A DNA stretch of 64,000 bases. It comes from Nitrospiraceae bacterium. GTDB lineage: Bacteria > Nitrospirota > Nitrospiria > Nitrospirales > Nitrospiraceae. The notes beneath the pieces were generated by a model. It worked only from the letters and a program-made list of their open reading frames with translations. It was not told the DNA's origin and ran no database searches. The stretch is from the NCBI GenBank assembly GCA_019637075.1, contig JAHBWI010000003.1, positions 124,001-188,000 of the forward strand, given 5' to 3'. Both the position numbers and the translations under genes were made by a program. Below are positions 1-64,000 of this stretch, one piece after another; the first letter of the stretch is position 1, and each line of letters begins with the position of its first letter.

Positions 1-2
1 CC

Positions 3-152
3 GAGGTGGTTCCCGCCGGGCGGTGGTACGAGGCGGAGGGGTACCATCAGGAGTACTTCGTTCGAAATCCCTTCCAGGGCTACTGCACCTATGTCGTCGG
101 GCCCAAGGTCGCCAAGTTTCGCAATGCGTTTGCGTCCAGACTGAAGGCGTGA
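3..152 (+). CDS. msrA: Peptide-methionine (S)-S-oxide reductase MsrA, C-terminal fragment
   Basis: Only the last 49 codons are present; the gene enters from the left edge and base 3 is the first complete in-frame codon. The visible stretch carries the WYEAEGYHQEYF segment followed by NPFQGYC, which match the conserved C-terminal part of MsrA (Y-H-Q-x-Y and the G-Y-C block). MsrA reduces methionine-S-sulfoxide in proteins using thioredoxin. The catalytic N-terminal GCFW motif lies outside the window, so activity cannot be judged. The identification rests on the tail only, but the motif is distinctive. Confidence 0.85.
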   Translation, partial: EVVPAGRWYEAEGYHQEYFVRNPFQGYCTYVVGPKVAKFRNAFASRLKA

Positions 153-176
153 GAAGGCTCGTAGGGGCCCATCGCT

Positions 177-196
177 TATGGCTAATGGCGTATGGC
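177..196. repeat. Short intergenic repeat, copy 1
   Basis: The 20-mer TATGGCTAATGGCGTATGGC lies between the msrA stop and the convergent gene at 246. A related 20-mer (16 of 20 identical) lies at 9345-9364, also directly after the stop of a plus-strand gene that faces a minus-strand gene. The rest of 153-245 shows no gene; an imperfect reverse-complement echo (ccatagactataagcc) follows at about 222-237. Confidence 0.4.
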
Positions 197-245
197 ATGG
201 GCAAGTGAAAGAACCAATCCGGCCATAGACTATAAGCCGCACGCT

Positions 246-677
246 CTACTTCGGCCAGATTCTCCGCACACTGTCCGCAGCATCCTGCAGCACATTGACC
301 TTTTGCATGACCTGCGAAGGTTTGATCAGTAATTCGGCTTGGGGCGGGCAAAAGGGCCATTCCACACGGCTCTTGCCCTGAACCTGGGCAAGGATGACGC
401 TGTCCGGACCTTCCGAGGGGGTCTGCAACACGATCAGCGGATCTTTGGGGTCGAGCACGCAGGTGGATTCGAATCCCGCTTGTTGGTAGCGGTCCGGTTG
501 AAACAGATTCACCTTGTGTGCCCCGTTGGAGAAAATCGTGTCGCCTTCGCGGATCGGGCCGGAGGGCGCCACGGAGTAGAGCACCAGCGGCGCAATCAAG
601 ATGACTGCGGCTGCGAGGCCGATGGACCAGAGCGGTGGCTCGGCGCCCCGCTGTCCGTTGGATTCAGCTCGATCCAT
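246..677 (-). CDS. Hypothetical membrane-anchored protein
   Basis: A 143-residue protein that I do not recognise. A short polar N-terminus is followed by one hydrophobic segment (about residues 17-36, LWSIGLAAAVILIAPLVLY), then a soluble domain of about 105 residues, presumably on the outer face of the cytoplasmic membrane. Two cysteines (CVLDP and FCPP) could form a disulfide. The family and function are unknown. It is convergent with msrA and divergent from the mini zinc-ribbon gene at 779, so it is probably a single-gene transcript. Coding is supported mainly by length and plausible composition. Confidence 0.6.
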   Translation of the reverse strand: MDRAESNGQRGAEPPLWSIGLAAAVILIAPLVLYSVAPSGPIREGDTIFSNGAHKVNLFQPDRYQQAGFESTCVLDPKDPLIVLQTPSEGPDSVILAQVQGKSRVEWPFCPPQAELLIKPSQVMQKVNVLQDAADSVRRIWPK

Positions 678-778
678 GTTTCTTTACGTTCCGGCCCTGA
701 CGGCCCTTGTGGAACTCGGCGATTGTCTTCACACTATACAGTCTTGTATTGTCTCCACCACACGAGGTCTGTGCGTCA

Positions 779-922
779 ATGGTCTACTGTCCCATGTGCT
801 CTGCCGGGGCAAAACGAGTCGCCCGTCACGGATGGCAGGATTTTTTCCTGCACCTGATCGGGTATTATCCCTTTCGCTGCACGATCTGCCTTCACCGGTT
901 CCGTCTCCGCCGAAGAACCTGA
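779..922 (+). CDS. 47-residue zinc-ribbon mini-protein, copy 1
   Basis: The start is the ATG at 779, giving 47 residues. Four cysteines in two CxxC pairs (C4/C7 and C34/C37) flank a hydrophobic middle and an R-F-R-L-R-R-R tail. The protein aligns end to end without gaps with the 47-residue product at 1118: both have CxxCS near the start, RHG at 16-18, DF at 21-22, GYYP at 28-31, RC at 33-34 and RF at 40-41. The same module forms the N-terminus of the PilZ protein at 30361. The basic tail suggests nucleic-acid or membrane contact, which is inference. The start is chosen by alignment to the paralogue rather than the upstream in-frame ATG at 707. Confidence 0.7.
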   Translation: MVYCPMCSAGAKRVARHGWQDFFLHLIGYYPFRCTICLHRFRLRRRT

Positions 923-1117
923 GCGGACAGGCTCAAGGCTGTCTTGGGCGTCCTGGCCGTTCCCGTCAAGCCTCCAGTGCGTCGAACCAACCACGACACG
1001 CGTATCGGATTGGGCCCCTTGATTTGCCTCTGTGGATTCCACTAGGCTCCCCACTAGTGAAAGTCCCTGTCAATTCCTGCATTGGGACCGAGGCTGGGTT
1101 CAAGGAAGTCCGATCAC

Positions 1118-1261
1118 ATGTTCTTCTGTGACAAATGCTCCGGCTATACGCGGCGATCAAGCCGCCATGGGTTCATTGATTTCCTGTTCTACCTGGTAGG
1201 GTACTATCCCTACCGGTGCCTGCGTTGCACGAGGCGATTTCATCTCCGTCAGCGGGCCTGA
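1118..1261 (+). CDS. 47-residue zinc-ribbon mini-protein, copy 2
   Basis: A very short gene with ATG at 1118 and TGA at 1259-1261. It encodes 47 residues: CDKCSGYTRRSSRHG, a hydrophobic DFLFYLVGYYP core, then YRCLRCTRRF and a basic end. Cysteine positions 4, 7, 34 and 37 are the same as in the gene at 779, so the two are tandem paralogues separated by 195 bp in which I see no other gene. The strict conservation of length and spacing across two copies is the main evidence that both are expressed proteins. The four cysteines are expected to bind one zinc ion; the role is unknown. Confidence 0.65.
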   Translation: MFFCDKCSGYTRRSSRHGFIDFLFYLVGYYPYRCLRCTRRFHLRQRA

Positions 1262-1310
1262 GCCCCGTTTCCCTTTCCGCTTGTCCTGTCCCCGATACAT
1301 CCGGCCCTAG

Positions 1311-2042
1311 CTACTGAGCTGTTCCTGGCTTGCTCATCGAAATCAGGAGCGACTGGAGGGCGGTGCCCCATCGCTGGGCCATCATCCGCTCTCCTTGAGC
1401 ATTGGGATGGACTCCGTCCGAAGTCATAGTGGCTGGGTCGAAACCGGTGGCTAGGTCGACCAAGACGATGGGTGACTCCGTGGTCGATCGGTCTTTGGCC
1501 ACTGCTGCCAAGGCCTGATTGAATCCGGCAATCGCCTGCAAGGGTTTGAGGGTTGAGGGAATGATCTGGGCCAACAGGATATGAATATGCGGGTTCACGC
1601 TGCGGAGTCTCTCGATGACCTCGCCGATGGCCTGAGCAGTCTCGGGTACGGACCGGCCTTGCCAGAGATCGTTGGTCCCGAGATGGACGAGCACGAGGTC
1701 GGGACGCGCCGCAGTAGCCCAGGGCACGATACGGTCGCGTATCTGGTCGGCTCGCCACCCGCTGTGTCCTTCGTGTTGCTGATCGAAGTCGCCGTAGCGA
1801 GGAACTCCGCCGCGAACTCCGGTCATGGAGCCCACGAAGTCGGCGGCAATGCCGCGTTCGTGAAGGAATTGCCAGAGATAATATCGGTAACTGGCTTCTC
1901 CTGGTCCGGACTCGGTAATGGAGTCTCCCAGCGGCATGATGCGAATGGGTTGTCCGGCGGCTGACAGAACGGGGAGGATACAAGAGGTCAGGAGGAGGAG
2001 GGCGCAGAGTCGCACACGGTCTAACGTGCATGGTCGGTCCAT
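1311..2042 (-). CDS. Secreted SGNH/GDSL-family hydrolase
   Basis: This is 243 residues from the ATG at 2042, which follows the ttcA stop by 4 bp, so the two are probably co-transcribed; this start avoids a long overlap with ttcA. It has an N-terminal signal sequence (hydrophobic about 12-29; a Cys at 21 makes a lipoprotein possible). The SGNH blocks are present: GDSIT with nucleophile Ser41, the GTND block (oxyanion Asn), and DGVHP near the C-terminus supplying Asp and His. Family members are esterases or acyl-hydrolases acting on lipids, acetylated sugars or peptidoglycan. The substrate is unknown and the location is probably periplasmic. Confidence 0.85.
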   Translation of the reverse strand: MDRPCTLDRVRLCALLLLTSCILPVLSAAGQPIRIMPLGDSITESGPGEASYRYYLWQFLHERGIAADFVGSMTGVRGGVPRYGDFDQQHEGHSGWRADQIRDRIVPWATAARPDLVLVHLGTNDLWQGRSVPETAQAIGEVIERLRSVNPHIHILLAQIIPSTLKPLQAIAGFNQALAAVAKDRSTTESPIVLVDLATGFDPATMTSDGVHPNAQGERMMAQRWGTALQSLLISMSKPGTAQ

Positions 2043-2046
2043 TGCG

Positions 2047-2934
2047 CTAGAGGATCCCATCATCCTCCGCGTCGAACGGCTCGGCCGGCGGGTCGGCTTC
2101 CGTCGCCCTGAGCGAGGCGAAGTCGAAGAGCCGCCGATCCAAGAGCAGAGCCGGTGCAACGTTGGAGAGGGAGGCAAAGAGGCTGTCACCCGATCCGGGG
2201 AATCGCGCTTCCCAATCCTGAAGGAGCGCCTTGACCTGCTGGCGTTTCAAGTCGGTTTGAGAGCCGCAGAGATCGCAGGGAATGATAGGGAATTTCAGCA
2301 GCTCGGCGTAGCGCGCGAGGTCGACTTCCTTCACATAGGCCAACGGACGGATGACGAGATGGCGGCCGTCTTTAGAGCGGAGTTTGGCCGGCATGGCCTT
2401 CATCTTGCCTGTAAACAACAGATTCAACAGCAATGTTTCAACGATATCGTCCCGATGGTGGCCCAGGGCAATCTTCGTCGCCCCTAACTCGCCGGCCAGG
2501 CGGTAGAGGTGGCCGCGGCGAAGGCGGGAGCAAAGCGAGCACATCGTATCCCCTTCGGGGATCAGCCGTTTGACGACCGAATAGGTATCGCGGGTTTCAA
2601 TGTGGAACGGCACGCCGCGGCTCGTCAGATACTCCGGCAACACGTGGGCAGGGAAGCCAGGTTGCTTTTGATCGAGATTGACGGCAATGAGCTCGAATCG
2701 GACGGGGGCTCGCCGTTGCAGGGACAGCAAGACTTCCAGCATTCCGTAGCTGTCTTTGCCTCCCGATAAGCAGACCATGACGCGGTCGCCGTCTTCGATC
2801 ATGCGATAGTCGGCGATCGCCTGCCCGACTAGACGAGAGAGCCTGGTGTGGATCTTCTCGGCCTCGTCGGCGAGGCGAGGCGGCGGCACCGGTGCTGTAG
2901 GGACGATGAGCGGATGGTCGGCCATGACGGGCAT
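2047..2934 (-). CDS. ttcA: tRNA 2-thiocytidine biosynthesis protein TtcA
   Basis: This is a 295-residue PP-loop ATPase. The ATP-binding motif SGGKDS is at 57-62, and the cysteines that hold the Fe-S cluster are visible as MCSLC (C132, C135) and PCDLC (C220, C223). TtcA catalyses ATP-dependent 2-thiolation of cytidine 32 in certain tRNAs. Length and motif order fit the family; the N-terminus has a proline-rich extension of about 20 residues. An alternative start is the second Met (MADHP). The product acts in the cytoplasm. The downstream SGNH hydrolase is probably in the same transcript but has no obvious functional link. Confidence 0.93.
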
Positions 2935-3008
2935 TCTACCTCAAGGGCTTTCTGGAATGGCATAGGCGCGTGAGTCCTGTCCGCAAATCGGGTATGGTAG
3001 CCCCCTCT

Positions 3009-3476
3009 ATGGAATCCCTCTTGTTCGTCTGCTCGGGGAACATCTTTCGCAGCTTGGTGGCTGAATATGCCGTGAAATGGCACCTGGACTCTGAGCGCGA
3101 TCTCCTGGTCGGTTCCGCCGGCATCGAGGCCTCGCCCCAGCCGATTCACCCGTTGGTGCGGCTTCGCCTGATCGAGAAGGGGGCGGACCCCCTGCGCCAT
3201 GTCCAACGGAAGCTCAACCGCGATCTGTTGGAGGCGGCCACCATCGTCGTCGCGATGGGCGAGAACCATCGAGCGTTCATCCGGCAGGAGTTCGGGCGGG
3301 ACGTGCCGCTGTTCAACCAGCTTTGCTTCGGAACCGACGAACCGATCTTAGATGTGCATGAGGCTGTTCCGAACTGGCAGGACAATCTCGAGCAATCCCG
3401 CGACTATCTGCATCACGTCATCGACCATATCTGGGCCGGAGTCCCCCGGCTATTGGAACGACTGCCCCCGCGGTAG
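3009..3476 (+). CDS. Low-molecular-weight protein-tyrosine-phosphatase-like protein
   Basis: This is 155 residues from the ATG at 3009; a longer frame from 2970 would add residues before the conserved beta strand. The P-loop CSGNIFRS near the N-terminus fits C-x5-R-S (Cys8, Arg14), and a later D-V pair (LDVHEA, about 115) is in the place of the general-acid aspartate, which is usually DP, so this is a variant. Family enzymes dephosphorylate phosphotyrosine in proteins or arsenate. It is divergent from ttcA. The normal LMW-PTP core is about 150 residues, so the length is typical. The substrate is unknown. Confidence 0.85.
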   Translation: MESLLFVCSGNIFRSLVAEYAVKWHLDSERDLLVGSAGIEASPQPIHPLVRLRLIEKGADPLRHVQRKLNRDLLEAATIVVAMGENHRAFIRQEFGRDVPLFNQLCFGTDEPILDVHEAVPNWQDNLEQSRDYLHHVIDHIWAGVPRLLERLPPR

Positions 3477-3645
3477 CCCTCGGCCCTGGTCCCTGGGCGG
3501 TGTTGCCCGCCTTCCGTTCGGTGCCACCCATGCCCCCGGTCTTACCCTTGCGGGTATTTCCGTCGGTTTGAGGGGCGATCGTCCGGCAAATTTCTAATCA
3601 ACTGCTATATTTGTCAAAGAGCAAATCGGCGACTCACGGGGCTTT

Positions 3646-4722
3646 TTGAGTGAGCGACTCATGGGGCGCACAGGAACGGAGCACAACCGGCGGTCCCGGA
3701 CCGTCGAACGAACGCCCGAATGGGTGGAGTGGAGCGACGAGAAGCTGCTCGATGTGCGGATGTGCGACCTGCATCTCCGGATCGAGGGTAGTTTCTATGA
3801 GGCGCCGATCGAACAGTTATCCCACGAGCTCGGGGCGCGCCAACTTTCCTTCCGGCCATTTTTCTGGCTGTCGGATGAGTGGTTCACGCCGGACGAAGTG
3901 CCCGGGATCGCTCTGCCTTTCTATTTGGCCCATCCGCGACTGGCAAAACTGGAATCCAGCCAAATGTTGGAAGTCGAGGGCGGTACACATGAATGGTGCA
4001 TGCGCATTCTGCGACACGAAGCCGGCCATGCGATTGAGAATGCCTATCTGCTGCGGCGGCGGCGCCGACGGCAACAACTCTTCGGCCGGTCCTCGCAGCC
4101 CTATCCCAACTATTACACGCCTCGCCCATACAGTCGGAGTTTTGTCCGCCACCTGGACGTCTCGTATGCGCAGAGCCATCCCGACGAGGACTTTGCCGAG
4201 ACCTTCGCAGTGTGGCTCGACCCGCAGTCGCAATGGCGGGAACGGTATCGTGGGTGGCCGGTGCTCAAAAAACTGGACTACGTCGAGCGGTTGATGGCAG
4301 AGCTGGCCGGAGTCGCCCCTGCAGTCACCGACCGTCAACAAGTCGATCCGCTGCGGCGCATCTATACGACACTGCGTGATCACTACGAGGCGAAGCGTAG
4401 GCATTATGGCGTCGACCGCAAGCCGTCGTACGACGCGGATCTCAAAAAGCTGTTTTCCGATGAACCGGTGTATACGAAGAACCCCAGCGCCGCGGCGTTT
4501 CTCCACCGTACGAGGAAAGACATTCGCCGGCGCGTGGCCGAGTGGACCGGCGAATATCAGTATACGATCGACCAAGTCCTCGAGGGCATGATCGATCGGT
4601 GCCAAGCGTTGCGGCTGCGCCTGACCGTATCCAAGGAACAGGCCAAGCTGGACTTCGCGATTTTGCTGACCGTGCAGACGATGAACTATCTCCAGAGCGG
4701 ACGACATAAGGTGGCACTATGA
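3646..4722 (+). CDS. Putative zinc-dependent metallopeptidase (HEAGH) paired with an ATP-grasp ligase
   Basis: This is 358 residues if the TTG at 3646 is used; the ATG at 3661 (353 residues) is an equally good start. The zincin motif HEAGH is at 124-128, with a downstream acidic segment HPDEDFAETFAVW (about 178-190) in the place of the third metal ligand. An arginine-rich stretch follows the active-site helix. There is no signal peptide, so it is probably cytoplasmic. The stop overlaps the ATP-grasp start by 4 bp (ATGA), implying translational coupling and a joint role, perhaps making and trimming a small peptide or amide. I do not recognise a named family; peptidase activity is inferred from the motif. 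Confidence 0.8.
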   Translation: MSERLMGRTGTEHNRRSRTVERTPEWVEWSDEKLLDVRMCDLHLRIEGSFYEAPIEQLSHELGARQLSFRPFFWLSDEWFTPDEVPGIALPFYLAHPRLAKLESSQMLEVEGGTHEWCMRILRHEAGHAIENAYLLRRRRRRQQLFGRSSQPYPNYYTPRPYSRSFVRHLDVSYAQSHPDEDFAETFAVWLDPQSQWRERYRGWPVLKKLDYVERLMAELAGVAPAVTDRQQVDPLRRIYTTLRDHYEAKRRHYGVDRKPSYDADLKKLFSDEPVYTKNPSAAAFLHRTRKDIRRRVAEWTGEYQYTIDQVLEGMIDRCQALRLRLTVSKEQAKLDFAILLTVQTMNYLQSGRHKVAL

Positions 4723-5741
4723 GGCGACTGCGCATACTCGTGCTCATGCACAAAGACCTGGTTCCGCCGGATCAGGTGAACGGGCAGGATCTGGATGCCG
4801 TCGGGTGGAAGACCGAGTACGACGTGGTATCGACGCTGAGGAAGCTCGGGCATGAGGTGCGTGCGCTCGGCGTGAAGAGCGACCTCGAAGTCATTCGCGC
4901 GGCGGTCGAAGACTGGAAGCCGCATATTGCGTTCAATCTCTTGGAAGAATTCGACGGCGTGGCGGTGTACGATCAGAATGTCGTCTCCTATTTGGAGCTC
5001 ATGCACGTTCCCTACACGGGATGCAATCCGCGCGGCCTGATGTTGGCGCGCGACAAGGCGCTCGCCAAACAGGTGATGTCGTACCATCGCATTCCCTATC
5101 CGGAATTCATGGTGGTACCGCTGCATCGCATGGTGCGTCGGCCGAAGTACCTGACATTTCCCTTGATCGTGAAGTCGGTCAGCGAAGAAGCGTCTCTCGG
5201 GATCTCGCAGGCTTCGATTGTCGAAGACGATGAGAAGCTGCGCGAGCGCGTGGCGTTCATCCATGACAGCGTCGGCACTGGTGCCATCGTGGAGCGCTAC
5301 ATCGAAGGGCGCGAACTCTACGTCGGGGTTATGGGCAATGCGCACCTTCAAGTGTTTCCCGTGTGGGAACTCATCATGGACAAGATGCCGGATGAGGCGA
5401 AGCGCATCGCGACCGAGCGGGTAAAGTGGAGCCGCAAGTACCAGACCAAGTACGGCATCCGTTCGTGCGAGGCGAAGAATTTACCTGAGGGGACGGCCGA
5501 TCAGATCCAACACCTGGCCAAGCGCGTATACCGTGCGCTGGGACTGAGCGGCTATGCCCGCATCGACATGCGAATGGACAGGGACGGCAACGTTTACGTC
5601 ATCGAGGCCAACCCCAATCCTCAGATTGCCTGCGGCGAGGACTTTGCCGACAGCGCGGGAAAGGCCGAACTTGCCTACAAGGATCTCTTGCAAGAGTTGC
5701 TGAATGTGGGGCTTCGATGGCGCCCCGCCCAAGCCGCCTAG
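4719..5741 (+). CDS. ATP-grasp ligase of the D-Ala-D-Ala ligase-like type
   Basis: A 340-residue protein. The fold is recognisable from the central LIVKSVSEEASLGIS segment (ATP-binding Lys and glycine-containing loop), VERYIEGRELYVGV, and the metal-binding end IEANPNPQI before the C-terminal helices. These are hallmarks of carboxylate-amine ligases that form peptide bonds through an acyl-phosphate. It diverges from true Ddl, having no clear substrate signature, and Ddl normally sits with cell-wall genes, so peptidoglycan synthesis is not assumed. It is translationally coupled to the preceding metallopeptidase gene. A palindromic repeat element begins one base after its stop. Confidence 0.85.
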   Translation: MRRLRILVLMHKDLVPPDQVNGQDLDAVGWKTEYDVVSTLRKLGHEVRALGVKSDLEVIRAAVEDWKPHIAFNLLEEFDGVAVYDQNVVSYLELMHVPYTGCNPRGLMLARDKALAKQVMSYHRIPYPEFMVVPLHRMVRRPKYLTFPLIVKSVSEEASLGISQASIVEDDEKLRERVAFIHDSVGTGAIVERYIEGRELYVGVMGNAHLQVFPVWELIMDKMPDEAKRIATERVKWSRKYQTKYGIRSCEAKNLPEGTADQIQHLAKRVYRALGLSGYARIDMRMDRDGNVYVIEANPNPQIACGEDFADSAGKAELAYKDLLQELLNVGLRWRPAQAA

Positions 5742-5870
5742 GCGCGGAGCTTGAAAAAGGCTTCTGGCGTCGTTGTCGCCGCACTCAAGGACTCGACGTA
5801 CGGCTCAGTGTACGCCTTGCCCTCTCGTTCGCTGCTGCCTCGCCACAAGACCTTTTTGAAGTTCCGCGCG
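5742..5870. repeat. MITE-like palindromic element with about 30-bp imperfect terminal inverted repeats
   Basis: The left end GCGCGGAGCTTGAAAAAGGC matches the reverse complement of the right end, GCGCGGAACTTCAAAAAGGT. The match continues inward (CTTCTGGCG against CTTGTGGCG), giving arms of about 30 bp in a 129-bp element. A smaller nested palindrome (CAAGG ... CCTTG with GTAC repeats) lies in the middle at about 5787-5820. It starts right after the ATP-grasp stop. No transposase is present. It has the build of a non-autonomous mobile or REP-type repeat; other copies could not be looked for outside the window. Confidence 0.6.
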
Positions 5871-5886
5871 TATCTGGAATATTTGG

Positions 5887-5915
5887 GGGAGGAGCTCTAG
5901 GGTGAGAGCCCTCCC
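5887..5915. terminator. Strong hairpin between convergent genes
   Basis: GGGAGG-A-GCTCT pairs with AGAGC-CCTCCC across a 6-nt loop (agggtg), an 11-bp stem with one bulge. It lies between the ATP-grasp gene with its repeat (plus strand) and the TPR gene ending at 5945 (minus strand), so it could end transcription from both sides. There is no T-tract on either strand, so factor-independent termination is uncertain. Confidence 0.4.
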
Positions 5916-5944
5916 ACCTCCCAGAATTGCCGGTCTTCCTTCCA

Positions 5945-6307
5945 CTACATCTTCAGATGTTTCTTTAAAATCTCCGAGTGGTAGATTGCCGTGTTGCTCT
6001 TGCCGAGGTCATGGGCATTTTGGAAGTGCGCAGTGGCGCCTGCGTGGTCGCCGTTCTTGTCCAGCACCAGCGCCAGATCATAGTGCGCTTCTGCCGACTG
6101 GGGATCTGCCTGTTCGCCTGCCGCGAAGTGCTTCTTGGCCAAGTCCCAGTGGCCCATCCCAAAATGTTCAATCCCTTCGTTGAGATGGGATTCAGCCTTC
6201 GAGCCCGTGCCGGCCTTCAGCGGCTGGGCTTCCTTCTCCATGCCGGCCCAGGCCGAGGTTGCAACCAACAGTGAAGCTGCGGCGATAACAGTGATGGCTT
6301 TCGTCAT
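5945..6307 (-). CDS. Exported small TPR-repeat protein
   Basis: This is 120 residues from the ATG at 6307, chosen because AAGGAGGAGATC precedes it as a strong ribosome-binding site and because it begins a clean signal peptide (MTKAITVIAAASLLVATSAWA, cleavage after AWA). The mature part is helical and carries TPR-like repeats (AKKHFAAGEQADPQSAEAHY, then a DLALVLDKNGDHAGATAHF unit). Such small periplasmic TPR proteins act as protein-interaction modules. The partner is unknown. It appears monocistronic. Confidence 0.75.
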   Translation of the reverse strand: MTKAITVIAAASLLVATSAWAGMEKEAQPLKAGTGSKAESHLNEGIEHFGMGHWDLAKKHFAAGEQADPQSAEAHYDLALVLDKNGDHAGATAHFQNAHDLGKSNTAIYHSEILKKHLKM

Positions 6308-6434
6308 GATCTCCTCCTTGGTGAGTGTGTGGATAACCCTCACCATTTCTTACGGAGGAATAGGCTGGCTGGATCTGTCGCTGTGGGGCGAGAAACGGTG
6401 CTCAATGCAGACGGCTGATACTGATGGCTAAGAC

Positions 6435-6986
6435 CTATGGTCCCCAGCGAATGCCGAACAGAAGGGCGACGCTGGTGTTGTCGTCAGGGACGGGAGCCGA
6501 GAGTGTGAGGTGGTGAAGGTTCACCATCAGAGTGCTGGCGAAGGCGATCTTGGGGCCGACCTGATATTCCAGCGAGAGTCCCAGGGGGATGAAATGGCTG
6601 GTGTCGTTGCGGTCGATCTTCGTAGGGCCGCTGCCTTTGTTGAGGTCGGCGTGCACCAGCCCGAGTCCGGCAAACGGGACGATATTGATGCCGCTGGTCA
6701 GCCGCAGGTGATACTTGGCGACCCCCGCGACCGCCACCTGGGTTAGGTCGCCGATCGGCGTGAAGAGCGCCAACCCGCCGAACGAAAAATTCTGATCCAT
6801 GTAGTAGTCAAGCCCGAACCCCAACGCGAAGGTCGTGTTGTTGGTGGTGTCGGTCCATAGACCAAGATCGGTGGCAAACCCCCAGTGGTTCTCATCTGCG
6901 CTCGACAGCGAGGGGGCGAGCAAGCATAGGGCCCCGGCGACCAGCGAGAGGCAGGCAAATTGGCGGAGAAAAGTCAGGATGTGCAT
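6435..6986 (-). CDS. Outer-membrane beta-barrel-like protein
   Basis: This is 183 residues with a signal peptide (hydrophobic about 9-25, LSSA cleavage). The mature part alternates polar and aromatic/hydrophobic residues in strand-sized blocks (FALGFGLDYYMDQNFSFGG, VPFAGLGLVHADL, FIPLGLSLEYQVG, VALLFGIRWG), as in small eight-stranded OmpW/OmpA-like barrels, and ends in a strand. No specific family is claimed. It is expected in the outer membrane. It stands alone, in tandem behind the TPR gene but with 127 bp between them. Confidence 0.7.
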   Translation of the reverse strand: MHILTFLRQFACLSLVAGALCLLAPSLSSADENHWGFATDLGLWTDTTNNTTFALGFGLDYYMDQNFSFGGLALFTPIGDLTQVAVAGVAKYHLRLTSGINIVPFAGLGLVHADLNKGSGPTKIDRNDTSHFIPLGLSLEYQVGPKIAFASTLMVNLHHLTLSAPVPDDNTSVALLFGIRWGP

Positions 6987-7127
6987 AGCGTGAGGCCCGA
7001 TGCGGCGCGGACTCTATCATAGGGCTGATGCTCGGACAAGAGCAGTCGCGCGATGGAGTGGCCGGCCCCGTTGTCTCCTCAAGGGCGGCTGCAGTATTCT
7101 CTGGCGAAATCTGAGAAGGAGTAAACG

Positions 7128-7622
7128 ATGGCGACCCAGCCTATGACCCCTGCGGAGGCGGCCTCCGCGCTGTACAAATTGCTGCCCCGTTATCTGTCCC
7201 CTGAATTTTTGAGTGACTATGGCCTGGATGTCAGTGAGAGTCAGGCGGGGGATATCACCAGAGAGGTGCTCTCGTTTAACCTCTATTGGGTGTCGGCTGC
7301 GATCAACGCCCACATTCCCCGTCAATATCGCGAGGTGCTCTTCAACCGCGTGCTCGAACTGATCCAGGCGGAGTGGGGCAGTGCCTTCAAGTCACAGGAC
7401 GTGGAATGGAAGGATTTTTTGACCGAGGCGGGAGAACGCCGCGAGCTCTATGCGCCGGTGGGGAATTTTGAAGGGGGCGCAGAGGCGACGTCCGAACAGC
7501 TTGCCGACATCTTGGAGGACGCCGGTGCGATCCAAAGCTGCGACAGGCCGAAATTGATGGTGCTCCTACCTGACGTCGTGCCGCTCGATAAGTACCAAGC
7601 GCTGCTGGATGAGGCCTCTTAA
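7128..7622 (+). CDS. Conserved hypothetical protein
   Basis: A 164-residue soluble, acidic protein without signal peptide or membrane segment, preceded by a good ribosome-binding site (GAGAAGGAG, 6 nt before the ATG). It is predicted mostly helical; a repeated theme of YLSPEF and helices with aromatic residues is seen, but there are no catalytic motifs and no cysteine pairs. I do not recognise the family. It is divergent from the outer-membrane protein gene and convergent with gpmA. Coding is well supported by length, start context and composition. Confidence 0.65.
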   Translation: MATQPMTPAEAASALYKLLPRYLSPEFLSDYGLDVSESQAGDITREVLSFNLYWVSAAINAHIPRQYREVLFNRVLELIQAEWGSAFKSQDVEWKDFLTEAGERRELYAPVGNFEGGAEATSEQLADILEDAGAIQSCDRPKLMVLLPDVVPLDKYQALLDEAS

Positions 7623-7639
7623 CTCGGGGCTCAGCCGCC

Positions 7640-7720
7640 CGTGAAGCGGCGCTCGTATCTCGGCAGGCCGGGAGGAGAGCCTCCTTGAGACGAGATACCC
7701 TTCACGTGCGACGCTTCACG
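7640..7720. repeat. Intergenic inverted repeat between convergent genes
   Basis: CGTGAAGCGGCGC at 7640-7652 pairs with GCGACGCTTCACG at 7708-7720 (12 of 13 positions). Inside are further complementary words (GTATCTC at about 7655 against GAGATAC at 7692-7698) and a GGAGG...CCTCC hairpin. It fills the gap between the gene ending at 7622 and gpmA, and may act as a two-way terminator or belong to a REP-like family. The word ACGCTTCACGC recurs at 30931-30941 inside the end of panC. Confidence 0.45.
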
Positions 7721-7725
7721 CGGTC

Positions 7726-8331
7726 TCACAAGTAGCGATGCGACAGCACCTTGCCGCTGTTGTCGATCTCATACAATAGGGGCGCGCCGGTGGGAATGTT
7801 GAGCTCCAACACCTGCTCACGCGTCAGCTGATCCAGTTGCATGACGAGCGCGCGAAGGCTGTTCCCGTGCGCTGCGATCAGGATGGTCTCCCCCTTTAAC
7901 ACGTAGGGCTTGATCCGGCTTTCATAGTAGGGCAACACCCGCTCGGCCGTATCCTTTAGGCTCTCGCCCCCCGGGGGACGGACATCGTAACTCCGGCGCC
8001 AAATCTTGACTTGCTCGTCGCCGTATTTCTTGGCCGTTTCAGCCTTGTTCAATCCTTGTAGTTCCCCATACATCCGTTCGTTCAGCGCCTTGTCCTTCTC
8101 GATGGGAATCGTGGTTTGGCCGAGCGATTCCAAGATCAAACGCATCGTTTCATTGGCGCGCGCGAGCACGGAGGAAAATGCGCGGTCGAATCGATAGCCC
8201 GAAAGTTTCTGTGCGGCGGCTTTGGCTTCCTCCACGCCTTTCGGGGAGAGGGGGACATCCACCCAGCCGGTGAAGCGGTTCTCGAGATTCCACTGCGACT
8301 CGCCATGCCGAATCAGGACCAATTTGCTCAT
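7726..8331 (-). CDS. gpmA: 2,3-bisphosphoglycerate-dependent phosphoglycerate mutase
   Basis: A 201-residue histidine-phosphatase-fold enzyme. The phospho-acceptor motif [10 protein letters not shown] (His9) is followed by the GpmA-specific NRFTGW and D-x-PLSPKG segments, [13 protein letters not shown], the PPGGESL block and the [10 protein letters not shown] second-histidine motif. It interconverts 3- and 2-phosphoglycerate in glycolysis and gluconeogenesis. It is shorter than E. coli GpmA (about 250) but has all the signature blocks. The cytoplasmic product could supply the glycerate-kinase and PEP branch encoded at 24-28 kb, which is inference. Confidence 0.92.
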
Positions 8332-8513
8332 CGTGGGTGCTCCCCTCGTTACACGGTGGCTTGTGCCTACTCCAAGATATGCGATTTCACGCAGGCGCTG
8401 TCAAGCATCGGCTCGTGCGCGGGGCCGTCCGACGGGGACGGCAGTGATCGGTTGCATTCATTTACACTGCTCAGTACGATGCGCCAACTCTCTGAGTCCG
8501 GGAATCCCATCGC

Positions 8514-9335
8514 ATGACGACTATTTCCCCAGCAGACTGGTCGCGGTTGCAAGCCTGGTGGCTCGGTATGGGCAGTCGGCTGCAGGTGGAGGACCGAGTC
8601 CAGGCGTTTTTCGACCGGGCCCTGGGGGCGGAGCAGGCCCTGCCACGTGCGGCGCAGATGGGGGCGCAGCCCGAGTATATCTTGTTCGTCCTGCTGCGCT
8701 ATTGGATTCCCGTCGTGTTGCCGCCGGCCGGACGCGAGCGGGTCACCAAAGGCGATCCCGACTACTGGTTGGAGTCGGAGCAACTGCTCAAGGCGGCGGT
8801 GGAACGATTGCGCGAGTTGAAGCCTTTGATCGAATTGCTCACATCAGCCAACCCGGTGGGGTCTGGCCAGGGAGACCGGTCTCGAGGCGCCTCGCCGGTG
8901 GTCGAGGTGGAGCTGGCCAACATGCTGCAGGGAATTGCAGAGGTTGCCGGCAGTTACGGCGGTCCCGACTATACCTCCGTCATCAAACAGTTTGATCCGG
9001 TTCCACTGCGGCAGACCCAGCCGTTCAAGCACAACAAGAAGAACAGCGCCGAACTGTGGGTCGTGTTTCTCTTGCGCGAACACTTTCGCAGCCTGGGGTT
9101 GGGGAAGGACCGCTATTGGCCGCTGGTGGCCGGGGTTTGCGCGGCAGCCGGGATCGTGAATCCGAACGGGCAAGCGTACCAGGCTGACGAACTCAAGTCC
9201 TGGTGGCAGAAGAATTGGCCTCGCACCTATACCCAGCTGGAGCAGACGCAGTCGGCTTCGGAGGTCAGCGGGGCGGCGTACCAGCAGGATTTTGATTGGT
9301 TCGTGGGCTGGGTCGAGTGGCAGCGATCACGGTAG
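8514..9335 (+). CDS. Conserved hypothetical protein
   Basis: This is 273 residues, with no signal peptide and no certain membrane segment although a hydrophobic patch (YILFVLLRYWIPVVLPP, about 55-72) is present. It is rich in Trp and Tyr (for example WWLGMG near the N-terminus and WFVGWVEWQ at the end). No catalytic motif is visible and I do not recognise the family. It is divergent from gpmA across about 180 bp, which must hold both promoters, and convergent with the DUF2628 gene. Confidence 0.6.
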   Translation: MTTISPADWSRLQAWWLGMGSRLQVEDRVQAFFDRALGAEQALPRAAQMGAQPEYILFVLLRYWIPVVLPPAGRERVTKGDPDYWLESEQLLKAAVERLRELKPLIELLTSANPVGSGQGDRSRGASPVVEVELANMLQGIAEVAGSYGGPDYTSVIKQFDPVPLRQTQPFKHNKKNSAELWVVFLLREHFRSLGLGKDRYWPLVAGVCAAAGIVNPNGQAYQADELKSWWQKNWPRTYTQLEQTQSASEVSGAAYQQDFDWFVGWVEWQRSR

Positions 9336-9344
9336 TACGCCGCG

Positions 9345-9364
9345 TATAGCAAATAGCGTACGGC
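9345..9364. repeat. Short intergenic repeat, copy 2
   Basis: The 20-mer TATAGCAAATAGCGTACGGC is 16/20 identical to the copy at 177-196 and lies in the same setting, 10 bp after a plus-strand stop and before a convergent gene. An imperfect reverse-complement echo (agctataggccgtagg) lies at about 9404-9419. Confidence 0.4.
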
Positions 9365-9428
9365 GTAGGGTGAGATAGGAACTCCGCGATTTCCGAGCCA
9401 GCAGCTATAGGCCGTAGGCTCGTTGCTG

Positions 9429-10073
9429 CTAGACGTTTGTCAGTCCTGCCGGGCGGGTTTTGGCAGGCGGGCCTTTCGGCCCGTCAGGAATCCCTTCTTT
9501 CAGCATCGCGACCACCAGCCCGATCTTGAGGACCAACAGGCCCACGCCGACCCACACGACATAGGGTTGGACTCCCCCCAATTCGCCGAGCATGGTCGCC
9601 CGCTGTGTCCCGTCGGCTGCCCGCTCCTGCTTGATCGTCGACAGCTGTTCCTTCACATGCCAGTAGTAGATGTAGTTCGCGCTGACACCGGCCATCAACC
9701 GCCAGACGATATCCGCCGAGAGATCCTGCGTCATATAAAACGCGAGGGCCGGACCGATCGCATAGATCAGCGCATAGAGGTACATCTTGCGGTACAGGAA
9801 CCAGAGGAACGGTTCGAACACGAAGGCGGGCCAATGCCAGGTCAAGGCGAAGCGGGGGCCGGCCGAGCCGGTAAATTTCTTGAACGTCTGGAGGTAACGG
9901 TCCGCGTTCGGGCCGATGAAGGCTCGCATGAGATCCTCATCGGTCTGGGGTAACGGGGCAGTCGCAGGTGGCTCTGTGGTGGCCTCCGGTTCAGTGGCAA
10001 ACGAGGTCCCGCACTGATGGCAAAAACGGGCGTCGTCTGGATTGAGTTGTTGGCACTGTCGGCACGGTTTCAT
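9429..10073 (-). CDS. Zinc-ribbon plus DUF2628-type membrane protein
   Basis: This is 214 residues from the ATG at 10073 (MKPCRQC). The N-terminus is a zinc ribbon with CRQC and CHQC pairs, followed by a proline/threonine-rich linker. The segment WHWPAFVFEPFLWFLYRKMY is the hallmark of DUF2628 proteins, followed by hydrophobic helices (about 110-135 and 180-200). The function of the family is unknown; the layout suggests an inner-membrane protein with a cytosolic metal-binding head. The similar head MKPCPSC...CTQCG occurs in the unrelated-length protein at 55103. Confidence 0.78.
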   Translation of the reverse strand: MKPCRQCQQLNPDDARFCHQCGTSFATEPEATTEPPATAPLPQTDEDLMRAFIGPNADRYLQTFKKFTGSAGPRFALTWHWPAFVFEPFLWFLYRKMYLYALIYAIGPALAFYMTQDLSADIVWRLMAGVSANYIYYWHVKEQLSTIKQERAADGTQRATMLGELGGVQPYVVWVGVGLLVLKIGLVVAMLKEGIPDGPKGPPAKTRPAGLTNV

Positions 10074-10235
10074 GAGCCCCACCTTATCCCATCCGCCGTC
10101 GGCTCCCGTCAAGCGGGGTCATGTGCCGGTTGCGCGACGGATCGGCGCGGTGGGAGAGGCTGAGCGGGCTGTCGGTCGGTTGCTCTACGAGCCCACCCTA
10201 TGATAGGTTCGCCGATCCACAAGGGGGGCTCTATC

Positions 10236-11444
10236 ATGCCGACCGGAGAACTACGCCAAGACGCGGAACAGTACTTGATGAATACCTATGCGCGTCTCCC
10301 CATCTCCATCGTGCGGGGGCGGGGCAGCCGGGTCTACGACCTGGAGGGGCGGGAGTATGTCGACTTCGTGGCCGGCATTGCGGTCAACCTGCTGGGGCAT
10401 GGCCATCCGGACCTGGTGCTTGCCATCCAGAAGCAGGTGCAGCAGCTCATCCATACGTCCAATTTGTATTACACCGAACCCCAAGTGCAGTTGGCAAAAA
10501 TGTTGGTGGAGCATTCGTTCGCGCAGAAAGTGTTTTTCTGCAACAGCGGGGCGGAAGCCAACGAAGCCGCCATCAAGCTGGCCCGGAAGTATGCCCACGA
10601 CAAGTATGGAGCCGGGCGGTTCGAAATCGTTACGATGAAAAACTCCTTCCATGGACGGACGCTGGCGACGTTGACCGCGACCGGACAGGAGAAGGTGCAG
10701 AAGGGCTTCGATCCGCTGATGCCGGGGTTCTCCTATGTCACGTTCAATGATCTCTCAGAGGTCGAGCGGGCGATGACCGAGAAAACCGCGGCGGTCATGT
10801 TAGAACCGATCCAAGCGGAGGGCGGGGTGCACGTCGCCGATCGCGCCTACATGCAGAGCCTTCGGGAGCTGTGCCGCGAACGTGATGTGCTGCTGATCTT
10901 CGACGAAGTCCAGACGGGTATGGGACGGACCGGTCCGTTGTTCTGCTATGAGCATTTCGGTATTCAGCCCGACATCATGACGCTGGCGAAGGGGCTGGGC
11001 GGCGGAGTGCCGATCGGCGCCTGTCTCGCGACCGACGCAGTGGCGAAGGCGTTTACGCCAGGGACTCACGCCTCCACATTCGGCGGGAATCCCTTGGCTT
11101 GCGCTGCGGGGCTGGCGGTCTTGCGCACACTGCTCGAGGGAAAGGTTTTGGACCATGCCCGCCGAATGGGCGATTACCTGGCCAAGGGATTGGCCGCCTG
11201 CAAGGAACGGCATCGGGTCATCAAGGAAGTGCGGGGCCTCGGTCTCTTGCAAGGCATGGAATTGGACACGGACGGGAAAGCTGTGGTCGCCGATTGTCAG
11301 GCTCGCGGGTTGTTGATCAACTGCACCGGCGATCGGGTGCTGCGGTTTGTCCCCCCACTCGTGATCACCCAGAGCGAGATCGATCGCTTGCTGCATGCGC
11401 TTCCGCAGGTGCTCGGCCAGCGAACAGCGGTCTCCGCTCACTAA
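10236..11444 (+). CDS. argD: Acetylornithine aminotransferase
   Basis: This is 402 residues from the ATG at 10236. It is a class-III PLP aminotransferase with FFCNSGAEANEAA (phosphate-binding), NSFHGRT, IFDEVQTGMGRTG and the PLP lysine in TLAKGLGGG (Lys252). It converts N-acetylglutamate semialdehyde to N-acetylornithine in arginine synthesis; family members may also act on succinyl-DAP. The assignment to ArgD is supported by the immediately following argF, argG and argH genes (17, 4 and 3 bp gaps). It is the first gene of this anabolic operon. Confidence 0.95.
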   Translation: MPTGELRQDAEQYLMNTYARLPISIVRGRGSRVYDLEGREYVDFVAGIAVNLLGHGHPDLVLAIQKQVQQLIHTSNLYYTEPQVQLAKMLVEHSFAQKVFFCNSGAEANEAAIKLARKYAHDKYGAGRFEIVTMKNSFHGRTLATLTATGQEKVQKGFDPLMPGFSYVTFNDLSEVERAMTEKTAAVMLEPIQAEGGVHVADRAYMQSLRELCRERDVLLIFDEVQTGMGRTGPLFCYEHFGIQPDIMTLAKGLGGGVPIGACLATDAVAKAFTPGTHASTFGGNPLACAAGLAVLRTLLEGKVLDHARRMGDYLAKGLAACKERHRVIKEVRGLGLLQGMELDTDGKAVVADCQARGLLINCTGDRVLRFVPPLVITQSEIDRLLHALPQVLGQRTAVSAH

Positions 11445-11461
11445 CCCTGTAGGGGCGCATT

Positions 11462-12454
11462 ATGGCTCGGCGTCCTGGTCGATCGACCTCTCAGACCGGC
11501 CTCGGTAAAGATTTTCTCGATCTCCTTTCGATCCCACGAGCGGAACTCGACGGATTGTTGCGGCTGGCGGCCCAATTGAAGGCCAAGCAGGCGCGCGGAA
11601 TTCCGCATCCGCTGCTGCCCGGGAAAATGCTGGGGCTGGTCTTCCAGAAGCCCTCGACCCGTACCAGGGTGTCCTTCGAGGCGGGCATGAATCAACTCGG
11701 CGGCCAGGCCATGGTGCTGCCGATGGGCGACATTCAGCTGTCGCGTGGCGAGACGGTGGCCGATACGGCTCGAGTCCTCTCCCGCTATCTCGACGCCATC
11801 GTCGTGCGCACGTTCGATCATGCCATCGTCGAGGAATGGGCGAGGGAGTCCACCATCCCGGTCATCAATGGACTCACGGATCTGAATCATCCCTGCCAGG
11901 CGCTATCGGATCTGCTTACGATTCAAGAAAAGAAGGGGCGTTTGGCCGGGCTGAAGATGGCCTATGTCGGCGACGGGAACAACGTCACGAATTCTCTGAT
12001 CGAGGCGGCCGCCAAGATGGGAATGACGATCGCCGTCGGCTGTCCGCCCGGTTACCAACCCGACCAGCACATCGTCGATCGCGCGCGGGAGGAAGCAGTG
12101 GAGACCGGCGCCACGATCGAGATTGGCTCCGATCCGCTGGTGGCGGTGAAGGATGCGGACGTCCTGTATACGGATGTGTGGATCAGTATGGGGCGGGAAC
12201 GGGAGCAGGCTCGGCGTCTGAAGATCTTGGCCCCCTATCAATTAAACGAGCGGCTGCTCAAGCGGGCCAAGCCGGACGCGCTCGTGATGCACTGCCTGCC
12301 GGCCCATCGCGGTGAAGAAATCAGTGCCGATGTCTTGGACGGCCCGCAATCGGTCGTGCTCGACCAGGCCGAAAATCGTCTACACATGCAAAAAGCGATT
12401 CTGGTGCGCCTGCTGGCGCGCGGCCGCAAGGAAAACGGAAAGAGGAAAAAGTAA
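11462..12454 (+). CDS. argF: Ornithine carbamoyltransferase
   Basis: A 330-residue protein. The carbamoyl-phosphate motif [11 protein letters not shown], the [11 protein letters not shown] block and the ornithine-binding C-terminal [11 protein letters not shown] are all present, defining an anabolic OTCase that makes citrulline. It has an N-terminal extension of about 15 basic and polar residues. It sits 17 bp downstream of argD and 4 bp upstream of argG. Its ornithine may come from ArgJ/ArgE steps encoded elsewhere, or from the arginine dihydrolase-like protein at 54161. Confidence 0.95.
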
Positions 12455-12458
12455 GGCT

Positions 12459-13676
12459 ATGAGCAAGTCAACGTACAAGAAGGTTGTGTTGGCATATTCG
12501 GGCGGATTGGATACGTCCGTCATTCTCAAGTGGCTCGAGGAAGTCTACGGCTGTGAGGTCATCGCGTTCTGCGCTGATTTGGGGCAAGGCGAGGACTTGA
12601 AGGGAATCAAGAAGAAGGCGCAGGCGTTGGGCGTCCGGAAGGTCTTTATGGAGGACTTGCGCGAGACCTTCGTGAAGGACCATGTCTTTCCGATGCTGCG
12701 TGGCAATGCCGTCTATGAAGGCAGCTATCTGCTGGGCACCTCGATTGCCCGCCCCCTGATCGCCAAGCGGCAAATCGAAATCGCCGCGGAAGAAGGGGCC
12801 GAAGCGGTGTGTCACGGCGCCACCGGGAAAGGCAACGACCAGGTTCGGTTCGAGTTGACCTACATGGCGCTCCATCCGCAGATCAAGATCATCGCTCCCT
12901 GGCGCGAATGGACGATGCGCTCACGGCGTGAGTTGATCGAGTATGCCGAAAAGCACGGGATTCCGGTGACGGCGACCAAGGCGAAGCCCTACAGCATGGA
13001 TATGAACCTGTTTCATACCAGCTATGAAGGCGGCATCCTTGAAGATCCCTGGGCTGCACCGCCGGAGGAAATCTTCGTCATGTCGGTCTCGCCGGAACGG
13101 GCGCCGAACAAGCCGCGCGAAATCGAAATCGAATATGTGTCGGGCGATCCGGTCGCGGTCGACGGAAAGAAGATGGGACCGGCCGCACTGTTGGCCCATC
13201 TGAACAAACTCGGCGGCGAGCACGGGGTCGGCCGCGTCGATCTGGTGGAAAATCGGTACGTGGGCATGAAATCCCGGGGAGTCTACGAGACGCCGGGCGG
13301 AACCATTCTCCATGCGGCGCATCGTGGATTGGAGTCGCTGACCATGGATCGCGAGGTGCTGCACCTGCGCGACAGCCTCATCCCGCGCTATGCGGAGCTG
13401 ATCTATTACGGATATTGGTATGCGCCCGAGCGGGAGATGATTCAGACCGCGCTCGATGAAGCGCAGCGTGATGTGACCGGGACCGTGCGGGTGAAGTTGT
13501 ACAAGGGGACTTGCACCGTGGTCGGCCGCAAGTCGCCGCGCTCGCTCTACCGGTTGGACATGGCGACTTTCGAAGAAGATGAAGTCTATCGGCAGAAGGA
13601 TGCGGAAGGTTTCATCCGGCTCAATGCGTTGCGATTGGCGATCCGCGCCCAGCGTAAGAAGGGATCGCGCAAGTAA
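12459..13676 (+). CDS. argG: Argininosuccinate synthase
   Basis: This is 405 residues from the ATG at 12459, 4 bp after the argF stop; an upstream in-frame extension runs inside argF and is rejected. The ATP pyrophosphatase P-loop [10 protein letters not shown] lies near the N-terminus, followed by the substrate-binding blocks [14 protein letters not shown] and [15 protein letters not shown]. It condenses citrulline and aspartate to argininosuccinate with ATP going to AMP and PPi. The length is typical of the ArgG type 1 family. It is followed 3 bp later by argH. Confidence 0.96.
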
Positions 13677-13679
13677 CCC

Positions 13680-15131
13680 ATGGCGAAACCGAAGTCGACC
13701 AAATCTACCACCCGTCGACCTGCCGCATCAGGCCGGACGGCAAAAGCTCTTCCCCAAGGGAAGGCTTGGGGGGGACGGTTCGCTGAGCAAACCGATCGGC
13801 TGGTGGAGCAGTTCACCTCGTCGCTTTCGGTGGATCAGCGGCTCTATTCCTACGACATCCAGGGCAGCGTTGCGCACTGTCGGACGCTGGAACGAGCCGG
13901 GGTGTTGACCTCGCGGGAAGCCGCTGAATTGGTTCGAGGGCTGGAGCTCGTCAAGGCCGAGCTGGACGAGGGCCGTTTCCCGTTTCTGCCGCAGGATGAG
14001 GACATCCATATGGCGATCGAACGTCGCCTGACCGAGCTGATCGGTCCGTTGGGCGGAAAGCTCCATACCGGGCGGAGCCGCAACGATCAGGTCGCATTAG
14101 ACCTGCGGTTGTTCCTGCGGGATGCGTTACAGCGGTTGGGGAGCCAACTGCAAGAGTTTCAGCGAGTGTTGGTCGCTCAGGCTCGTGCGCACCTGCACGT
14201 CGTCATGCCGGGCTATACGCATCTGCAGCGGGCGCAGCCAGTGCTCTTGGCGCACCATCTGCTGGCCTATGTAGAAATGTTCGATCGAGACCGCGGGCGG
14301 CTGCACGATGATCGCAACAGATTGAACGTCATGCCGCTCGGTTCCGGCGCACTTGCCGGGTCCAACTATCCCGTCGATCGCGAGTACACGGCCAAGCTGC
14401 TGGGGTTTCCTGCGGTGACGCGAAACAGTCTGGACGCCGTGTCGGATCGGGACAGCGTCGTCGAAACGCTGGGGGCTCTGTCGCTGATCATGATGCACTT
14501 GTCGCGGCTGAGCGAGGAATTGATCCTCTGGGCGTCACAGGAGTTTCGGTTCGTGGATTTGCCGGATACGTTCTGCACCGGCAGCAGTATGATGCCTCAA
14601 AAGAAAAATCCCGACGTGCCTGAACTTGTTCGGGGGAAGACCGGGCGGGTGTACGGGCATCTCATGGGGATGCTCACCCTCATCAAGGGGTTACCCTTGA
14701 GCTACAACCGGGATCTGCAAGAAGATAAAGAGGCGCTCTTCGATGCGGTGGACACGACCGGGCAGTCGGTGGTGTTGTGCACGGAATTGATGCGTCGGGC
14801 TCGCTTCAACGAATCGGTTATGCAGCAGGCTGCCGAAGGGGGGGGGATGTTGGCGACGGAAATCGCCGACTATCTGGTCACCAGGGGGGTGCCCTTCCGG
14901 GAGGCCCATTCCATTACCGGTCGAATTGTGCGATCCTGTATTGAAAAAGGTCAAGCGCTTCAAGGTCTTAGCTTGACGGACCTGACCTCATTTTCCGACC
15001 GATTCGAAAAGGACGTACTCGATTGTTTGACTGTACAGGGGGCGATTGACAGAAAGGGGCAATTGGGAGGGACGGCGCGGCGACGCGTCGAACAGCGGAT
15101 CAAGGAGTGGGAAAAGGCGCTGCGGGCATGA
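13680..15131 (+). CDS. argH: Argininosuccinate lyase
   Basis: This is 483 residues. A basic, Pro/Ser/Thr-rich N-terminal extension of about 28 residues precedes the conserved KAWGGRFAE start. The fumarase/aspartase signature GSSMMPQKKNP lies at 301-311, and THLQRAQP and the HTGRSRND block are visible. It splits argininosuccinate to arginine and fumarate. The stop overlaps the ATG of the following lipoprotein gene (ATGA, 4 bp), so the operon continues into it. Confidence 0.95.
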   Translation: MAKPKSTKSTTRRPAASGRTAKALPQGKAWGGRFAEQTDRLVEQFTSSLSVDQRLYSYDIQGSVAHCRTLERAGVLTSREAAELVRGLELVKAELDEGRFPFLPQDEDIHMAIERRLTELIGPLGGKLHTGRSRNDQVALDLRLFLRDALQRLGSQLQEFQRVLVAQARAHLHVVMPGYTHLQRAQPVLLAHHLLAYVEMFDRDRGRLHDDRNRLNVMPLGSGALAGSNYPVDREYTAKLLGFPAVTRNSLDAVSDRDSVVETLGALSLIMMHLSRLSEELILWASQEFRFVDLPDTFCTGSSMMPQKKNPDVPELVRGKTGRVYGHLMGMLTLIKGLPLSYNRDLQEDKEALFDAVDTTGQSVVLCTELMRRARFNESVMQQAAEGGGMLATEIADYLVTRGVPFREAHSITGRIVRSCIEKGQALQGLSLTDLTSFSDRFEKDVLDCLTVQGAIDRKGQLGGTARRRVEQRIKEWEKALRA

Positions 15132-15439
15132 GGCCGTGGGGCAGCGGGGGCTGGTGTCGCCGGGGCGACTTGAGCGGTTGGGTCTTCGCGCTCATCGGTC
15201 TCTCCGGTTGTGGCGTACTCGGACCGCCGGTGCCGCCGGAAGATGTCGGCGTCAATCCCGTGATCGAACGGCAGTTGAGGCGGGAGGGACTGCTGGCGCC
15301 GGGGGAGGCTGTGCGAGGGACGGCTACGCGTCCGAGTGCACCGGGCCAGGTAACCATCGAAGAGTTTATCGATAACTCCATGGTACCGACCGGAGAGCCG
15401 TTACCCGTTCCGCCGACTCGATCAATGGGTAGTCGGTAA
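15128..15439 (+). CDS. LptM-like small lipoprotein
   Basis: This is 103 residues from the ATG that overlaps the argH stop. A hydrophobic segment ends in the lipobox LSGC, and the mature protein begins CGVLGPPVPPED, similar to the C-G-x-x-G-P-L start of LptM (YifL), a lipoprotein that assists the LptDE outer-membrane translocon. In many Gram-negatives lptM lies between argH and lysA; here that position is conserved although a radical SAM gene intervenes. The remainder (about 80 residues, Pro-rich end) is longer than typical LptM, so the name is tentative. Confidence 0.6.
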   Translation: MRPWGSGGWCRRGDLSGWVFALIGLSGCGVLGPPVPPEDVGVNPVIERQLRREGLLAPGEAVRGTATRPSAPGQVTIEEFIDNSMVPTGEPLPVPPTRSMGSR

Positions 15440-15531
15440 CGTATCGTAGCTGGTACGGAAGGAGTGTTCGCGGTTTGTCATGGGGTGGGGGCTTCACACT
15501 GGGAAGCAGCCGCCCGGGAGGACTAGTGAAC

Positions 15532-17442
15532 ATGGAACTCATTCAACCATCCCGCACCTTCGTCTCGCCGACCAATGCGCCGAAACGCCGACTGCTGCTA
15601 CTCGATCCGTATCCCCGCAACAGTCAGTACCATTTGACTGCTGCAGAACGTCGGGCCGTATGGTTTCCCAAGCTGAGCCTGCCGACCATTGCTGCGTACA
15701 CGCCGGAACATTGGCAGGTGGACTTGGTTGATGAGGCGGTTCGGGACATCGATTTTGACCACCCCTGTGACTTGGTGGGTCTGTCGGTCATGACCTGTTA
15801 TGCACCGAGGGCCTATGAGATCGCCGCGGAGTTCCGAAAGCGTGGGGTCAAGGTCGTGATGGGTGGTGTCCACGCGACCTACTGTCCCGACGAAGCATTG
15901 CAACATGTGGACACCGTAGTGTGCGGCGAGGCCGAAGATCTGTGGCCGGAGGTCGTATCCGACTTCGAGGCCGGGCATATGAAGCGCAAGTATGAGATGC
16001 GCGCCTTCCCCTCGCTGGAAAACTACCTGAGTCCGCGAGTTGAGTTGCTGAGTCCGGACGCGTACATGACTCGGCAGTGCAGTTTTACGACGAGGGGCTG
16101 CCATTTCGATTGCGAGTTTTGCAGCGTCTCGCCGTTCAATGGAAAGACGACGCGGCGGCGGCCGGTGCTAGAAGTCATTCGCGAGATCCTGCGTGTGAAG
16201 CACTGGATTCGAAGCGAGATCGTCGAGCGCATGTGCACGGATTCCCTCTGGCAGGCGCTCAAGACCGGATTCCGTATGAGGGTGGGCATTGAGGACGGCA
16301 GCATCGTGGCGTTCGTCGATGACCTGCACAACAGCAACCGCGCCTATTGCCGCGAACTCTGGACGGCATTGAAGCCGCTGAACATCAAGTGGGGCTGTCA
16401 GTCGACTCTGTTCTTGGCCGATGACGAAGAAATGGTGAAGCTGGCGGCCGAGAGCGGGTGCGTGTCGGTGTTCGTCGGGATGGAATCCCTCGACGAGGAT
16501 TGCCTCGAAGAGACCAATAAGCCCTTTAATCGGGTCCAAAAGTTCGCGCAGGAAATCGACATGTTTCACAAGTACGGAATCATGGTGAATCCCGGCATCG
16601 TCTTCGGCTTCGACAACGACGATGAATCGGTGTTCGAGCGGGCTGTGGATTTCCTTACTGCCACGAAGGTGGAATTGGCTTACTTCAACGTGTTGACGCC
16701 GTTACCAGGCACGGCCTTGTATGACCGGTACAACAAGGAAGGCCGTATTTTCGACCGTGACTGGTCTAAGTATGATGGGAAGCACGTGGTGTTTCGGCCG
16801 AGTCGAATGACACCGGAGCAACTGCAAGAGGGATTCAACTGGGCCAACCACCAGTTTTACTCGCTGTCGTCGATTTGGAAGCGCCTCTCCGGTACCCAGC
16901 AGCGTTTGGTCGCCCGATGGGAAATGAATCGGGAATTTCGCAAGCTCGTCAAGCGGTCCTGTCCGAAGGGGACATTGTCACCGGTTGCCAAGGTGCTGAA
17001 GAATCTTCAGGCGAAACTGCCGATCGTCGATACGGCCCAATTAATTCCAAATGCGATGTACGCCATCAAGCAGCGGATCGACCAAACCGCGGCCCCGGCC
17101 CACAGTCTCTGGTTGAATATCAAAGCGAAGCGGCACGACCAAAAAGCAGCCGTCGTGGTCACGCTGGAGGGCACCCTCGACTCTGTCGGGGCGAAAGAGT
17201 TACTGAAGCGTATTCGTGAGGCGGCCGAGAAGGCGCGCTTGGACGTCATTGTAAATTTCGAACATCTGAAACATGCCACGCCGGAGGCGCTGAAGGCGCT
17301 GCTGGACCGTGAGGCGGTAAAATCAGTACTTCCCTACGCCAAGGTGCGGTATCAAAAATTTACCGCCGCCTTCCAGGGGGCACTCGAGGGGTTGTCATTA
17401 AACGGAGCTGAATTTTTGATCGAGGATCTTCAAGATGCATGA
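15532..17442 (+). CDS. B12-binding-type radical SAM protein with a C-terminal STAS-like domain
   Basis: This is 636 residues from the ATG at 15532; a GTG six bases upstream is possible, and GGGAGGA precedes both. Order of parts: a Rossmann-like cobalamin-binding-type domain (about 20-150, LVGLSVMT and MGGVHATYCPDEAL), then a radical SAM core with RGCHFDCEFC (CX3CX2C cluster motif), ES in FVGMESLDEDCLEE and a C-terminal core strand PLPGTALY. A segment of about 35 residues (RSEIVERMCTD...GIEDGS) is inserted before the FVDD strand. The last ~100 residues (VVVTLEGTLDSVGAKELL...) resemble a STAS domain. The substrate is unknown. It overlaps lysA by 8 bp. Confidence 0.82.
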   Translation: MELIQPSRTFVSPTNAPKRRLLLLDPYPRNSQYHLTAAERRAVWFPKLSLPTIAAYTPEHWQVDLVDEAVRDIDFDHPCDLVGLSVMTCYAPRAYEIAAEFRKRGVKVVMGGVHATYCPDEALQHVDTVVCGEAEDLWPEVVSDFEAGHMKRKYEMRAFPSLENYLSPRVELLSPDAYMTRQCSFTTRGCHFDCEFCSVSPFNGKTTRRRPVLEVIREILRVKHWIRSEIVERMCTDSLWQALKTGFRMRVGIEDGSIVAFVDDLHNSNRAYCRELWTALKPLNIKWGCQSTLFLADDEEMVKLAAESGCVSVFVGMESLDEDCLEETNKPFNRVQKFAQEIDMFHKYGIMVNPGIVFGFDNDDESVFERAVDFLTATKVELAYFNVLTPLPGTALYDRYNKEGRIFDRDWSKYDGKHVVFRPSRMTPEQLQEGFNWANHQFYSLSSIWKRLSGTQQRLVARWEMNREFRKLVKRSCPKGTLSPVAKVLKNLQAKLPIVDTAQLIPNAMYAIKQRIDQTAAPAHSLWLNIKAKRHDQKAAVVVTLEGTLDSVGAKELLKRIREAAEKARLDVIVNFEHLKHATPEALKALLDREAVKSVLPYAKVRYQKFTAAFQGALEGLSLNGAEFLIEDLQDA

Positions 17443-18697
17443 CTTTGAGTATCGCCAAGGAGAACTGTACTGCGAGGATGTCCCACTGTCCCGTATCGCC
17501 AAGGAAGTCGGGAGCCCTTGCTATGTCTATAGCCATCGCACGCTGGTGCGGCATTTCCGCGCGTATGACGGGGCGTTCAAGAACATTCCCCACATCGTTG
17601 CGTTTGCGATGAAATCGAATTCGAACCTCGCCATCCTTCGGCTCATGGCCAAAGAGGGCAGCGGTGTGGATATTGTGTCGGGAGGGGAGCTCTATCGCGC
17701 GATGAAAGCCGGTGTGCCGGCCCAGAAAATCGTATTTGCCGGCGTAGGCAAGAGCCCGGAGGAAATCCGCGATGCGCTGAAAGCCGACATCCTGATGTTC
17801 AATGTCGAGTCGCCGGCTGAGTTGCAGGCGATCAACGACGTTGCGGCATCGATGGGCCTCAAGGCTCGGGTGGCCTTGCGCATCAATCCGGACATCGATC
17901 CCAAGACGCATCCCTATATCTCGACCGGTCTGAAGAAGAGCAAGTTCGGGATCGCGGCGGATCGTGCCATCGAAGAGTTTAAGGCGGCTTCGGCCCTCAG
18001 CCACATCGAGGTGGTGGGGGTTCATAAGCACATCGGATCACAATTGACCGAGGTCACGCCGTTCGTTGAGGCGCTCAAGAAGGTGCTGGGCTTGGTGCAG
18101 ACCCTGAAAGAGCAGGGCATCAACATCCGGTACATCAATATCGGGGGCGGGTTGGGGATCACCTATTCGGACGAAACCCCGCCACAACCGAAAGATTTGG
18201 CTGAGGCAATTTCGCCCTTGGTGCGCGACTTGAAGTGCGTACTCATTATGGAGCCTGGCCGGGTAATTGTTGGAAATGCGGGCGTCCTGATCACCAAGGT
18301 TTTGTATACGAAGGACGGTGAGGCCAAGCGGTTCCTGATCGTGGATGCGGCGATGAACGACCTCATCCGGCCCAGTCTCTACGGGGCGTATCACGACATT
18401 CGGCCGCTCCATGAGAACAGCATTCATAACCCGAAACATATGGTGGATGTCGTTGGGCCGGTCTGCGAGTCCGGTGACTTCCTAGCGAAAGACCGGCAGC
18501 TGCCGGAAATGAAGGCCGGCGAATTGATGGCGGTGATGAGTGCAGGCGCCTATGGATTTGTGATGTCTTCCAATTACAACTCGAGGCCTCGAGTTCCCGA
18601 AGTGTTGGTCAATGAAGGGCAGATACACGTGATCCGTTCGCGTGAAACGTACGAGGATTTGGTCAAGGGTGAGCGCATTCCCTCGTTTCTGGAGTAG
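17435..18697 (+). CDS. lysA: Diaminopimelate decarboxylase
   Basis: This 420-residue protein is a fold-III PLP enzyme. The PLP lysine is in AFAMKSNSN (Lys60), with HIGSQ, the GGGLGI phosphate-binding loop, and the C-terminal CESGDFLAKDR and GAYGFVMSSNYN blocks expected of LysA. It makes lysine from meso-diaminopimelate. The ATG lies inside the end of the radical SAM gene (8-bp overlap), so translation is probably coupled. dapA follows after 37 bp. Confidence 0.96.
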   Translation: MHDFEYRQGELYCEDVPLSRIAKEVGSPCYVYSHRTLVRHFRAYDGAFKNIPHIVAFAMKSNSNLAILRLMAKEGSGVDIVSGGELYRAMKAGVPAQKIVFAGVGKSPEEIRDALKADILMFNVESPAELQAINDVAASMGLKARVALRINPDIDPKTHPYISTGLKKSKFGIAADRAIEEFKAASALSHIEVVGVHKHIGSQLTEVTPFVEALKKVLGLVQTLKEQGINIRYINIGGGLGITYSDETPPQPKDLAEAISPLVRDLKCVLIMEPGRVIVGNAGVLITKVLYTKDGEAKRFLIVDAAMNDLIRPSLYGAYHDIRPLHENSIHNPKHMVDVVGPVCESGDFLAKDRQLPEMKAGELMAVMSAGAYGFVMSSNYNSRPRVPEVLVNEGQIHVIRSRETYEDLVKGERIPSFLE

Positions 18698-18734
18698 GTC
18701 CGCGGGCTGGTAGCCACCTTAAGAGGAGCATCGG

Positions 18735-19607
18735 ATGTTTAGCGGTTCGTTGGTTGCGATTGTGACCCCGTTTAAGAACGGTAGGATCGATGAGCGCGCA
18801 TTGGGCGACCTTATCGAGTGGCAAATTACCAGCGGGACGAATGGTATCGTCCCCTGTGGAACCACGGGAGAGTCCGCGACCCTGACCCATGCGGAACATG
18901 ATCGGGTAGTGGCGTTCACCGTCGAGGTTGCCAAGAAGCGAGTCCCGGTGGTCGCCGGCACGGGCTCCAACAGCACGGAAGAAGCGATCGTGCTGACGAA
19001 ACATGCGAAGCAGGCCGGGGTCGACGGGGCGCTACTGATCACTCCCTACTACAACAAGCCGACGCAGGAAGGGCTCTACCGCCACTATAAAGCCATCGCC
19101 GAGTCCGTCGATTTGCCGCTCGTGCTCTACAACATTCCGGGGCGAACCGGCGTGAATATGGCTCCGGCTACCGTAGCGCGACTCACTGCTTGTCCGACAG
19201 TCGTTGCGATCAAGGAAGGAAGCGGCAATGTGCAGCAAGCCTCCGAGATCATTCAGCTTTGCGGAGATCGGATGACGGTGCTGGCGGGTGATGATGCGCT
19301 GACGTTGCCGATGATGGCCGTTGGCGGCAAGGGCGTGATCACCGTGACAGCGAATCTCATGCCCGCCGAGATGTCCAGATTGGTGAGCACATTTCTGGAC
19401 GGTCGTCTTGATGAGGCGCGTGCACTGCATTACCGCCTTTATCCGCTGTTTACTGCGCTGTTCTATGAGACAAATCCGATACCCGTCAAAGAGGCGCTGC
19501 AAATGATGGGGAAGATGGACGCGGAGCTCCGTTTGCCGCTGTGCCCGATGGGCACCGACAATAAGGATCGACTTGCACGAGTGATGAAAGAAGCCGGGCT
19601 GATCTAG
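18735..19607 (+). CDS. dapA: 4-hydroxy-tetrahydrodipicolinate synthase
   Basis: This is a 290-residue TIM-barrel aldolase. The pyruvate-binding GTTGES loop (42-47), the LYNIPGRTG block with Tyr132 and the Schiff-base lysine in VAIKEGSG (Lys160) are present. It condenses pyruvate with aspartate semialdehyde at the start of lysine/DAP synthesis. A strong ribosome-binding site (AAGAGGAG) precedes the ATG. It lies between lysA and dapB in a single-direction cluster. Confidence 0.96.
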   Translation: MFSGSLVAIVTPFKNGRIDERALGDLIEWQITSGTNGIVPCGTTGESATLTHAEHDRVVAFTVEVAKKRVPVVAGTGSNSTEEAIVLTKHAKQAGVDGALLITPYYNKPTQEGLYRHYKAIAESVDLPLVLYNIPGRTGVNMAPATVARLTACPTVVAIKEGSGNVQQASEIIQLCGDRMTVLAGDDALTLPMMAVGGKGVITVTANLMPAEMSRLVSTFLDGRLDEARALHYRLYPLFTALFYETNPIPVKEALQMMGKMDAELRLPLCPMGTDNKDRLARVMKEAGLI

Positions 19608-19634
19608 CCCGCCTGAGGGAGAAGGATACTGTTG

Positions 19635-20438
19635 ATGATTAAGGTGGTAGTGACAGGAGCTGCAGGACGCATGGGCTCGCGTCTTATCTCGCTGGTGAAG
19701 GATTCCGCGTTTTTGACCCTGGCCGGTGCTGTGGAGAGCAAAGGGCACCATGCTGTGGGAGAAGACGCTGGGGAGGTGGCAGGTTGCGGCCGCATTGGCG
19801 TGCCGATTTCTGACGATCTTTCAGGATTGATGGATCGTTCGGATGTGGTAGTCGACTTTACCACGCCGCCAGCGACGCTCGGCCATTTGAAAATAGTGTC
19901 ACAATATCGCCGGGGAATCGTCATCGGGACTACAGGGTTTTCTTCCGCCGAATTGGATGAGCTTCGAGCCGCCGCGAAAGTCACTCCCTGCGTGTTTTCG
20001 CCCAATATGAGTGTTGGTATCAACGTGATCTATAAAGTCATTGGAGAAATGGCTAAGACATTGGGAGAGGATTACGACATCGAGGTCATTGAAGCGCATC
20101 ATCGACTGAAGAAAGACGCACCCAGCGGTACCGCGCTGAAGATGGCGGAGGTTTTGGCCAGGGCGGTGAATCGCGATTTGGGACAAGTTGGGGTCTATGC
20201 TCGTAAAGGGTTGATCGGAGAGCGGACTCGAGGCGAGATCGGCATTCAAACGATCCGAGCCGGTGACATTGTGGGGGACCATACGGTCCTTTTCGGCACC
20301 ATGGGGGAGCGGATCGAGGTGACCCATCGAGCCAGTAGTCGCGATACTTTTGCTCGAGGGGCGCTTCGAGCAGCCCGATGGTTGGTGAAGCAACCTCCAG
20401 GGCTCTACGACATGCTCGATGTTTTGGGGCTGAAGTAG
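19635..20438 (+). CDS. dapB: 4-hydroxy-tetrahydrodipicolinate reductase
   Basis: This is 267 residues from the ATG at 19635 (a TTG directly before it is a weaker alternative). It has an N-terminal nucleotide-binding VVVTGAAGRMGSR motif, VVDFTTPPA, GTTGFS, and the DapB active-site segment EAHHRLKKDAPSGTA. It reduces the DapA product with NAD(P)H to tetrahydrodipicolinate, which DapL (32444-33619) can aminate directly. It is the last gene of the cluster. Confidence 0.95.
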   Translation: MIKVVVTGAAGRMGSRLISLVKDSAFLTLAGAVESKGHHAVGEDAGEVAGCGRIGVPISDDLSGLMDRSDVVVDFTTPPATLGHLKIVSQYRRGIVIGTTGFSSAELDELRAAAKVTPCVFSPNMSVGINVIYKVIGEMAKTLGEDYDIEVIEAHHRLKKDAPSGTALKMAEVLARAVNRDLGQVGVYARKGLIGERTRGEIGIQTIRAGDIVGDHTVLFGTMGERIEVTHRASSRDTFARGALRAARWLVKQPPGLYDMLDVLGLK

Positions 20439-20501
20439 CTCGCGCTTATAACGCTTATCTGTGCGGCGGGTCCTGGCCTCTGCCCACGGGTATTGAGTAT
20501 C

Positions 20502-20524
20502 GGTGTGCCCTCTCAATGCACACC
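20502..20524 (+). terminator. Hairpin downstream of dapB
   Basis: GGTGTGC and GCACACC form a 7-bp perfect stem around a 9-nt loop, 64 bp after the dapB stop and before the convergent small gene. No T-tract follows directly, so it is only a candidate terminator. A stronger terminator-shaped hairpin lies further on at 20697-20718. Confidence 0.35.
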
Positions 20525-20558
20525 CTCGAAAAGCTATCTTCTAAAATATTTTAATGAG

Positions 20559-20756
20559 TTAGACAGGAGTCGATTCTAGATCATCGACTCGGTCTGGGGT
20601 GAGGCGTGACGATGCCCGCGCCGTGATGGCTGCGCGGAGCCCAAGGAAAACCGCCTGACCGGCTGCCGTCCATCTTGAATCAAACGGTAGGCCAAGAAAG
20701 GCCGCTTCTGCGGCCTTTTGCTCATCGCATGTGAGCGGTCTCGGTGCTGTTGTCAT
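20559..20756 (-). CDS. Small conserved hypothetical protein (65 residues)
   Basis: A 65-residue protein with a conserved-looking core PLTCDEQKAAEAAFLGLPFD followed by W-x-x-A-G-x-A-V-F-x-G-L. I recall similar DEQKAAEAAF small proteins in other bacteria but cannot name a function. It starts 9 bp after the stop of the zinc-ribbon gene at 20766-20930 on the same strand, so the pair forms a mini-operon convergent with dapB. The codons for KAAEAAF contain a perfect 9-bp inverted repeat (see 20697-20718). Confidence 0.6.
   Translation of the reverse strand: MTTAPRPLTCDEQKAAEAAFLGLPFDSRWTAAGQAVFLGLRAAITARASSRLTPDRVDDLESTPV
20697..20718 (+). terminator. Terminator-shaped hairpin inside a small minus-strand gene
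   Basis: AAAGGCCGC-ttct-GCGGCCTTT is a perfect 9-bp stem with a tetraloop, ending in TTTT on the plus strand. It would suit intrinsic termination of read-through from the dapB operon. It lies within codons of the convergent 65-residue gene, so it may instead be a by-product of the KAAEAAF coding motif. Confidence 0.4.
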
Positions 20757-20765
20757 TGCAACGGG

Positions 20766-20930
20766 TTAATGTCGTGACGTGATCGGTCTCGGTTCAGCAT
20801 CGGCTGCCTTCCGGCGTCCACAGTTCAGGCAAGCCAGCACTGTGATCGCCAACCCGGCATCGAGATCAACCGCCCGCTCAGGCAACATTGTTCCGCGGCA
20901 TTTGTCACATTTATGCATGGATGTCTTCAT
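20766..20930 (-). CDS. Small zinc-ribbon protein
   Basis: This is 54 residues from the ATG at 20930 (MKTSMHKCDKC); the ATG at 20918 is a possible alternative. Two cysteine pairs, CDKC and CLNC, bracket GTMLPERAVDLDAGLAITVLA, the pattern of a small treble-clef or rubredoxin-like zinc ribbon with the common CxGxMxxE signature. Its function is unknown; such proteins are often DNA- or RNA-associated. It is the first gene of a two-gene unit with the 65-residue gene and is divergent from the gene at 21144. Confidence 0.65.
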   Translation of the reverse strand: MKTSMHKCDKCRGTMLPERAVDLDAGLAITVLACLNCGRRKAADAEPRPITSRH

Positions 20931-21087
20931 AGCATTGCAATGTAGGACAAACCATCCACCTGAAGTACTGGAGCAACCGGGAAAAGGTCCCTTATTTAGG
21001 TACATTGCTCTGGGCCATTTGGCCCCAGCAATTGGATATTACGGGAAGGTTGGACTGGGCAATTAACTAGGTGATTGTCTAGGTTCA

Positions 21088-21117
21088 TTGACAGGTCTTT
21101 CGACCGTTCCCTAGGAT
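21088..21117 (+). promoter_or_regulatory. Putative sigma-70 promoter
   Basis: A consensus TTGACA at 21088-21093 is followed after 18 bp by TAGGAT (4 of 6 matches to TATAAT). It would start transcription about 20 bp before the ATG of the gene at 21144. Confidence 0.4.
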
Positions 21118-21143
21118 TGGGGTATAAGGTCGAAGATCCTACT

Positions 21144-21404
21144 ATGTATAGACTTCTTTTGATTGCAGGCTTGTTGACGGTTCTCTACTTTCTCCTTCGG
21201 AGAGCTATTCGAGAACTTCGTGGTGCTGGGAAGAATATAGAGCCTTCTGCAGGGGGTGGTGATGGGAAGCAGATGGTCCAAGACCCTGTTTGCCGCGTAT
21301 TTGTTCCAAGGGCTGAGGCCGTACGCGAAGAGGTGGGTGGGCAGACCTACTTTTTCTGCAGCCGCAACTGTGCCAAGGCATTCCAGAAACAGCTATCTGA
21401 TTAA
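21144..21404 (+). CDS. Membrane-anchored PP0621/YHS-like cysteine protein
   Basis: This is 86 residues from the ATG at 21144. One N-terminal membrane helix (YRLLLIAGLLTVLYFLL) is followed by a polar linker and the conserved MVQDPVC...FFCSRNCAKAF block, in which DPVC and FCSxxC supply metal-ligand cysteines, as in the PP0621 family and TRASH/YHS-like domains. It probably binds a metal ion at the membrane, perhaps in metal handling. Its tail overlaps the end of the convergent lipoprotein gene by 4 bp. Confidence 0.7.
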   Translation: MYRLLLIAGLLTVLYFLLRRAIRELRGAGKNIEPSAGGGDGKQMVQDPVCRVFVPRAEAVREEVGGQTYFFCSRNCAKAFQKQLSD

Positions 21405-21703
21405 CAACCTGAGTAACTGGTGTCCGAAACGCGATCGTCCTTGTCGAAATATAGAATCGTCTGGCACTCGTTGGGTTTGAAGTTGAAGAGAGGCGGGCCA
21501 GCCGAACCGCCTGCGATGCGATTGTAGATCCACTTTTCGCCTCCGAAAAACCGCGAAGCCTTTACGTCTGGCGCACCGAGTTCCTTTTCAATCCAAGTCT
21601 TATCCTTGCCCTGATAGCGCGTGAGAGACTGTTCGAGATAGGGGTTATGGCTGCAGGCCGAAGCCACAACGCCAAGTACTAGAACCGAGAGAAAACGCCG
21701 CAT
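21401..21703 (-). CDS. Small lipoprotein, SmpA/OmlA-like
   Basis: This is 100 residues from the ATG at 21703, preceded by a GGAGGAGG-like site on the minus strand. The signal sequence ends in the lipobox VASAC. The mature part has YQGKDKTWIEKELGAPD, reminiscent of the G-x-x-x-x-x-L-G-x-P turn of SmpA/OmlA and BamE-type lipoproteins, and later TILYFDKDDRV. It may be a small envelope-assembly lipoprotein, but the family assignment is tentative. Confidence 0.65.
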   Translation of the reverse strand: MRRFLSVLVLGVVASACSHNPYLEQSLTRYQGKDKTWIEKELGAPDVKASRFFGGEKWIYNRIAGGSAGPPLFNFKPNECQTILYFDKDDRVSDTSYSGC

Positions 21704-21818
21704 AGTCAACCTCCTCCTTGGACGCAGTGCAGAGACTCTCACCGCGATGACGGTGGAGAAAATTCTAGCCCTCACCCCTTAGACTGTCAAACGATTGTCG
21801 ATCTCGCAGGTTGACCAA

Positions 21819-21847
21819 TTGCCTTGTTGTGATGATCATCCTAGAAT
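21819..21847 (+). promoter_or_regulatory. Putative sigma-70 promoter of the transaldolase-family gene
   Basis: TTGCCT (21819-21824), a 17-bp spacer, then TAGAAT (5 of 6 to consensus) at 21842-21847. The spacer contains the perfect palindrome GATGATCATC (21831-21840), a possible repressor site. The leader to the ATG would be about 60 nt with an AAAGGAAATGAG ribosome-binding region. Confidence 0.5.
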
Positions 21848-21913
21848 GAGTGCAACGGAATCACCGTTACCTTGCGAGGCTTGTGACTACATACGACGAA
21901 AGGAAATGAGATC

Positions 21914-22561
21914 ATGAAACTGTACCTCGATACAGCGAATGTGAAGGAAATTCAAGAAGGCGTGAATTTGGGGCTCGTAGACGGCGTGACGACCAATCCT
22001 TCCTTGGTAGTCAAGGAAGGCCGCAATTTCAGAGAGGTACTGCTTGAGATCTGTAACCTGGTCGATGGTCCGATCAGTGCCGAGGTGGTGTCGCTTGAAG
22101 CTGAAGCGATGGTGCGCGAAGGGCGCGACCTTGCAAAGGTCCACAAGAACGTTGTTGTGAAAGTGCCCCTGATTCCGGAAGGGCTCAAGGCAACAAAGAA
22201 GCTGGCCGCCGAAGGGATCCGGGTGAATGTGACACTCTGTTTCTCCCCGACGCAGGCCCTTCTTGCGGCAAAAGCCGGAGCCTGGTGCGTATCACCGTTT
22301 ATCGGTCGACTCGACGATGTGAGTTCGGATGGAATGGAGTTGATCCGTCAGATCATTGCCATTTATACGAACTATGACTTTAAAACCCAGGTGCTGGTGG
22401 CAAGCGTGCGGCATCCGCAGCATGTCGTCGAAGCGGCTCTGGCAGGCGGGCATATCTGCACCATGCCGTATAGCGTATTCCAGCAGCTGGTGAAGCATCC
22501 GCTGACCGATATCGGCCTCAAGAAGTTTTTGGCCGACTGGGAATCGGCCGGAAAGAAGTAA
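21914..22561 (+). CDS. Transaldolase / fructose-6-phosphate aldolase family protein (TalC-type)
   Basis: This 215-residue protein is the short decameric type of transaldolase. The N-terminal [11 protein letters not shown] and TTNPSL motif, the Schiff-base lysine in [10 protein letters not shown] (Lys83) and the [13 protein letters not shown] and [10 protein letters not shown] blocks are all present. It moves a dihydroxyacetone unit between sugar phosphates in the pentose phosphate pathway, or acts as a fructose-6-phosphate aldolase; the sequence alone does not settle which. It stands as a single-gene unit with its own promoter. Confidence 0.93.
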
Positions 22562-22588
22562 TCGGCGCGGGCGAAACCGTCTGAGCGT

Positions 22589-23278
22589 TCAGGCGTTCCG
22601 GTTGATCTGTCGACGAGCCTCTGCGAAGACGTGGTGGAACATTGGGCGAGTCAGTTTTCCTGTGAAGGTGTTTTGCTGACTTGGGTGATAGGAGCCAAGC
22701 AGGATGATACCGGAAGGGAGTGTTATGCTCAGGCCGTGGGCAAACTTCGGCCGAGGCCGCGGATCTCCGAGCCCCAGTTGTCGGCATGCTTTCAAATAGT
22801 GATCAAAGGCGATTTTTCCGAGCACAATCACGACGCGAGCTTGCTTCATTAGGGTAATCTCTCTGAGGAGAAAACCCTGGCACGCGGCGAATTCGTCCGG
22901 GGTGGGTTTATTGTCGGGTGGCGCGCAGCGAACCGTCGCACCGATGTAACAATCGGTGAGTGCAAGGCCATCCTCCGCGTGGGTCGACGTCGCTTGATTC
23001 GCAAAACCAAATCGGTGCAGAGCCTCGTACAACCAATCCCCGCTGCGATCACCGGTAAACACACGACCGGTTCGATTGCCTCCGTGAGCTGCGGGGGCCA
23101 AACCCAGTACATACAAGCGCCCACGGGAATCACCGAAGCCGGGTATCGGTTTGCCCCAGTAGGTCCACTCCCGATACTGGCGTCGCTTTTCGCGTGCCAC
23201 GGATTCCCGGTACTCGACGAGCCGGGCACACGCGCGGCATGCGGCAATATCCGTCTCAAGGATGCGCATATTCGACAT
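22589..23278 (-). CDS. Uracil-DNA glycosylase, family 5 (UDGb) type
   Basis: A 229-residue protein. Cysteines C14, C17, C118 and C133 match the 4Fe-4S ligands of family 4/5 glycosylases. Motif 1 is GLAPAAHGGNRTGRVFTGD, in which the catalytic Asp/Asn of other families is replaced by Ala, as is typical of family 5. The C-terminal motif is GSYHPSQQNTFTG. UDGb removes uracil and several deaminated or oxidised bases from DNA. It is cytoplasmic and convergent with the transaldolase-family gene. Confidence 0.92.
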   Translation of the reverse strand: MSNMRILETDIAACRACARLVEYRESVAREKRRQYREWTYWGKPIPGFGDSRGRLYVLGLAPAAHGGNRTGRVFTGDRSGDWLYEALHRFGFANQATSTHAEDGLALTDCYIGATVRCAPPDNKPTPDEFAACQGFLLREITLMKQARVVIVLGKIAFDHYLKACRQLGLGDPRPRPKFAHGLSITLPSGIILLGSYHPSQQNTFTGKLTRPMFHHVFAEARRQINRNA

Positions 23279-23373
23279 GGCGCTTCACTGTACCAAACCC
23301 AGGAGTTCCTTGTCCCTTGCTCGCTTCGCTGATAGCATGATCGAGTCAATCCGGACGAAAGGAAAGTGGCGCG

Positions 23374-24453
23374 ATGCACCGATGGTGTAAGGTGACGTTC
23401 TTGGCACTGGTTTGTGCCGTGCTTGCGGCGGGTTGGATCACCTCGCGGGCCGAGACGCCGAGTGATGCGAAACCGTCCGTGACTGCACCCACGAAACCTG
23501 ACGCGGGACCACAGTCCGGAGATGCAACCCGCGAGGGCAACGCGCAGACAGCAGAGCCGGAAGCGGGGACAGAGTTGGAGGATCGGCTCGTCATCCTTCC
23601 GGAGATCAAAAGAGAGGGCGAACGGTTTTTTCTGAGCTCATTCAAGCTGCCGGAAAAGCTGACCTTTGCCGGTCAGGAAGTGCCGCTTGATAACTGGCAG
23701 GTGCGCGAGCGAGTCGAATACGAGTTCTACCAGTTCCTGGAAGATCAAGGCGAGAGCATCATTCTCGCGAAGCGGACCGGAAGATGTTTCGCTCCCGCCG
23801 AAAAGCAATTGGCGGAGGCCGGGCTTCCTGACGATCTCAAATATATGCTGCTGGTCGAAAGCAAATGCATTGCCGCTGCATATTCCAAAGCGAAGGCCTC
23901 TGGGCCCTGGCAGTTCATCAACTCGACGGGGCGTCGATACAAACTGCACAGCGATCGATGGCTGGATGAACGGCGGAATCTTGAGATGTCTACGGAAGCG
24001 GCGATCAAATATCTTCGCTACCTCAGAGAGTATCAGCAGGGCGATTGGTTCGTCGCGATGGCGTCCTACAACGCCGGCGAAGACCGGGTGAAGAAACTGA
24101 TGAAGGAACAGAAGGTGCACGACTATTGGCGCATGCACGGGCCGCGGGAAACGATGCGCTACGTCCCTCGCATCATCGCTGCCAAAGAAATCTATTCTCA
24201 GCCGGAGAAGTATCTCGGTCTCACGAAGAAAGACCTGTATGCGCCGCTTGAAACCGAAACGGTGACTGTGACCATCAAGGACACCCAGCGGCATTTGACG
24301 TCGATCGCCGAAGAATACGGCACCTATTTCCTCGAGCTCAAAATGCTCAACCCTGAGTTCACCAAGGACTACTTGCCAAAGGGCACCTACCAAGTTAAAG
24401 TGCCGAGACAGACCTGCCCGAATCGCTGTTTCAAACAGGACAAGCTTCCCTAG
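23374..24453 (+). CDS. Lytic transglycosylase (SLT domain)
   Basis: This is 359 residues: a signal peptide or membrane anchor (about 7-25), a low-complexity Pro/Ala/Thr-rich linker to about residue 70, then an SLT domain. The catalytic Glu is in YMLLVESKC (Glu162), followed by SGPWQFINSTGR and the MASYNAGEDRV block. The C-terminal ~80 residues (VTVTIKDTQRHLTSIAEEYG..LKMLNPEF) resemble a degenerate LysM-like element. It cleaves peptidoglycan glycan strands in the periplasm, and is closest in layout to MltD-type enzymes. Confidence 0.9.
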   Translation: MHRWCKVTFLALVCAVLAAGWITSRAETPSDAKPSVTAPTKPDAGPQSGDATREGNAQTAEPEAGTELEDRLVILPEIKREGERFFLSSFKLPEKLTFAGQEVPLDNWQVRERVEYEFYQFLEDQGESIILAKRTGRCFAPAEKQLAEAGLPDDLKYMLLVESKCIAAAYSKAKASGPWQFINSTGRRYKLHSDRWLDERRNLEMSTEAAIKYLRYLREYQQGDWFVAMASYNAGEDRVKKLMKEQKVHDYWRMHGPRETMRYVPRIIAAKEIYSQPEKYLGLTKKDLYAPLETETVTVTIKDTQRHLTSIAEEYGTYFLELKMLNPEFTKDYLPKGTYQVKVPRQTCPNRCFKQDKLP

Positions 24454-24461
24454 CCTACGCA

Positions 24462-25799
24462 ATGGACATCGGTGTCCCGCAACCCAGAGCGCGAGCCATA
24501 ATCACCAAGCTCGTGCGAGAGGCGTTGCAGGCCGTCGATCCCTACGGTGCCGTCTCGCGGCATGTTTCCCTTACCAGCCGCATCCTTCGCGTGGGGCCTC
24601 GCGCATTTGCCCTGAAGCCCAGGAGTCGTGTCGTAGTTGTCGGGGCGGGTAAGGCCTCTGCGAGAATGGCACAAGCCCTCGAAGGTCGGCTTGGGTCCAG
24701 GATCGCCGCGGGCGTGGTGGTCGTGAAATACGGCCATACCTTGCCGACCAAGACCATTCGAGTCGTCGAGGCCGGTCATCCGGTGCCGGATGCACCGGGC
24801 CTTGCTGCAGCGCAGGACATCCTCAACCTGTGCCGATCCCTTGGCAAAGACGATGTCCTCATCGTTCTGCTGTCCGGTGGCGCATCCAGTCTGTTGCCGT
24901 CGCCGGTACCTGGAATCAGTCTGGCGGACAAACAAACGACAACGAAGCTTCTGCTGAGATCCGGGGCGACGATCCAGGAAATGAATGCCGTCCGCAAGCA
25001 CCTGTCGGCGGTCAAAGGCGGCCAACTTGCCGGAATAACGTCCGCACGAGTCTTGTCACTGATCCTGTCCGACGTGATCGGCAACGATCTTGCCACGATC
25101 GGGTCCGGGCCGACCACGCCGGATCCCACTACTTTTCGGCAAGCGAAGGAGATTCTCGATCACTACGATGTCTTCCATACCGTTCCGGCAGCGGTTCGCA
25201 AACGCATCACCGACGGTATTGGGCAGCTGGTGCCGGAGACGCCGAAACCAGGTGCAGCCTTGTTCCGCCGTGTTCACAATTGCTTGATCGGCGACAACGA
25301 AGCGGCAGTCGATGCAGTGCTTCTGGCGGCCCGCCGTGAAAAACTGAAGACGCTTGTTCTCGGCACGACTCTGACGGGGGAGGCGAGGGACGCGGCCAAA
25401 TGTTTCGGCGCGCTTGCCCGTGAGATTGATGTCAGAAAGCGGCCGCTCAGGCGTCCGTGTCTCGTGGTGGCCGGTGGTGAACTCACGGTGACGGTTCGTG
25501 GTCAAGGCACAGGTGGGCGAGCTCAGGAATTCGCGTTAGCTGCGGCGAGCGAAATCATGGGAATCAGGAACGGTTGGGTAGCCGGATTTGCAACCGACGG
25601 CACTGACGGTCCCACCGACGTGGCCGGTGCCGTTGTCGATGGGCAAACCATGGCGCGAGCCGAACGGGCTGGGGTCAGCGTGACGCAGGCATTGCAAGAG
25701 AACAACGCCTATCCTCTGTTCCGACAGTTGCGGGGCCACATTCGAACCGGTCCAACCGGCACCAATGTCAACGACCTTTACCTCCTTCTGCTCCTCTAG
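24462..25799 (+). CDS. Glycerate 2-kinase (DUF4147/MOFRL type)
   Basis: A 445-residue protein. The N-terminal domain has VVVVGAGKASARMAQALE, AGHPVPD, LLSGGASSLLPSP and the MNAVRKHLSAVKGGQLA block; the C-terminal MOFRL domain has GGELTVTVRGQGTGGRAQEFAL and FATDGTDGPTD. These enzymes phosphorylate D-glycerate to 2-phosphoglycerate, linking photorespiration-like or serine-cycle carbon to lower glycolysis. It starts 8 bp after the lytic transglycosylase stop and is followed 15 bp later by a PEP-utilising enzyme, a context consistent with 2-phosphoglycerate/PEP metabolism. Confidence 0.93.
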   Translation: MDIGVPQPRARAIITKLVREALQAVDPYGAVSRHVSLTSRILRVGPRAFALKPRSRVVVVGAGKASARMAQALEGRLGSRIAAGVVVVKYGHTLPTKTIRVVEAGHPVPDAPGLAAAQDILNLCRSLGKDDVLIVLLSGGASSLLPSPVPGISLADKQTTTKLLLRSGATIQEMNAVRKHLSAVKGGQLAGITSARVLSLILSDVIGNDLATIGSGPTTPDPTTFRQAKEILDHYDVFHTVPAAVRKRITDGIGQLVPETPKPGAALFRRVHNCLIGDNEAAVDAVLLAARREKLKTLVLGTTLTGEARDAAKCFGALAREIDVRKRPLRRPCLVVAGGELTVTVRGQGTGGRAQEFALAAASEIMGIRNGWVAGFATDGTDGPTDVAGAVVDGQTMARAERAGVSVTQALQENNAYPLFRQLRGHIRTGPTGTNVNDLYLLLLL

Positions 25800-25814
25800 C
25801 TACTATTCCGCAAC

Positions 25815-28463
25815 ATGAGACTCGCGATGATTGTTCCCATAGGGGACTGCGGCGATCCATGCCTGGTCGGCGGCAAGGCTGTAGGGTTGGCACGATTGCT
25901 GGCGGCAGGCTTTCTCGTACCCTCCGGTTGGTGTCTCACGGTCTCGGCCTACAGGCACTATCTGGATGCGGCTGGGATCGATGCGCAGGCGATCTGGCAC
26001 CAGCTGCTTGCCGCGACACCTGCGGAGTGTCGCCGTCGTTGTGGAGAATTGCGTGGCGTGTTCAATCAACACCAGTGGCCAGCTGAGTTGACTGGAGCGT
26101 GGATGAGCTTTCTTGGGGGGCTGCCATGCGACCCCACGCAACGCTGGGCAGTACGTTCGTCAGCCACGAATGAGGATGTCGTCGAGGCCAGCGCGGCGGG
26201 GCTTTACCGCACCTGTCTTGGACAGGCGTTCGATGAGTTGCCGACCGCCATTGCCTCCTGCTGGGCCTCCGTGTGGGATGAGCGCGTGGTCGCGTATGTC
26301 AGGGAGAAGGGAGGGACGGATCGCTTTCCCGAGATGGCGGTCGTGATTCAGCCTATGCTCGATGCAAGGGCCGCAGGGGTTGCCTTCTCGCATAACCCCG
26401 TGACCGGAGCACGCAATCAAGTGGTGATTGATGCAGTCCCCGGGTTAGGGGAGCCACTGGTCTCCGGCCGAGTCAGTCCCGATCGCTATGTCGTGGAATG
26501 GTCGGAGGGGCGAGGTGGAAAGCTCGAGCAGGCGGTTTCAGCCCGGAAGGACAGCGCCCTCCGGCTTACGGCGGAAGGGGTGGCCACGGTCCCTTTGGTG
26601 GGGCAAGCAAGACACCATGGAACCCTGACTGAGTCTGAGGCTCTGGAATTGGCCAGCATCGTGAAGCGTGCGGAGCGTCGGTTCGGCAGGGCCATGGATG
26701 TGGAATGGGCCTACGAGGGTGGGCGTCTGTGGCTTGTACAAGCGCGGCCGGCGGCAGAAGTCGGGGCTTCTCCGACCGGTGATGACGGATGTGAGTGGTC
26801 GCGTGCCAATTTCAAAGAAACGCTGCCCGATGTCCCAAGTCCTTTGGGGATTGCCTTTCTCAAGGAATTCATGGAGGACCACATTATCCGGTGTTACCGG
26901 AGCTTGGGTTGTCGCGTCCCTGCAGAATCGTCATCCGTGCGGGTGATCGAGGGGCGTCCGTTCATCAACGTGACCTTGCTGAAGAACGTGGTCGGCCAAC
27001 TCGGTGGGGATCCCCGAACGGTAGTGGAACAGATGGGCGGGAGGTCAGGTGCGATTGATTTCTCCATCGAGCTCCTTCCGGCATGGACCAGGATCAAGGC
27101 CGGTCTGATGATGGAATGGCAAATTAGGCGGGCGGCGCGGCTGGCGCCAGGATGGTTCGGGGTCCTGCGGAGGCAAAGTGAGGAAGCGGTGCGGGAGGAT
27201 GTGGCTCACGAGTCTCTGCCGGCAATCTTGGATCGACTGGAGCGCCTCGGGACGGTGCTGCAGAAAGGTGAAATGACCTTTGCGATCGTCGCCGGCGTCG
27301 CCCAGGGTTTCCAGGTGTTGGGTTGGCTGTTGCCGCCTCTATTGGGAGAAGACTGGCGGCGGTTGTTGAATGGGGCGCTACAGGGGCAGGGCACGGTCAT
27401 CAGTGCGGCGCAGATTCGGCGGCTCGCGGCCGTGACCGATGCGGCACGATCCGAGCCCCGGTCGCTGGAGTATTTTCTCGAGGAGCCTTGGAATCCTTCG
27501 ACCTTTCGCGAGCGGTTGGCAAGCACTCGCTGTCTTAGTCTCTTCGAGGAATTTCTGTGCGACTACGGCCATCGAGCGGTGGGTGAATCCGATCTCATGA
27601 CCCCCCGATTTGCCGAAGCGCCCGGATACCTCTTGAACGTGATCCGCGCCCAATTGTCGAGTCCCGTGCCGCTAGGCGTAGACAAGCGCGAGGGCCCCTC
27701 GGGGAATGCGAACGATGCCCTGGCTGAAATACGCCGGCGTTTGGGCAAGCGCCTCGATGTTTGGTGGGCCTTCCGGTATTGGCATAGTCGGCTCTGCCGC
27801 TCGCTGGCCTTGCGGGAAGGTAATCGCCATGCATTGATGTACTTCGCAACGGCTTCTCGCCGATTGTTGCTCCAGGCCGGGGAACTCCTCCGTCGAGAGG
27901 ATCGACTGAGTAGAGCGTCCGACATCTTTTTCCTGACGACCGATGAAGTGAGAGGCCTCAAAGATCATTTTGCCAAGGACTGGCGGCCTCTCGTGTCGAC
28001 GAGGCAGGCAGAGCGGGCCAAACACCTTTCGCGGACAGTCTCCGATTTTGTCGTCGGTGATCGAGCAGTCGGTGCCTCAACCTCGGTCAACCATGACGAT
28101 CCCTCCACCGTTTATGGACTTGCGATCAGTACTGGCTGTGTGGAAGGGCCGGTGCGTCACATACGAACGGTGGAGGATTTGGAACTGGTGCAGCCAGGTG
28201 ACATCCTGGTGACCTCAGTCATCGACCCCGGGATGGCGGCGGTATTTGGCGTTGCAGTGGGGCTGATTGCGGAGATGGGAGGAACGCTTTCGCACGGCGC
28301 GATCATCGCCAGGGAATACGGCCTTCCGGCTCTAGTCAATGTGCCCTATGCGACCGGTCTCTTCTCTGACGGTGAGCGTGTCCGTCTCGATGCATCGAGC
28401 GGTATCATTCGCCGGCTCGTCCTTATCGTTTGGCCCTGTTTCTTTCATACCTTCCAATATTAA
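25815..28463 (+). CDS. PEP-utilising enzyme, PEP synthase / rifampin-phosphotransferase-like
   Basis: An 882-residue protein with three parts. The ATP-binding domain is about 1-310 (VGGKAVGLARL at the start, WAVRSSATNEDVVEAS, GLGEPLVSGRVSPDRY, DVEWAYEGGRLWLVQARP). The central domain is long and poorly conserved (about 320-770). The C-terminal swivelling phosphohistidine domain has GGTLSHGAIIAREYGLPALV, with His827 as the phospho-carrier. The layout matches rifampin phosphotransferase and related antibiotic or small-molecule kinases more than true PpsA, which ends in a PEP-binding barrel. The substrate is unknown. It is co-directional with glycerate kinase. Confidence 0.85.
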   Translation: MRLAMIVPIGDCGDPCLVGGKAVGLARLLAAGFLVPSGWCLTVSAYRHYLDAAGIDAQAIWHQLLAATPAECRRRCGELRGVFNQHQWPAELTGAWMSFLGGLPCDPTQRWAVRSSATNEDVVEASAAGLYRTCLGQAFDELPTAIASCWASVWDERVVAYVREKGGTDRFPEMAVVIQPMLDARAAGVAFSHNPVTGARNQVVIDAVPGLGEPLVSGRVSPDRYVVEWSEGRGGKLEQAVSARKDSALRLTAEGVATVPLVGQARHHGTLTESEALELASIVKRAERRFGRAMDVEWAYEGGRLWLVQARPAAEVGASPTGDDGCEWSRANFKETLPDVPSPLGIAFLKEFMEDHIIRCYRSLGCRVPAESSSVRVIEGRPFINVTLLKNVVGQLGGDPRTVVEQMGGRSGAIDFSIELLPAWTRIKAGLMMEWQIRRAARLAPGWFGVLRRQSEEAVREDVAHESLPAILDRLERLGTVLQKGEMTFAIVAGVAQGFQVLGWLLPPLLGEDWRRLLNGALQGQGTVISAAQIRRLAAVTDAARSEPRSLEYFLEEPWNPSTFRERLASTRCLSLFEEFLCDYGHRAVGESDLMTPRFAEAPGYLLNVIRAQLSSPVPLGVDKREGPSGNANDALAEIRRRLGKRLDVWWAFRYWHSRLCRSLALREGNRHALMYFATASRRLLLQAGELLRREDRLSRASDIFFLTTDEVRGLKDHFAKDWRPLVSTRQAERAKHLSRTVSDFVVGDRAVGASTSVNHDDPSTVYGLAISTGCVEGPVRHIRTVEDLELVQPGDILVTSVIDPGMAAVFGVAVGLIAEMGGTLSHGAIIAREYGLPALVNVPYATGLFSDGERVRLDASSGIIRRLVLIVWPCFFHTFQY

Positions 28464-28529
28464 CCCCACATTGCTTCGTGGTAGAGTGGCGTTCGTCTGC
28501 GCGGCGCTCATGCTGCGGGAAAACTTTGC

Positions 28530-29942
28530 ATGTTGGACCTCGATTCGACGACGTTTCTCACCGGCGCAGGCCTCGGTTTTGCGCTAGGAGGTTTGTTGGT
28601 CGGCTGGTGGGCTACCGCACGGGCGCAAGCAAAATTGCAGGCAACGGTTCTCGACCATACCGAGCGGACGCAGCGGGCCGAAGTTCAAGCCGTCGAATTG
28701 CAAAAGCGGCTGGATTTGCAGCAGACGGATTCGGCGGCATTGCGGCAAGAATTGACGGAGGCGTTGCAGGCGCGAGCGAAGGCCGAAACTCGCTGGGAAG
28801 AAACCCTGCGCCATACGGAAGAACAAAAGGCCTTGCTTACGCAGGCGCGCAAAGAGTTGCAGGACTCCTTCCACGCCCTCTCCGGCGAAGCACTGAAGCA
28901 CAATAACGAAGCCTTCCTAGATCTGGCTCGCTCGTCGTTCGCGACGCTCCAAGCGGAGGCGAAGGGCGATTTGGCGCAGCGACACCAAGCCATCGACGAT
29001 CTCGTCAAGCCGTTGGAAGAATCGTTGCGTCGTTACGAGGAACAGTTGCGCCAGGCCGAGCAGATCAGGCAGCGGGAGTACGGCAGTCTGGACTTGCATC
29101 TGAAGTTCATGGCGGAGTCGCATCAGCGCCTGCAGCAGGAAACGACCAATCTTGTGAAGGCGCTCCGGGCGCCGTCGGTGCGTGGGCGGTGGGGCGAAAT
29201 GACCCTGCGGCGGGTGGCGGAGCTCGCAGGTATGGCGCCCCACTGCGATTTCGTCGAGCAGGATTCCGTGGGATCAATGGACGGCCTCCTCCGTCCGGAC
29301 ATGGTCGTGCATCTTCCGGGTGGCCGCCAGATCGTGGTGGATGCCAAAACGGTTCTGGCAGCGTATCTGGATGCCTACGAGGCGCAGGATGATCAACAGC
29401 GTCAGGCACATTTACTGCGACATGCGAATCAGGTCCGCACGAGGATGGATGTGCTGAGCCTCAAGGCCTATTGGACGCAGTTCGCCCAGACGCCGGAATT
29501 CGTGGTGTTGTTTCTTCCCGGTGAACAATTTTTGGGCGCAGCTCTTGAACAGGATCCCACGCTGATCGAAGATGGATTTGCGCAGGGGGTCGTGTTGGCG
29601 ACACCTACGACGCTGATCGCCTTGCTGCGCGCGGTAGCCTATGGGTGGCGGCAGGAACAGCTGACCGAACATGCCGAACAGGCCGGACGGTTGGGCAAAG
29701 AATTGTACGAACGCATGGCCGTGTTGGCCGACCATCTCAACGACGTGGGGCAGGCCTTGGGCAAGAGCGTCAATGCCTACAACAAAGCAGTGGGATCCAT
29801 GGAATCGCGCATTCTCCCGGCGGCGCGAAAATTCAAGGATCTTGGGGTGTCTTCTGACAAGGAGATCGCCTTGCTGCAATCCTCCGAGCTGATGCCGAGA
29901 ACCACCTTGCCGTTTGAGGTTGAGGAAGCGAGAAAGCGTTGA
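28530..29942 (+). CDS. rmuC: DNA recombination protein RmuC homologue
   Basis: A 470-residue protein. An N-terminal membrane helix (FLTGAGLGFALGGLLVGWW) is followed by a long Glu/Gln/Ala-rich coiled coil (about 30-210) and then the RmuC nuclease-like domain with RGRWGEMTLRRVAELAGM, DMVVHLPGGRQIVVDAKT and TPTTLIALLRAVAYGW. RmuC limits DNA inversions and genome rearrangements. Its TGA shares the final A with the ATG of the next gene (TGATG), so the three genes rmuC, MazG-like and PilZ form one translationally linked unit. Confidence 0.93.
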   Translation: MLDLDSTTFLTGAGLGFALGGLLVGWWATARAQAKLQATVLDHTERTQRAEVQAVELQKRLDLQQTDSAALRQELTEALQARAKAETRWEETLRHTEEQKALLTQARKELQDSFHALSGEALKHNNEAFLDLARSSFATLQAEAKGDLAQRHQAIDDLVKPLEESLRRYEEQLRQAEQIRQREYGSLDLHLKFMAESHQRLQQETTNLVKALRAPSVRGRWGEMTLRRVAELAGMAPHCDFVEQDSVGSMDGLLRPDMVVHLPGGRQIVVDAKTVLAAYLDAYEAQDDQQRQAHLLRHANQVRTRMDVLSLKAYWTQFAQTPEFVVLFLPGEQFLGAALEQDPTLIEDGFAQGVVLATPTTLIALLRAVAYGWRQEQLTEHAEQAGRLGKELYERMAVLADHLNDVGQALGKSVNAYNKAVGSMESRILPAARKFKDLGVSSDKEIALLQSSELMPRTTLPFEVEEARKR

Positions 29943-30364
29943 TGATCGAGCAGCAATCGATGGTAGAGGAGTTTCACCGTAAGTTCGACATCGCCGTGAG
30001 CGCAACGCCGGCCGTGCCGGATGAGGCTACGCGGACCTTGCGAGAGAAGTTGATTCAGGAAGAGTTCGACGAGCTCAAAGAGGCGATGGCGAAAAAGGAA
30101 ATGGCCGGGATCGCCAAAGAGTTGGCCGATCTCCTGTATGTGGTCTACGGCACTGCAGTCTCATATGGCTTGGACATGGACCCGGTGTTTCGAGAAGTGC
30201 ATCGCTCGAATCTGAGCAAGGTGGGCGGGTACAAGCGGGCCGACGGAAAATGGGTGAAGCCGCCGACCTATTCGCCGGCGCAGTTGGAACCGATTCTGGA
30301 ACGGCAGAAGGTGGAAGCCCGGTCTGCATCTACGGCGGCCGCGGATAGCGGGAACGTGAGATGA
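29942..30364 (+). CDS. MazG/HisE-like all-alpha NTP pyrophosphohydrolase
   Basis: This is 140 residues from the ATG at 29942, which overlaps the rmuC stop by one base. The metal-binding pattern of all-alpha NTP pyrophosphatases is visible: LIQEEFDELKEAM (E-x2-E type) and then ELADLLYVVYGTA. The C-terminal part (GYKRADGKWVKPPTYSPAQLEPIL) is typical of phage- and genome-encoded MazG-like small proteins. It probably hydrolyses a non-canonical or regulatory nucleotide. It overlaps the PilZ gene by 4 bp. Confidence 0.82.
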   Translation: MIEQQSMVEEFHRKFDIAVSATPAVPDEATRTLREKLIQEEFDELKEAMAKKEMAGIAKELADLLYVVYGTAVSYGLDMDPVFREVHRSNLSKVGGYKRADGKWVKPPTYSPAQLEPILERQKVEARSASTAAADSGNVR

Positions 30365-30870
30365 AGGAACTTCATTGTCCGGCGTGCGGGACGCCGTTTG
30401 TGCGAGTGACTTCGGAATCGGGCCTGATGGAGAAGGTCCTGAACCGATTTCACTTGTTCAAGTTCCGCTGCCAGCTCTGCACGAGACAATTTCGCGCCCA
30501 CCGCCCCGGCAAGCGTCAAACGTCGCAGGAATTCGATCGGCGACAGTATCGACGGTTGCGTGCGAATATCGCTGTCGCGTTGACGATGGAGCAACCTGGC
30601 GTGGAAGGGCTGGTTACGGACGTCTCGATGGGCGGCTGCACCATGCTCGCGACGACGGCGTTGCCTCGCGGAACTTTTGTCGAGGTGCTGCTTCGTTCGC
30701 CGGCCGGATTGCCGGACATCAAAGTTGAGGCGGCGATGATTTGTTCGATCAGGCCCGAATCGATCGGCGTCAAGTTCCTAGAGTTCCAGCCCGACCACAA
30801 GCAGCGGATGGGACAACTCGTCCTCGAACTGCTCGCCAACCAAAACATCCCTCCCAGCGTCTCCGCCTAA
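30361..30870 (+). CDS. Zinc-ribbon plus PilZ (c-di-GMP-binding) protein
   Basis: A 169-residue protein. Residues 1-48 are a zinc ribbon with C6/C9 and C37/C40 (CPAC, FRCQLCTRQF), the same module as the stand-alone 47-residue proteins at 779 and 1118. Residues 60-160 form a PilZ domain: the RQYRRLR c-di-GMP motif, DVSMGGC (D-x-S-x-x-G) and IGVKFLEF. It should bind c-di-GMP and pass the signal through the ribbon, perhaps to nucleic acid or a partner. It is the third gene of the rmuC unit (ATGA overlap). Confidence 0.88.
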   Translation: MKELHCPACGTPFVRVTSESGLMEKVLNRFHLFKFRCQLCTRQFRAHRPGKRQTSQEFDRRQYRRLRANIAVALTMEQPGVEGLVTDVSMGGCTMLATTALPRGTFVEVLLRSPAGLPDIKVEAAMICSIRPESIGVKFLEFQPDHKQRMGQLVLELLANQNIPPSVSA

Positions 30871-30916
30871 CTCAGGCCAGGGGCGTTTCCCTCATCGTGC
30901 GGCGTCGAAACACACG

Positions 30917-31777
30917 TCACGAATGACGCTTCACGCTTCTGACCACGACATTGTCGATCAGCCGGACCGTGCCGATGCGGAGGGCCCCGAGGAGCACAAC
31001 CTTGCCCGTAACGGTGGTGAGGGGCTCAAGCGTGGCCGGATCGCAGCAGGCAAGGTAGTCGATGGTTGCGAGCGGCTCCCGGCGTGCGACCAAGGTCATG
31101 GCCTGTTCGATCGCTCGGCCACGGCATTGACCCGAGCGGATGGCGGCCGCGCCTGCCGAAAGCGCGCGGTAGAGCACCGGCGCCGCTCGACGCTGTTCAG
31201 GGGACAGGTAGACATTCCTTGAGCTTAGTGCCAGCCCGTCTGATTCCCGGATCGTGGGGTGGACGATGATCTTCCCCGGCAGGTTCAGATCGGATACCAA
31301 CCGTGTCACCAGGGCCGCCTGTTGGTAATCCTTTTGGCCGAACCATGCGATGTCCGGTTGCACCAGCGACAGGAGCTTTGTGACCACGGTCGCGACACCC
31401 TGGAAGTGATGGGGGCGCACCGCGCCTTCCCAGCGGGATGCCAGCGCAGGCACCGTGACGGCGGTTTGGCTTCCGGGCGGATACATGGTCGGGACGTCGG
31501 GAAGGAACACGGCATCGACGTCGTGCGCCCGGCACAGCGCCAGGTCTCGCTTGAGCGGACGGGGATATTTCGAGAGATCTTCCTTGGGACCGAACTGCGT
31601 CGGGTTGACGAAGATGCTGACTACGACGGCATCACAGCCGAGACGTGCAGATCGGATCAGTGCTGCGTGGCCTGCATGGAGGGCGCCCATCGTGGGAACG
31701 AACCCGATTGCCACGCCTTCACGATGCAGCGACCGGCTCCAGGCCGTCAGGGTTGCAGCCGAGCGGATGATGTTCAC
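30917..31777 (-). CDS. panC: Pantothenate synthetase
   Basis: A 286-residue protein. The HIGH-like ATP motif is in PTMGALHAGH (28-37), FVNPTQFGPKEDLSKYPR is the pantoate-binding block, FGQKDYQQ the helix, and the KMSKS-like loop is ALSSRNVYLSPEQR. It joins pantoate and beta-alanine using ATP. Its start overlaps the folK stop by 4 bp, so folate and pantothenate synthesis are co-transcribed here with dapL upstream. It is convergent with the PilZ gene, with 46 bp between. Confidence 0.95.
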   Translation of the reverse strand: MNIIRSAATLTAWSRSLHREGVAIGFVPTMGALHAGHAALIRSARLGCDAVVVSIFVNPTQFGPKEDLSKYPRPLKRDLALCRAHDVDAVFLPDVPTMYPPGSQTAVTVPALASRWEGAVRPHHFQGVATVVTKLLSLVQPDIAWFGQKDYQQAALVTRLVSDLNLPGKIIVHPTIRESDGLALSSRNVYLSPEQRRAAPVLYRALSAGAAAIRSGQCRGRAIEQAMTLVARREPLATIDYLACCDPATLEPLTTVTGKVVLLGALRIGTVRLIDNVVVRSVKRHS

Positions 31778-32337
31778 GAGCTCTGCCCCACGGTTGGGCC
31801 TTGGCCGCAGGCAGGACGCGAAGCGTAGCGGGAGTTGGGCTGGGGGTCCATGCGGCGGACGAGTGCGGGATCAATGAGGTCGCGGAGCAACTCGCGCATG
31901 GTCCGACCGATCAACGGATGACGCACATCGGGCGCCAGTTCGACGAGGGGCTCCAGCACGAATCGGCGCAGGTGAAGACGCGGATGGGGAATGGTCAGGC
32001 CCGGTTCGTTAAGGATGCGATCCTCGTACAGCAGCAGATCCAGATCCAAGGTACGGGGGCCGGATCGGTTCTCGGGATCACGCCCGAGGGCCCGTTCGAT
32101 TTCACGACACACTTCCAGTAGGCTCTGCGGCGTAATATCGGTCGCGACTTGTGCGGCACCGTTCAGGAACCAACCCGGTCCCGGGGCGGCACCGTCGTCG
32201 ACCGGCTCCGTTTCGTACAGCGAAGAGACGGCCTCGAGTCGTGAATGCGGCAGCAGACTGAGCAAGGTGACCGCGCGATTGCAGAAATCCACGCGGTCAC
32301 CCAAGTTCGAACCGAAGCCGATGAAGGCAGTGGCCAT
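31774..32337 (-). CDS. folK: 2-amino-4-hydroxy-6-hydroxymethyldihydropteridine pyrophosphokinase
   Basis: A 187-residue protein. The N-terminal FIGFGSNLGDR, VSSLYETEPV, and the RSGPRTLDLDLLLYED and IPHPRLHLRRFVLEPL blocks are diagnostic of HPPK. It transfers pyrophosphate from ATP to the pterin in folate synthesis. The C-terminal ~30 residues after GRTMRELL are extra and poorly conserved. It lies 106 bp downstream of dapL on the same strand and overlaps panC by 4 bp. Confidence 0.94.
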   Translation of the reverse strand: MATAFIGFGSNLGDRVDFCNRAVTLLSLLPHSRLEAVSSLYETEPVDDGAAPGPGWFLNGAAQVATDITPQSLLEVCREIERALGRDPENRSGPRTLDLDLLLYEDRILNEPGLTIPHPRLHLRRFVLEPLVELAPDVRHPLIGRTMRELLRDLIDPALVRRMDPQPNSRYASRPACGQGPTVGQSS

Positions 32338-32443
32338 TTGAAGATATCGTCAGACGTTGGGCGAAAGACGCGCGACGCAGAACAGGTCCGATAAGGTCTG
32401 TTCGGTCGGCTCGCTTAGGCCTGGCGCCTGACGATTCACGATG

Positions 32444-33619
32444 TTAGAAACCGATTTTCTTGATTCGTTCAACCGCTTCCGCCAAGCGTTCCTTGGTCGT
32501 GCAGACCGTCATTCGGATGTACCCTTCGCCTGGGGCCCCGAATCCGTTGCCGGGCGTCGTCACGATGCCCGCTTTCTCCAGGAGATGTGCCGTGAAAGAG
32601 GCAGAGGTATATCCCTTCGGCACCGTGACCCAAATGTAAAAGGCCGCGGGCGGCGCATCGACTTCCAGTCCAAGCTTTTTCAGGCCGGGCACCAGCGTAT
32701 CGCGGCGCTCCTGATAAATCTTGCGAATGCCGTCGGTCACCGAATCGTCCAATCCCAGTGCCGTGATCCCCGCCGCTTGGACTGCCTCGAATACGCCGGA
32801 GTCCAAGTTGCTCTTGACCTTGCCGAGACCCGCCAGCACGTCTTTGTTGCCGACGACAAAGCCGAGGCGCCAGCCGGTCATATTGTACGTTTTCGACAAC
32901 GAGTGGAATTCGACGCCCACGTCCTTGGCCCCCTCGACTTCCATGAAGCTGGCTGGGCGCTTGCCGTCGTAATAGATTTCCGAATAGGCCGCGTCGTGGC
33001 AGACGATCACGTGGTTTTCTTGCGCGAACTCGATGACGCGCTTGAAATAGTCTTTGCTCATAATAACCGAGGTCGGGTTGTTGGGCGAGTTCAGCCACAT
33101 CAACTTCGCCTTCTTGGCCACGTCCTTCGGGATTGCTTTCAGATCAGGGAGAAAGCCGTTGGCCTTGGTCAGCGGCATGATATGCGATACACCGCCGCAG
33201 AAGCTGGTGCCGACGGGATATACCGGGTAGCCGGGGCTGGGGACCAGCACGATGTCGCCGGGATCGACGAAGGCAAGGTGAATATGTCCGATGCCCTCCT
33301 TCGAGCCGATCAAGGTCAGCACTTCATTGTTTGGATCCAGGGCGACATTGAAACGACGTTTATACCAGTCAGCCACCGCTTTCCTGAAACTCAGCATGCC
33401 TTCATACGAAGGATATTGATGGTGCTTCGGGTTCTTGGCAGCCTGGGCTAGGCTTTCGATGATCGGAGTCGGGGTCGGAAGGTCGGGGTCGCCGATGCCC
33501 AAATTGATGATGTCCACCCCGCGGGAGATAGCCTCTTGTTTCATCTTGTCGATCGCCGCGAACAGGTAGGGCGGCAATGTTTTGATCCGGTTAGCTGTTT
33601 CAATAGGAAAACCTGCCAT
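32444..33619 (-). CDS. dapL: LL-diaminopimelate aminotransferase
   Basis: This 391-residue protein is a fold-I PLP aminotransferase. It has INLGIGDPDLPTP, the phosphate-site GSKEGIGH loop, LNSPNNPTS, the HDAAYSE aspartate/tyrosine block and the PLP lysine in SLSKTYNMTGWR (Lys243). This combination matches DapL rather than aspartate aminotransferase. It aminates tetrahydrodipicolinate directly to LL-DAP. The assignment agrees with dapA, dapB and lysA in the same window and with the absence here of dapC, dapD and dapE. A distant alternative is an alanine or aspartate aminotransferase. Confidence 0.9.
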   Translation of the reverse strand: MAGFPIETANRIKTLPPYLFAAIDKMKQEAISRGVDIINLGIGDPDLPTPTPIIESLAQAAKNPKHHQYPSYEGMLSFRKAVADWYKRRFNVALDPNNEVLTLIGSKEGIGHIHLAFVDPGDIVLVPSPGYPVYPVGTSFCGGVSHIMPLTKANGFLPDLKAIPKDVAKKAKLMWLNSPNNPTSVIMSKDYFKRVIEFAQENHVIVCHDAAYSEIYYDGKRPASFMEVEGAKDVGVEFHSLSKTYNMTGWRLGFVVGNKDVLAGLGKVKSNLDSGVFEAVQAAGITALGLDDSVTDGIRKIYQERRDTLVPGLKKLGLEVDAPPAAFYIWVTVPKGYTSASFTAHLLEKAGIVTTPGNGFGAPGEGYIRMTVCTTKERLAEAVERIKKIGF

Positions 33620-33762
33620 GTCTTCTCTCGCTCCTTTTCGTGAATAACACTCACACGTTGGCGATTCGTGCTTCGCCGAGCGAACATACTGCTGTCAGCC
33701 GTCTGTCAACAGTTGCTCGATTTAGTCAGGTTGCCTAGGTTACTGCAGAGACCGGTTTCCAA

Positions 33763-34446
33763 TCAACGTGGCGAGGCGAGAAGGTGCCCGATCAGGCGAT
33801 CGGCGAATCGATGGAGGGTGGGGAGTTGGGGCACCGCTGCTGCTCGTACGTCCTGCGCCGCCTTCCCTGCCTTGGTCAGGTCCGGAGCGCATTCACGGCA
33901 GAGGCTTTCGATACCGGCCGATTCCATCTCAAGGTGAAACAGCAGACCGTACGCGCGGGCCCCGTACCGGAACGCCTGAAGCGGCGCGACGCTCGAACCG
34001 GCAAGCGGGATGCAATTCATCGGTAAGTCGAAAATTTCCCCATGCCATTCGAAGACGTCGAATGATGTGGGTAGTGCCTGAAAGACCGGATCACTTGCCG
34101 CTTCGGGAGTAAGTCGGATCGGCGTCATGCCGATCTCCGGTGCCTGTCCTGGCCGGATCGTCGCCCCCAGCGCCTTGGCCATGAGCTGACTTCCGAGACA
34201 GACACCGATCATGGGCTGACCGGAATAAAGCGCGGCGCGAATGAAGGCCGTCTCTTCGGCAATCCAGCTATCTGGATCATTTACGGACATGGGGCCACCC
34301 ATGACGATGAGCAGATCGCCGGGGTCCGGTGGCAAACCCTGCTGCGGGACGAGGTGTTGCTGCAATAGGACGCCGCGTTGGCTGAGGGAAACGGCAAAGG
34401 CTCCGGGGCCTTCGAACGGGACATGTTGGAGGCAAACGGCGCGCAT
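33763..34446 (-). CDS. Class-I glutamine amidotransferase-like protein
   Basis: A 227-residue protein. The nucleophile elbow GVCLGSQL (Cys83) and the His-x-Glu pair in FHLEME (His171, Glu173) complete the catalytic triad. GGPMSVND near residue 50 is the usual oxyanion-strand loop. It stands alone without a synthetase partner, like the GuaA-type GATase1 proteins that hydrolyse glutamine or gamma-glutamyl compounds. The substrate is unknown. Confidence 0.85.
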   Translation of the reverse strand: MRAVCLQHVPFEGPGAFAVSLSQRGVLLQQHLVPQQGLPPDPGDLLIVMGGPMSVNDPDSWIAEETAFIRAALYSGQPMIGVCLGSQLMAKALGATIRPGQAPEIGMTPIRLTPEAASDPVFQALPTSFDVFEWHGEIFDLPMNCIPLAGSSVAPLQAFRYGARAYGLLFHLEMESAGIESLCRECAPDLTKAGKAAQDVRAAAVPQLPTLHRFADRLIGHLLASPR

Positions 34447-34567
34447 GGTGCGGTTCTAAGCCAGATTCGTCTTGGCCATGCAGAGCGTCAACCCGGCTAA
34501 CCCGGAAAATTGAGGGTGCGTGTTCGGACACGTCCACGAAAGAACATCGAACGTGGTGTACACTGTT

Positions 34568-34707
34568 TGCCCAACCAGGTCCAGTGTGAACTGTGAAGGC
34601 CGAAGCAACGAATCTCCCATTTCGGCAAATATGTGCGAGGGTCAGCCGGTAGTGTCTTGCTGGCGGTCGACGACCTTCACAGTTGAATTGGCCGGGCGAG
34701 TCGGGCA
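34568..34707. repeat. Imperfect inverted repeat in an intergenic region
   Basis: The 318 bp between 34447 and 34764 hold no convincing gene. Within them, about 35-bp arms (34568-34602 and 34671-34707) are imperfect reverse complements. The best part is AACTGTGAAGG at 34589-34599 against CCTTCACAGTT at 34674-34684 (11 of 11), and both outer ends begin with TGCCC read inward. The spacing is about 70 bp. It could be a MITE-like remnant or a structured RNA upstream of the lipoprotein gene at 34765. Confidence 0.45.
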
Positions 34708-34764
34708 ATATGAAAATGATGGTCCGATTCGGGCCATCATCGTCATCCACGCTTGAGGTTCACC

Positions 34765-35286
34765 ATGCGAGTCCTGTCCCGAGGGTTGCTGCCTGTATGG
34801 TTCTCCCTTCTGAGTGCCTGCGTTTCTGTCCAAGTTGATCCGCTGACGCCGGTGACGTTCGAGCCTCGCGAAGGCAAGCAGGAAATGGCAACCTTGGAAC
34901 GAGAACCCAACCGCCGTTTCGTGCAGATTGCGCGAATCGTCGCCACGAGCGAACAGGCCAGCGAAGACAGCCTCCGTGACAAGATCATTTCTCGCGCGAA
35001 GGATTTGGGGGCCGATGCGGTGGTGTTGGGGCAGGCTGATGTGCGCCGCTCTTCGGACCGCGGCCCCGTCTATCAATCCACGATGGCATCCGGTGTTCCT
35101 GGTGCGGTCACGAACAATTCCTACCGCAGCAGCTACTGGAACCCCTTTCGGGCCGATGCATGGACGTTTTCCCAGGGAGCTGGAGGCGGCCAAACGTGGA
35201 TGTTGCACATGTCCGGCCTAGCGATCCGGTACGTCACGGAAGAAGAGTGGCGTGCCCTGTCTCAGAAGGCCCCCTCCAAACCCTAG
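34765..35286 (+). CDS. Hypothetical lipoprotein
   Basis: This is 173 residues from the ATG at 34765. The signal sequence ends in the lipobox LLSAC, so it should be lipid-anchored in the envelope. The mature part contains RDKIISRAKDLGADAVVLGQA, a helix-plus-strand motif also seen in several small envelope lipoproteins (for example DUF4156/RcsF-like), then a Tyr/Ser/Asn-rich loop. No named family can be assigned with confidence. It stands alone between intergenic regions. Confidence 0.65.
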   Translation: MRVLSRGLLPVWFSLLSACVSVQVDPLTPVTFEPREGKQEMATLEREPNRRFVQIARIVATSEQASEDSLRDKIISRAKDLGADAVVLGQADVRRSSDRGPVYQSTMASGVPGAVTNNSYRSSYWNPFRADAWTFSQGAGGGQTWMLHMSGLAIRYVTEEEWRALSQKAPSKP

Positions 35287-35600
35287 CCGCTTCCTGATTC
35301 AGGGAACCGCTACCGCCGAGTTGTTCAAGTGAAGTTGGCGGTATCCGGCGGAACATGCTTGCAGCGCCGTGTCGGGAATCCTGCGTCGCAAAATTGTTCG
35401 GGAGGGATCGGTTGCGCTCTCTTGTGCGATGAGCGTATTACCTCTGAAGAGTATGCCGCGCCCTCGGTTCACAGGAGGGAGCGATTCTAGCAACGACCGA
35501 CTGTCGCAGAATGGCACGCGATAGCGTTCGTGTTATGAACACATTGCCGGGAAAAGCATCTACGTATTTTGCGCGCATGCGACAGGCGTTTTGTGTGGAC

Positions 35601-35630
35601 TTGAGTGTCTAGTTTCGCTTAGTATTAAAT
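35601..35630 (+). promoter_or_regulatory. Candidate promoter upstream of the O-antigen exporter
   Basis: TTGAGT (35601-35606), an 18-bp spacer, then TTAAAT (35625-35630). This AT-rich patch stands out in the 513-bp gap 35287-35799, in which I see no gene. It would give a leader of about 160 nt before wzm. Confidence 0.35.
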
Positions 35631-35712
35631 CGTACGCGTGCTGGGCAGTGCAATATAGCTCTGCGATGCTGCCCCATCGATCCGAAACATCATCGTCATC
35701 GGCAGGGTAGCG

Positions 35713-35735
35713 CCTTCAGACGGCGAACCTGAAGG
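35713..35735 (+). promoter_or_regulatory. Leader hairpin with an ops-like GGTAGCG word
   Basis: CCTTCAG and CTGAAGG form a 7-bp stem around a 9-nt loop in the presumed wzm leader. Immediately before it is GGCAGGGTAGCG (35701-35712), which contains the GGTAGCG core of ops/JUMPstart elements (GGCGGTAGCG) found ahead of polysaccharide operons and recognised by RfaH. It is not an exact match. Confidence 0.3.
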
Positions 35736-35799
35736 GGATAGACTTTCTCATTGAACGATTTCGGTGAATGACCGGAAGGGGTCTGGGGAGCCTGTTGAC

Positions 35800-36672
35800 A
35801 TGCGACACAATACGGCCGGTACCGCACCCTTCAACTCGACTGTCAGACGGGCTATGCCCCATGTTCGTATTCGTCCTTCACGGGGTCTCCTCGATCTGGA
35901 TCTTTCTGCTCTGTGGGAGTATCGCGAGCTCATCTATACCCTGGTCTGGCGCGATGTGAAGGTACGCTATAAGCAAGCCGTGCTCGGCATCGGTTGGGCC
36001 ATGTTTCAGCCTGTTGCCACCATGCTCGTCTTCACGGCCGTTTTCCACTATATCGGGAAGGTTCCTTCGGACGGTGCGCCTTATTCGCTGTTCCTGTACG
36101 CCGGCCTCTTGCCTTGGTTTTATGTCGCGCAGGCATTGAGTCGAAGCGGAACAAGTCTGATCGGGGATGCGCCCCTGATCAGCAAAGTCTACTTTCCCCG
36201 CACGATCCTTCCCCTTGCCGCTACCTGTTCCCCGCTCGTGGATTTTCTGTTTGGCTTCGTCGCATTTCTGGGGCTGATGCTGTGGTTCGGCATCATTCCC
36301 GGCGCCAAGATGTTGTTCCTTCCATTTCTGTTGGGGTTGGCGTTCCTGACGACCCTGTCATTGGGGTTGTGGACGTCGGCGATGAATGTCCGGTATCGCG
36401 ACGTCGGGCACATTCTGCCGATTTTCATTCAGCTCTGGATGTTTCTGTCACCCGTTCTCTATCCGGTGAGCAAGGTCCCCGAAGCGTGGCGGGGGATCTA
36501 TGCCCTGAATCCACTGGTGTGCGTCATCGAGGGTTTTCGGTGGGCGTTGCTTCCTGGTTATCGGGTGGATTTTCCGGTCTTCTTGCCGAGCGTCGGGATT
36601 GTGCTGTTCTTGTTGGTTGGCGGATTGATTTATTTCCGGTCCATGGAACGGACCTTCGCCGATATCATCTGA
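35800..36672 (+). CDS. O-antigen/polysaccharide ABC transporter permease (Wzm type)
   Basis: This is 290 residues from the ATG at 35800, which has GGGGAG 9 nt upstream; a GTG at 35764 lacks a ribosome-binding site. It is an ABC-2 permease with WRDVKVRYKQAVLGIGWAMFQP before the first helix and about six membrane segments, closing with YFRSMERTFADII, typical of Wzm/RfbA-type exporters. It forms the inner-membrane channel that exports lipid-linked polysaccharide. The ATPase gene follows after 9 bp. No glycosyltransferases are nearby. Confidence 0.88.
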   Translation: MRHNTAGTAPFNSTVRRAMPHVRIRPSRGLLDLDLSALWEYRELIYTLVWRDVKVRYKQAVLGIGWAMFQPVATMLVFTAVFHYIGKVPSDGAPYSLFLYAGLLPWFYVAQALSRSGTSLIGDAPLISKVYFPRTILPLAATCSPLVDFLFGFVAFLGLMLWFGIIPGAKMLFLPFLLGLAFLTTLSLGLWTSAMNVRYRDVGHILPIFIQLWMFLSPVLYPVSKVPEAWRGIYALNPLVCVIEGFRWALLPGYRVDFPVFLPSVGIVLFLLVGGLIYFRSMERTFADII

Positions 36673-36681
36673 GTACTGCGC

Positions 36682-37944
36682 ATGGGAAATCTCGCCATCA
36701 CCGTCGATCGTCTGTCGAAGCAATATCGGCTGGGCGCAGCCCGAGTTCGACACAACACGCTCCGTGACCATCTGATGTCGGGGCTAAGGACGATCGCACG
36801 CTGGGGGAGGGGATACGGTCAGAATGATTCCGCGTTCTGGGCCCTAAAGGATGTGAGTTTCGAGGTGCCTCACGGTGAGGTGCTCGGAGTGATCGGCCAC
36901 AATGGGGCGGGCAAGAGCACGCTGCTGAAAGTTTTGTCGCGTATTACTCATCCCACGTCCGGCGCCGCCGACGTCTATGGTCGCGTGAGTTCACTTCTGG
37001 AAGTGGGAACCGGCTTCCATTCGGAATTGACCGGGCGGGAGAATATCTTTCTCAACGCCGCCATGTTGGGTATGCGGCGTTGGGAGGTGCAGCGTAAGTT
37101 CGACGAGATCGTGGCGTTTTCGGGCGTCGAGGCATTCATCGATACGCCGGTGAAGCGTTACTCAAGCGGCATGTATGTCAGGCTGGCATTCGCGGTGGCC
37201 GCGCATCTGGAGCCGGAAATTTTGATCGTCGACGAAGTGCTCGCCGTCGGTGACGCCAGCTTCCAGCAAAAATGCTTGGGAAAGATGGAAGAAGTGAGTC
37301 GAAGCGGTCGCACGATCTTGATCGTGAGCCACAATATGACCGTCATCGAGGGATTGTGTCAGCGTGCCCTTCTGTTGGAAAAGGGCCGGGTGGTTAAGGC
37401 CGGGCCTGCTCGGGAGGTTGTCGAGGGCTATGCCGACGGGATTGCCGGATTGGCCAGTTCGCCGATTGACGAGCGGCCTGATCGTGTGGGGCTGGGTGAG
37501 ATTCAACTGACCCAAATTGAACTGTACGATGCGGCAGGGAAGCAGGTCGTGGCGGGCATGACGGGACGTGATCTGGTCATCCGTATGCACTATCGGTGTC
37601 TGAAGAATCAGGAGTTTTTGAACTGCCGCGTGAGTATCTCGGTGAATGGCCGAAAAGGGCACGACTTGTTCGTCTTATCGACGGATATCGTCGATCCGAC
37701 GCCGCTCACCTTGAAGGGTGAGGGGTATGTGGATTTTGTGCTCCCCGAATTGCCCCTGACCGGGGGGGCCTACTTTTTCCAGTCCTACATCGAGTCAAAC
37801 GGCCACGCACAAGATTGGATTAGGAACGTGGCGCCCTTGACGGTGATGGACGCCGACTATTATGGGACCGGAAAACTGTGTCCTCCCGGGTGGGAAGCCT
37901 GTGGCGTCCTCGTCAAATATCGCTGGAACCTTGTGCAGCCGTGA
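36682..37944 (+). CDS. O-antigen/polysaccharide ABC transporter ATP-binding protein (Wzt type)
   Basis: A 420-residue protein. The NBD has Walker A GHNGAGKST (72-80), a signature YSSGMYVRLAFA and Walker B ILIVDEVLAVGD, all characteristic of the polysaccharide-export subfamily. Residues from about 255 form an extra beta-rich C-terminal domain (LGEIQLTQIELYDAAG, GEGYVDFVLPELPLTGGAYFF) like the carbohydrate-binding domain of Wzt proteins, which recognises the end of the chain to be exported. It pairs with the permease just upstream. Confidence 0.92.
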   Translation: MGNLAITVDRLSKQYRLGAARVRHNTLRDHLMSGLRTIARWGRGYGQNDSAFWALKDVSFEVPHGEVLGVIGHNGAGKSTLLKVLSRITHPTSGAADVYGRVSSLLEVGTGFHSELTGRENIFLNAAMLGMRRWEVQRKFDEIVAFSGVEAFIDTPVKRYSSGMYVRLAFAVAAHLEPEILIVDEVLAVGDASFQQKCLGKMEEVSRSGRTILIVSHNMTVIEGLCQRALLLEKGRVVKAGPAREVVEGYADGIAGLASSPIDERPDRVGLGEIQLTQIELYDAAGKQVVAGMTGRDLVIRMHYRCLKNQEFLNCRVSISVNGRKGHDLFVLSTDIVDPTPLTLKGEGYVDFVLPELPLTGGAYFFQSYIESNGHAQDWIRNVAPLTVMDADYYGTGKLCPPGWEACGVLVKYRWNLVQP

Positions 37945-38149
37945 TCATGGTCATCGCACGACGGCATCATGCCGTGGTTGTCGAATCGATACTCCGCGCT
38001 CGTTCGTGCTTCGAGGGACCCGCCTGGATCAAGTCCGATCAGTTGCGTGGATGCCATTCGGCGTTGTCTCGTCGGAGGTAACGTGTCTCGCTGGCCTCGC
38101 GCAGTTCCTGCTGCGAAAACTCGCTCTTCCATAGGCGTCCACACGAACT

Positions 38150-38164
38150 CGACATATAATGTCG
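38150..38164 (+). promoter_or_regulatory. Palindrome containing a consensus -10 hexamer
   Basis: CGACAT-ATA-ATGTCG is a 6+6 palindrome that contains a perfect TATAAT (38155-38160). It lies 25-39 bp before the small coiled-coil gene. No good -35 is seen. It may be a regulated promoter. The rest of 37945-38188 has a short palindrome (acggcatcatgccgt, 37961-37975) and no gene. Confidence 0.35.
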
Positions 38165-38188
38165 GTAGGCGTGCGGACGGAGTGGTGA

Positions 38189-38392
38189 ATGCAGGCGAGG
38201 CCCGAGGGGCACGAACTAGCGCAACTCGAACTAGCGGGACTGAAGCGCTCGCTGCAATGGACGGAGATCCAGCGGGAACAACTCCTGGATCGACTCGATA
38301 TTCTCCGGCTCGAAAACCAGCGCCTCCAAGACCGCGTCGACGACCTCGAACGCCGGCTGGCCGAGTTGCGGCAGCAGCAACCGCTCTTTTAG
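38189..38392 (+). CDS. Small coiled-coil protein
   Basis: A 67-residue protein, nearly all one helix, with a strong heptad pattern of leucines (LAQLELAGLKRSL, LLDRLDILRLENQRLQDRVDDLERRLAEL). It has no cysteines or membrane segment. It looks like a dimerisation protein similar in scale to ZapB or SlyX-type coiled coils, but no specific family is claimed. The ATG follows ACGGAGTGGTGA. It is co-directional with the gene at 38456, 63 bp downstream. Confidence 0.6.
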   Translation: MQARPEGHELAQLELAGLKRSLQWTEIQREQLLDRLDILRLENQRLQDRVDDLERRLAELRQQQPLF

Positions 38393-38455
38393 CGCAGGCT
38401 GTGCGCGCGGCTCCTTTCCGACCCCCTTCCTACTGCTTCTCTCCGTGGTAGGACA

Positions 38456-39265
38456 ATGAAGTATCCGATCCAAACAATCGAAGATCTGCGTTGGTTCCTG
38501 GCCCACACCCAAGGCTTCCGTGGCGGGTATGTGACCGATCTCCATCTGTCTAAGCGCAGACTGTTCGACGAAGTATCCGGCCGAGAGGTGCTGGTCGGGA
38601 CGGTGGTCACACTCGTCATTCGCTACCATACATCCGGAGTACTGCGCGTGGCGAAGTTGACGTTCAGCGGCGTGAGTGACATTTCGGTCTTAGAGCAAGA
38701 GGGGGCCGATTGTTCCGTCCTCGGCGTGATTCAGGCGGAGTTCAGTGAGGGGCACTTGCGATTCTGGTTCGATCCGCAAGGTAAGTTGTACGTCGTATGC
38801 GAGGAAGCCTTTCTGGAGGAAGTGTCCAGCCCGCGAAGCGAATTGGGGATGGAGGCGAGCATGGCGCAATGGGTATTTCAGGCGGATGAGGCGGATGCGC
38901 CGACCGTCGAGTGGCTCCTCGACGCACTGGACGAGGCGGGGTTGCCTTCTGTATGGAAGCCGGTGGGGCAGGAGAGGAAGCGGCCGGCGGTGGTGCGCTG
39001 GGAGGGCGATCTCACTGCACCTGCGGCGGATGAAGGGCGGGCCGCGTCGGTGTCAATCCAGGCCTACGGGCCGCTGGATGGCGCGGGGTTCGGCATCCGC
39101 CTACGCACGAACGAAGACGCCGGCCGGCAGAGCGGACAATTGCTCGCCGTCGTGGCGGATATCGTCACGCGACATTTCTCAGGGACTTGCCTGGTCGGGC
39201 AGACCCTCCTCTCTCATGAGGAGTGGGCGAACTGGAAGTCATTGGGGAGCGGAGGGCGGGGCTGA
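38456..39265 (+). CDS. Hypothetical protein
   Basis: A 269-residue soluble protein that I do not recognise. The first ~140 residues look beta-rich (EVLVGTVVTLVIRYHTSGVL, VLGVIQAEFSEGHLRFWFD), followed by a helix (about 140-170, PTVEWLLDALDEAGLP) and a second mixed domain. No catalytic motif or signal peptide is seen. It is convergent with the methyltransferase gene. Coding is supported by length and context. Confidence 0.65.
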   Translation: MKYPIQTIEDLRWFLAHTQGFRGGYVTDLHLSKRRLFDEVSGREVLVGTVVTLVIRYHTSGVLRVAKLTFSGVSDISVLEQEGADCSVLGVIQAEFSEGHLRFWFDPQGKLYVVCEEAFLEEVSSPRSELGMEASMAQWVFQADEADAPTVEWLLDALDEAGLPSVWKPVGQERKRPAVVRWEGDLTAPAADEGRAASVSIQAYGPLDGAGFGIRLRTNEDAGRQSGQLLAVVADIVTRHFSGTCLVGQTLLSHEEWANWKSLGSGGRG

Positions 39266-39290
39266 CGGCGCTGTCTTTGCCGCAGACTGG

Positions 39291-39971
39291 CTAATTGACG
39301 TGCCCGTTCCTCGCGTAGCTCTTGCCATTCCCGTTCATGTGTCCGTTCATCCCGTTCTTGCCGTTGACGCACTCCACGAGATGCCAGAACTTCAGCGGGT
39401 TCACCTTTTCCTTGCGGGCCACCTTTAAGGTCGTGCCTTCAAGGACGGTATTGAGGGAGAGGTCGGTGCGGAATCCGATGTGCTTGCACAGCGGCGAGAT
39501 GACCTTTTCCACTGCGGCAATCAGCTTGTTGCCGTTGCTGAAATGATTGAGCATGATGATGCGGCCGCCTGGTTTGCAGACGCGGATCATCTCGTTGACC
39601 ACCTTCCGGTAGTCCGGAACGGCCGTGACGACATAGGCCGCCATGACGGTGTCGAAGGTGTCATCTGCGAATTCCATCTTGCCGGCATCCATCAACATCA
39701 ACCGAACATGGTCGAGGTGATAATGCGACTGGCGCTCCCGGGCTTTCGCGAGCATTCCGGCCGAGAGGTCGATGCCCGTCACCTCGCAGTTGCGGGGGTA
39801 ATAGGATAAGGCGATACCAGTGCCGACGCCGACTTCAAGGATCTTTTCGGCAGGGCGGATCTTGAGGTTCCGGACTGCGGCTTCTCGCGATTCGTGGAAA
39901 ATCTTTCCGAAGATGTGGTCGTAAACTCCGGAGTAGCTGGTGTACACACGTTCAACTTTCGCGAGATCCAT
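39291..39971 (-). CDS. SAM-dependent methyltransferase, PmtA/UbiE-like
   Basis: A 226-residue class-I methyltransferase: SAM motif I ILEVGVGTG, acidic loop TGIDLSAGMLAKARER, motif IV DTFDTVMAAYVVTAVPD and CKPGGRIIMLNHF. The opening YDHIFGKIFHESREAAVRNL resembles bacterial phosphatidylethanolamine N-methyltransferases (PmtA), so lipid methylation is a reasonable guess. An unusual Asn/Gly-rich tail occupies the last ~24 residues (NGKNGMNGHMNGNGKS and on). It is a single minus-strand gene with a long palindrome just upstream. Confidence 0.83.
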   Translation of the reverse strand: MDLAKVERVYTSYSGVYDHIFGKIFHESREAAVRNLKIRPAEKILEVGVGTGIALSYYPRNCEVTGIDLSAGMLAKARERQSHYHLDHVRLMLMDAGKMEFADDTFDTVMAAYVVTAVPDYRKVVNEMIRVCKPGGRIIMLNHFSNGNKLIAAVEKVISPLCKHIGFRTDLSLNTVLEGTTLKVARKEKVNPLKFWHLVECVNGKNGMNGHMNGNGKSYARNGHVN

Positions 39972-39987
39972 CGTCCCTCCGCAAATT

Positions 39988-40042
39988 CACACGCCTCAAG
40001 AAGCACACTCCACAGTAGGGGAGTGTGATGGTTTGAGGTGTG
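39988..40042. repeat. Long imperfect hairpin upstream of the methyltransferase gene
   Basis: CACACgCCTCA...CACACTCC (39988-40011) pairs with GGAGTGTG...TGAGGtGTG (40020-40042) around a short loop; the inner stem CACACTCC/GGAGTGTG is perfect. A run of seven A follows at about 40050-40056. It lies 17 bp upstream of the minus-strand methyltransferase start, so it may be part of its leader. The remaining gap to 40225 shows no gene. Confidence 0.45.
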
Positions 40043-40225
40043 GCAGTGGAAAAAAATCTATGAAGCCGGGAATGTGGCCCGATACAGCGAAGGCAACTGC
40101 CCGGATAGAAACGAGCCTAATGTAGCCAAAGCTCTACGGGGAGTCAACTGGTTCCTCCGGTTTTTCCGCCCGCTCGGTGCCCTTGGACTTGATTCTCCAA
40201 GAGACGCTGTGGGAAGTTGCGCGCT

Positions 40226-40882
40226 ATGGTGTTGGCGGGTGCTTTTGCGATCGTACTCTTCATCGGGCTCATCATCGGGGATTGGGCGTATTTCATCCGC
40301 CTCACCTCGGATGCCAGTCGGTACGGGTATGCGCTGGGGCGGACTCATGAGCGCTGCACGGCCTTAACCGAATCGGCACTATTGCAACGCTTCGACGGCA
40401 ACGGTGTCTTGTCGCTTCCGCACGGCGTGGCTCGGATCTTCCCCGAAGCAAAACGAATTCTGGTTCGCCCGACGTATCGATTACTGTCGATGCGCTTTCG
40501 CACGGCTTGGCCGATCAAAGGTTCGGTCGAGTGGACGGCAGCTGCCGAAGGCGCCGGTGTCGACTTGACCTGCGTGAAACGCGTGCCGTGGTCGTCGGCC
40601 CTGTTGACGCTGTCGTGGTTCGGGCTGGTGGGCTTTGGAACTTTGGGGTTTCTGATCAGCTTCGTGAGGGAAGGCGGCCTCTCTTCCCTGGGTGGTGTGC
40701 TCCTGGGCGTTGGTGTGACGGGAGTGGGGTTGATCGTCTTGGCCTTCGGGCTCTTGACGCTGGCGGTGGCCTATCGCCTGGAGAATACCAGACTGCTGTT
40801 GGTATACGACGAATTCCGCGAAGCGACTTTAGGCGCGGGGACGCCCCCCGGCTCGCCGCCCGCTGAGAAGGCCGGCCGATAG
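40226..40882 (+). CDS. Hypothetical membrane protein
   Basis: This is 218 residues from the ATG at 40226 (a TTG nine bases earlier is an alternative). Hydrophobic helices are at the N-terminus (LAGAFAIVLFIGLIIGDWAYF) and in a pair near 132-190 (LVGFGTLGFLISFV, LLGVGVTGVGLIVLAFGLLTLAVA), with a soluble domain of about 90 residues between them that contains a conserved-looking RFRTAWPIKGSVEW strand. It has a Pro/Gly-rich tail. No family was recognised. Confidence 0.6.
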   Translation: MVLAGAFAIVLFIGLIIGDWAYFIRLTSDASRYGYALGRTHERCTALTESALLQRFDGNGVLSLPHGVARIFPEAKRILVRPTYRLLSMRFRTAWPIKGSVEWTAAAEGAGVDLTCVKRVPWSSALLTLSWFGLVGFGTLGFLISFVREGGLSSLGGVLLGVGVTGVGLIVLAFGLLTLAVAYRLENTRLLLVYDEFREATLGAGTPPGSPPAEKAGR

Positions 40883-40897
40883 CTACGGCGTTGATCC

Positions 40898-41254
40898 CTA
40901 GGGGCGGGAGAGGTAAATCTCGAGGAGCTGATCGAAGTCCGAGGGCAGGTCGAGGTTTTGGCGGGAGCGTGCGAGTCCGGCGATGATGCCGCGATGTTTT
41001 TGGCTGAGCCCCGATTCGACGAAGGCCGCCCGATACTCGACCCAGCGCAACGTGGAGTCGGAGCTGAGGCGCTGCAGGTCTTCCGGGCTTAACGATTTGA
41101 GTTTGGCGGTCAGCCGTGCGAGCGCTTTTTCCACACTGTCATACGGTGGGGCGAGTTTCAGCCCGCGGTAGAATACCTCGAGACGTTCACGGAATTCGTC
41201 CCGCAGCTGCTCGACGGTCCCCGCGCTCTTCTGTTGTCCGGATGTCTGTCCCAC
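40898..41254 (-). CDS. Hypothetical small helical protein
   Basis: A 118-residue protein, charged and mainly helical (EQLRDEFRERLEVFYRGLKL, VEKALARLTAKLKSLSPEDLQRL), without signal peptide, cysteines or membrane segments. I do not recognise a family. It is convergent with the membrane-protein gene (15-bp gap) and divergent from the lipoprotein gene at 41386. Confidence 0.55.
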   Translation of the reverse strand: MGQTSGQQKSAGTVEQLRDEFRERLEVFYRGLKLAPPYDSVEKALARLTAKLKSLSPEDLQRLSSDSTLRWVEYRAAFVESGLSQKHRGIIAGLARSRQNLDLPSDFDQLLEIYLSRP

Positions 41255-41385
41255 CCTGTGTGCTCCCAGCCGATCCTCGGTGACGGCAGCTTACGGCAGG
41301 AGCGGGTGATGGCGCAATGCGTTTGATTTGAAACGTGCAGTCCTATTCGTGTCGTGTTTTTCTCTTTATATATGTGGAGGTGGTC

Positions 41386-41868
41386 ATGGGGATGCGTATG
41401 GTGACGATAGTGATCGGATTGTTGCTGATGGGCCTGACCGGATGTTCCGGTCACCATCATGGAGCCTATGGTGGCGGTAAAGGCGACTACTATTGGGACA
41501 AAGCCGGCAAGGATGTCGGGTCTTTGGTGGAGAAGCACGTCAAGGATCCTGAAAAGGTCAAGCAGGTGAATGCGGTGATGGGCGAGATCATCGTGGAGAT
41601 CAAGACGTCACGAGAGCAGAATCGCCAGTACCACCGTAGACTTTATGAGCTGAATGCGCAGTACGATGCGGCGCCGGAGGAGTTCACCAAAATATTGGAC
41701 GAGTTGAACAACAGCCGGATGCGGTCGGCCGCGAAGATTCTCGGGTTGCGATTCAAGATGAAGAACCTGCTCTCTGCGGAGGAGTGGAAAGCCTTGTCGG
41801 ATGAGATGAAGAGTTACGGGAGCCGCTATTACGGGAAGTCCCCGGAGGGTGCCCACGGCGCCTCGTAA
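41386..41868 (+). CDS. Hypothetical lipoprotein with a helical, Spy/CpxP-like mature part
   Basis: This is 160 residues from the ATG at 41386, which has a GGAGG site 6 nt before it. The signal sequence ends in the lipobox LTGC and is followed by SGHHHGAYGGG, a His/Gly-rich stretch that could bind metal. The mature part is helical with a heavy charge pattern (EIKTSREQNRQYHRRLYELN, ILDELNNSRMRSAAKI), reminiscent of the LTXXQ-type periplasmic proteins Spy and CpxP. The role is unknown and the envelope location is inferred from the lipobox. Confidence 0.65.
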   Translation: MGMRMVTIVIGLLLMGLTGCSGHHHGAYGGGKGDYYWDKAGKDVGSLVEKHVKDPEKVKQVNAVMGEIIVEIKTSREQNRQYHRRLYELNAQYDAAPEEFTKILDELNNSRMRSAAKILGLRFKMKNLLSAEEWKALSDEMKSYGSRYYGKSPEGAHGAS

Positions 41869-41871
41869 CCG

Positions 41872-42495
41872 CTACGGAGACGAGAGCCCCGGGAAGTGAC
41901 TCAGGCCCGGTTGATGATTGAGGAAAAGCAGGTGGGCGGGTTGTTCCGAGAGGTCCAACCCGCTCACCGACACATGGTCGATGCGGGCCCGTCGCAAATC
42001 TGAGAGGTTCATGTGTAGGTAGTGGGCGAGGATGGCGCGGATGACGTCACCGTGCGAGACGAATACGTGGGGCCCGGTCTTGCCTGATCGAAGTCCTTGC
42101 TCCACAGCGGCGACAGCCCGCCGTTGCACCTCCCGCAGTGTTTCGCCTCCCTCGGGTCTGGCCTCATCCGGCTTACGGTACCAGTCTCGTTTCGCCGGAT
42201 CATCGGCGAAGTCCCGCCAGTAGCGATTGATCCATCGTCCGACACCGATTTCGCTCAAGCCCGAAAGTGTCTCGACGTCGACGGCGGCGGCGGCCCCGAG
42301 GATAGCGGCCGTTTGCACGGCTCGCAGGACGGGACTGGCAAACAGACTGCCGATCCCGGAGCGGGCCAAGACCTGCGCGACTTCGTGGGCTCGACGCTCT
42401 CCTTCGGCATTGAGGGGAATGGGCTGATCGCCCATGACCCGGCCTTCGCGGTTCCAATCGGTTTCGCCGTGTCGGATCAGGAACACGATAGCCAT
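41872..42495 (-). CDS. Histidine phosphatase family protein (GpmB/CobC-like)
   Basis: This is 207 residues from the ATG at 42495 (MAIVFLIRHGETDWN); the frame extends five codons upstream. It has the RHGETDWNREGRVMGDQPIPLN phospho-His region, the ARPEGGETLREV block and the second-His motif FVSHGDVIRAIL. Unlike gpmA at 7726 it lacks the bisphosphoglycerate-mutase segments, so it is a broad phosphatase or alpha-ribazole-phosphatase-like enzyme. It is the last gene of a minus-strand run. Confidence 0.85.
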   Translation of the reverse strand: MAIVFLIRHGETDWNREGRVMGDQPIPLNAEGERRAHEVAQVLARSGIGSLFASPVLRAVQTAAILGAAAAVDVETLSGLSEIGVGRWINRYWRDFADDPAKRDWYRKPDEARPEGGETLREVQRRAVAAVEQGLRSGKTGPHVFVSHGDVIRAILAHYLHMNLSDLRRARIDHVSVSGLDLSEQPAHLLFLNHQPGLSHFPGLSSP

Positions 42496-42516
42496 GGACC
42501 CCCTCATCACTGTCGG

Positions 42517-43566
42517 TTATGGCGAGGGCTGGGCTGTCGGGCGTCTGTCGAGAGGGAGGGGCGTCCAGGTGTCGCCGCCGTCGGAAGAGCGATAGAGTCC
42601 ACTACCGTTGGTTCCAGCATAGATCAACTGTGGGTTACTCGCGCTCATAGAGATGGTACGGACGTTGAGCGTTTCGAGGCCTTGGTTTTTGGCCTGCCAG
42701 GTTTTCCCGCCGTCCATGGACTTCAACACGCCGGCTCGTCCGCCTACGTAGAGTACGCGGGGATCCGTGGGATGGAGGACGAGGGTGCTCACGAATTGAT
42801 CGGGGAGTCCTTGTCCGACCTCCTCCCACTTCTCCGCCCTGTTCGCCGAGCGGAACAAGCCCCTGGTCGTACCGGCATACACGAAATTGGAATTGGTCGG
42901 GTCCACGGCCAAGACGTTGACGCCCAGAGCCATCGAGGCGTTCAACACATCTTCGGGGATCAGTCCATTGTTGACCCGTACCCAACTGCTGCTTCCATCC
43001 TCGCTTCGGTAGGTGCCGCCGGTAGTGCCGGCATAGAGCACGCGCGGGTTCTTCCGGTCGATGGTCATGCAGGTGACGATGTGGACTTCCTTCATGCCGG
43101 CCATGCGCTCGTCCCAGGAGCGGCCTCCGTCCTTGGTCGCGAAGGCGCCGATGGTCGTGGCCAGATAAATGATGTCGGTATTATTCGGGTCGAAGACGAA
43201 TTCGCTGACGAAGGAGACGTGTTCCTTCAATCCAACGTTATGGGGCAGCCAATGTTGGCCGCCGTCGGGGCTTTTGTAGACGGCATCGCCCATCGTGCCG
43301 GCATAGATGGTGGCGGGGAGTTTGGGATCGATGGCCAAGGTCGTCACCCGGCGGGCGGTAAAACTGGGAAATTGCTCCCAGGTGTTTCCGCCATCCCGCG
43401 TTTTGAGGACACCGTCGTTCGTGGCGACGTAGAGTATGTTCGGGTTGGACGGATGCACCGCGATGGAGACCACCGCAGCTTCTTGCTTGCCGCAGGCGGC
43501 CAACAGGCACAGGAACGACAACAGAAGGCCGGAGACGAATTGTGAGTAGGGGCGAACTCGGCGCAT
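42517..43566 (-). CDS. Lipoprotein with seven BNR/Ycf48-like repeats
   Basis: This is 349 residues from the ATG at 43566. The lipobox LLAAC follows a short signal sequence. The mature protein is about seven tandem ~45-residue repeats, each of the form HPxNPxxxYxGTxxGVxKSxDGGxxW (for example NILYVATNDGVLKTRDGG, RVLYVGGRAGVLKSMDGG and LIYAGTNGSGLYRSSDGG). This is the beta-propeller pattern of BNR/Vps10-like and Ycf48-type proteins. It is probably an envelope-anchored assembly or binding scaffold. The count of seven fits a closed seven-blade propeller. Confidence 0.88.
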   Translation of the reverse strand: MRRVRPYSQFVSGLLLSFLCLLAACGKQEAAVVSIAVHPSNPNILYVATNDGVLKTRDGGNTWEQFPSFTARRVTTLAIDPKLPATIYAGTMGDAVYKSPDGGQHWLPHNVGLKEHVSFVSEFVFDPNNTDIIYLATTIGAFATKDGGRSWDERMAGMKEVHIVTCMTIDRKNPRVLYAGTTGGTYRSEDGSSSWVRVNNGLIPEDVLNASMALGVNVLAVDPTNSNFVYAGTTRGLFRSANRAEKWEEVGQGLPDQFVSTLVLHPTDPRVLYVGGRAGVLKSMDGGKTWQAKNQGLETLNVRTISMSASNPQLIYAGTNGSGLYRSSDGGDTWTPLPLDRRPTAQPSP

Positions 43567-43618
43567 GGCGATGGCGAGTGACGTAATCACAGCGAGGGTG
43601 GGGAGTCAAGTCGGGCTA

Positions 43619-44779
43619 TCACAGCTTCTTTCCGAAACGGGAAGCATAGCCGGTCAATTCCACATAGCCATCCCCTGACACCGTGGTCCCGCGCGAACGG
43701 CCCGTGGCCTTCACGGCTCCTTCCCAGTAGGTGACCTGTGTGCTGATGGGTGTCTGCAATTCCTGCTCCGGGAGCAGAGACGAGATGTCCAGATCGAGGC
43801 CGATTGATGGGGCGGTCATCTTCCATTGCTGCGGGTAGCGCGCGCCGGATTTCGGGCTGGTCCAGTAGGAGCGGGCTTCGATAGTCACGTCCCGTACGGC
43901 GAGCGGGTGAACGGATCCATCCGTCAGGATAACGGTGCCGCTTGAGGCTGGGTCGTCGGACCCGTCCCCATGGCGTAGCCGGTACCACATCACTTCGGTA
44001 TTGTCGGACAGTTGCAGGCTAAACCAGTCCCAGCCCACGATGTCAGCTCCCAAACCCGACGAGCCGAACTCATGATCCATCCAACTCAAACCGGTCACGG
44101 ACAGCCATTCGCTGCCGACCCGAATCCGGCCCTCCGTCGCGAGCCTGGTGAGTGAATAATAATGTGAGGCCTGGCTTGGGTCGGCGCCTTTCCGGCTGAT
44201 GCCGTCCCCTCCGTGGACGATCGGAGATTTACTGGGGGTGACGGTCAGGTCGATGGCAAAATCGTCGGTATTCGCTTGTAAGCGTTGCCGGCCGGTTCCG
44301 TCAGAGTCTTCCACGGCAGACCACTGATCGATCCAGACACGCAGGCCGTCGCCGGCAGCCCCAGCCTTTCCAAGTCCGGCCCGGCTGACCTTCTCGGACA
44401 TCGAGAATCGTCCTTGCCCAAGATCGGTCAGGGCGAAATGTGCGAGATAGAGGTGACGGATCGACCATTCGGAGGGTATGGTTTTGATCGAGTCCGGCGG
44501 AATTCCCCGGCGGAAGAAGGTCAATTCAAATCCGAAGCGGCGGTCGTCTCCGGCGGTCAGATGTCCCGTGTAATACCACCATTCGGTCCGAAACCCTTCG
44601 TGCGCGCCGTGGTCCTGCGGAAAGCGGTACTGATAGCCCGGCTTGGCGGACAAAAATTCCTGTGGAAGATTGGCCGGCGCGACGGCAGGGATTCCGACGA
44701 GCGAGAGCAGCCACACCACAAGAGTGAGCAGGCGACAGCGGAAGCCGTTTGGGGCATGTCGACGAACGCCAGTATTCAT
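43619..44779 (-). CDS. CrtC/AttH-like (hydroxyneurosporene synthase-type) exported protein
   Basis: This is 386 residues from the ATG at 44779, with a signal peptide (about 16-38). Diagnostic blocks are FRTEWWYYTGHL, FGFELTFFRRG, HLYLAHFALTD and SWMDHEFGSSGLGADIVGWDWFSLQL, characteristic of the lipocalin-like AttH/CrtC fold. In photosynthetic bacteria CrtC hydrates carotenoids, but many homologues sit beside AttEFG-type ABC exporters and have no carotenoid context. Here an ABC-2 system (45547-47300) lies close by on the other strand. The function is uncertain. Confidence 0.85.
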   Translation of the reverse strand: MNTGVRRHAPNGFRCRLLTLVVWLLSLVGIPAVAPANLPQEFLSAKPGYQYRFPQDHGAHEGFRTEWWYYTGHLTAGDDRRFGFELTFFRRGIPPDSIKTIPSEWSIRHLYLAHFALTDLGQGRFSMSEKVSRAGLGKAGAAGDGLRVWIDQWSAVEDSDGTGRQRLQANTDDFAIDLTVTPSKSPIVHGGDGISRKGADPSQASHYYSLTRLATEGRIRVGSEWLSVTGLSWMDHEFGSSGLGADIVGWDWFSLQLSDNTEVMWYRLRHGDGSDDPASSGTVILTDGSVHPLAVRDVTIEARSYWTSPKSGARYPQQWKMTAPSIGLDLDISSLLPEQELQTPISTQVTYWEGAVKATGRSRGTTVSGDGYVELTGYASRFGKKL

Positions 44780-44825
44780 GAGGGTTTTCGTGGTTTTCCT
44801 CTCCTTACGTGAGCATGCCGTGCCG

Positions 44826-44855
44826 TTGACAATTTTGCGGAGCATCAGCTATCGT
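44826..44855 (+). promoter_or_regulatory. Putative promoter giving a near-leaderless start
   Basis: Consensus TTGACA (44826-44831), an 18-bp spacer, then TATCGT (44850-44855). Transcription would begin about 44862, essentially at the ATG at 44861, and no ribosome-binding site is visible before that ATG. Confidence 0.4.
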
Positions 44856-44860
44856 GAGCC

Positions 44861-45550
44861 ATGTTTTTGGAGCCTGAACGCGATCAACTTGGCCGTGAAC
44901 CTGCGGGAAAACCGCAGCCATTTCCGGTCCCGGAACGGATTCCCCTCTTTCCCCTTCCAAACGTGGTCTTCTTCCCGAAAACCTATCTGCCGCTTCATGT
45001 CTTTGAACCACGCTATCGGCAAATGGTAGCGGATGCGGCGACGCAAGGGCAATGCATCGGGATGGCGCTCTTGAAGGAAGGATGGGAGGACCAGTATTAC
45101 AAGAATCCCCCGATCTTTTCGATGGGCTGCGTCGGTCGGCTGGTGAGCGTGCAGAAGTTACCGGACGGTCGGTCGAACATTCTTCTACAGGGGATCGAGC
45201 GCTACGAGGTTCGGGAGGAGTTCTTCGATAAGCCCTATCGAGAGGCTCGTATCACGCTGCGGCCTCGGGAAGCGGACGTCGCTCTCGACGCAGGGCTTCG
45301 CGCGTATCTCACGGGTGTATTGCAGCAATATCTCCATGTCGATGAAGAGGCGGCAGCGCTTCAGAGTCTGGTTCGGCCTGATGTCAGCGACGTCGTATTC
45401 GTCCATCAGTTGTCGACCTATCTGGAATGCACGCCGCTCGAAAAACAGTTCTTGCTGGAGGCCGACAGCCTCTCGCAACATGCGCGACGCTTGAGCGACT
45501 TGATTCATTTCAAGCTGGACGAACGGCGCGGCGCCAGGGGGTGGGGATGA
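44861..45550 (+). CDS. Lon N-terminal (substrate-binding) domain protein
   Basis: A 229-residue protein, a stand-alone LON domain: IPLFPLPNVVFFPKTYLPLHVFEPRYRQMV is the classic opening, with GMALLKEGW, GCVGRLVSVQKLPDGRSNILLQGIERYE and a C-terminal helical bundle with LLEADSLSQHARRL. There is no ATPase or protease domain, as in the bacterial LON-only family whose role is unknown. It overlaps the ABC ATPase gene by 4 bp. Confidence 0.9.
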   Translation: MFLEPERDQLGREPAGKPQPFPVPERIPLFPLPNVVFFPKTYLPLHVFEPRYRQMVADAATQGQCIGMALLKEGWEDQYYKNPPIFSMGCVGRLVSVQKLPDGRSNILLQGIERYEVREEFFDKPYREARITLRPREADVALDAGLRAYLTGVLQQYLHVDEEAAALQSLVRPDVSDVVFVHQLSTYLECTPLEKQFLLEADSLSQHARRLSDLIHFKLDERRGARGWG

Positions 45551-46524
45551 TGTCCCGTCAAGTTGCAATCGAAGTGTCCCATCTGGCGAAGGTCTACGAT
45601 AAGGTTCGCGCCGTCGATGATCTCTCGTTCCAGGTTCAAACCGGCGAGATCTTTGGGCTGCTCGGGCCGAATGGGGCCGGAAAGAGCACGACGCTCCGGA
45701 TTCTCATCACATTGCTGAATCCGACGTCCGGATCCGCGAAGATTTTCGGCCTGGACAGCGTGGTGGATGCCGACCGGGTGCGGCAGACGATCGGATATGT
45801 GCCGCAGGAGCGGGCCATCGACCGGTTCTTGACCGGCCGCGAGCATTTGGAGTTGCTGGCCAACTTGTATCACCTGCCTGCGGACGAGGCGACGAAACGA
45901 ATCGCCCACCTGTTGAAGCTGGTGGAGTTGGAAGCCCATGCGGACCGTCCGGCCAAAACCTATTCCGGCGGTATGAAACGTAAATTGGATATCGCCTGCG
46001 GCCTGCTTCCGGATCCGAAGATCCTGTTCCTCGATGAGCCGACATTGGGATTGGACGTACAGAGCCGGCTCCGCATCTGGGACCATGTCCGGGCCATGCG
46101 GGAGCGTGGGATCACGGTCGTGATGACGACCAACTACCTGGATGAGGCCGACCAACTCTGCGACCGCATCGCCATCATCGACACCGGCAAGATCAAAGCC
46201 ATCGGATCGCCGACGGAACTCAAGGCCGGCTTGGGTGGCGACATCGTTTCGTTGACCATCCGCGAGCAGTCGCGCCTGGAGGCCCTGGCGGCTGCGCTGA
46301 AGGCGCTCCCCGTCATTCGTGCGGTCACGGTGAAGCCGACGGGCCTGGATATCCGCGTGGATTCTCCGGAGAAGGCGCTGCCGGCCATCTTGGAGGCGGC
46401 CAATCGCCTGACCTGCCAAATCGAGTTTATCGACTATCACCGCCCCCGACTCGATGATGTGTTCATTGCCCACACGGGCCGCTCGATCAAGGACGACACT
46501 CCCAAGGAAAGCGAAGGGTCATGA
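45547..46524 (+). CDS. ABC transporter ATP-binding protein (DrrA/NodI-like)
   Basis: This is 325 residues from the ATG at 45547. Walker A is GPNGAGKST, the signature YSGGMKRKLDIA, Walker B ILFLDEPTLGLD, with a C-terminal accessory segment ending RLDDVFIAHTGRSIKD, typical of ABC-2 drug/polysaccharide exporter ATPases. It is coupled by 4-bp overlaps to the LON gene before it and the permease after it. The transported substrate is unknown. Confidence 0.92.
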   Translation: MMSRQVAIEVSHLAKVYDKVRAVDDLSFQVQTGEIFGLLGPNGAGKSTTLRILITLLNPTSGSAKIFGLDSVVDADRVRQTIGYVPQERAIDRFLTGREHLELLANLYHLPADEATKRIAHLLKLVELEAHADRPAKTYSGGMKRKLDIACGLLPDPKILFLDEPTLGLDVQSRLRIWDHVRAMRERGITVVMTTNYLDEADQLCDRIAIIDTGKIKAIGSPTELKAGLGGDIVSLTIREQSRLEALAAALKALPVIRAVTVKPTGLDIRVDSPEKALPAILEAANRLTCQIEFIDYHRPRLDDVFIAHTGRSIKDDTPKESEGS

Positions 46525-47300
46525 AGGAATATTGGCAGGAAATCAAAGCCTTGACGATGCGCTGGGTGCGTCGCCTCAGCCGTGAAAAGTTCAGCATGCT
46601 CTTCACGCTGGTCCAGCCGATGCTGTTTTGGCTGATCTTCTTCGGCAATCTGTTTCAGCGGGCCGCCGACACACAGGTGACCCAGGCTCCCAATTACATC
46701 AGTTTTCTTGCAGCCGGGGTCGTGGTGATGACCGTGTTGAACAACGGATTAGCCGGCGGGGTCGATCTCCTGTTCGATAAGGAGAATGGCTTTCTCGAGC
46801 GATTGATGTCGACACCGATCCACCGCACCTCGGTCATCCTCAGCCGGTTCATTTTCGTGATGACCATTACCTCGATGCAAGTGCTGGTGATTCTCGGTGT
46901 CGCGTTCTTGTTCGGTGTCCAGCCTGCGACAGGGCTGCTCGGCGTGGCGATGATTCTGCTGATCGGCATGCTCTTCGGGGTCGGCCTCACCGCGATCTCC
47001 ATGGCGATGGCCTTCTCGGTCAAGAGCCACGGCGATTTCTTCTCCGTGCTGGGTTTCCTGTCCTTGCCGATGATCTTCCTCAGCTCCGCATTGGTGCCTC
47101 TGGCTGCGATGCCGGGCTGGATGGGATTTCTGGCGAAGTTCAACCCGATGACCTGGGCAATCGATGCCGTGCGGCCTTTGATTCTCCAAGGCTGGACGGA
47201 AGCGCTGCCGCATGTGGGCGCGGTCATCGTCGTCATGCTGTTGTTCGACGCCCTGTGTCTCTACGGAGGCGCCAAGGCGTTCCGTCGCGCGATGGGGTAG
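46521..47300 (+). CDS. ABC-2 type transporter permease
   Basis: This 259-residue protein has six hydrophobic segments: about 25-43, 56-80, 105-130, 138-160, 166-190 and 227-250. The ABC-2 signature region reads NGFLERLMSTPIHR between helices 2 and 3, and FNPMTWAIDAVRPLIL precedes the last helix. It partners with the upstream ATPase (ATGA overlap) to export a substrate such as a drug, lipid or polymer. No outer-membrane or adaptor component is present. Confidence 0.92.
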   Translation: MKEYWQEIKALTMRWVRRLSREKFSMLFTLVQPMLFWLIFFGNLFQRAADTQVTQAPNYISFLAAGVVVMTVLNNGLAGGVDLLFDKENGFLERLMSTPIHRTSVILSRFIFVMTITSMQVLVILGVAFLFGVQPATGLLGVAMILLIGMLFGVGLTAISMAMAFSVKSHGDFFSVLGFLSLPMIFLSSALVPLAAMPGWMGFLAKFNPMTWAIDAVRPLILQGWTEALPHVGAVIVVMLLFDALCLYGGAKAFRRAMG

Positions 47301-47370
47301 GGTTCGTGGGAGTCATGCCGCGTCCCACGCGGCGGGGAGCAAGTCAGACCGAGTGAAGTTTGGACCAACC

Positions 47371-48231
47371 ATGCTGGCGAATGAAAATCAGATCCGCGCC
47401 TTGATTCGTCTCTTGGGCGACGAGGATGAACGGATCGTTCGCACGATTCGGGGGAAACTCATCGATTACGGGGATTGCGCCGTCCCCCTGTTGCAGGAAG
47501 CCGAAATCGAGCAGCCCGATATGTCCGATCGCATTGCGACGGTGCTCGAGGAAATTCGCGGCGCCAGGCTCGAGGAGGAACTGCGCGAACTCGTCGATGC
47601 GCCGGGAGAAGACATGGACCTGGAAACCGGAGCCTTCGTCTTGGCGCGGTATGCGTATCCCATGCTGGACGTGCCGGCCTACGCGTCGCTGTTGGATCGA
47701 ATGGCGCGGGAGGTACGCGAGCAGATCGGGAACCGCGTCTCGGGGGAAGAAACAGTCAAGGCCTTGAACCGCTACCTGTTCACCGAATGCGGATTCAAGG
47801 GCAACACGAAGAACTATTACGAAGTCGAAAACAGCTACCTGAACCGCGTGATCGACCGCCGGACCGGCATTCCCATCAGTCTCTCCACCGTCTATCTCCT
47901 GATCGGGAAGCGGCTTCAATTGCCCGTGCATGGGATCGGAATGCCCGGGCATTTTTTGGTGAAGTTCGATTCCGACAAGTACAAAGTCTTCATCGATTGT
48001 TTCAACGGGGGCGCGCTGCTGACGGAAAAGAACTGTGCCCGATTCCTGACCGAGGCCGGCTACGGCTTCGAGGAGCGCTTCCTTCAGCGAAGTCCGACCC
48101 GCGCCATCCTCACCCGCATGATCAAGAATTTGCTGGCGATCTACAGCAAGCTGGACGATCCGCTCAAGAAGTCTCGACTCTTGCGGTTCGTTGAGATTCT
48201 GGGGTGCGAGCAGCGAGAGGGCGGACTCTAG
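47371..48231 (+). CDS. SirB1/transglutaminase-like protein
   Basis: This is 286 residues from the ATG at 47371. The helical N-terminus has short HEAT-like repeats (IRALIRLLGDEDERIVRTIRGKL). The C-terminal half carries the SirB1-family core NRYLFTECGFKGNTKNYYEVENSYLNRV, RTGIPISLSTVYLLIG and GMPGHFLVKF. Members share a transglutaminase-like fold; in this protein Cys in the TECGF segment and His in GHF are present. It is a cytoplasmic protein of unknown role, 70 bp after the permease. Confidence 0.82.
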   Translation: MLANENQIRALIRLLGDEDERIVRTIRGKLIDYGDCAVPLLQEAEIEQPDMSDRIATVLEEIRGARLEEELRELVDAPGEDMDLETGAFVLARYAYPMLDVPAYASLLDRMAREVREQIGNRVSGEETVKALNRYLFTECGFKGNTKNYYEVENSYLNRVIDRRTGIPISLSTVYLLIGKRLQLPVHGIGMPGHFLVKFDSDKYKVFIDCFNGGALLTEKNCARFLTEAGYGFEERFLQRSPTRAILTRMIKNLLAIYSKLDDPLKKSRLLRFVEILGCEQREGGL

Positions 48232-48234
48232 CTC

Positions 48235-48993
48235 TCAGCTTCGCCACCGGAACAGATCCTTCGCCATCCTGATCCGTCCCCCGAAATACTGCCCCGCTTG
48301 GCCTCGCACATCGTAGCGTTCCGCAATCGGATAAAAATGAGAAAGAAGGAGTTGGTCGACGCCGGCCTGCTGCGCCACTTGGCCGCATTCTCCCGCATGC
48401 AGGTGGGCGGGGCCCGGGCGGTTCTCGGGAAACGAGCAATCGAGGATGGCGAGGTCCGCATTCTCGCAGAGCCGCACCAACGATTCGCATTTCACGGAAT
48501 CCCCTGAATAGACGACGGCGCAGCCCTCATACTCGATCCGGTAACCAAGGCAGTGGAGGCGAGGAGCGTGCGTCACGGTGCCGGGTCGAATGGACGTGTC
48601 ACCCAGCCGGAAGCTCCGGTCCGAGGCCTCGCGAACGGTGACGCGAAACGGGGCGCGGTTGAAGCTGGGGAAGTTGCTCATCATGGCGGCCATCAATTTC
48701 TTGGTGCCGCGGGGACCGATCAGCGTGAGCGGCGGTCTGGTCCCGCCCTGATACTTGCAGTAGATGATCGCGTCGAAGAAGAAGGGAATGAAATCGGCAA
48801 AGTGGTCGGCGTGGAAATGTGAGAACAGGATATGGGTGATGCGGTGGCGATCGGTGCCGGATTTGATCAGATTCGTCAGCGTGCGGGGTCCGAAGTCCAG
48901 CAGAAACAGGTGATCGGTTTGGACGAGGTACCCCGCGGCTGCTCTGTCCGGATGGACGTTGGTGCCCGAGCCGAGGACGGTGACCCGCATCAT
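48235..48993 (-). CDS. Metallo-beta-lactamase-fold hydrolase, RNase Z-like
   Basis: A 252-residue protein. The metal-binding motif HFHADH is in FSHFHADHFADF, further ligands are H in VTHAPRLH, D in YSGDSVKCE and H in LLSHFYP. The layout is that of RNase Z/phosphodiesterase-like MBL proteins, but the protein lacks the exosite arm of true RNase Z, so a phosphodiesterase or other hydrolytic role is as likely. It is coupled to the MarR gene by a 4-bp overlap. Confidence 0.86.
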   Translation of the reverse strand: MMRVTVLGSGTNVHPDRAAAGYLVQTDHLFLLDFGPRTLTNLIKSGTDRHRITHILFSHFHADHFADFIPFFFDAIIYCKYQGGTRPPLTLIGPRGTKKLMAAMMSNFPSFNRAPFRVTVREASDRSFRLGDTSIRPGTVTHAPRLHCLGYRIEYEGCAVVYSGDSVKCESLVRLCENADLAILDCSFPENRPGPAHLHAGECGQVAQQAGVDQLLLSHFYPIAERYDVRGQAGQYFGGRIRMAKDLFRWRS

Positions 48994-49448
48994 GGCCGGG
49001 GCGAGGTCTGAAAGCTTTGCTGCAGGCGCAGCAGGAGGGTTCGCAACTGGTCGGCCTCCTTCTGGGTCAAGGCCCGCTTGAAAAACGGCAGCAGAAACGC
49101 GATATGGGCGGAGAATGTCTTCCGGAACAGCGCGTCCCCCTTGTCGGTGAGCTTGATCCGGATGCTTCGCCGATCGTCTTTGACGGGGGTGCGGCGAATC
49201 AAGCCCTTCGCGGCCAGCCTATCCAATACACCGGTGAGCGTGCCCTTGGTAACCAGCGTCGCCTCCGACAGTTCGGCGCAGGTCAGGCCGTCGGTGTCTC
49301 CCAAGGTGGCGATCACATCGAACTGGGATTGGGTCAGACGAAGCGACCGGATGTGGCGGTTGTCCGCGCGAGAGAAGGCCAAATAGGTCTCGACGAGCGG
49401 ACGGAGCACCTTCAAGTAGGGGTCGGATTTGAGATCGGGGAGTTCCAC
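48990..49448 (-). CDS. MarR-family transcriptional regulator
   Basis: This 152-residue protein uses GTG as its start. The winged-helix core reads LTQSQFDVIATLGD, CAELSEATLVTKGTLTGVLDRLAAKGLIRRTPVKDDRRSIRIKLTDKG, which is the MarR DNA-binding segment with the DRR wing. It probably binds a small ligand or senses stress and represses its own operon with the MBL gene downstream. The likely promoter ends at or near the GTG, which would make the transcript leaderless. Confidence 0.9.
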   Translation of the reverse strand: MELPDLKSDPYLKVLRPLVETYLAFSRADNRHIRSLRLTQSQFDVIATLGDTDGLTCAELSEATLVTKGTLTGVLDRLAAKGLIRRTPVKDDRRSIRIKLTDKGDALFRKTFSAHIAFLLPFFKRALTQKEADQLRTLLLRLQQSFQTSPRP

Positions 49449-49457
49449 GGCCCGCGC

Positions 49458-49486
49458 AGCCTAGTCATTGTGCCAGCATCTGTCAA
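49458..49486 (-). promoter_or_regulatory. Putative promoter of the MarR gene (minus strand)
   Basis: On the minus strand a consensus TTGACA (49486-49481) is followed after 17 bp by TAGGCT (49463-49458). Initiation would fall about 2-3 nt before the GTG at 49448, with no Shine-Dalgarno sequence. Confidence 0.4.
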
Positions 49487-49529
49487 GAGTATAGGACCGC
49501 GTTGACGCCGCAAGGACGGGCCCCCTATC

Positions 49530-50174
49530 ATGCAGCCCGTCATGCCTCGCTATTCTCAGGCCGGTCAGGCCAACCTCACGGCGATTTTCTTGCTCCTCGC
49601 ACTCGTCGTCTCAGGAGTATGGATCTGGAAGCGCCTGACTCCCGACGTTCAAGAAACGATTATCGACCAGGCCATTCCGCTGGCCGCCCTGCTGCTGGCC
49701 GTTGGCGTCGCGACGTGGTGGCTGGTTCGGAAGATCCAGGCAACACGAAATCGGCGCCTCGTCCGGGATCGATTGATCGCACGGCTGGAAAAGGAACCGG
49801 CCGGAGAAAAGCGATTGGAATTGGCCTTCGCCCTGATCGAAACGAATGAGTATCAACGAACCGGGCTCGAAGCCGTGGCCCCGCGGCTCCAGGAATTATT
49901 TACCACGACGCTGAAACGCGCGCTCGGCGACAAACAGCATCGCGTGCGCGGCATGGCGGCCAGCCATTTGGGCGTGATCGGGGACAAGACCGCGGTGGCA
50001 ACGTTGTTGGCGGCGTTGGAAGACGACCATGCTTACGTCCGGGGCTGCGCAGCCTTGGGACTAGGGCGGTTGCGGGCGGAGGAAGCCAAGGACAAGTTGG
50101 CGGAGATGAGCAAGGAAGACTGGGATCAAACGGTTCGGAGTCGGGCAAGGGAGGCGCTGGAGCGGATCAGGTGA
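49530..50174 (+). CDS. Membrane-anchored HEAT-repeat protein
   Basis: A 214-residue protein. Two N-terminal hydrophobic segments (about 16-33 and 48-66) are followed by a basic stretch and HEAT repeats (about 95-214) with the regular AASHLGVIGDKTAVATLLAAL and GCAALGLGRLRAEEAKDKLAEM units. It is probably an inner-membrane protein with a cytoplasmic binding scaffold. The partner is unknown. It is convergent with the metallophosphoesterase gene with only 6 bp between them. Confidence 0.75.
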   Translation: MQPVMPRYSQAGQANLTAIFLLLALVVSGVWIWKRLTPDVQETIIDQAIPLAALLLAVGVATWWLVRKIQATRNRRLVRDRLIARLEKEPAGEKRLELAFALIETNEYQRTGLEAVAPRLQELFTTTLKRALGDKQHRVRGMAASHLGVIGDKTAVATLLAALEDDHAYVRGCAALGLGRLRAEEAKDKLAEMSKEDWDQTVRSRAREALERIR

Positions 50175-50180
50175 TGAGGC

Positions 50181-51014
50181 CTAGGCGGCCCATTCGAGCA
50201 AGACGATTTCCGGAGGGCAGTTGATGCGGGCCGGCAGCCCCGACCATCCGAGTCCGCGATTTACGTAGAGACGGTGGCCGTTCTTGCTGTAAAAGCCGTT
50301 CGTCCGCCCGTCGCAACCGGGTGGAAGCCAAAAGGTCGGCAAAAACCGGAATCGCCACTGTCCCGCATGGCTGTGACCGCAGAGCGCCAGATCGACCTGG
50401 TGCCGAGGGGACAGCTGGTCCAAAATGTTCGGCGCATGGGCGAGGAGCAGCGTGAACCGTTCCGGCCGTCGCGAGGGGATGCAACGGAGGTCGGCTCGGT
50501 GAAGCGAAGGATCGTCGACCCCCACAATCGCCAGCTCCGCTCTCTCGACGGGAATGTACGTGACTTGGTTTTGCAGCAGCACGATCTTGTGGCGATCGAA
50601 GGCGTCCGTGAATTCGTCGACTCGCAAGCCGCTGTAATGGTCATGGTTCCCAAGGGTGACGAACACCGGCGCAATGCGGCGCAGACCAGATAAAAAAGTC
50701 ATCAGGTGCGGGAGGCCGTCCCGAACGTTGAGCAGGTCGCCGGTGATGAAGATCCAATCCGGTTTCAAGTCCGCGAGGGTGTCAACGAGGGTGCGGTGAC
50801 GCGGCAAATATCGGTCCAGGTGAAGATCGGTGATATGCACGGCGCGTCGGCCGGCCAGGGCCGGGCAGGTGATCGACAGCTTCGTCACCTCTGCCGGTTC
50901 CAGCCCGAACTCGAACCCCGGCAGCAGGTTGAAAAAATGGTGAAAGGGCCGACTGAGCCAGTGGCCGAGCCAGACCCGTGCAAGTTCCTGAAACCGAATC
51001 AGGCGACCGATCAT
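50181..51014 (-). CDS. Metallophosphoesterase (calcineurin-like)
   Basis: A 277-residue protein. All five metallophosphatase blocks are visible: HITDLHLDR, FITGDLLN, LGNHDHYSG and the C-terminal LCGHSHAGQW, with YLPRHRTLVDT after the first. It closely resembles the membrane-associated YkuE/LpxH-distant phosphoesterases, with a lead-in of about 55 residues that includes GHWLSRPFHHFF. It may act on lipid or nucleotide phosphodiesters. Its start overlaps the stop of the gene upstream by 4 bp. Confidence 0.88.
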   Translation of the reverse strand: MIGRLIRFQELARVWLGHWLSRPFHHFFNLLPGFEFGLEPAEVTKLSITCPALAGRRAVHITDLHLDRYLPRHRTLVDTLADLKPDWIFITGDLLNVRDGLPHLMTFLSGLRRIAPVFVTLGNHDHYSGLRVDEFTDAFDRHKIVLLQNQVTYIPVERAELAIVGVDDPSLHRADLRCIPSRRPERFTLLLAHAPNILDQLSPRHQVDLALCGHSHAGQWRFRFLPTFWLPPGCDGRTNGFYSKNGHRLYVNRGLGWSGLPARINCPPEIVLLEWAA

Positions 51015-51679
51015 TCCATCACCTGATTCAGGCTGGCGCGGTCGGCCGGGGTCAATCGGTAACCCTGTTCATACAGCTGGCTCATTCCCTCCATCAAGGC
51101 TTCCATTCCCCTGGATTCATGCAGCCGGTCGAAGACGGCGGTGAGGGAACGCAGGTGTGTGGCATTGCCGGTGGAAGGGTCTGAGGGAAGTTTCAGCGCC
51201 GCCAGAACGTCGTGTAGTTCGCGCGGGCTGTAGCGATTATTGTCGTCGCCGTCTCCGACGAGCGCGAACTCATAGAACGTCAGGCTCAAGGAGAGGAGCG
51301 ACTGCGTACGTTGGAAGTCCGTGCGCACCGCCTCCACGCCGCCGGGATAGGCGGCTCGGCATTCCGCCGGCTCGTCCTGCGTCAACCAGGCGTCGTAGAT
51401 GGTCTCACGATCGGGCGACCACGCGATACCTTGCACGATGGGCGGGGGAGCCTTTTTCCGTTCCTGCTGGTAGAAATAACTCAGGCAGCGGCTGGCGACA
51501 CTGAAGGCTTGCTTATCCGTGGTCGTCTGGCGCTGGATATGTCGGGTAAATTGAGCGAACACATCCACGACTTCGAAGGGGGCGGCCGACGCCGGTGCCA
51601 CTCCCCAACCCGCCGCTGCAACGGCGGTCAGGGACAGCAGCATGACGAGGGTGTGAAGGGCTCGTTGGTGCATCGTCAT
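51011..51679 (-). CDS. Hypothetical exported protein
   Basis: This is 222 residues from the ATG at 51679; the open frame runs further upstream but that part lies opposite truD and is not needed. A signal peptide (LVMLLSLTAVAAAGWGVAPASA, cleavage about 32) precedes a mature domain rich in Arg/Gln/Asp. The segment VGDGDDNNRYSPRELHDVL resembles an EF-hand-like calcium loop (D-x-D-x-N-x-Y-x-x-x-E). No family is named. It is coupled by overlap to the metallophosphoesterase gene downstream. Confidence 0.7.
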   Translation of the reverse strand: MTMHQRALHTLVMLLSLTAVAAAGWGVAPASAAPFEVVDVFAQFTRHIQRQTTTDKQAFSVASRCLSYFYQQERKKAPPPIVQGIAWSPDRETIYDAWLTQDEPAECRAAYPGGVEAVRTDFQRTQSLLSLSLTFYEFALVGDGDDNNRYSPRELHDVLAALKLPSDPSTGNATHLRSLTAVFDRLHESRGMEALMEGMSQLYEQGYRLTPADRASLNQVME

Positions 51680-51791
51680 GGTCGGGGATTGGTATGCGGC
51701 GTTGAGCAACTGTCGATAAGTATAGCACGGGCTTCGGGCCGGCCGAGCAATTTCTCTCGAGGTTCCGTCGTGCCGAGAAAGGTGGTGCCGA

Positions 51792-52847
51792 GTGGTGGCG
51801 ACGCAGTCCATGTTGGATGACACGGTTCCATACCTGACGTCCGAGGTTCCGGGGGTCGGGGGACGTATTCGCTCGGCGCCGGAAGATTTTTGCGTGGAAG
51901 AACGTCCGCTGTATTTGCCCTGCGGAACGGGTGAGCATTTGTACCTTCGTATCCGGAAACGGGGTCTGTCCACGCCGGATCTTGTGTCGATGCTCTCGTC
52001 GCGTCTGGGGATCAAGGCCCAGGGGATCGGGGTAGCCGGGCTCAAGGACGCGCAGGCGGTGACCTCACAAATGGTTTCGCTGCACGGTGTGAAGGACGAG
52101 GCCGTGGCGCGCCTGCAGCCGGACGAGCGGCTGCTTGCCGTGGAGGTGCTCGGTCGTCATCGGAATCGCTTACGGAAAGGACACCATGCCGGCAACCATT
52201 TCCGGCTGGTCATTCGGGGCGTACGGGAGTCGTGCGAAGAGGCGGTCCGGGAGATTCTGGAGGCATTGGTGCGGCGCGGTGTGCCGAACTATTTTGGTCC
52301 GCAACGGCAAGGGCGGGGGGGGGACAACTTCCGCCTCGGCGCCGAATTGCTGACGGACCCTGAGCGGCGGAAGCGCATGAGCCGGTCGAAACGCATGTGG
52401 TTCATGAACTCCTACCAATCCTTTGTCTTCAATCATATATTGGCCAAGCGCATCGATAGCCTCGACCGAGTCTTCTTGGGCGATTGGGCGATGAAGACGG
52501 ATAACGGCGCCTGCTTCCCGGTGGAACAGCCGGAGGTGGAACAACTTCGGGCCGATCGTTTTGAAATCAGCCCGACGGGCCCGTTGTTCGGATCGCGTGC
52601 TCCCTGGGCCACGGGCGTGCCGGGCGAAATCGAACGGGCGGTGGTGACGGACTTGGGCACTACGATGGAACAGTTATCTCAAGCCGGTGCAGAATGTGGA
52701 TTCCGGGGCGAGCGACGCGCCCTCCGGGTGGCTTTGAACGAGTTGGAATGGGAGCTGAAAGGCAGCGACCTGACGCTCTCATTTTGGCTCCAACCGGGAT
52801 CCTATGCGACCAGCGTGTTGAGGGAAGTGATCAAAACCGGCCCATAG
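51792..52847 (+). CDS. truD: tRNA pseudouridine synthase D
   Basis: A 351-residue protein using GTG at 51792. It has FCVEERP at the start, the catalytic Asp in GVAGLKDAQAVTSQ (Asp86), GNHFRLVIRG, and the long inserted TRUD domain with NYFGPQRQGRGGDNF, followed by the return to the core (YQSFVFNHIL, LSFWLQPGSYATSVLREV). TruD converts U13 to pseudouridine in tRNA-Glu. It is divergent from the exported protein gene at 51011. Confidence 0.93.
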   Translation: MVATQSMLDDTVPYLTSEVPGVGGRIRSAPEDFCVEERPLYLPCGTGEHLYLRIRKRGLSTPDLVSMLSSRLGIKAQGIGVAGLKDAQAVTSQMVSLHGVKDEAVARLQPDERLLAVEVLGRHRNRLRKGHHAGNHFRLVIRGVRESCEEAVREILEALVRRGVPNYFGPQRQGRGGDNFRLGAELLTDPERRKRMSRSKRMWFMNSYQSFVFNHILAKRIDSLDRVFLGDWAMKTDNGACFPVEQPEVEQLRADRFEISPTGPLFGSRAPWATGVPGEIERAVVTDLGTTMEQLSQAGAECGFRGERRALRVALNELEWELKGSDLTLSFWLQPGSYATSVLREVIKTGP

Positions 52848-52858
52848 TGCGCGCTGCG

Positions 52859-52867
52859 TGGTAGAAT
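52859..52867 (+). promoter_or_regulatory. Candidate extended -10 promoter
   Basis: TGgTAGAAT is an extended -10 element (TGn plus TAGAAT, 5 of 6) 52 bp before the start of the ornithine-cyclodeaminase-family gene. No clear -35 is seen. An AAGAAAGGAGC ribosome-binding site follows at 52903-52917. Confidence 0.35.
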
Positions 52868-52919
52868 CTATTCACGTTCCCCCTGTTGAGTCGAGAGTTA
52901 CCTGAAGAAAGGAGCTCTC

Positions 52920-54164
52920 ATGTCCCAATCACAAGAAATGGTCCTCCTGGAGGGCCACATCATCGATTCGTTGATCCTGGCCAAAGTTCTGGACACGATC
53001 CTGATGATGGGCGGCTCATTCGATCTCAATCACGTGACGATCGGCGCCACGAGGGAAGCTCCTTCGGAAGCCCGGATTACCGTGCGCGCCCCATCCGGAC
53101 GGCTGCTCTCCGATATTCTCCGCGCCATCCAGCCCCACGGCGCGACGGTGGAAGGTGAAGGGGATTGCCGTTTCGAACCGGCTCCCGCCGCGGGGGTATT
53201 TCCCGAGCAGTTCTATGCGACGACACATTTGCCGACGCAGATACGGCTCGAGGGCGAATGGGTCGAAGTGGAGGCCATGGAAATGGACCTCGGTATTTGT
53301 ATCGATCCTGCCAGGAGCCGCGCCCGAACGGTGCCGATGGGGGAGGTGAAGGCAGGAGACCTCATCGTGACCGGTCGTGAAGGGATCAGGGTCGTCCCGC
53401 TTGAGCGCCCCAGGGAACGGGATGTCTTCAGCTTCATGCAGTCGGTGGTATCGGCGGAACGACCGCATCAGCCGGTGGTGGCGGACATTGCGCGAAGAAT
53501 GCAGGACCTGCGAGAGCGGCACCGAGCCGGGCAGCGGGGAGGGAAGGTGTTGGTGGCGGGGGGGCCGGCGATCGTCCACGGCGGCGGGCGGGAGTCGCTC
53601 ACCTGGCTGATTGAGCAGGGGTTTGTGCAAGTGTTGTTTTGCGGTAACGCGTTGGCGGCGCATGACATGGAGGCGGATGTGTATGGGACGTCGCTGGGCT
53701 ACGGCCTTTCGGCAGGCCGCTCGGTGCCTCATGGCCACGAACATCACTTGCGGACGATCAATCGTATCCGTGCGATCGGCGGTATCCGGGAGGCGGTCAC
53801 CACGGGCCTCATCAAGCATGGAATCATGGCGGCCTGCGTGCGGCACGATGTGGATGTGGTGATGGCGGGCACGATCCGCGACGATGGCCCGTTGCCGGGA
53901 GTGATCACCGACTCCGTGGAGGCACAGCGTGCGATGCGAGCGGCCGTGCCGGGAATCGGATTGGCGCTGCTGATCGCATCCACCCTCCATGCCGTAGCAA
54001 CGGGCAATCTGTTGCCGGCGACCGTGCCGACTGTGTGCGTTGACGTGAATCCCGCCGTTCCGACCAAGCTTGCAGACCGAGGCAGCTTTCAGGCCGTCGG
54101 TTTGGTGATGGACGCCGCGTCGTTTTTGACTGAGTTGGCGCGTGAATTGGGGTGGCGTCCATGA
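52920..54164 (+). CDS. LOR/SDH-region (TIGR00300) protein, ornithine cyclodeaminase-like
   Basis: A 414-residue protein. Two parts are visible: an N-terminal domain (about 1-195) and a Rossmann-like NAD-binding region (about 200-414) with VLVAGGPAIVHGGG, FCGNALAAHDMEADVYG and the conserved HGHEHHLRTINRIRAIGGI and ACVRHDVDVVMAGTIRDDGPLPG. This is the same family as the C-terminal half of cyanobacterial AgrE and of archaeal ornithine cyclodeaminases, which turn ornithine into proline and ammonia. The next gene overlaps it by 4 bp and matches the other half of AgrE. Confidence 0.85.
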   Translation: MSQSQEMVLLEGHIIDSLILAKVLDTILMMGGSFDLNHVTIGATREAPSEARITVRAPSGRLLSDILRAIQPHGATVEGEGDCRFEPAPAAGVFPEQFYATTHLPTQIRLEGEWVEVEAMEMDLGICIDPARSRARTVPMGEVKAGDLIVTGREGIRVVPLERPRERDVFSFMQSVVSAERPHQPVVADIARRMQDLRERHRAGQRGGKVLVAGGPAIVHGGGRESLTWLIEQGFVQVLFCGNALAAHDMEADVYGTSLGYGLSAGRSVPHGHEHHLRTINRIRAIGGIREAVTTGLIKHGIMAACVRHDVDVVMAGTIRDDGPLPGVITDSVEAQRAMRAAVPGIGLALLIASTLHAVATGNLLPATVPTVCVDVNPAVPTKLADRGSFQAVGLVMDAASFLTELARELGWRP

Positions 54165-54961
54165 GTCGTCTGCTGGTGTGCCCTCCCGATTATTTCAGTA
54201 TCGACTATGAGATCAATCCTTGGATGCGTCGGGCCAACGCCGTCAATCCGGAGGAGGCCGTGCGGCAGTGGCATGGTTTGATGGAAGTGCTGGAAGGGGT
54301 GGTGGGCGCTGCCGTTGAGCGGATGGCTCCTGTCCAAGGCCTGCCGGATTTGGTCTTCACGGCAAATGCCGGTGTCGTTGTCGGGCGTAAGGCCGTGATC
54401 AGTCGATTTCGTCACCCGGAGCGTCGGCGCGAAGAAACCCATTTTGCCGCATGGTTCACGCAGCACGGGTATGAGGTGCTCACGCTGGATCCGCAGTTCT
54501 ATTTCGAAGGTGCTGGAGATTTACTCGGTTTTCCCGACCGGTGGTTCGGCGGCTATCGTCAGCGGTCCGACATTCGAGCCTTTCCCCACATCGGCGAGCT
54601 GTTCAAGAAAGAAATCATTCCGCTCGAATTGGTGGACGGGCGCTTCTACCATCTCGACACGTGCTTCTGTCCCTTGAGCGGAGGAGAACTTCTGTATTTT
54701 CCATCGGCGTTCGATCCCTATGCGCAGAAGGCGATCATGGAACAGATTCCGGACCGCCGTCGCTTGGCGGTGCCGGAGGAAGAAGCCTTGCGGTTTGCCT
54801 GCAACGCAGTCTGCGTCGGCAAGCATGTCGTCCTTCCTGCCGGATGCCCTCGTACGATGGACCTCTTGGATCGTGCCGGGTATATGCCTCACCCCACGCC
54901 GCTGGATGAGTTCATGAAGTCCGGTGGTTCCGCCAAGTGCCTCACCCTCGCACTCGATTAG
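54161..54961 (+). CDS. Arginine dihydrolase-like guanidino-group-modifying enzyme (ArgZ/AgrE N-domain type)
   Basis: This is 266 residues from the ATG that overlaps the previous stop (ATGA). The fold is the pentein (arginine deiminase/dihydrolase/DDAH) type: INPWM (Asn19), PDLVFTANAG (Asn69), FEGAGDLLG, YHLDTCFCPL with catalytic His164, and the nucleophile Cys260 in GGSAKCLTLAL near the C-terminus. The TANAG asparagine and the fit to ArgZ-type enzymes suggest hydrolysis of arginine to ornithine, two ammonia and CO2, rather than to citrulline. Activity is inferred. Confidence 0.82.
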   Translation: MSRLLVCPPDYFSIDYEINPWMRRANAVNPEEAVRQWHGLMEVLEGVVGAAVERMAPVQGLPDLVFTANAGVVVGRKAVISRFRHPERRREETHFAAWFTQHGYEVLTLDPQFYFEGAGDLLGFPDRWFGGYRQRSDIRAFPHIGELFKKEIIPLELVDGRFYHLDTCFCPLSGGELLYFPSAFDPYAQKAIMEQIPDRRRLAVPEEEALRFACNAVCVGKHVVLPAGCPRTMDLLDRAGYMPHPTPLDEFMKSGGSAKCLTLALD

Positions 54962-55102
54962 GCCAAACCCCTCGCCTCCACAACGTTTCTGTGCTGGAGA
55001 ACACCTTTCAGAACTTTCTCATCATGAGCGCAAGAGGGCCTGCAGAATAGGCGGCGCTCCTCGAGCATCGCCGCCGGCGGTGGCTCGAAGTGTTGGGTAG
55101 GA

Positions 55103-55462
55103 CTATGCTTTGGTTCGAAAGAGAAACGACAGATACAAGCCGGCGATGGCGGTCGTCGTGAGTTCGATCGTGAGGAGCATGCGGCTGACGATGGCATCCG
55201 GTTGTGGAGGAGACAGGATGAACCGAAAACCGAGAAAGGCGGCCGGCTGCGAGGGAGGGCTCTCCCAGGGGGGAAAGACTAGAGCAACCAGTAGAAGGCC
55301 GACCATTCCATAAAGGATGTTGATGTTGAGCTGCTCCTTCTCCTTCCCTGTTCCGGGTCTCAGGGCGGCCTGCGGCGGTGAGCCATCGAGCGCCCGGCCG
55401 CATTGCGTGCAGAATCGGTTGATCTCGGGGAGGTCGTGTCCGCAGGAAGGACAGGGCTTCAT
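55103..55462 (-). CDS. Zinc-ribbon membrane protein
   Basis: A 119-residue protein. The N-terminal zinc ribbon (MKPCPSCGHDLPEINRFCTQCGRALDG) is followed by a polar linker and two hydrophobic segments (ILYGMVGLLLVALVF and TIELTTTAIAGLYLSFLF). It has the same head-plus-helices layout as the DUF2628 protein at 9429 but lacks the DUF2628 motif. The function is unknown; it is probably an inner-membrane protein. It is convergent with the arginine module and divergent from gpsA. Confidence 0.7.
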   Translation of the reverse strand: MKPCPSCGHDLPEINRFCTQCGRALDGSPPQAALRPGTGKEKEQLNINILYGMVGLLLVALVFPPWESPPSQPAAFLGFRFILSPPQPDAIVSRMLLTIELTTTAIAGLYLSFLFRTKA

Positions 55463-55538
55463 AGTGGTCCTTTGATTGAGGGCATTAGCCTATCCTGTGG
55501 TGAGTCGGATTTCCAGTGGGCTCTGTGGGGCCGCTTCG

Positions 55539-55568
55539 TTGACACATCCGAAAAGGCGTTTCTATAAT
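55539..55568 (+). promoter_or_regulatory. Consensus sigma-70 promoter of gpsA-larB
   Basis: A perfect TTGACA (55539-55544) and a perfect TATAAT (55563-55568) separated by 18 bp, about 70 bp before the gpsA start. Both hexamers match consensus, which is rare in this G+C-rich DNA and suggests strong constitutive expression. Confidence 0.75.
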
Positions 55569-55582
55569 TCGCCGCAACGAGA

Positions 55583-55602
55583 TCGCTGCGGGGTCGCAGC
55601 GA
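55583..55602 (+). promoter_or_regulatory. Hairpin at the 5-prime end of the gpsA leader
   Basis: TCGCTGCG-gggt-CGCAGCGA is a perfect 8-bp stem with a tetraloop that begins about 8 nt after the predicted transcription start. It could stabilise the mRNA or act as a leader signal. Confidence 0.5.
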
Positions 55603-55636
55603 ACAACCGGCCATACGGCCCTGAGGGGTGGGTGAC

Positions 55637-56659
55637 GTGAGCAGATCAATGCCGACGGTCGCGGTGATTGGTGCGGGAGCTTGGGGAACTGCCCTGGCCG
55701 CCCACCTGGCTGCAAAGCCCGTGGCGGTCCGCCTCTGGGCGTATGAGAAGGAAGTCGTGGAGTCGATCACGCGCGACCGCGAAAACCGGATGTTTTTATC
55801 AGGGGTGCCGTTACCGGAGACATTGTCCGCCACCGGCTCCTTGCACGACGCGGTGACCGGGGCCGATGCCTTGGTGTTTGCCGTGCCATCTCACGTCGCG
55901 CGTCGGGTACTGCGCCAGCTGGCGTCCGTCATGACCGAGCCGATGCCGTTCATCAGCGCCACCAAGGGGATCGAAGAGGACACCCTCGCCCTGATGACAC
56001 AGGTGATGACCGAGGAACTTCCGCCGTCGATCCATCCTTTTCTCATGGTGCTCTCGGGCCCCAGTTTCGCGGCAGAAGTGAGCGCGCGTAAGCCCACGGT
56101 CGTTTGCCTCGCCGGCGGCAATGCAGAGGCCGTGAAGCAGATCCAGGGTCTATTCATGACGCCGACGTTTCGCGTCTACGCGGATGACGATCTCATCGGC
56201 GTGCAACTCGGCGGGGCATTGAAGAACGTGATGGCAGTGGCGGCCGGGGTCGTGGACGGTCTGGGGTTAGGCCACAATGCTCGCGCCGCCTTGATCACGC
56301 GCGGACTGGCGGAAATGATCAGGTTGGGGTCGGCGATGGGCGCGGACCCGCGGACGTTCTACGGACTGTCCGGTGTCGGGGATCTGATCCTGACTTGCAC
56401 GGGGGCGCTCAGCCGCAACCATTCGGTCGGGGTGCGGCTTGGACAGGGCGAGCGGTTGGAAGCGATTCTAGCCAGCATGCATGCCGTGGCCGAAGGGGTA
56501 CGCACTGCAAAGGCCGCGCTCGGCTTGGCGAGGCGTCACGGCGTGGAGATGCCGATCGCGCAGGAGATTAATGCAGTGCTTTTCGAAGGGAAATCCTGCC
56601 GCCAAGCGGTCGGGGACCTCATGGAGCGGGAAGCCAAGGGAGAAAAGGGAATCGCGTGA
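55637..56659 (+). CDS. gpsA: Glycerol-3-phosphate dehydrogenase [NAD(P)+]
   Basis: This is 340 residues from the GTG at 55637, chosen for its GAGGGG site 8 nt upstream; GTG at 55628 and ATG at 55649 are alternatives. It has the nucleotide-binding VAVIGAGAWGTAL motif, SATKGIEEDT, SGPSFAAEV, and the substrate/active-site GALKNVMAVAAGVVDGLGLG and SGVGDLILTC blocks. It makes sn-glycerol 3-phosphate for membrane lipids. It overlaps larB by 4 bp. Confidence 0.95.
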   Translation: MSRSMPTVAVIGAGAWGTALAAHLAAKPVAVRLWAYEKEVVESITRDRENRMFLSGVPLPETLSATGSLHDAVTGADALVFAVPSHVARRVLRQLASVMTEPMPFISATKGIEEDTLALMTQVMTEELPPSIHPFLMVLSGPSFAAEVSARKPTVVCLAGGNAEAVKQIQGLFMTPTFRVYADDDLIGVQLGGALKNVMAVAAGVVDGLGLGHNARAALITRGLAEMIRLGSAMGADPRTFYGLSGVGDLILTCTGALSRNHSVGVRLGQGERLEAILASMHAVAEGVRTAKAALGLARRHGVEMPIAQEINAVLFEGKSCRQAVGDLMEREAKGEKGIA

Positions 56660-57498
56660 ACCAGGAACAACTGACGTCATTGCTGGAGCAAGTTCGCGAG
56701 GGATCGCTGGATATTTCGGATGCCCTGCGGCGGTTGCGCACGCTGCCCTATGAGAATTTGGGGTTTGCCTCGCTGGACCACCATCGCGTCTTGCGGCAGG
56801 GTTTCCCGGAAGTCATCTTTTGCGAAGGGAAGACTGAACGGCAGGTGGTGGCGATCGCCCGAACGCTGCTGAGCAAGAATGACTCGTTGTTGGCGACCAG
56901 AGTCGATCGATCGGTCGCGAAGGCGCTGCTTCGGCTGGAGAAGCAGGCTGTCTACCACGAGTCGGCACGCGTGGTGTCGATCGCATCGCCGAAACAAGTG
57001 CGAAAGGGGTCGGTGCTGATCGTGACGGCAGGCACCGCCGATATTCCTGTGGCGGAAGAGGCGAGGGTGACCGCGGAAACGATGGGCAGCTACACCGAAA
57101 CCCTGTATGACGTCGGTGTGGCCGGTCTCCATCGCCTGCTTGGCCAGCAGGATCGTCTGCATGACGCACGCGTGTTGGTCGTGGCCGCCGGGATGGACGG
57201 GGTCTTGCCGAGTGTCGTCGGGGGCTTGGTCCGTCAGCCGGTTGTGGCGGTTCCGACCAGTCGAGGGTATGGAGCCCATTTCGGCGGGCTGGCTGCTCTC
57301 TTGACCATGCTGAATTCCTGTGCGGCCGGCGTCGCGGTGATGAACATCGACAACGGGTTCGGTGCGGGGTGTTTGGCCCACCGGATCAACATGGTGGGAG
57401 AGGAGACTGTCGGCCCGGGGAGCGAAGAAGCCGTCGGCGTTCGGCGATCAGCCGGCCGAGCGGGTGCCAAGAGGCGGCTCGGAAAATCTCAGCGCTGA
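56656..57498 (+). CDS. larB: Nickel pincer cofactor biosynthesis protein LarB
   Basis: A 280-residue protein with an AIR-carboxylase (PurE)-like domain. It has the N-terminal ALRRLRTLPYENLGFASLDHHR region, FCEGKTERQVV, and the conserved C-terminal VVAAGMDGVLPSVVGG, VPTSRGYGAHFGGLAALLTMLNSC, VMNIDNGFGAG blocks that distinguish LarB from PurE. LarB carboxylates and hydrolyses nicotinic acid adenine dinucleotide as the first step of the nickel pincer cofactor used by lactate racemase. A C-terminal basic tail of about 25 residues is extra. It is co-transcribed with gpsA. Confidence 0.93.
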   Translation: MNQEQLTSLLEQVREGSLDISDALRRLRTLPYENLGFASLDHHRVLRQGFPEVIFCEGKTERQVVAIARTLLSKNDSLLATRVDRSVAKALLRLEKQAVYHESARVVSIASPKQVRKGSVLIVTAGTADIPVAEEARVTAETMGSYTETLYDVGVAGLHRLLGQQDRLHDARVLVVAAGMDGVLPSVVGGLVRQPVVAVPTSRGYGAHFGGLAALLTMLNSCAAGVAVMNIDNGFGAGCLAHRINMVGEETVGPGSEEAVGVRRSAGRAGAKRRLGKSQR

Positions 57499-57544
57499 GC
57501 CCTGATGATTGGGGGCCCTCCTCAAGAGTCGGCAGGCCCGACCG

Positions 57545-58114
57545 TCATTTCACCGCGAAGGTCCCGCGCTTCGGCCAGGACAGCATCTGCGTACGCTGGC
57601 CCTTGTCTCCGTTGCTCAGCAGTTTGGCCCGCACTTCATATTCATAGGGGCCTGGCGGCGCGGGCAGTTTGTTGTGATCCAACCCATCCCAGACCAACTC
57701 GATCTGCACCTGCTTCGGCAGGGCATCTGCCGACCCGCTGTTGTGCCCGACCGACTGGTGGGCGTGGATCGGTTGGCGGTCTGAGAGGAACCGCAACGAG
57801 GTCATGGAGGGGGAGGTGAGGAGTGCGGACACTTCGAGCATCAGGGTCTCATCGACTTCCTTCGGCAACTGAATTCTGGCGGAAAAATGAAAAGGCCCTG
57901 AATTGGGATGGTACGGAATCGGGGAGGCGTGCAGTTCCAGGATCTTGAGCTCGGGCTCCGGTCTCGGCACGGTTTTCTGCTTGGTCTTCGCGAGGGCATC
58001 CTGGCCTGGTGCGAACAGGACCGTCAGAATCCCGGCCACCAGGATAAGCAGGGGAAGCCAGCGGCCTGCTGGGATCGGGATTGAGTCGATGCCGGCGGTC
58101 TTTGAGTTGGTCAT
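57545..58114 (-). CDS. Hypothetical exported or membrane-anchored protein
   Basis: This is 189 residues from the ATG at 58114; a longer frame to 58195 adds 27 residues without hydrophobic character. One N-terminal hydrophobic segment (LPLLILVAGILTVLFAPG) is followed by a KTKQK linker and a beta-rich domain with an apparent Ig-like pattern (FHFSARIQLPK, PYEYEVRAKLLSNG). I do not recognise the family. It lies on the opposite strand between larB and larC and interrupts them. Confidence 0.6.
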   Translation of the reverse strand: MTNSKTAGIDSIPIPAGRWLPLLILVAGILTVLFAPGQDALAKTKQKTVPRPEPELKILELHASPIPYHPNSGPFHFSARIQLPKEVDETLMLEVSALLTSPSMTSLRFLSDRQPIHAHQSVGHNSGSADALPKQVQIELVWDGLDHNKLPAPPGPYEYEVRAKLLSNGDKGQRTQMLSWPKRGTFAVK

Positions 58115-58290
58115 GCGGGTCGCTGTTTGCTCGTAGATCGCTTGGCTGAGGCGATAGGTGTCACGTATTGATCGGGGATAACATAGCGTTCGCACGCTGT
58201 CAACGAATGAGCGGAATGATTGCCGTCCGGAAACGGGTCCGGTAAGATGCCGACTCGCTTTTAGGGAATCTGAAGCGGGAGCCTATCTCT

Positions 58291-59496
58291 GTGCGATTGC
58301 ATTTTGACTGCTTCTCCGGGGTCAGCGGAGACATGATTCTCGGCTCGCTCGTGGATGTCGGATTGCCCTTCAATCGCCTGGTCCGAGGATTGAAGGCGTT
58401 GCCCGTCGAAGGGTTCCGCCTGCGACGGAGTGCCGTGATGCGCGGAGCGCTGGCCGCGACCAAAGTGGATGTCGATATCACCAAGGGATTCGGCACGCCT
58501 TTGACCGTAGCGCAGATCAGACGGATTCTGAACAAGAGCACGCTCCCGACTCCGGTGAAGGAAAAAAGTCAGGCGGTTTTCGATCTGTTGGCCCAAGCCG
58601 AGGGGAAGGCTCACCGAGTGGATCCGCACCATGTCCATTTCCATGAGGTCGGGGTCATCGACTCCTTCGTGGACGTCGTCGGCGGCGTCTTGGGACTTCA
58701 TCTCTTGGGCGCGGACCGCATCACAGCGTCCCCGATCAATGTCGGGTCGGGGACCGTGCAATCCGCCCACGGTTCCTTGCCCGTGCCCGGCCCGGCTGTG
58801 GCGGCTCTGGCTGCCGGACTGCCGATCTATGTCGATGGCCCGGCGCGTGAACTGGCGACGCCGACCGGGGTCGCGCTCCTGAAGACGATGGCGCAGGAGT
58901 TCCGCGGGTTGCCGCCGATGCAAGTGCGGAACGTTGGGTATGGTGCCGGTACCGCCGATCCCCACCATTGGCCCAATGTTCTTCGAGTCTTCGTCGGCGA
59001 CGAGGAGCCGGACTCTCAGGCATCGAGCGATACGATCGTTGAACTGCAGACGAACATCGACGACTTGAATCCGCAGGTCTATGAGTCGGTCTTCGAGCAA
59101 GTGTTTGCCGCCGGCGCCCTGGATGCGACCCTGACTCCGGTGACGATGAAAAAGGGACGTCCGGGTATCGTCCTGTCGGTCCTTGTGCCGCGGGAGAAGG
59201 TGGAGCCGGTGCTGGGTATTGTGTTCGCGGAGACGACGGCCCTCGGCATCCGCCTGGCGGATGTCCGGCGTCGGATCCTGCCCCGCCGGTTCGAAACGGT
59301 GTCCCTGCGCGGGGGATTGGTGCGGATCAAACTGGGAATGGCCAAGGCCGGCCGAACCAAGGCCGCGCCGGAGTATGAAGACTGCCGACGAATCGCGGAA
59401 CGGACTGGGCGTCCGGTGAAAGACATCCTCGAGGAGGCCGTCGTGGCCTATCGGCAGGGAGTCTCCGAGAAGGCAAAAGTACGAAGGACAAAGTAG
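58291..59496 (+). CDS. larC: Nickel pincer cofactor biosynthesis protein LarC
   Basis: A 401-residue protein from the GTG at 58291. It has the opening HFDCFSGVSGDMILG, the HHVHFHEVGVIDSFVDVVG metal-binding His cluster, TPTGVALLKT and the C-terminal VELQTNIDDLNPQ, VTMKKGRPG and EDCRRIAERTGRPVKDI blocks. LarC inserts nickel into the pincer cofactor. In some organisms it is split by a programmed frameshift; here it is a single uninterrupted gene. The LarB and LarC genes lie 792 bp apart. Confidence 0.95.
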   Translation: MRLHFDCFSGVSGDMILGSLVDVGLPFNRLVRGLKALPVEGFRLRRSAVMRGALAATKVDVDITKGFGTPLTVAQIRRILNKSTLPTPVKEKSQAVFDLLAQAEGKAHRVDPHHVHFHEVGVIDSFVDVVGGVLGLHLLGADRITASPINVGSGTVQSAHGSLPVPGPAVAALAAGLPIYVDGPARELATPTGVALLKTMAQEFRGLPPMQVRNVGYGAGTADPHHWPNVLRVFVGDEEPDSQASSDTIVELQTNIDDLNPQVYESVFEQVFAAGALDATLTPVTMKKGRPGIVLSVLVPREKVEPVLGIVFAETTALGIRLADVRRRILPRRFETVSLRGGLVRIKLGMAKAGRTKAAPEYEDCRRIAERTGRPVKDILEEAVVAYRQGVSEKAKVRRTK

Positions 59497-59584
59497 CAGT
59501 GCCGTGCGCAAAAGGCGAGGCTAATTTCGGGAGCAATGCGAACGACATGGGACGAGTCATGATTCGTGCGAGTGACGGGCGAGG

Positions 59585-60607
59585 ATGGTCTTGACGATCC
59601 TTCTCTACGCCGCGCTGTTTATCGTCTCGGTAGTGGTGACCCTGGCGGGATGCCATCTCTTTACGAACGGGATTGAATGGCTGGGCAAGCGGATGAAGAT
59701 TTCCGAGGGCGCAGTCGGCAGTATCTTTGCCGCAGTCGGCACCACGCTTCCTGAAACCTCCATCCCCATCATCGCGATTTTCTTCGGCCACAGTCCCGAG
59801 CAAACCGAGGTTGGTCTGGGCGCCATTCTCGGCGCTCCGTTCATGCTGAGCACGTTGGTGTTGCCGATATTGGCCGGGTTGTTGGTGCTCTATGCCAGGT
59901 TGGGCAAACGCACGGCGACGTTCAAGCTGGACTATGCCGAGGTGCGCACCGACATCCAGTTTTTCCTCACCGGATACCTCGTGGCCCTCGCCTGCGTGTT
60001 CGTTCCGAGCAAACCGGTTCATATGGTGGCCGCAGTCGGCCTGCTGAGCCTGTACGTTTATTATATGAAGCTGAAGTTTTCGGCGGAGGATGAGGATGAC
60101 GGCGAAGGAGGCGGGGATTTGGAGCCCTTGCTGTTCTCCCGCCAATCCCAACACCCATCGTATGTGCTCATTGCCGCACAAGGAGCCGTGGGATTGATGG
60201 GGCTGGTCGGGGGCGCCCACCTGTTCGTCACCGCGGCCAATTCCATCTCGGCCGAGTTGCACGTGTCGCCGTTGATCCTGTCTCTGTTGATTGCGCCGTT
60301 GGCGACAGAGTTGCCCGAGATGTCGAACAGCTTTCTCTGGCTGTACCGCAAGAAGGATCGGCTGGCCGTGGGAAATGTCACCGGCGCCATGGTCTTCCAG
60401 GGCACGATTCCGGTCTCGGTCGGACTGCTTGGAACCGGATGGACGCTTGGTACGACGGCTTTAGCGACGATGGTCTTGGCGGTAGCCGCAATGGGTATGA
60501 GTCTTATCCAAGTGATGCTGTCGGGGCAATGGCGGCCGTGGTTGCTGAGTGGCAGCGCGCTGCTGTACCTTGGCTATACATTGTTTCTGTACACGCATGG
60601 CTCCTAA
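59585..60607 (+). CDS. Ca2+/cation antiporter (CaCA) family membrane protein
   Basis: This 340-residue protein has about ten membrane helices. The two alpha-repeats are visible: AAVGTTLPETSIPI (about 54-67) and LLIAPLATELPEMSNSF (about 237-253), each with the acidic residue that binds the cation. An acidic loop (DEDDGEGGGD) separates the halves. It probably exchanges Ca2+ or Na+ for H+ or Na+. The pdxA start lies within its last codons (11-bp overlap). Confidence 0.86.
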   Translation: MVLTILLYAALFIVSVVVTLAGCHLFTNGIEWLGKRMKISEGAVGSIFAAVGTTLPETSIPIIAIFFGHSPEQTEVGLGAILGAPFMLSTLVLPILAGLLVLYARLGKRTATFKLDYAEVRTDIQFFLTGYLVALACVFVPSKPVHMVAAVGLLSLYVYYMKLKFSAEDEDDGEGGGDLEPLLFSRQSQHPSYVLIAAQGAVGLMGLVGGAHLFVTAANSISAELHVSPLILSLLIAPLATELPEMSNSFLWLYRKKDRLAVGNVTGAMVFQGTIPVSVGLLGTGWTLGTTALATMVLAVAAMGMSLIQVMLSGQWRPWLLSGSALLYLGYTLFLYTHGS

Positions 60608-61697
60608 GTCTGTGAACACAATCCGAACAAAGCGGGTCGTCCGTCCGGCCAAGCGCCGAACGCCCGCGAAAAGTCCGCTCCCTCTCTTGGGGTTGACGAT
60701 GGGCGATCCCGCCGGCATTGGCCCGGAAGTCATTGCCAAGGCTTTGGCCGATAGGGCACTCGGCCGGCTCTGCCGGCCCGTCGTGATCGGCTCTCGGTCG
60801 GTCATGGAGCGGACGATCACCTCACTCAAATTACGGCTGCGGGTAGTCGACGGCGAGCGCGCCTTGACCTCGATGCTCGGTCCCGGCCAAGTGGCGGTGC
60901 TGGATCCGCTTGAGACTCCACTTCAGGATTTCGCCATGGGAGTGGCGGCGGCTGAGACAGGCGCGGCCTCCGTGGCCTTCATCAAGAAGGGTGTGGAACT
61001 GGCCATGACTGGACGCATCGGCGGCATCGTCACTGCGCCGATCAACAAGGAAGCGATGAATATGGCCGGATATCACTATCCCGGCCATACGGAGTTTCTG
61101 GGGGACCTGACGCGGAGCCCGGAAATGGGCATGATGATCGTGGGCGGTCCCCTCAAGATCATGTTCACCACGACCCATGTGGCGATCCGTGATCTGTCGC
61201 CGATGCTGACCACCGAGCGGATCGCCAAGGCGATTCGGTTGGCCCATCTGGGCTTGACCAGGTATTTCGGCATTGCGACGCCAAAAATCGGCGTGGCGGC
61301 CCTGAATCCCCATGCTGGTGAACATGGGTTGTTCGGAGATGAAGAATCGACGCGTGTTGCACCGGCGGTGCAACAGGCCCGGGCGGCCGGTATCGATGCC
61401 AGCGATCCGCAGCCCGCCGATACGCTGTTCGGGAAAGCCGCGCGCGGATTGTATGATGGGATCGTAGCCATGTACCACGACCAGGGCCTGATTCCGCTGA
61501 AACTCGTGGCCTTTGGGACATGCGTGAATCTGACGGTCGGGCTGCCGATTATTCGGACCTCCGTCGATCACGGCACAGCCTATGATATTGCCGGTAAAGG
61601 TATTGCGGAGCACGGCAGTCTGCTGGAGGCCGTCAAAGTGGCGGCGCGGCTGGCCCGGTCGTGGCAGCCGCCGACAGGCGCCCATGCCGGGGTCTGA
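60597..61697 (+). CDS. pdxA: 4-hydroxythreonine-4-phosphate dehydrogenase
   Basis: This is 366 residues from the ATG at 60597, with a basic N-terminal extension of about 29 residues before LGLTMGDPAGIGPEV. It has TAPINKEAMN, YPGHTEFLGD (metal-binding His), ALNPHAGEHGLFG, YHDQGLIPLK and TSVDHGTAYDIAG, the full PdxA set. It acts in DXP-dependent vitamin B6 synthesis. It overlaps the antiporter gene by 11 bp. Confidence 0.95.
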   Translation: MAPKSVNTIRTKRVVRPAKRRTPAKSPLPLLGLTMGDPAGIGPEVIAKALADRALGRLCRPVVIGSRSVMERTITSLKLRLRVVDGERALTSMLGPGQVAVLDPLETPLQDFAMGVAAAETGAASVAFIKKGVELAMTGRIGGIVTAPINKEAMNMAGYHYPGHTEFLGDLTRSPEMGMMIVGGPLKIMFTTTHVAIRDLSPMLTTERIAKAIRLAHLGLTRYFGIATPKIGVAALNPHAGEHGLFGDEESTRVAPAVQQARAAGIDASDPQPADTLFGKAARGLYDGIVAMYHDQGLIPLKLVAFGTCVNLTVGLPIIRTSVDHGTAYDIAGKGIAEHGSLLEAVKVAARLARSWQPPTGAHAGV

Positions 61698-61718
61698 TCC
61701 ATGATGGGGGAATGTCAC

Positions 61719-62030
61719 ATGAGCACGGTTGGTGTGTCGATCGTCGAACAGCAAGTGAAAGAATTGGATGCCATCGCAAAGCAAACGAATCAGGATTTGA
61801 ACACCGTGGCGGGCACCGAGCGGATGTCGAAGTGGAAAACCCGAACCGTCGCGTTACTCACGCAGCATGTGGGGCAGAAGGAAGCGGAAGAGTTCGCGCG
61901 CAAACAGACCGGCCCCTCCTTCACGAACGATCTCGTCGAAGAGTTCAATGACGATGTCGACTGCTTCCGCACGTACCTCAATGCCCTGGCCAAGCGGTTG
62001 CGCGCGACACCTCCCGCGCCGGCCGGATAG
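61719..62030 (+). CDS. Hypothetical small helical protein
   Basis: This is 103 residues from the ATG at 61719, chosen because GGGGGA lies 7 nt before it. It is soluble, helical and acidic (VEQQVKELDAIAKQTNQDL, EEFNDDVDCFRTYLNALAKRL) with no motif that I recognise. It lies between pdxA and rsmA with 21-bp and 6-bp gaps, so it is part of that operon. The function is unknown. Confidence 0.65.
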   Translation: MSTVGVSIVEQQVKELDAIAKQTNQDLNTVAGTERMSKWKTRTVALLTQHVGQKEAEEFARKQTGPSFTNDLVEEFNDDVDCFRTYLNALAKRLRATPPAPAG

Positions 62031-62036
62031 GCATCG

Positions 62037-62870
62037 ATGCCGAACCCCTCTCCCTTGCCTCCTCCGCTGAAACGGCTCGGTCAGAATTTCCTTATCGATC
62101 CCAACATCGTCCGCAAGATCGTGGCCTTAGCCGGCGTGACTCCGCAAGACAACGTGTTGGAAATCGGCCCAGGCCGTGGGGCGCTGACCGAGGCATTGGC
62201 GGCAGCGGCCGCCCGGGTCGTGGCGATCGAAATCGATCCGCTTCTGCATCAATATCTCATGGCGCGGCAGGCCGAGTGGCCCAACGTCGAGTTGATTTGT
62301 GCCGATGCCTTGGAATATCCGACGGCGACGCTGCCGGTCGGGACCATCGTGGTGGCGAATCTCCCCTACTATATCTCCACGCCGTTGTTGTTCATGTTGT
62401 TGGCGCAGCGAAACCGCTTTCCGCGGTTGGTTCTGATGGTACAGGAAGAAGTCGCCGATCGATTGGCCGCAAAGCCGGGTGAGGAGGCCTATGGCGTTCT
62501 TTCCGTGATGGCTCAGTATGCGGCCGAGATCACGAAGGCGTTCCGTGTCTCAGCCAACTGTTTCCGACCCCGTCCCGATGTGGGCTCGGCGGTGGTGTCT
62601 TTGCGGGTGAAGGAAGCGGGGAGTCTCGACTGCGGCAACTACGCCGACTTCAACGCGTTGGTGAAGGCTGGGTTCGCCCATCGCCGGAAGACGCTGGTGA
62701 ACTCGCTGCGGAATGAAGGTTACAGTCAGGGAACAGTCGTCGAGGCACTTGCAGAGATGGACCTCCAGGCTACGGTGCGGGCCGAAACGCTGTCGGTAGC
62801 TCAGTTTGTGGAATTGGCCCGACTCCTTCCGGCCCCAACCCCACGACCCTGTGCGGCTGAGAGGCAATGA
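62037..62870 (+). CDS. rsmA: 16S rRNA adenine dimethyltransferase RsmA (KsgA)
   Basis: A 277-residue protein. It opens with KRLGQNFLIDPNIVRKIV, SAM motif I VLEIGPGRGALTEAL, and has the catalytic NLPYYISTPLLF and the C-terminal FRPRPDVGSAVVSL and FAHRRKTLVNSL blocks. It dimethylates A1518 and A1519 (E. coli numbering) in 16S rRNA. The pdxA-rsmA order is widely conserved and supports the call. It is convergent with the Crp/Fnr gene. Confidence 0.96.
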   Translation: MPNPSPLPPPLKRLGQNFLIDPNIVRKIVALAGVTPQDNVLEIGPGRGALTEALAAAAARVVAIEIDPLLHQYLMARQAEWPNVELICADALEYPTATLPVGTIVVANLPYYISTPLLFMLLAQRNRFPRLVLMVQEEVADRLAAKPGEEAYGVLSVMAQYAAEITKAFRVSANCFRPRPDVGSAVVSLRVKEAGSLDCGNYADFNALVKAGFAHRRKTLVNSLRNEGYSQGTVVEALAEMDLQATVRAETLSVAQFVELARLLPAPTPRPCAAERQ

Positions 62871-62874
62871 GGAG

Positions 62875-62890
62875 GGGCAGAAGACTGCCC
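62875..62890. terminator. Short hairpin between convergent rsmA and the Crp/Fnr gene
   Basis: GGGCAG-aaga-CTGCCC is a 6-bp stem in the 19-bp gap, overlapping the stop codon of the minus-strand gene. No T-tract follows, so it is only a candidate two-way terminator. Confidence 0.3.
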
Positions 62891-63702
62891 TATGGCGCGG
62901 TGCAGGGAGGAAATGTCACGGGAGGGGTTGAGGCTTTGCCGGATCCAGGCATTACGGCATCGACCAGTCCCTGGGATAGTTGGGCGGGGTTAAGAATGTC
63001 GATACTGTTGTCGCGACACTCGACAAGATTTTCTTCACGTAGCCTGCTGATCATACGGCTCACCGTTTCGGGCGATGCTCCCACCAGTTGAGCCAAGACC
63101 CGGCGATCGCACTTCAAGGGGATTGTGACTGAGTCTGCCGACACCCGGCCGATTTGGTCTGCCATCCATAGTAAGGTATGCGCAACCCGCGCATACACGT
63201 CGCAGGAACTCCGCAGATAATATCGGACCTCGAGCAGGTGAAGTTGCGCGCACAGGTAGCCGAGCAACTTGCGCATGATCTGCGGCGAATGCTGAAGACA
63301 ACGATTGACCAGCGGTTGGGGCAAGAAGATCAGCGTCGTCTCCGTCAAGGTCGTAGCGGTGACGGCTCCTCGACTTGGTTGTTGGAGTGCGGCCGCCGGA
63401 TCGATGAGTCCGCCTGGCCCAGTCAGCTGGCCGACCGGTTCCTGCCTGCCGTGGTCCCACCGCGATTCGAGCACCAGCCCCTGACACACGACGTGGACAC
63501 CCGTAGAGATACCGCTTTGGATTAAGAGAGCCTTGTTCGCCGGGTGGGTGGTTGCAACACACTCGTCCGGCGAAAGTTTTCTGCACTCGGCAAACAACTC
63601 ATCCGCCGAACACCGCTCCCTCACAAGACATTGCTCGCATCCTGGATGGGCAGAATTTGAGATGCGCTGAACCATCGTAAGGGGGTCAAAACAGCCTGGC
63701 AT
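62890..63702 (-). CDS. Crp/Fnr-family transcriptional regulator with an N-terminal Cys cluster
   Basis: This is 270 residues from the ATG at 63702, chosen for its TGAGGA site and because a perfect palindrome lies just upstream; the open frame continues to 63870. The Cys set CEQCLVRERC (Cys22, 25, 31) near the start resembles redox- or Fe-S-sensing Fnr relatives. It has an effector domain (about 40-165), a dimerisation helix, and the helix-turn-helix RRVLAQLVGASPETVSRMISRLREE with wing. It probably senses oxygen, NO or redox state. The target genes are unknown. Confidence 0.88.
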   Translation of the reverse strand: MPGCFDPLTMVQRISNSAHPGCEQCLVRERCSADELFAECRKLSPDECVATTHPANKALLIQSGISTGVHVVCQGLVLESRWDHGRQEPVGQLTGPGGLIDPAAALQQPSRGAVTATTLTETTLIFLPQPLVNRCLQHSPQIMRKLLGYLCAQLHLLEVRYYLRSSCDVYARVAHTLLWMADQIGRVSADSVTIPLKCDRRVLAQLVGASPETVSRMISRLREENLVECRDNSIDILNPAQLSQGLVDAVMPGSGKASTPPVTFPPCTAP

Positions 63703-63732
63703 GCGGTCCTCAAAGGGCAGTGAGAAATACGT

Positions 63733-63750
63733 AAATACCGTGTGGTATTT
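63733..63750. promoter_or_regulatory. Perfect palindrome upstream of the Crp/Fnr gene (possible autoregulatory site)
   Basis: AAATACC-gtgt-GGTATTT has 7-bp perfect arms with a 4-bp spacer, the same geometry as Fnr-type boxes (5-bp arms, N4). It ends 30 bp before the start codon at 63702, where a self-regulating protein could block transcription. Confidence 0.5.
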
Positions 63751-63920
63751 CATCATCATGCCATGGGTTTCTTCGATCGAAAAGCACTTTTCCTCTTCCC
63801 GCCGAATTCCCCATAAGCGTCGCATAAAGGTCCCGTGTTTGATCGGGGGCAGGTTCGTACGATGAACCACCTCGGGCCGGTCGATTCGTTGCCTCGGTTG
63901 TCAAACCTGAAGACAGAGTG

Positions 63921-63935
63921 TGACGAATAACGTCA
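63921..63935. promoter_or_regulatory. Small palindrome near the right edge
   Basis: TGACG-aataa-CGTCA, with TG just outside the left arm (TGTGACG). It could be a regulator site for the minus-strand Crp/Fnr gene or for a gene beyond the edge. The rest of 63751-64000 holds no gene that I can support. Confidence 0.3.
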
Positions 63936-64000
63936 ATGACATGACCAAATCCGCACCTGGCAGTTCCAGCCAGTGATTCCGGTCACGGTGAGCGTGATGC

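Follow-up and report, generated by a model that had tools for sequence, protein, structure and literature searches.

Two overlapping genes in the window (the whole stretch of DNA analysed here, 64,000 nucleotides from a 4.06 Mb Nitrospiraceae genome) probably encode an arginine-to-proline catabolic module, a reading to which we give a probability of roughly 75%. The first gene encodes a TIGR00300-type ornithine cyclodeaminase (OCD), which most probably depends on the nickel-pincer nucleotide (NPN), the second encodes a pentein protein predicted to be an arginine dihydrolase, and PutA would finish the conversion to glutamate; we infer the activities, the cofactor and the flux. As judged from sequence, the two genes together correspond to the arginine-catabolic enzyme AgrE, divided into two proteins with its halves in reverse order. 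In the proposed pathway, the pentein protein would hydrolyse arginine, forming an amidino intermediate bound to a cysteine and yielding ornithine, CO2, and two ammonia. Ornithine would then be deaminated and cyclised to proline by the TIGR00300 protein, with a third ammonia freed by internal hydride transfer, most probably with NPN built by LarB, LarE, and LarC. PutA, which is encoded elsewhere, would convert proline to glutamate, and the module as a whole would recover carbon and nitrogen from arginine for Nitrospira. This genus includes the dominant nitrite oxidisers and the comammox bacteria, for which the pair predicts a full pathway that turns arginine into glutamate and releases ammonia. 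The genomic and physiological literature on organic-nitrogen use by nitrifiers, where examined, does not mention the dihydrolase or the cyclodeaminase. If the reading is true, OCD would be a nickel enzyme requiring larB, larC, and larE.

The sequence-only reading had described two genes overlapping by ATGA at 52920-54961, and both open reading frames were found as described: the TGA stop of the first (54162-54164) overlaps the ATG start of the second (54161-54163). Among named organisms, Nitrospira come closest at this locus, for example Candidatus Nitrospira defluvii (81% identity to the first gene's protein) and N. moscoviensis (74-75%). A small zinc-ribbon-like protein is encoded on the opposite strand between the pair and gpsA (55103-55462), and it keeps its position even where the pair is absent.

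Table 1. Location of the features discussed, in window positions unless a contig is named, with the matches on which their naming rests.
Feature	Position	Strand	Evidence
Ornithine cyclodeaminase (OCD), TIGR00300 type, separate-protein OCD half of AgrE, 414 aa (ORF 1)	52920..54164	+	TIGR00300 470.5 bits; Pfam ArgZ C-terminal domains
Putative arginine dihydrolase, ArgZ N-terminal type (pentein), 266 aa (ORF 2)	54161..54961	+	6jv0 ArgZ E 8e-77; active-site residues; model
larB, first enzyme of NPN synthesis	56656..57498	+	NF033503 287 bits > 175
larC, nickel insertase of NPN synthesis	58291..59496	+	TIGR00299 198.9 bits > 90; NF052512 136.9 > 50; PF01969 444 bits
argD-argF-argG-argH, arginine biosynthesis	10200..15131 (argD 10200-11444; argF 11462-12454; argG 12456-13676; argH 13680-15131)	+	TIGR00707, TIGR00658, TIGR00032, TIGR00838, all above cut-off
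GSU2086-family loci	L002 (G000:C4:113003-113914); L003 (G000:C17:11290-12051); L118-L137		

The family assignment of the first protein, already proposed from the letters alone, is borne out by its TIGR00300 score, which exceeds the curated equivalog cut-off (470.5 vs. 410.8 bits). Its Pfam matches PF04455, PF21571, and PF21570 are the C-terminal regions of ArgZ; the Pfam search returned only such ArgZ-like C-terminal and LOR/SDH models, and no match to the mu-crystallin family of classical NAD-dependent OCDs. The protein is 41-44% identical to the OCD domain of AgrE and to the Methanococcus maripaludis protein 3c2q. Structure prediction and alignment to ArgZ/AgrE, which had been suggested as a check, gave agreement for both proteins. 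The AlphaFold model of the OCD (pLDDT 85) matches the cyclodeaminase half of AgrE with Z 38-39 and 3c2q with Z 35, at large rmsd values that probably reflect domain shifts. Residues 181-413 of the model have a deoxyhypusine-synthase fold (Z 17-18, rmsd about 3 Å). LarA is absent among the PDB structural matches of the model, although the two may still be related.

The second protein matches the N-terminal domains of Sll1336/ArgZ and Alr4995/AgrE with E-values of 1e-76 to 1e-71, and its model (pLDDT 95.3) superposes on ArgZ with a TM-score of 0.96 and an rmsd of 1.1 Å. The ArgZ-like Asn19, Asn69, His164, and Cys260 that had been picked out by eye do correspond to active-site positions, as N19, N69, E116, H164, and C260 align with N22, N71, E118, H168, and C264 of ArgZ (the latter in chain numbering after subtraction of 2 for the tag). 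Together with D120, these five residues are invariant in an alignment of 20 sequences with relatives from Nitrospirota, Nitrospinota, Planctomycetota, and Armatimonadota. According to PDB titles, substrate or intermediate was trapped in ArgZ/AgrE by mutations at C264 and N71. The residues that we take to form the active site of these enzymes were assigned from PDB titles, alignments, and general background on the family.

Cyanobacteria carry AgrE, and the pair shares with AgrE of Anabaena (Alr4995) and ArgZ of Synechocystis (Sll1336) full-length homology of both halves, the active-site residues, and the fold. In those enzymes, however, the dihydrolase is N-terminal and the cyclodeaminase C-terminal, whereas here the two are separate proteins and the cyclodeaminase gene comes first. 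The NCBIfam model for bifunctional AgrE/ArgZ (NF052231) reflects this difference: protein 1 covers profile positions 286-692 (378.7 bits) and protein 2 positions 6-269 (286.8 bits), so that both halves are present, but neither reaches the cut-off of 1025, and in place of a single fused polypeptide of about 700 aa there are two frames in the opposite order with an intervening stop codon. The earlier description of separate AgrE halves in reverse order thus agrees with the TIGR00300, Pfam, and ArgZ/AgrE matches. Since the halves are separate proteins, any direct channelling between them would need a complex. A stand-alone member of the same family is also known from archaea (M. maripaludis 3c2q, MJ1480; 44% identity over 328 aa), which we take to serve proline synthesis; the Nitrospira pair includes a dihydrolase partner, whereas this comparison shows none for the archaeal protein.

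The pair is widespread in relatives and not unique to the genome of the window. A full OCD is present in 47 of 148 Nitrospirota genomes, all 47 of which also encode the dihydrolase, and OCD comes first wherever gene order was read. Among 80 loci taken from genome contigs, the same split order was found in other Nitrospira, another class of Nitrospirota, Nitrospinota, Planctomycetota, and Armatimonadota, and none carried a fused OCD-dihydrolase. The ATGA overlap is present in most Nitrospira, and either ATGA or a short gap is frequent among split pairs across these groups. On the other hand, larB and larC within 10 kb of a split pair were seen only in Nitrospiraceae. The divergence of OCD is mirrored by that of the dihydrolase (r = 0.96, 45 pairs), which, together with the E-values and the co-presence in every OCD genome, excludes a chance association. 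The split form is therefore an ordinary alternative to fusion that is common outside cyanobacteria, and the peculiarity that the sequence-only reading had implied for it falls away.

The direction of the pathway is indicated by the genes that accompany the pair. Counting strong full-length matches in the 148 Nitrospirota genomes, PutA/proline dehydrogenase (PF01619, the frames mostly some 1000 aa long) was found in 46 of the 47 genomes with OCD, vs. 10 of the 101 others. Within the family to which the window belongs, OCD and dihydrolase are missing from three genomes (G070, G125, and G129; 1.7-2.0 Mb), and PutA is missing from them too. In G125 and G129, the flanking genes, truD and those downstream of the pair, are retained, and the pair alone is cleanly absent. 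ProC is above cut-off in 141 of 148 Nitrospirota genomes, with two copies in that of the window, and OCD is thus unnecessary for proline synthesis. Co-occurrence and joint loss with PutA, along with the near-universal ProC, suggest a dispensable catabolic unit leading from arginine through ornithine and proline to glutamate. The same order of steps, with PutA acting after AgrE, is described for Anabaena (PMC8262935; Flores, 2021). An arginine-to-proline module, as the sequence-only reading had proposed, is hence the best reading of the family assignments, residues, folds, and PutA co-occurrence.

Three other readings of the pair were considered. The pentein could make citrulline or act on another guanidino compound, in the manner of a dimethylarginine dimethylaminohydrolase (DDAH) or a deiminase. 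It scores 237.6 bits against the mycobacterial dimethylargininase model NF045659 (curated cut-off 300), and its best fit, the arginine dihydrolase model NF052232, gives 286.6 bits, yet lies below the curated cut-off of 450. That cut-off is reached by none of the Nitrospirota homologues, which may be due to the model having been set on cyanobacterial proteins. ArgZ/AgrE are well ahead of DDAH in both sequence (43-47% vs. about 21% identity) and structure (TM 0.80-0.85 for DDAH), the equivalent of N71 is conserved, and the gene is paired with that of an ornithine enzyme, all of which makes a DDAH-like or deiminase-like activity improbable. It is also highly improbable that the pair is biosynthetic and provides the cell's way to proline from arginine or ornithine: TIGR00300 is present in methanogens, where we presume it to make proline, but ProC is nearly universal in Nitrospirota and the pair is accompanied by PutA.

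The sequence-only reading had further proposed an ornithine-ammonia cycle as suggested for Synechocystis, in which the dihydrolase would mainly return ornithine to ArgF, ArgG, and ArgH as a nitrogen buffer. The three genes are indeed in the window, argF-argG-argH lying at 11462-15131 with matches above the family cut-offs, and with argD and a putative dihydrolase in the same genome the cycle is chemically possible. Ornithine could also escape more readily from a dihydrolase set apart from OCD than from a fused enzyme with channelling. However, the dihydrolase gene lies beside that of an ornithine-consuming enzyme, the pair goes with PutA, and argDFGH, which is universal arginine biosynthesis, is 38 kb away and unlinked to the pair. 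Even in cyanobacteria the cycle has been treated as a side activity (PMC8262935; Flores, 2021). The gene set for the cycle stands, and a cycle fed by leaked ornithine may operate as a secondary activity; as the main role of the pair it is rather improbable.

The catabolic reading extends to the cofactor of the cyclodeaminase. The earlier reading missed larB and larC nearby and, with them, the question of a nickel cofactor. These genes lie 1.7 and 3.3 kb downstream of the pair, outside its operon, as one opposite-strand gene and gpsA intervene; larB belongs to a separate transcription unit, after gpsA. With larE elsewhere in the genome, as well as one LarA-domain protein, the full cofactor gene set (LarB, LarC, and LarE) for TIGR00300 is encoded. 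The arrangement resembles the Lar system, in which LarB, LarE, and LarC serve the LarA racemase, but the client proposed here is a TIGR00300 enzyme with a deoxyhypusine-synthase fold. The most direct support is curation, as NCBIfam 20.0 names TIGR00300 NPN-dependent; in our literature search, nothing was found that links NPN to ornithine cyclodeaminase. Both larB and larC are present in all 47 OCD-bearing Nitrospirota genomes, 35 of which are without LarA, and larC lies within 10 kb of OCD in 38 of them; because the genomes are related, Fisher p-values for such co-occurrence overstate its independence. LarC is present in 126 of the 148 Nitrospirota genomes and is thus common in the phylum anyway. 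In 48 further OCD genomes, reached through loci and mostly from other phyla, LarC is above cut-off in 45, the remaining three being metagenome-assembled genomes in which no LarC reaches it. M. jannaschii and Haloferax volcanii have OCD and LarC and no LarA. According to PMC11796402, larB, larE, and larC occur without larA in about 15% of genomes, including many cyanobacterial ones, and non-LarA NPN proteins are predicted. Linkage alone proves nothing, since the larB-larC neighbourhood is also intact in G125, G129, and G143, which have no pair. These data make it likely that OCD is NPN-dependent, with larB and larC as its probable cofactor suppliers.

The alternative is that the TIGR00300 enzyme uses NAD+ as its hydride carrier, like classical OCDs, and that the larB/larC pattern reflects other NPN users. 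This is suggested by the title of PDB entry 6lrg, which names AgrE with ornithine and NAD+, by the cofactor domain, whose deoxyhypusine-synthase fold binds NAD in relatives, and by the retention of larBC in genomes that lost OCD. Against it are the NCBIfam naming (2026), the LarC counts in the further OCD genomes, the larBCE sets without larA in cyanobacteria, and the fact that no sampled Nitrospirota genome has OCD without larB and larC. Use of NAD+ as the hydride carrier is accordingly considered unlikely.

Two observations were made in this neighbourhood. An opposite-strand gene (57545-58195) separates larB from larC; its 216-aa product has no Pfam or NCBIfam match, and it occupies the same place in G070, G125, G129, and G143, the last of a related family. 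In G143 (L144 6401-10708), a Cas9-like frame of 1130 aa and a Cas1-like frame of 302 aa, both recognised by eye, lie upstream of gpsA-larB.

OCD as the sole NPN user wherever LarA is absent was rejected, since G070, G125, and G129 keep larB and larC with neither protein. More broadly, 76 of the 126 LarC-bearing Nitrospirota genomes have neither OCD nor LarA. This gap is filled by the uncharacterised GSU2086 family (NF052581). Of the genomes that carry larB as well as larC, 122 in all, 119 have at least one of OCD, LarA, and GSU2086; the other three are fragmented drafts, with pieces of GSU2086 in two of them. Any of these families is found in only 1 of 20 genomes that lack both larB and larC. 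When genomes with OCD or LarA are left out, 69 of 72 larBC genomes have GSU2086, vs. 6 of 26 others. Comparison of the GSU2086 and TIGR00300 profiles (hhalign) gave a probability of 89% and an E-value of 2e-6 over 124 columns, and the domain common to GSU2086 and OCD is part of the cofactor domain of OCD. In register and invariant in both families are His220/65, Asn243/90, His248-Asp249-x-Glu251/96-97-99, and Thr257/106. In several genera the GSU2086 gene is a neighbour of gmhA and hldE-type genes, a setting that suggests that it acts in heptose synthesis.

GSU2086 is thereby a candidate third NPN user, a lead whose counts are weakened by genome relatedness. It may be, at somewhat less than even odds, that NPN serves three types of client in Nitrospirota (LarA racemases, TIGR00300 OCD, and GSU2086, the last possibly a sugar epimerase or isomerase), which together would explain larB and larC without LarA. 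OCD, along with the candidate GSU2086, would then offer an answer to the use of NPN in organisms without LarA. The LarA-domain protein L004, L142 (G000:C3:386284-386859) reaches the cut-off of none of the named LarA subfamilies, and its neighbours look by eye like polysaccharide genes, flippase- and glycosyltransferase-like.
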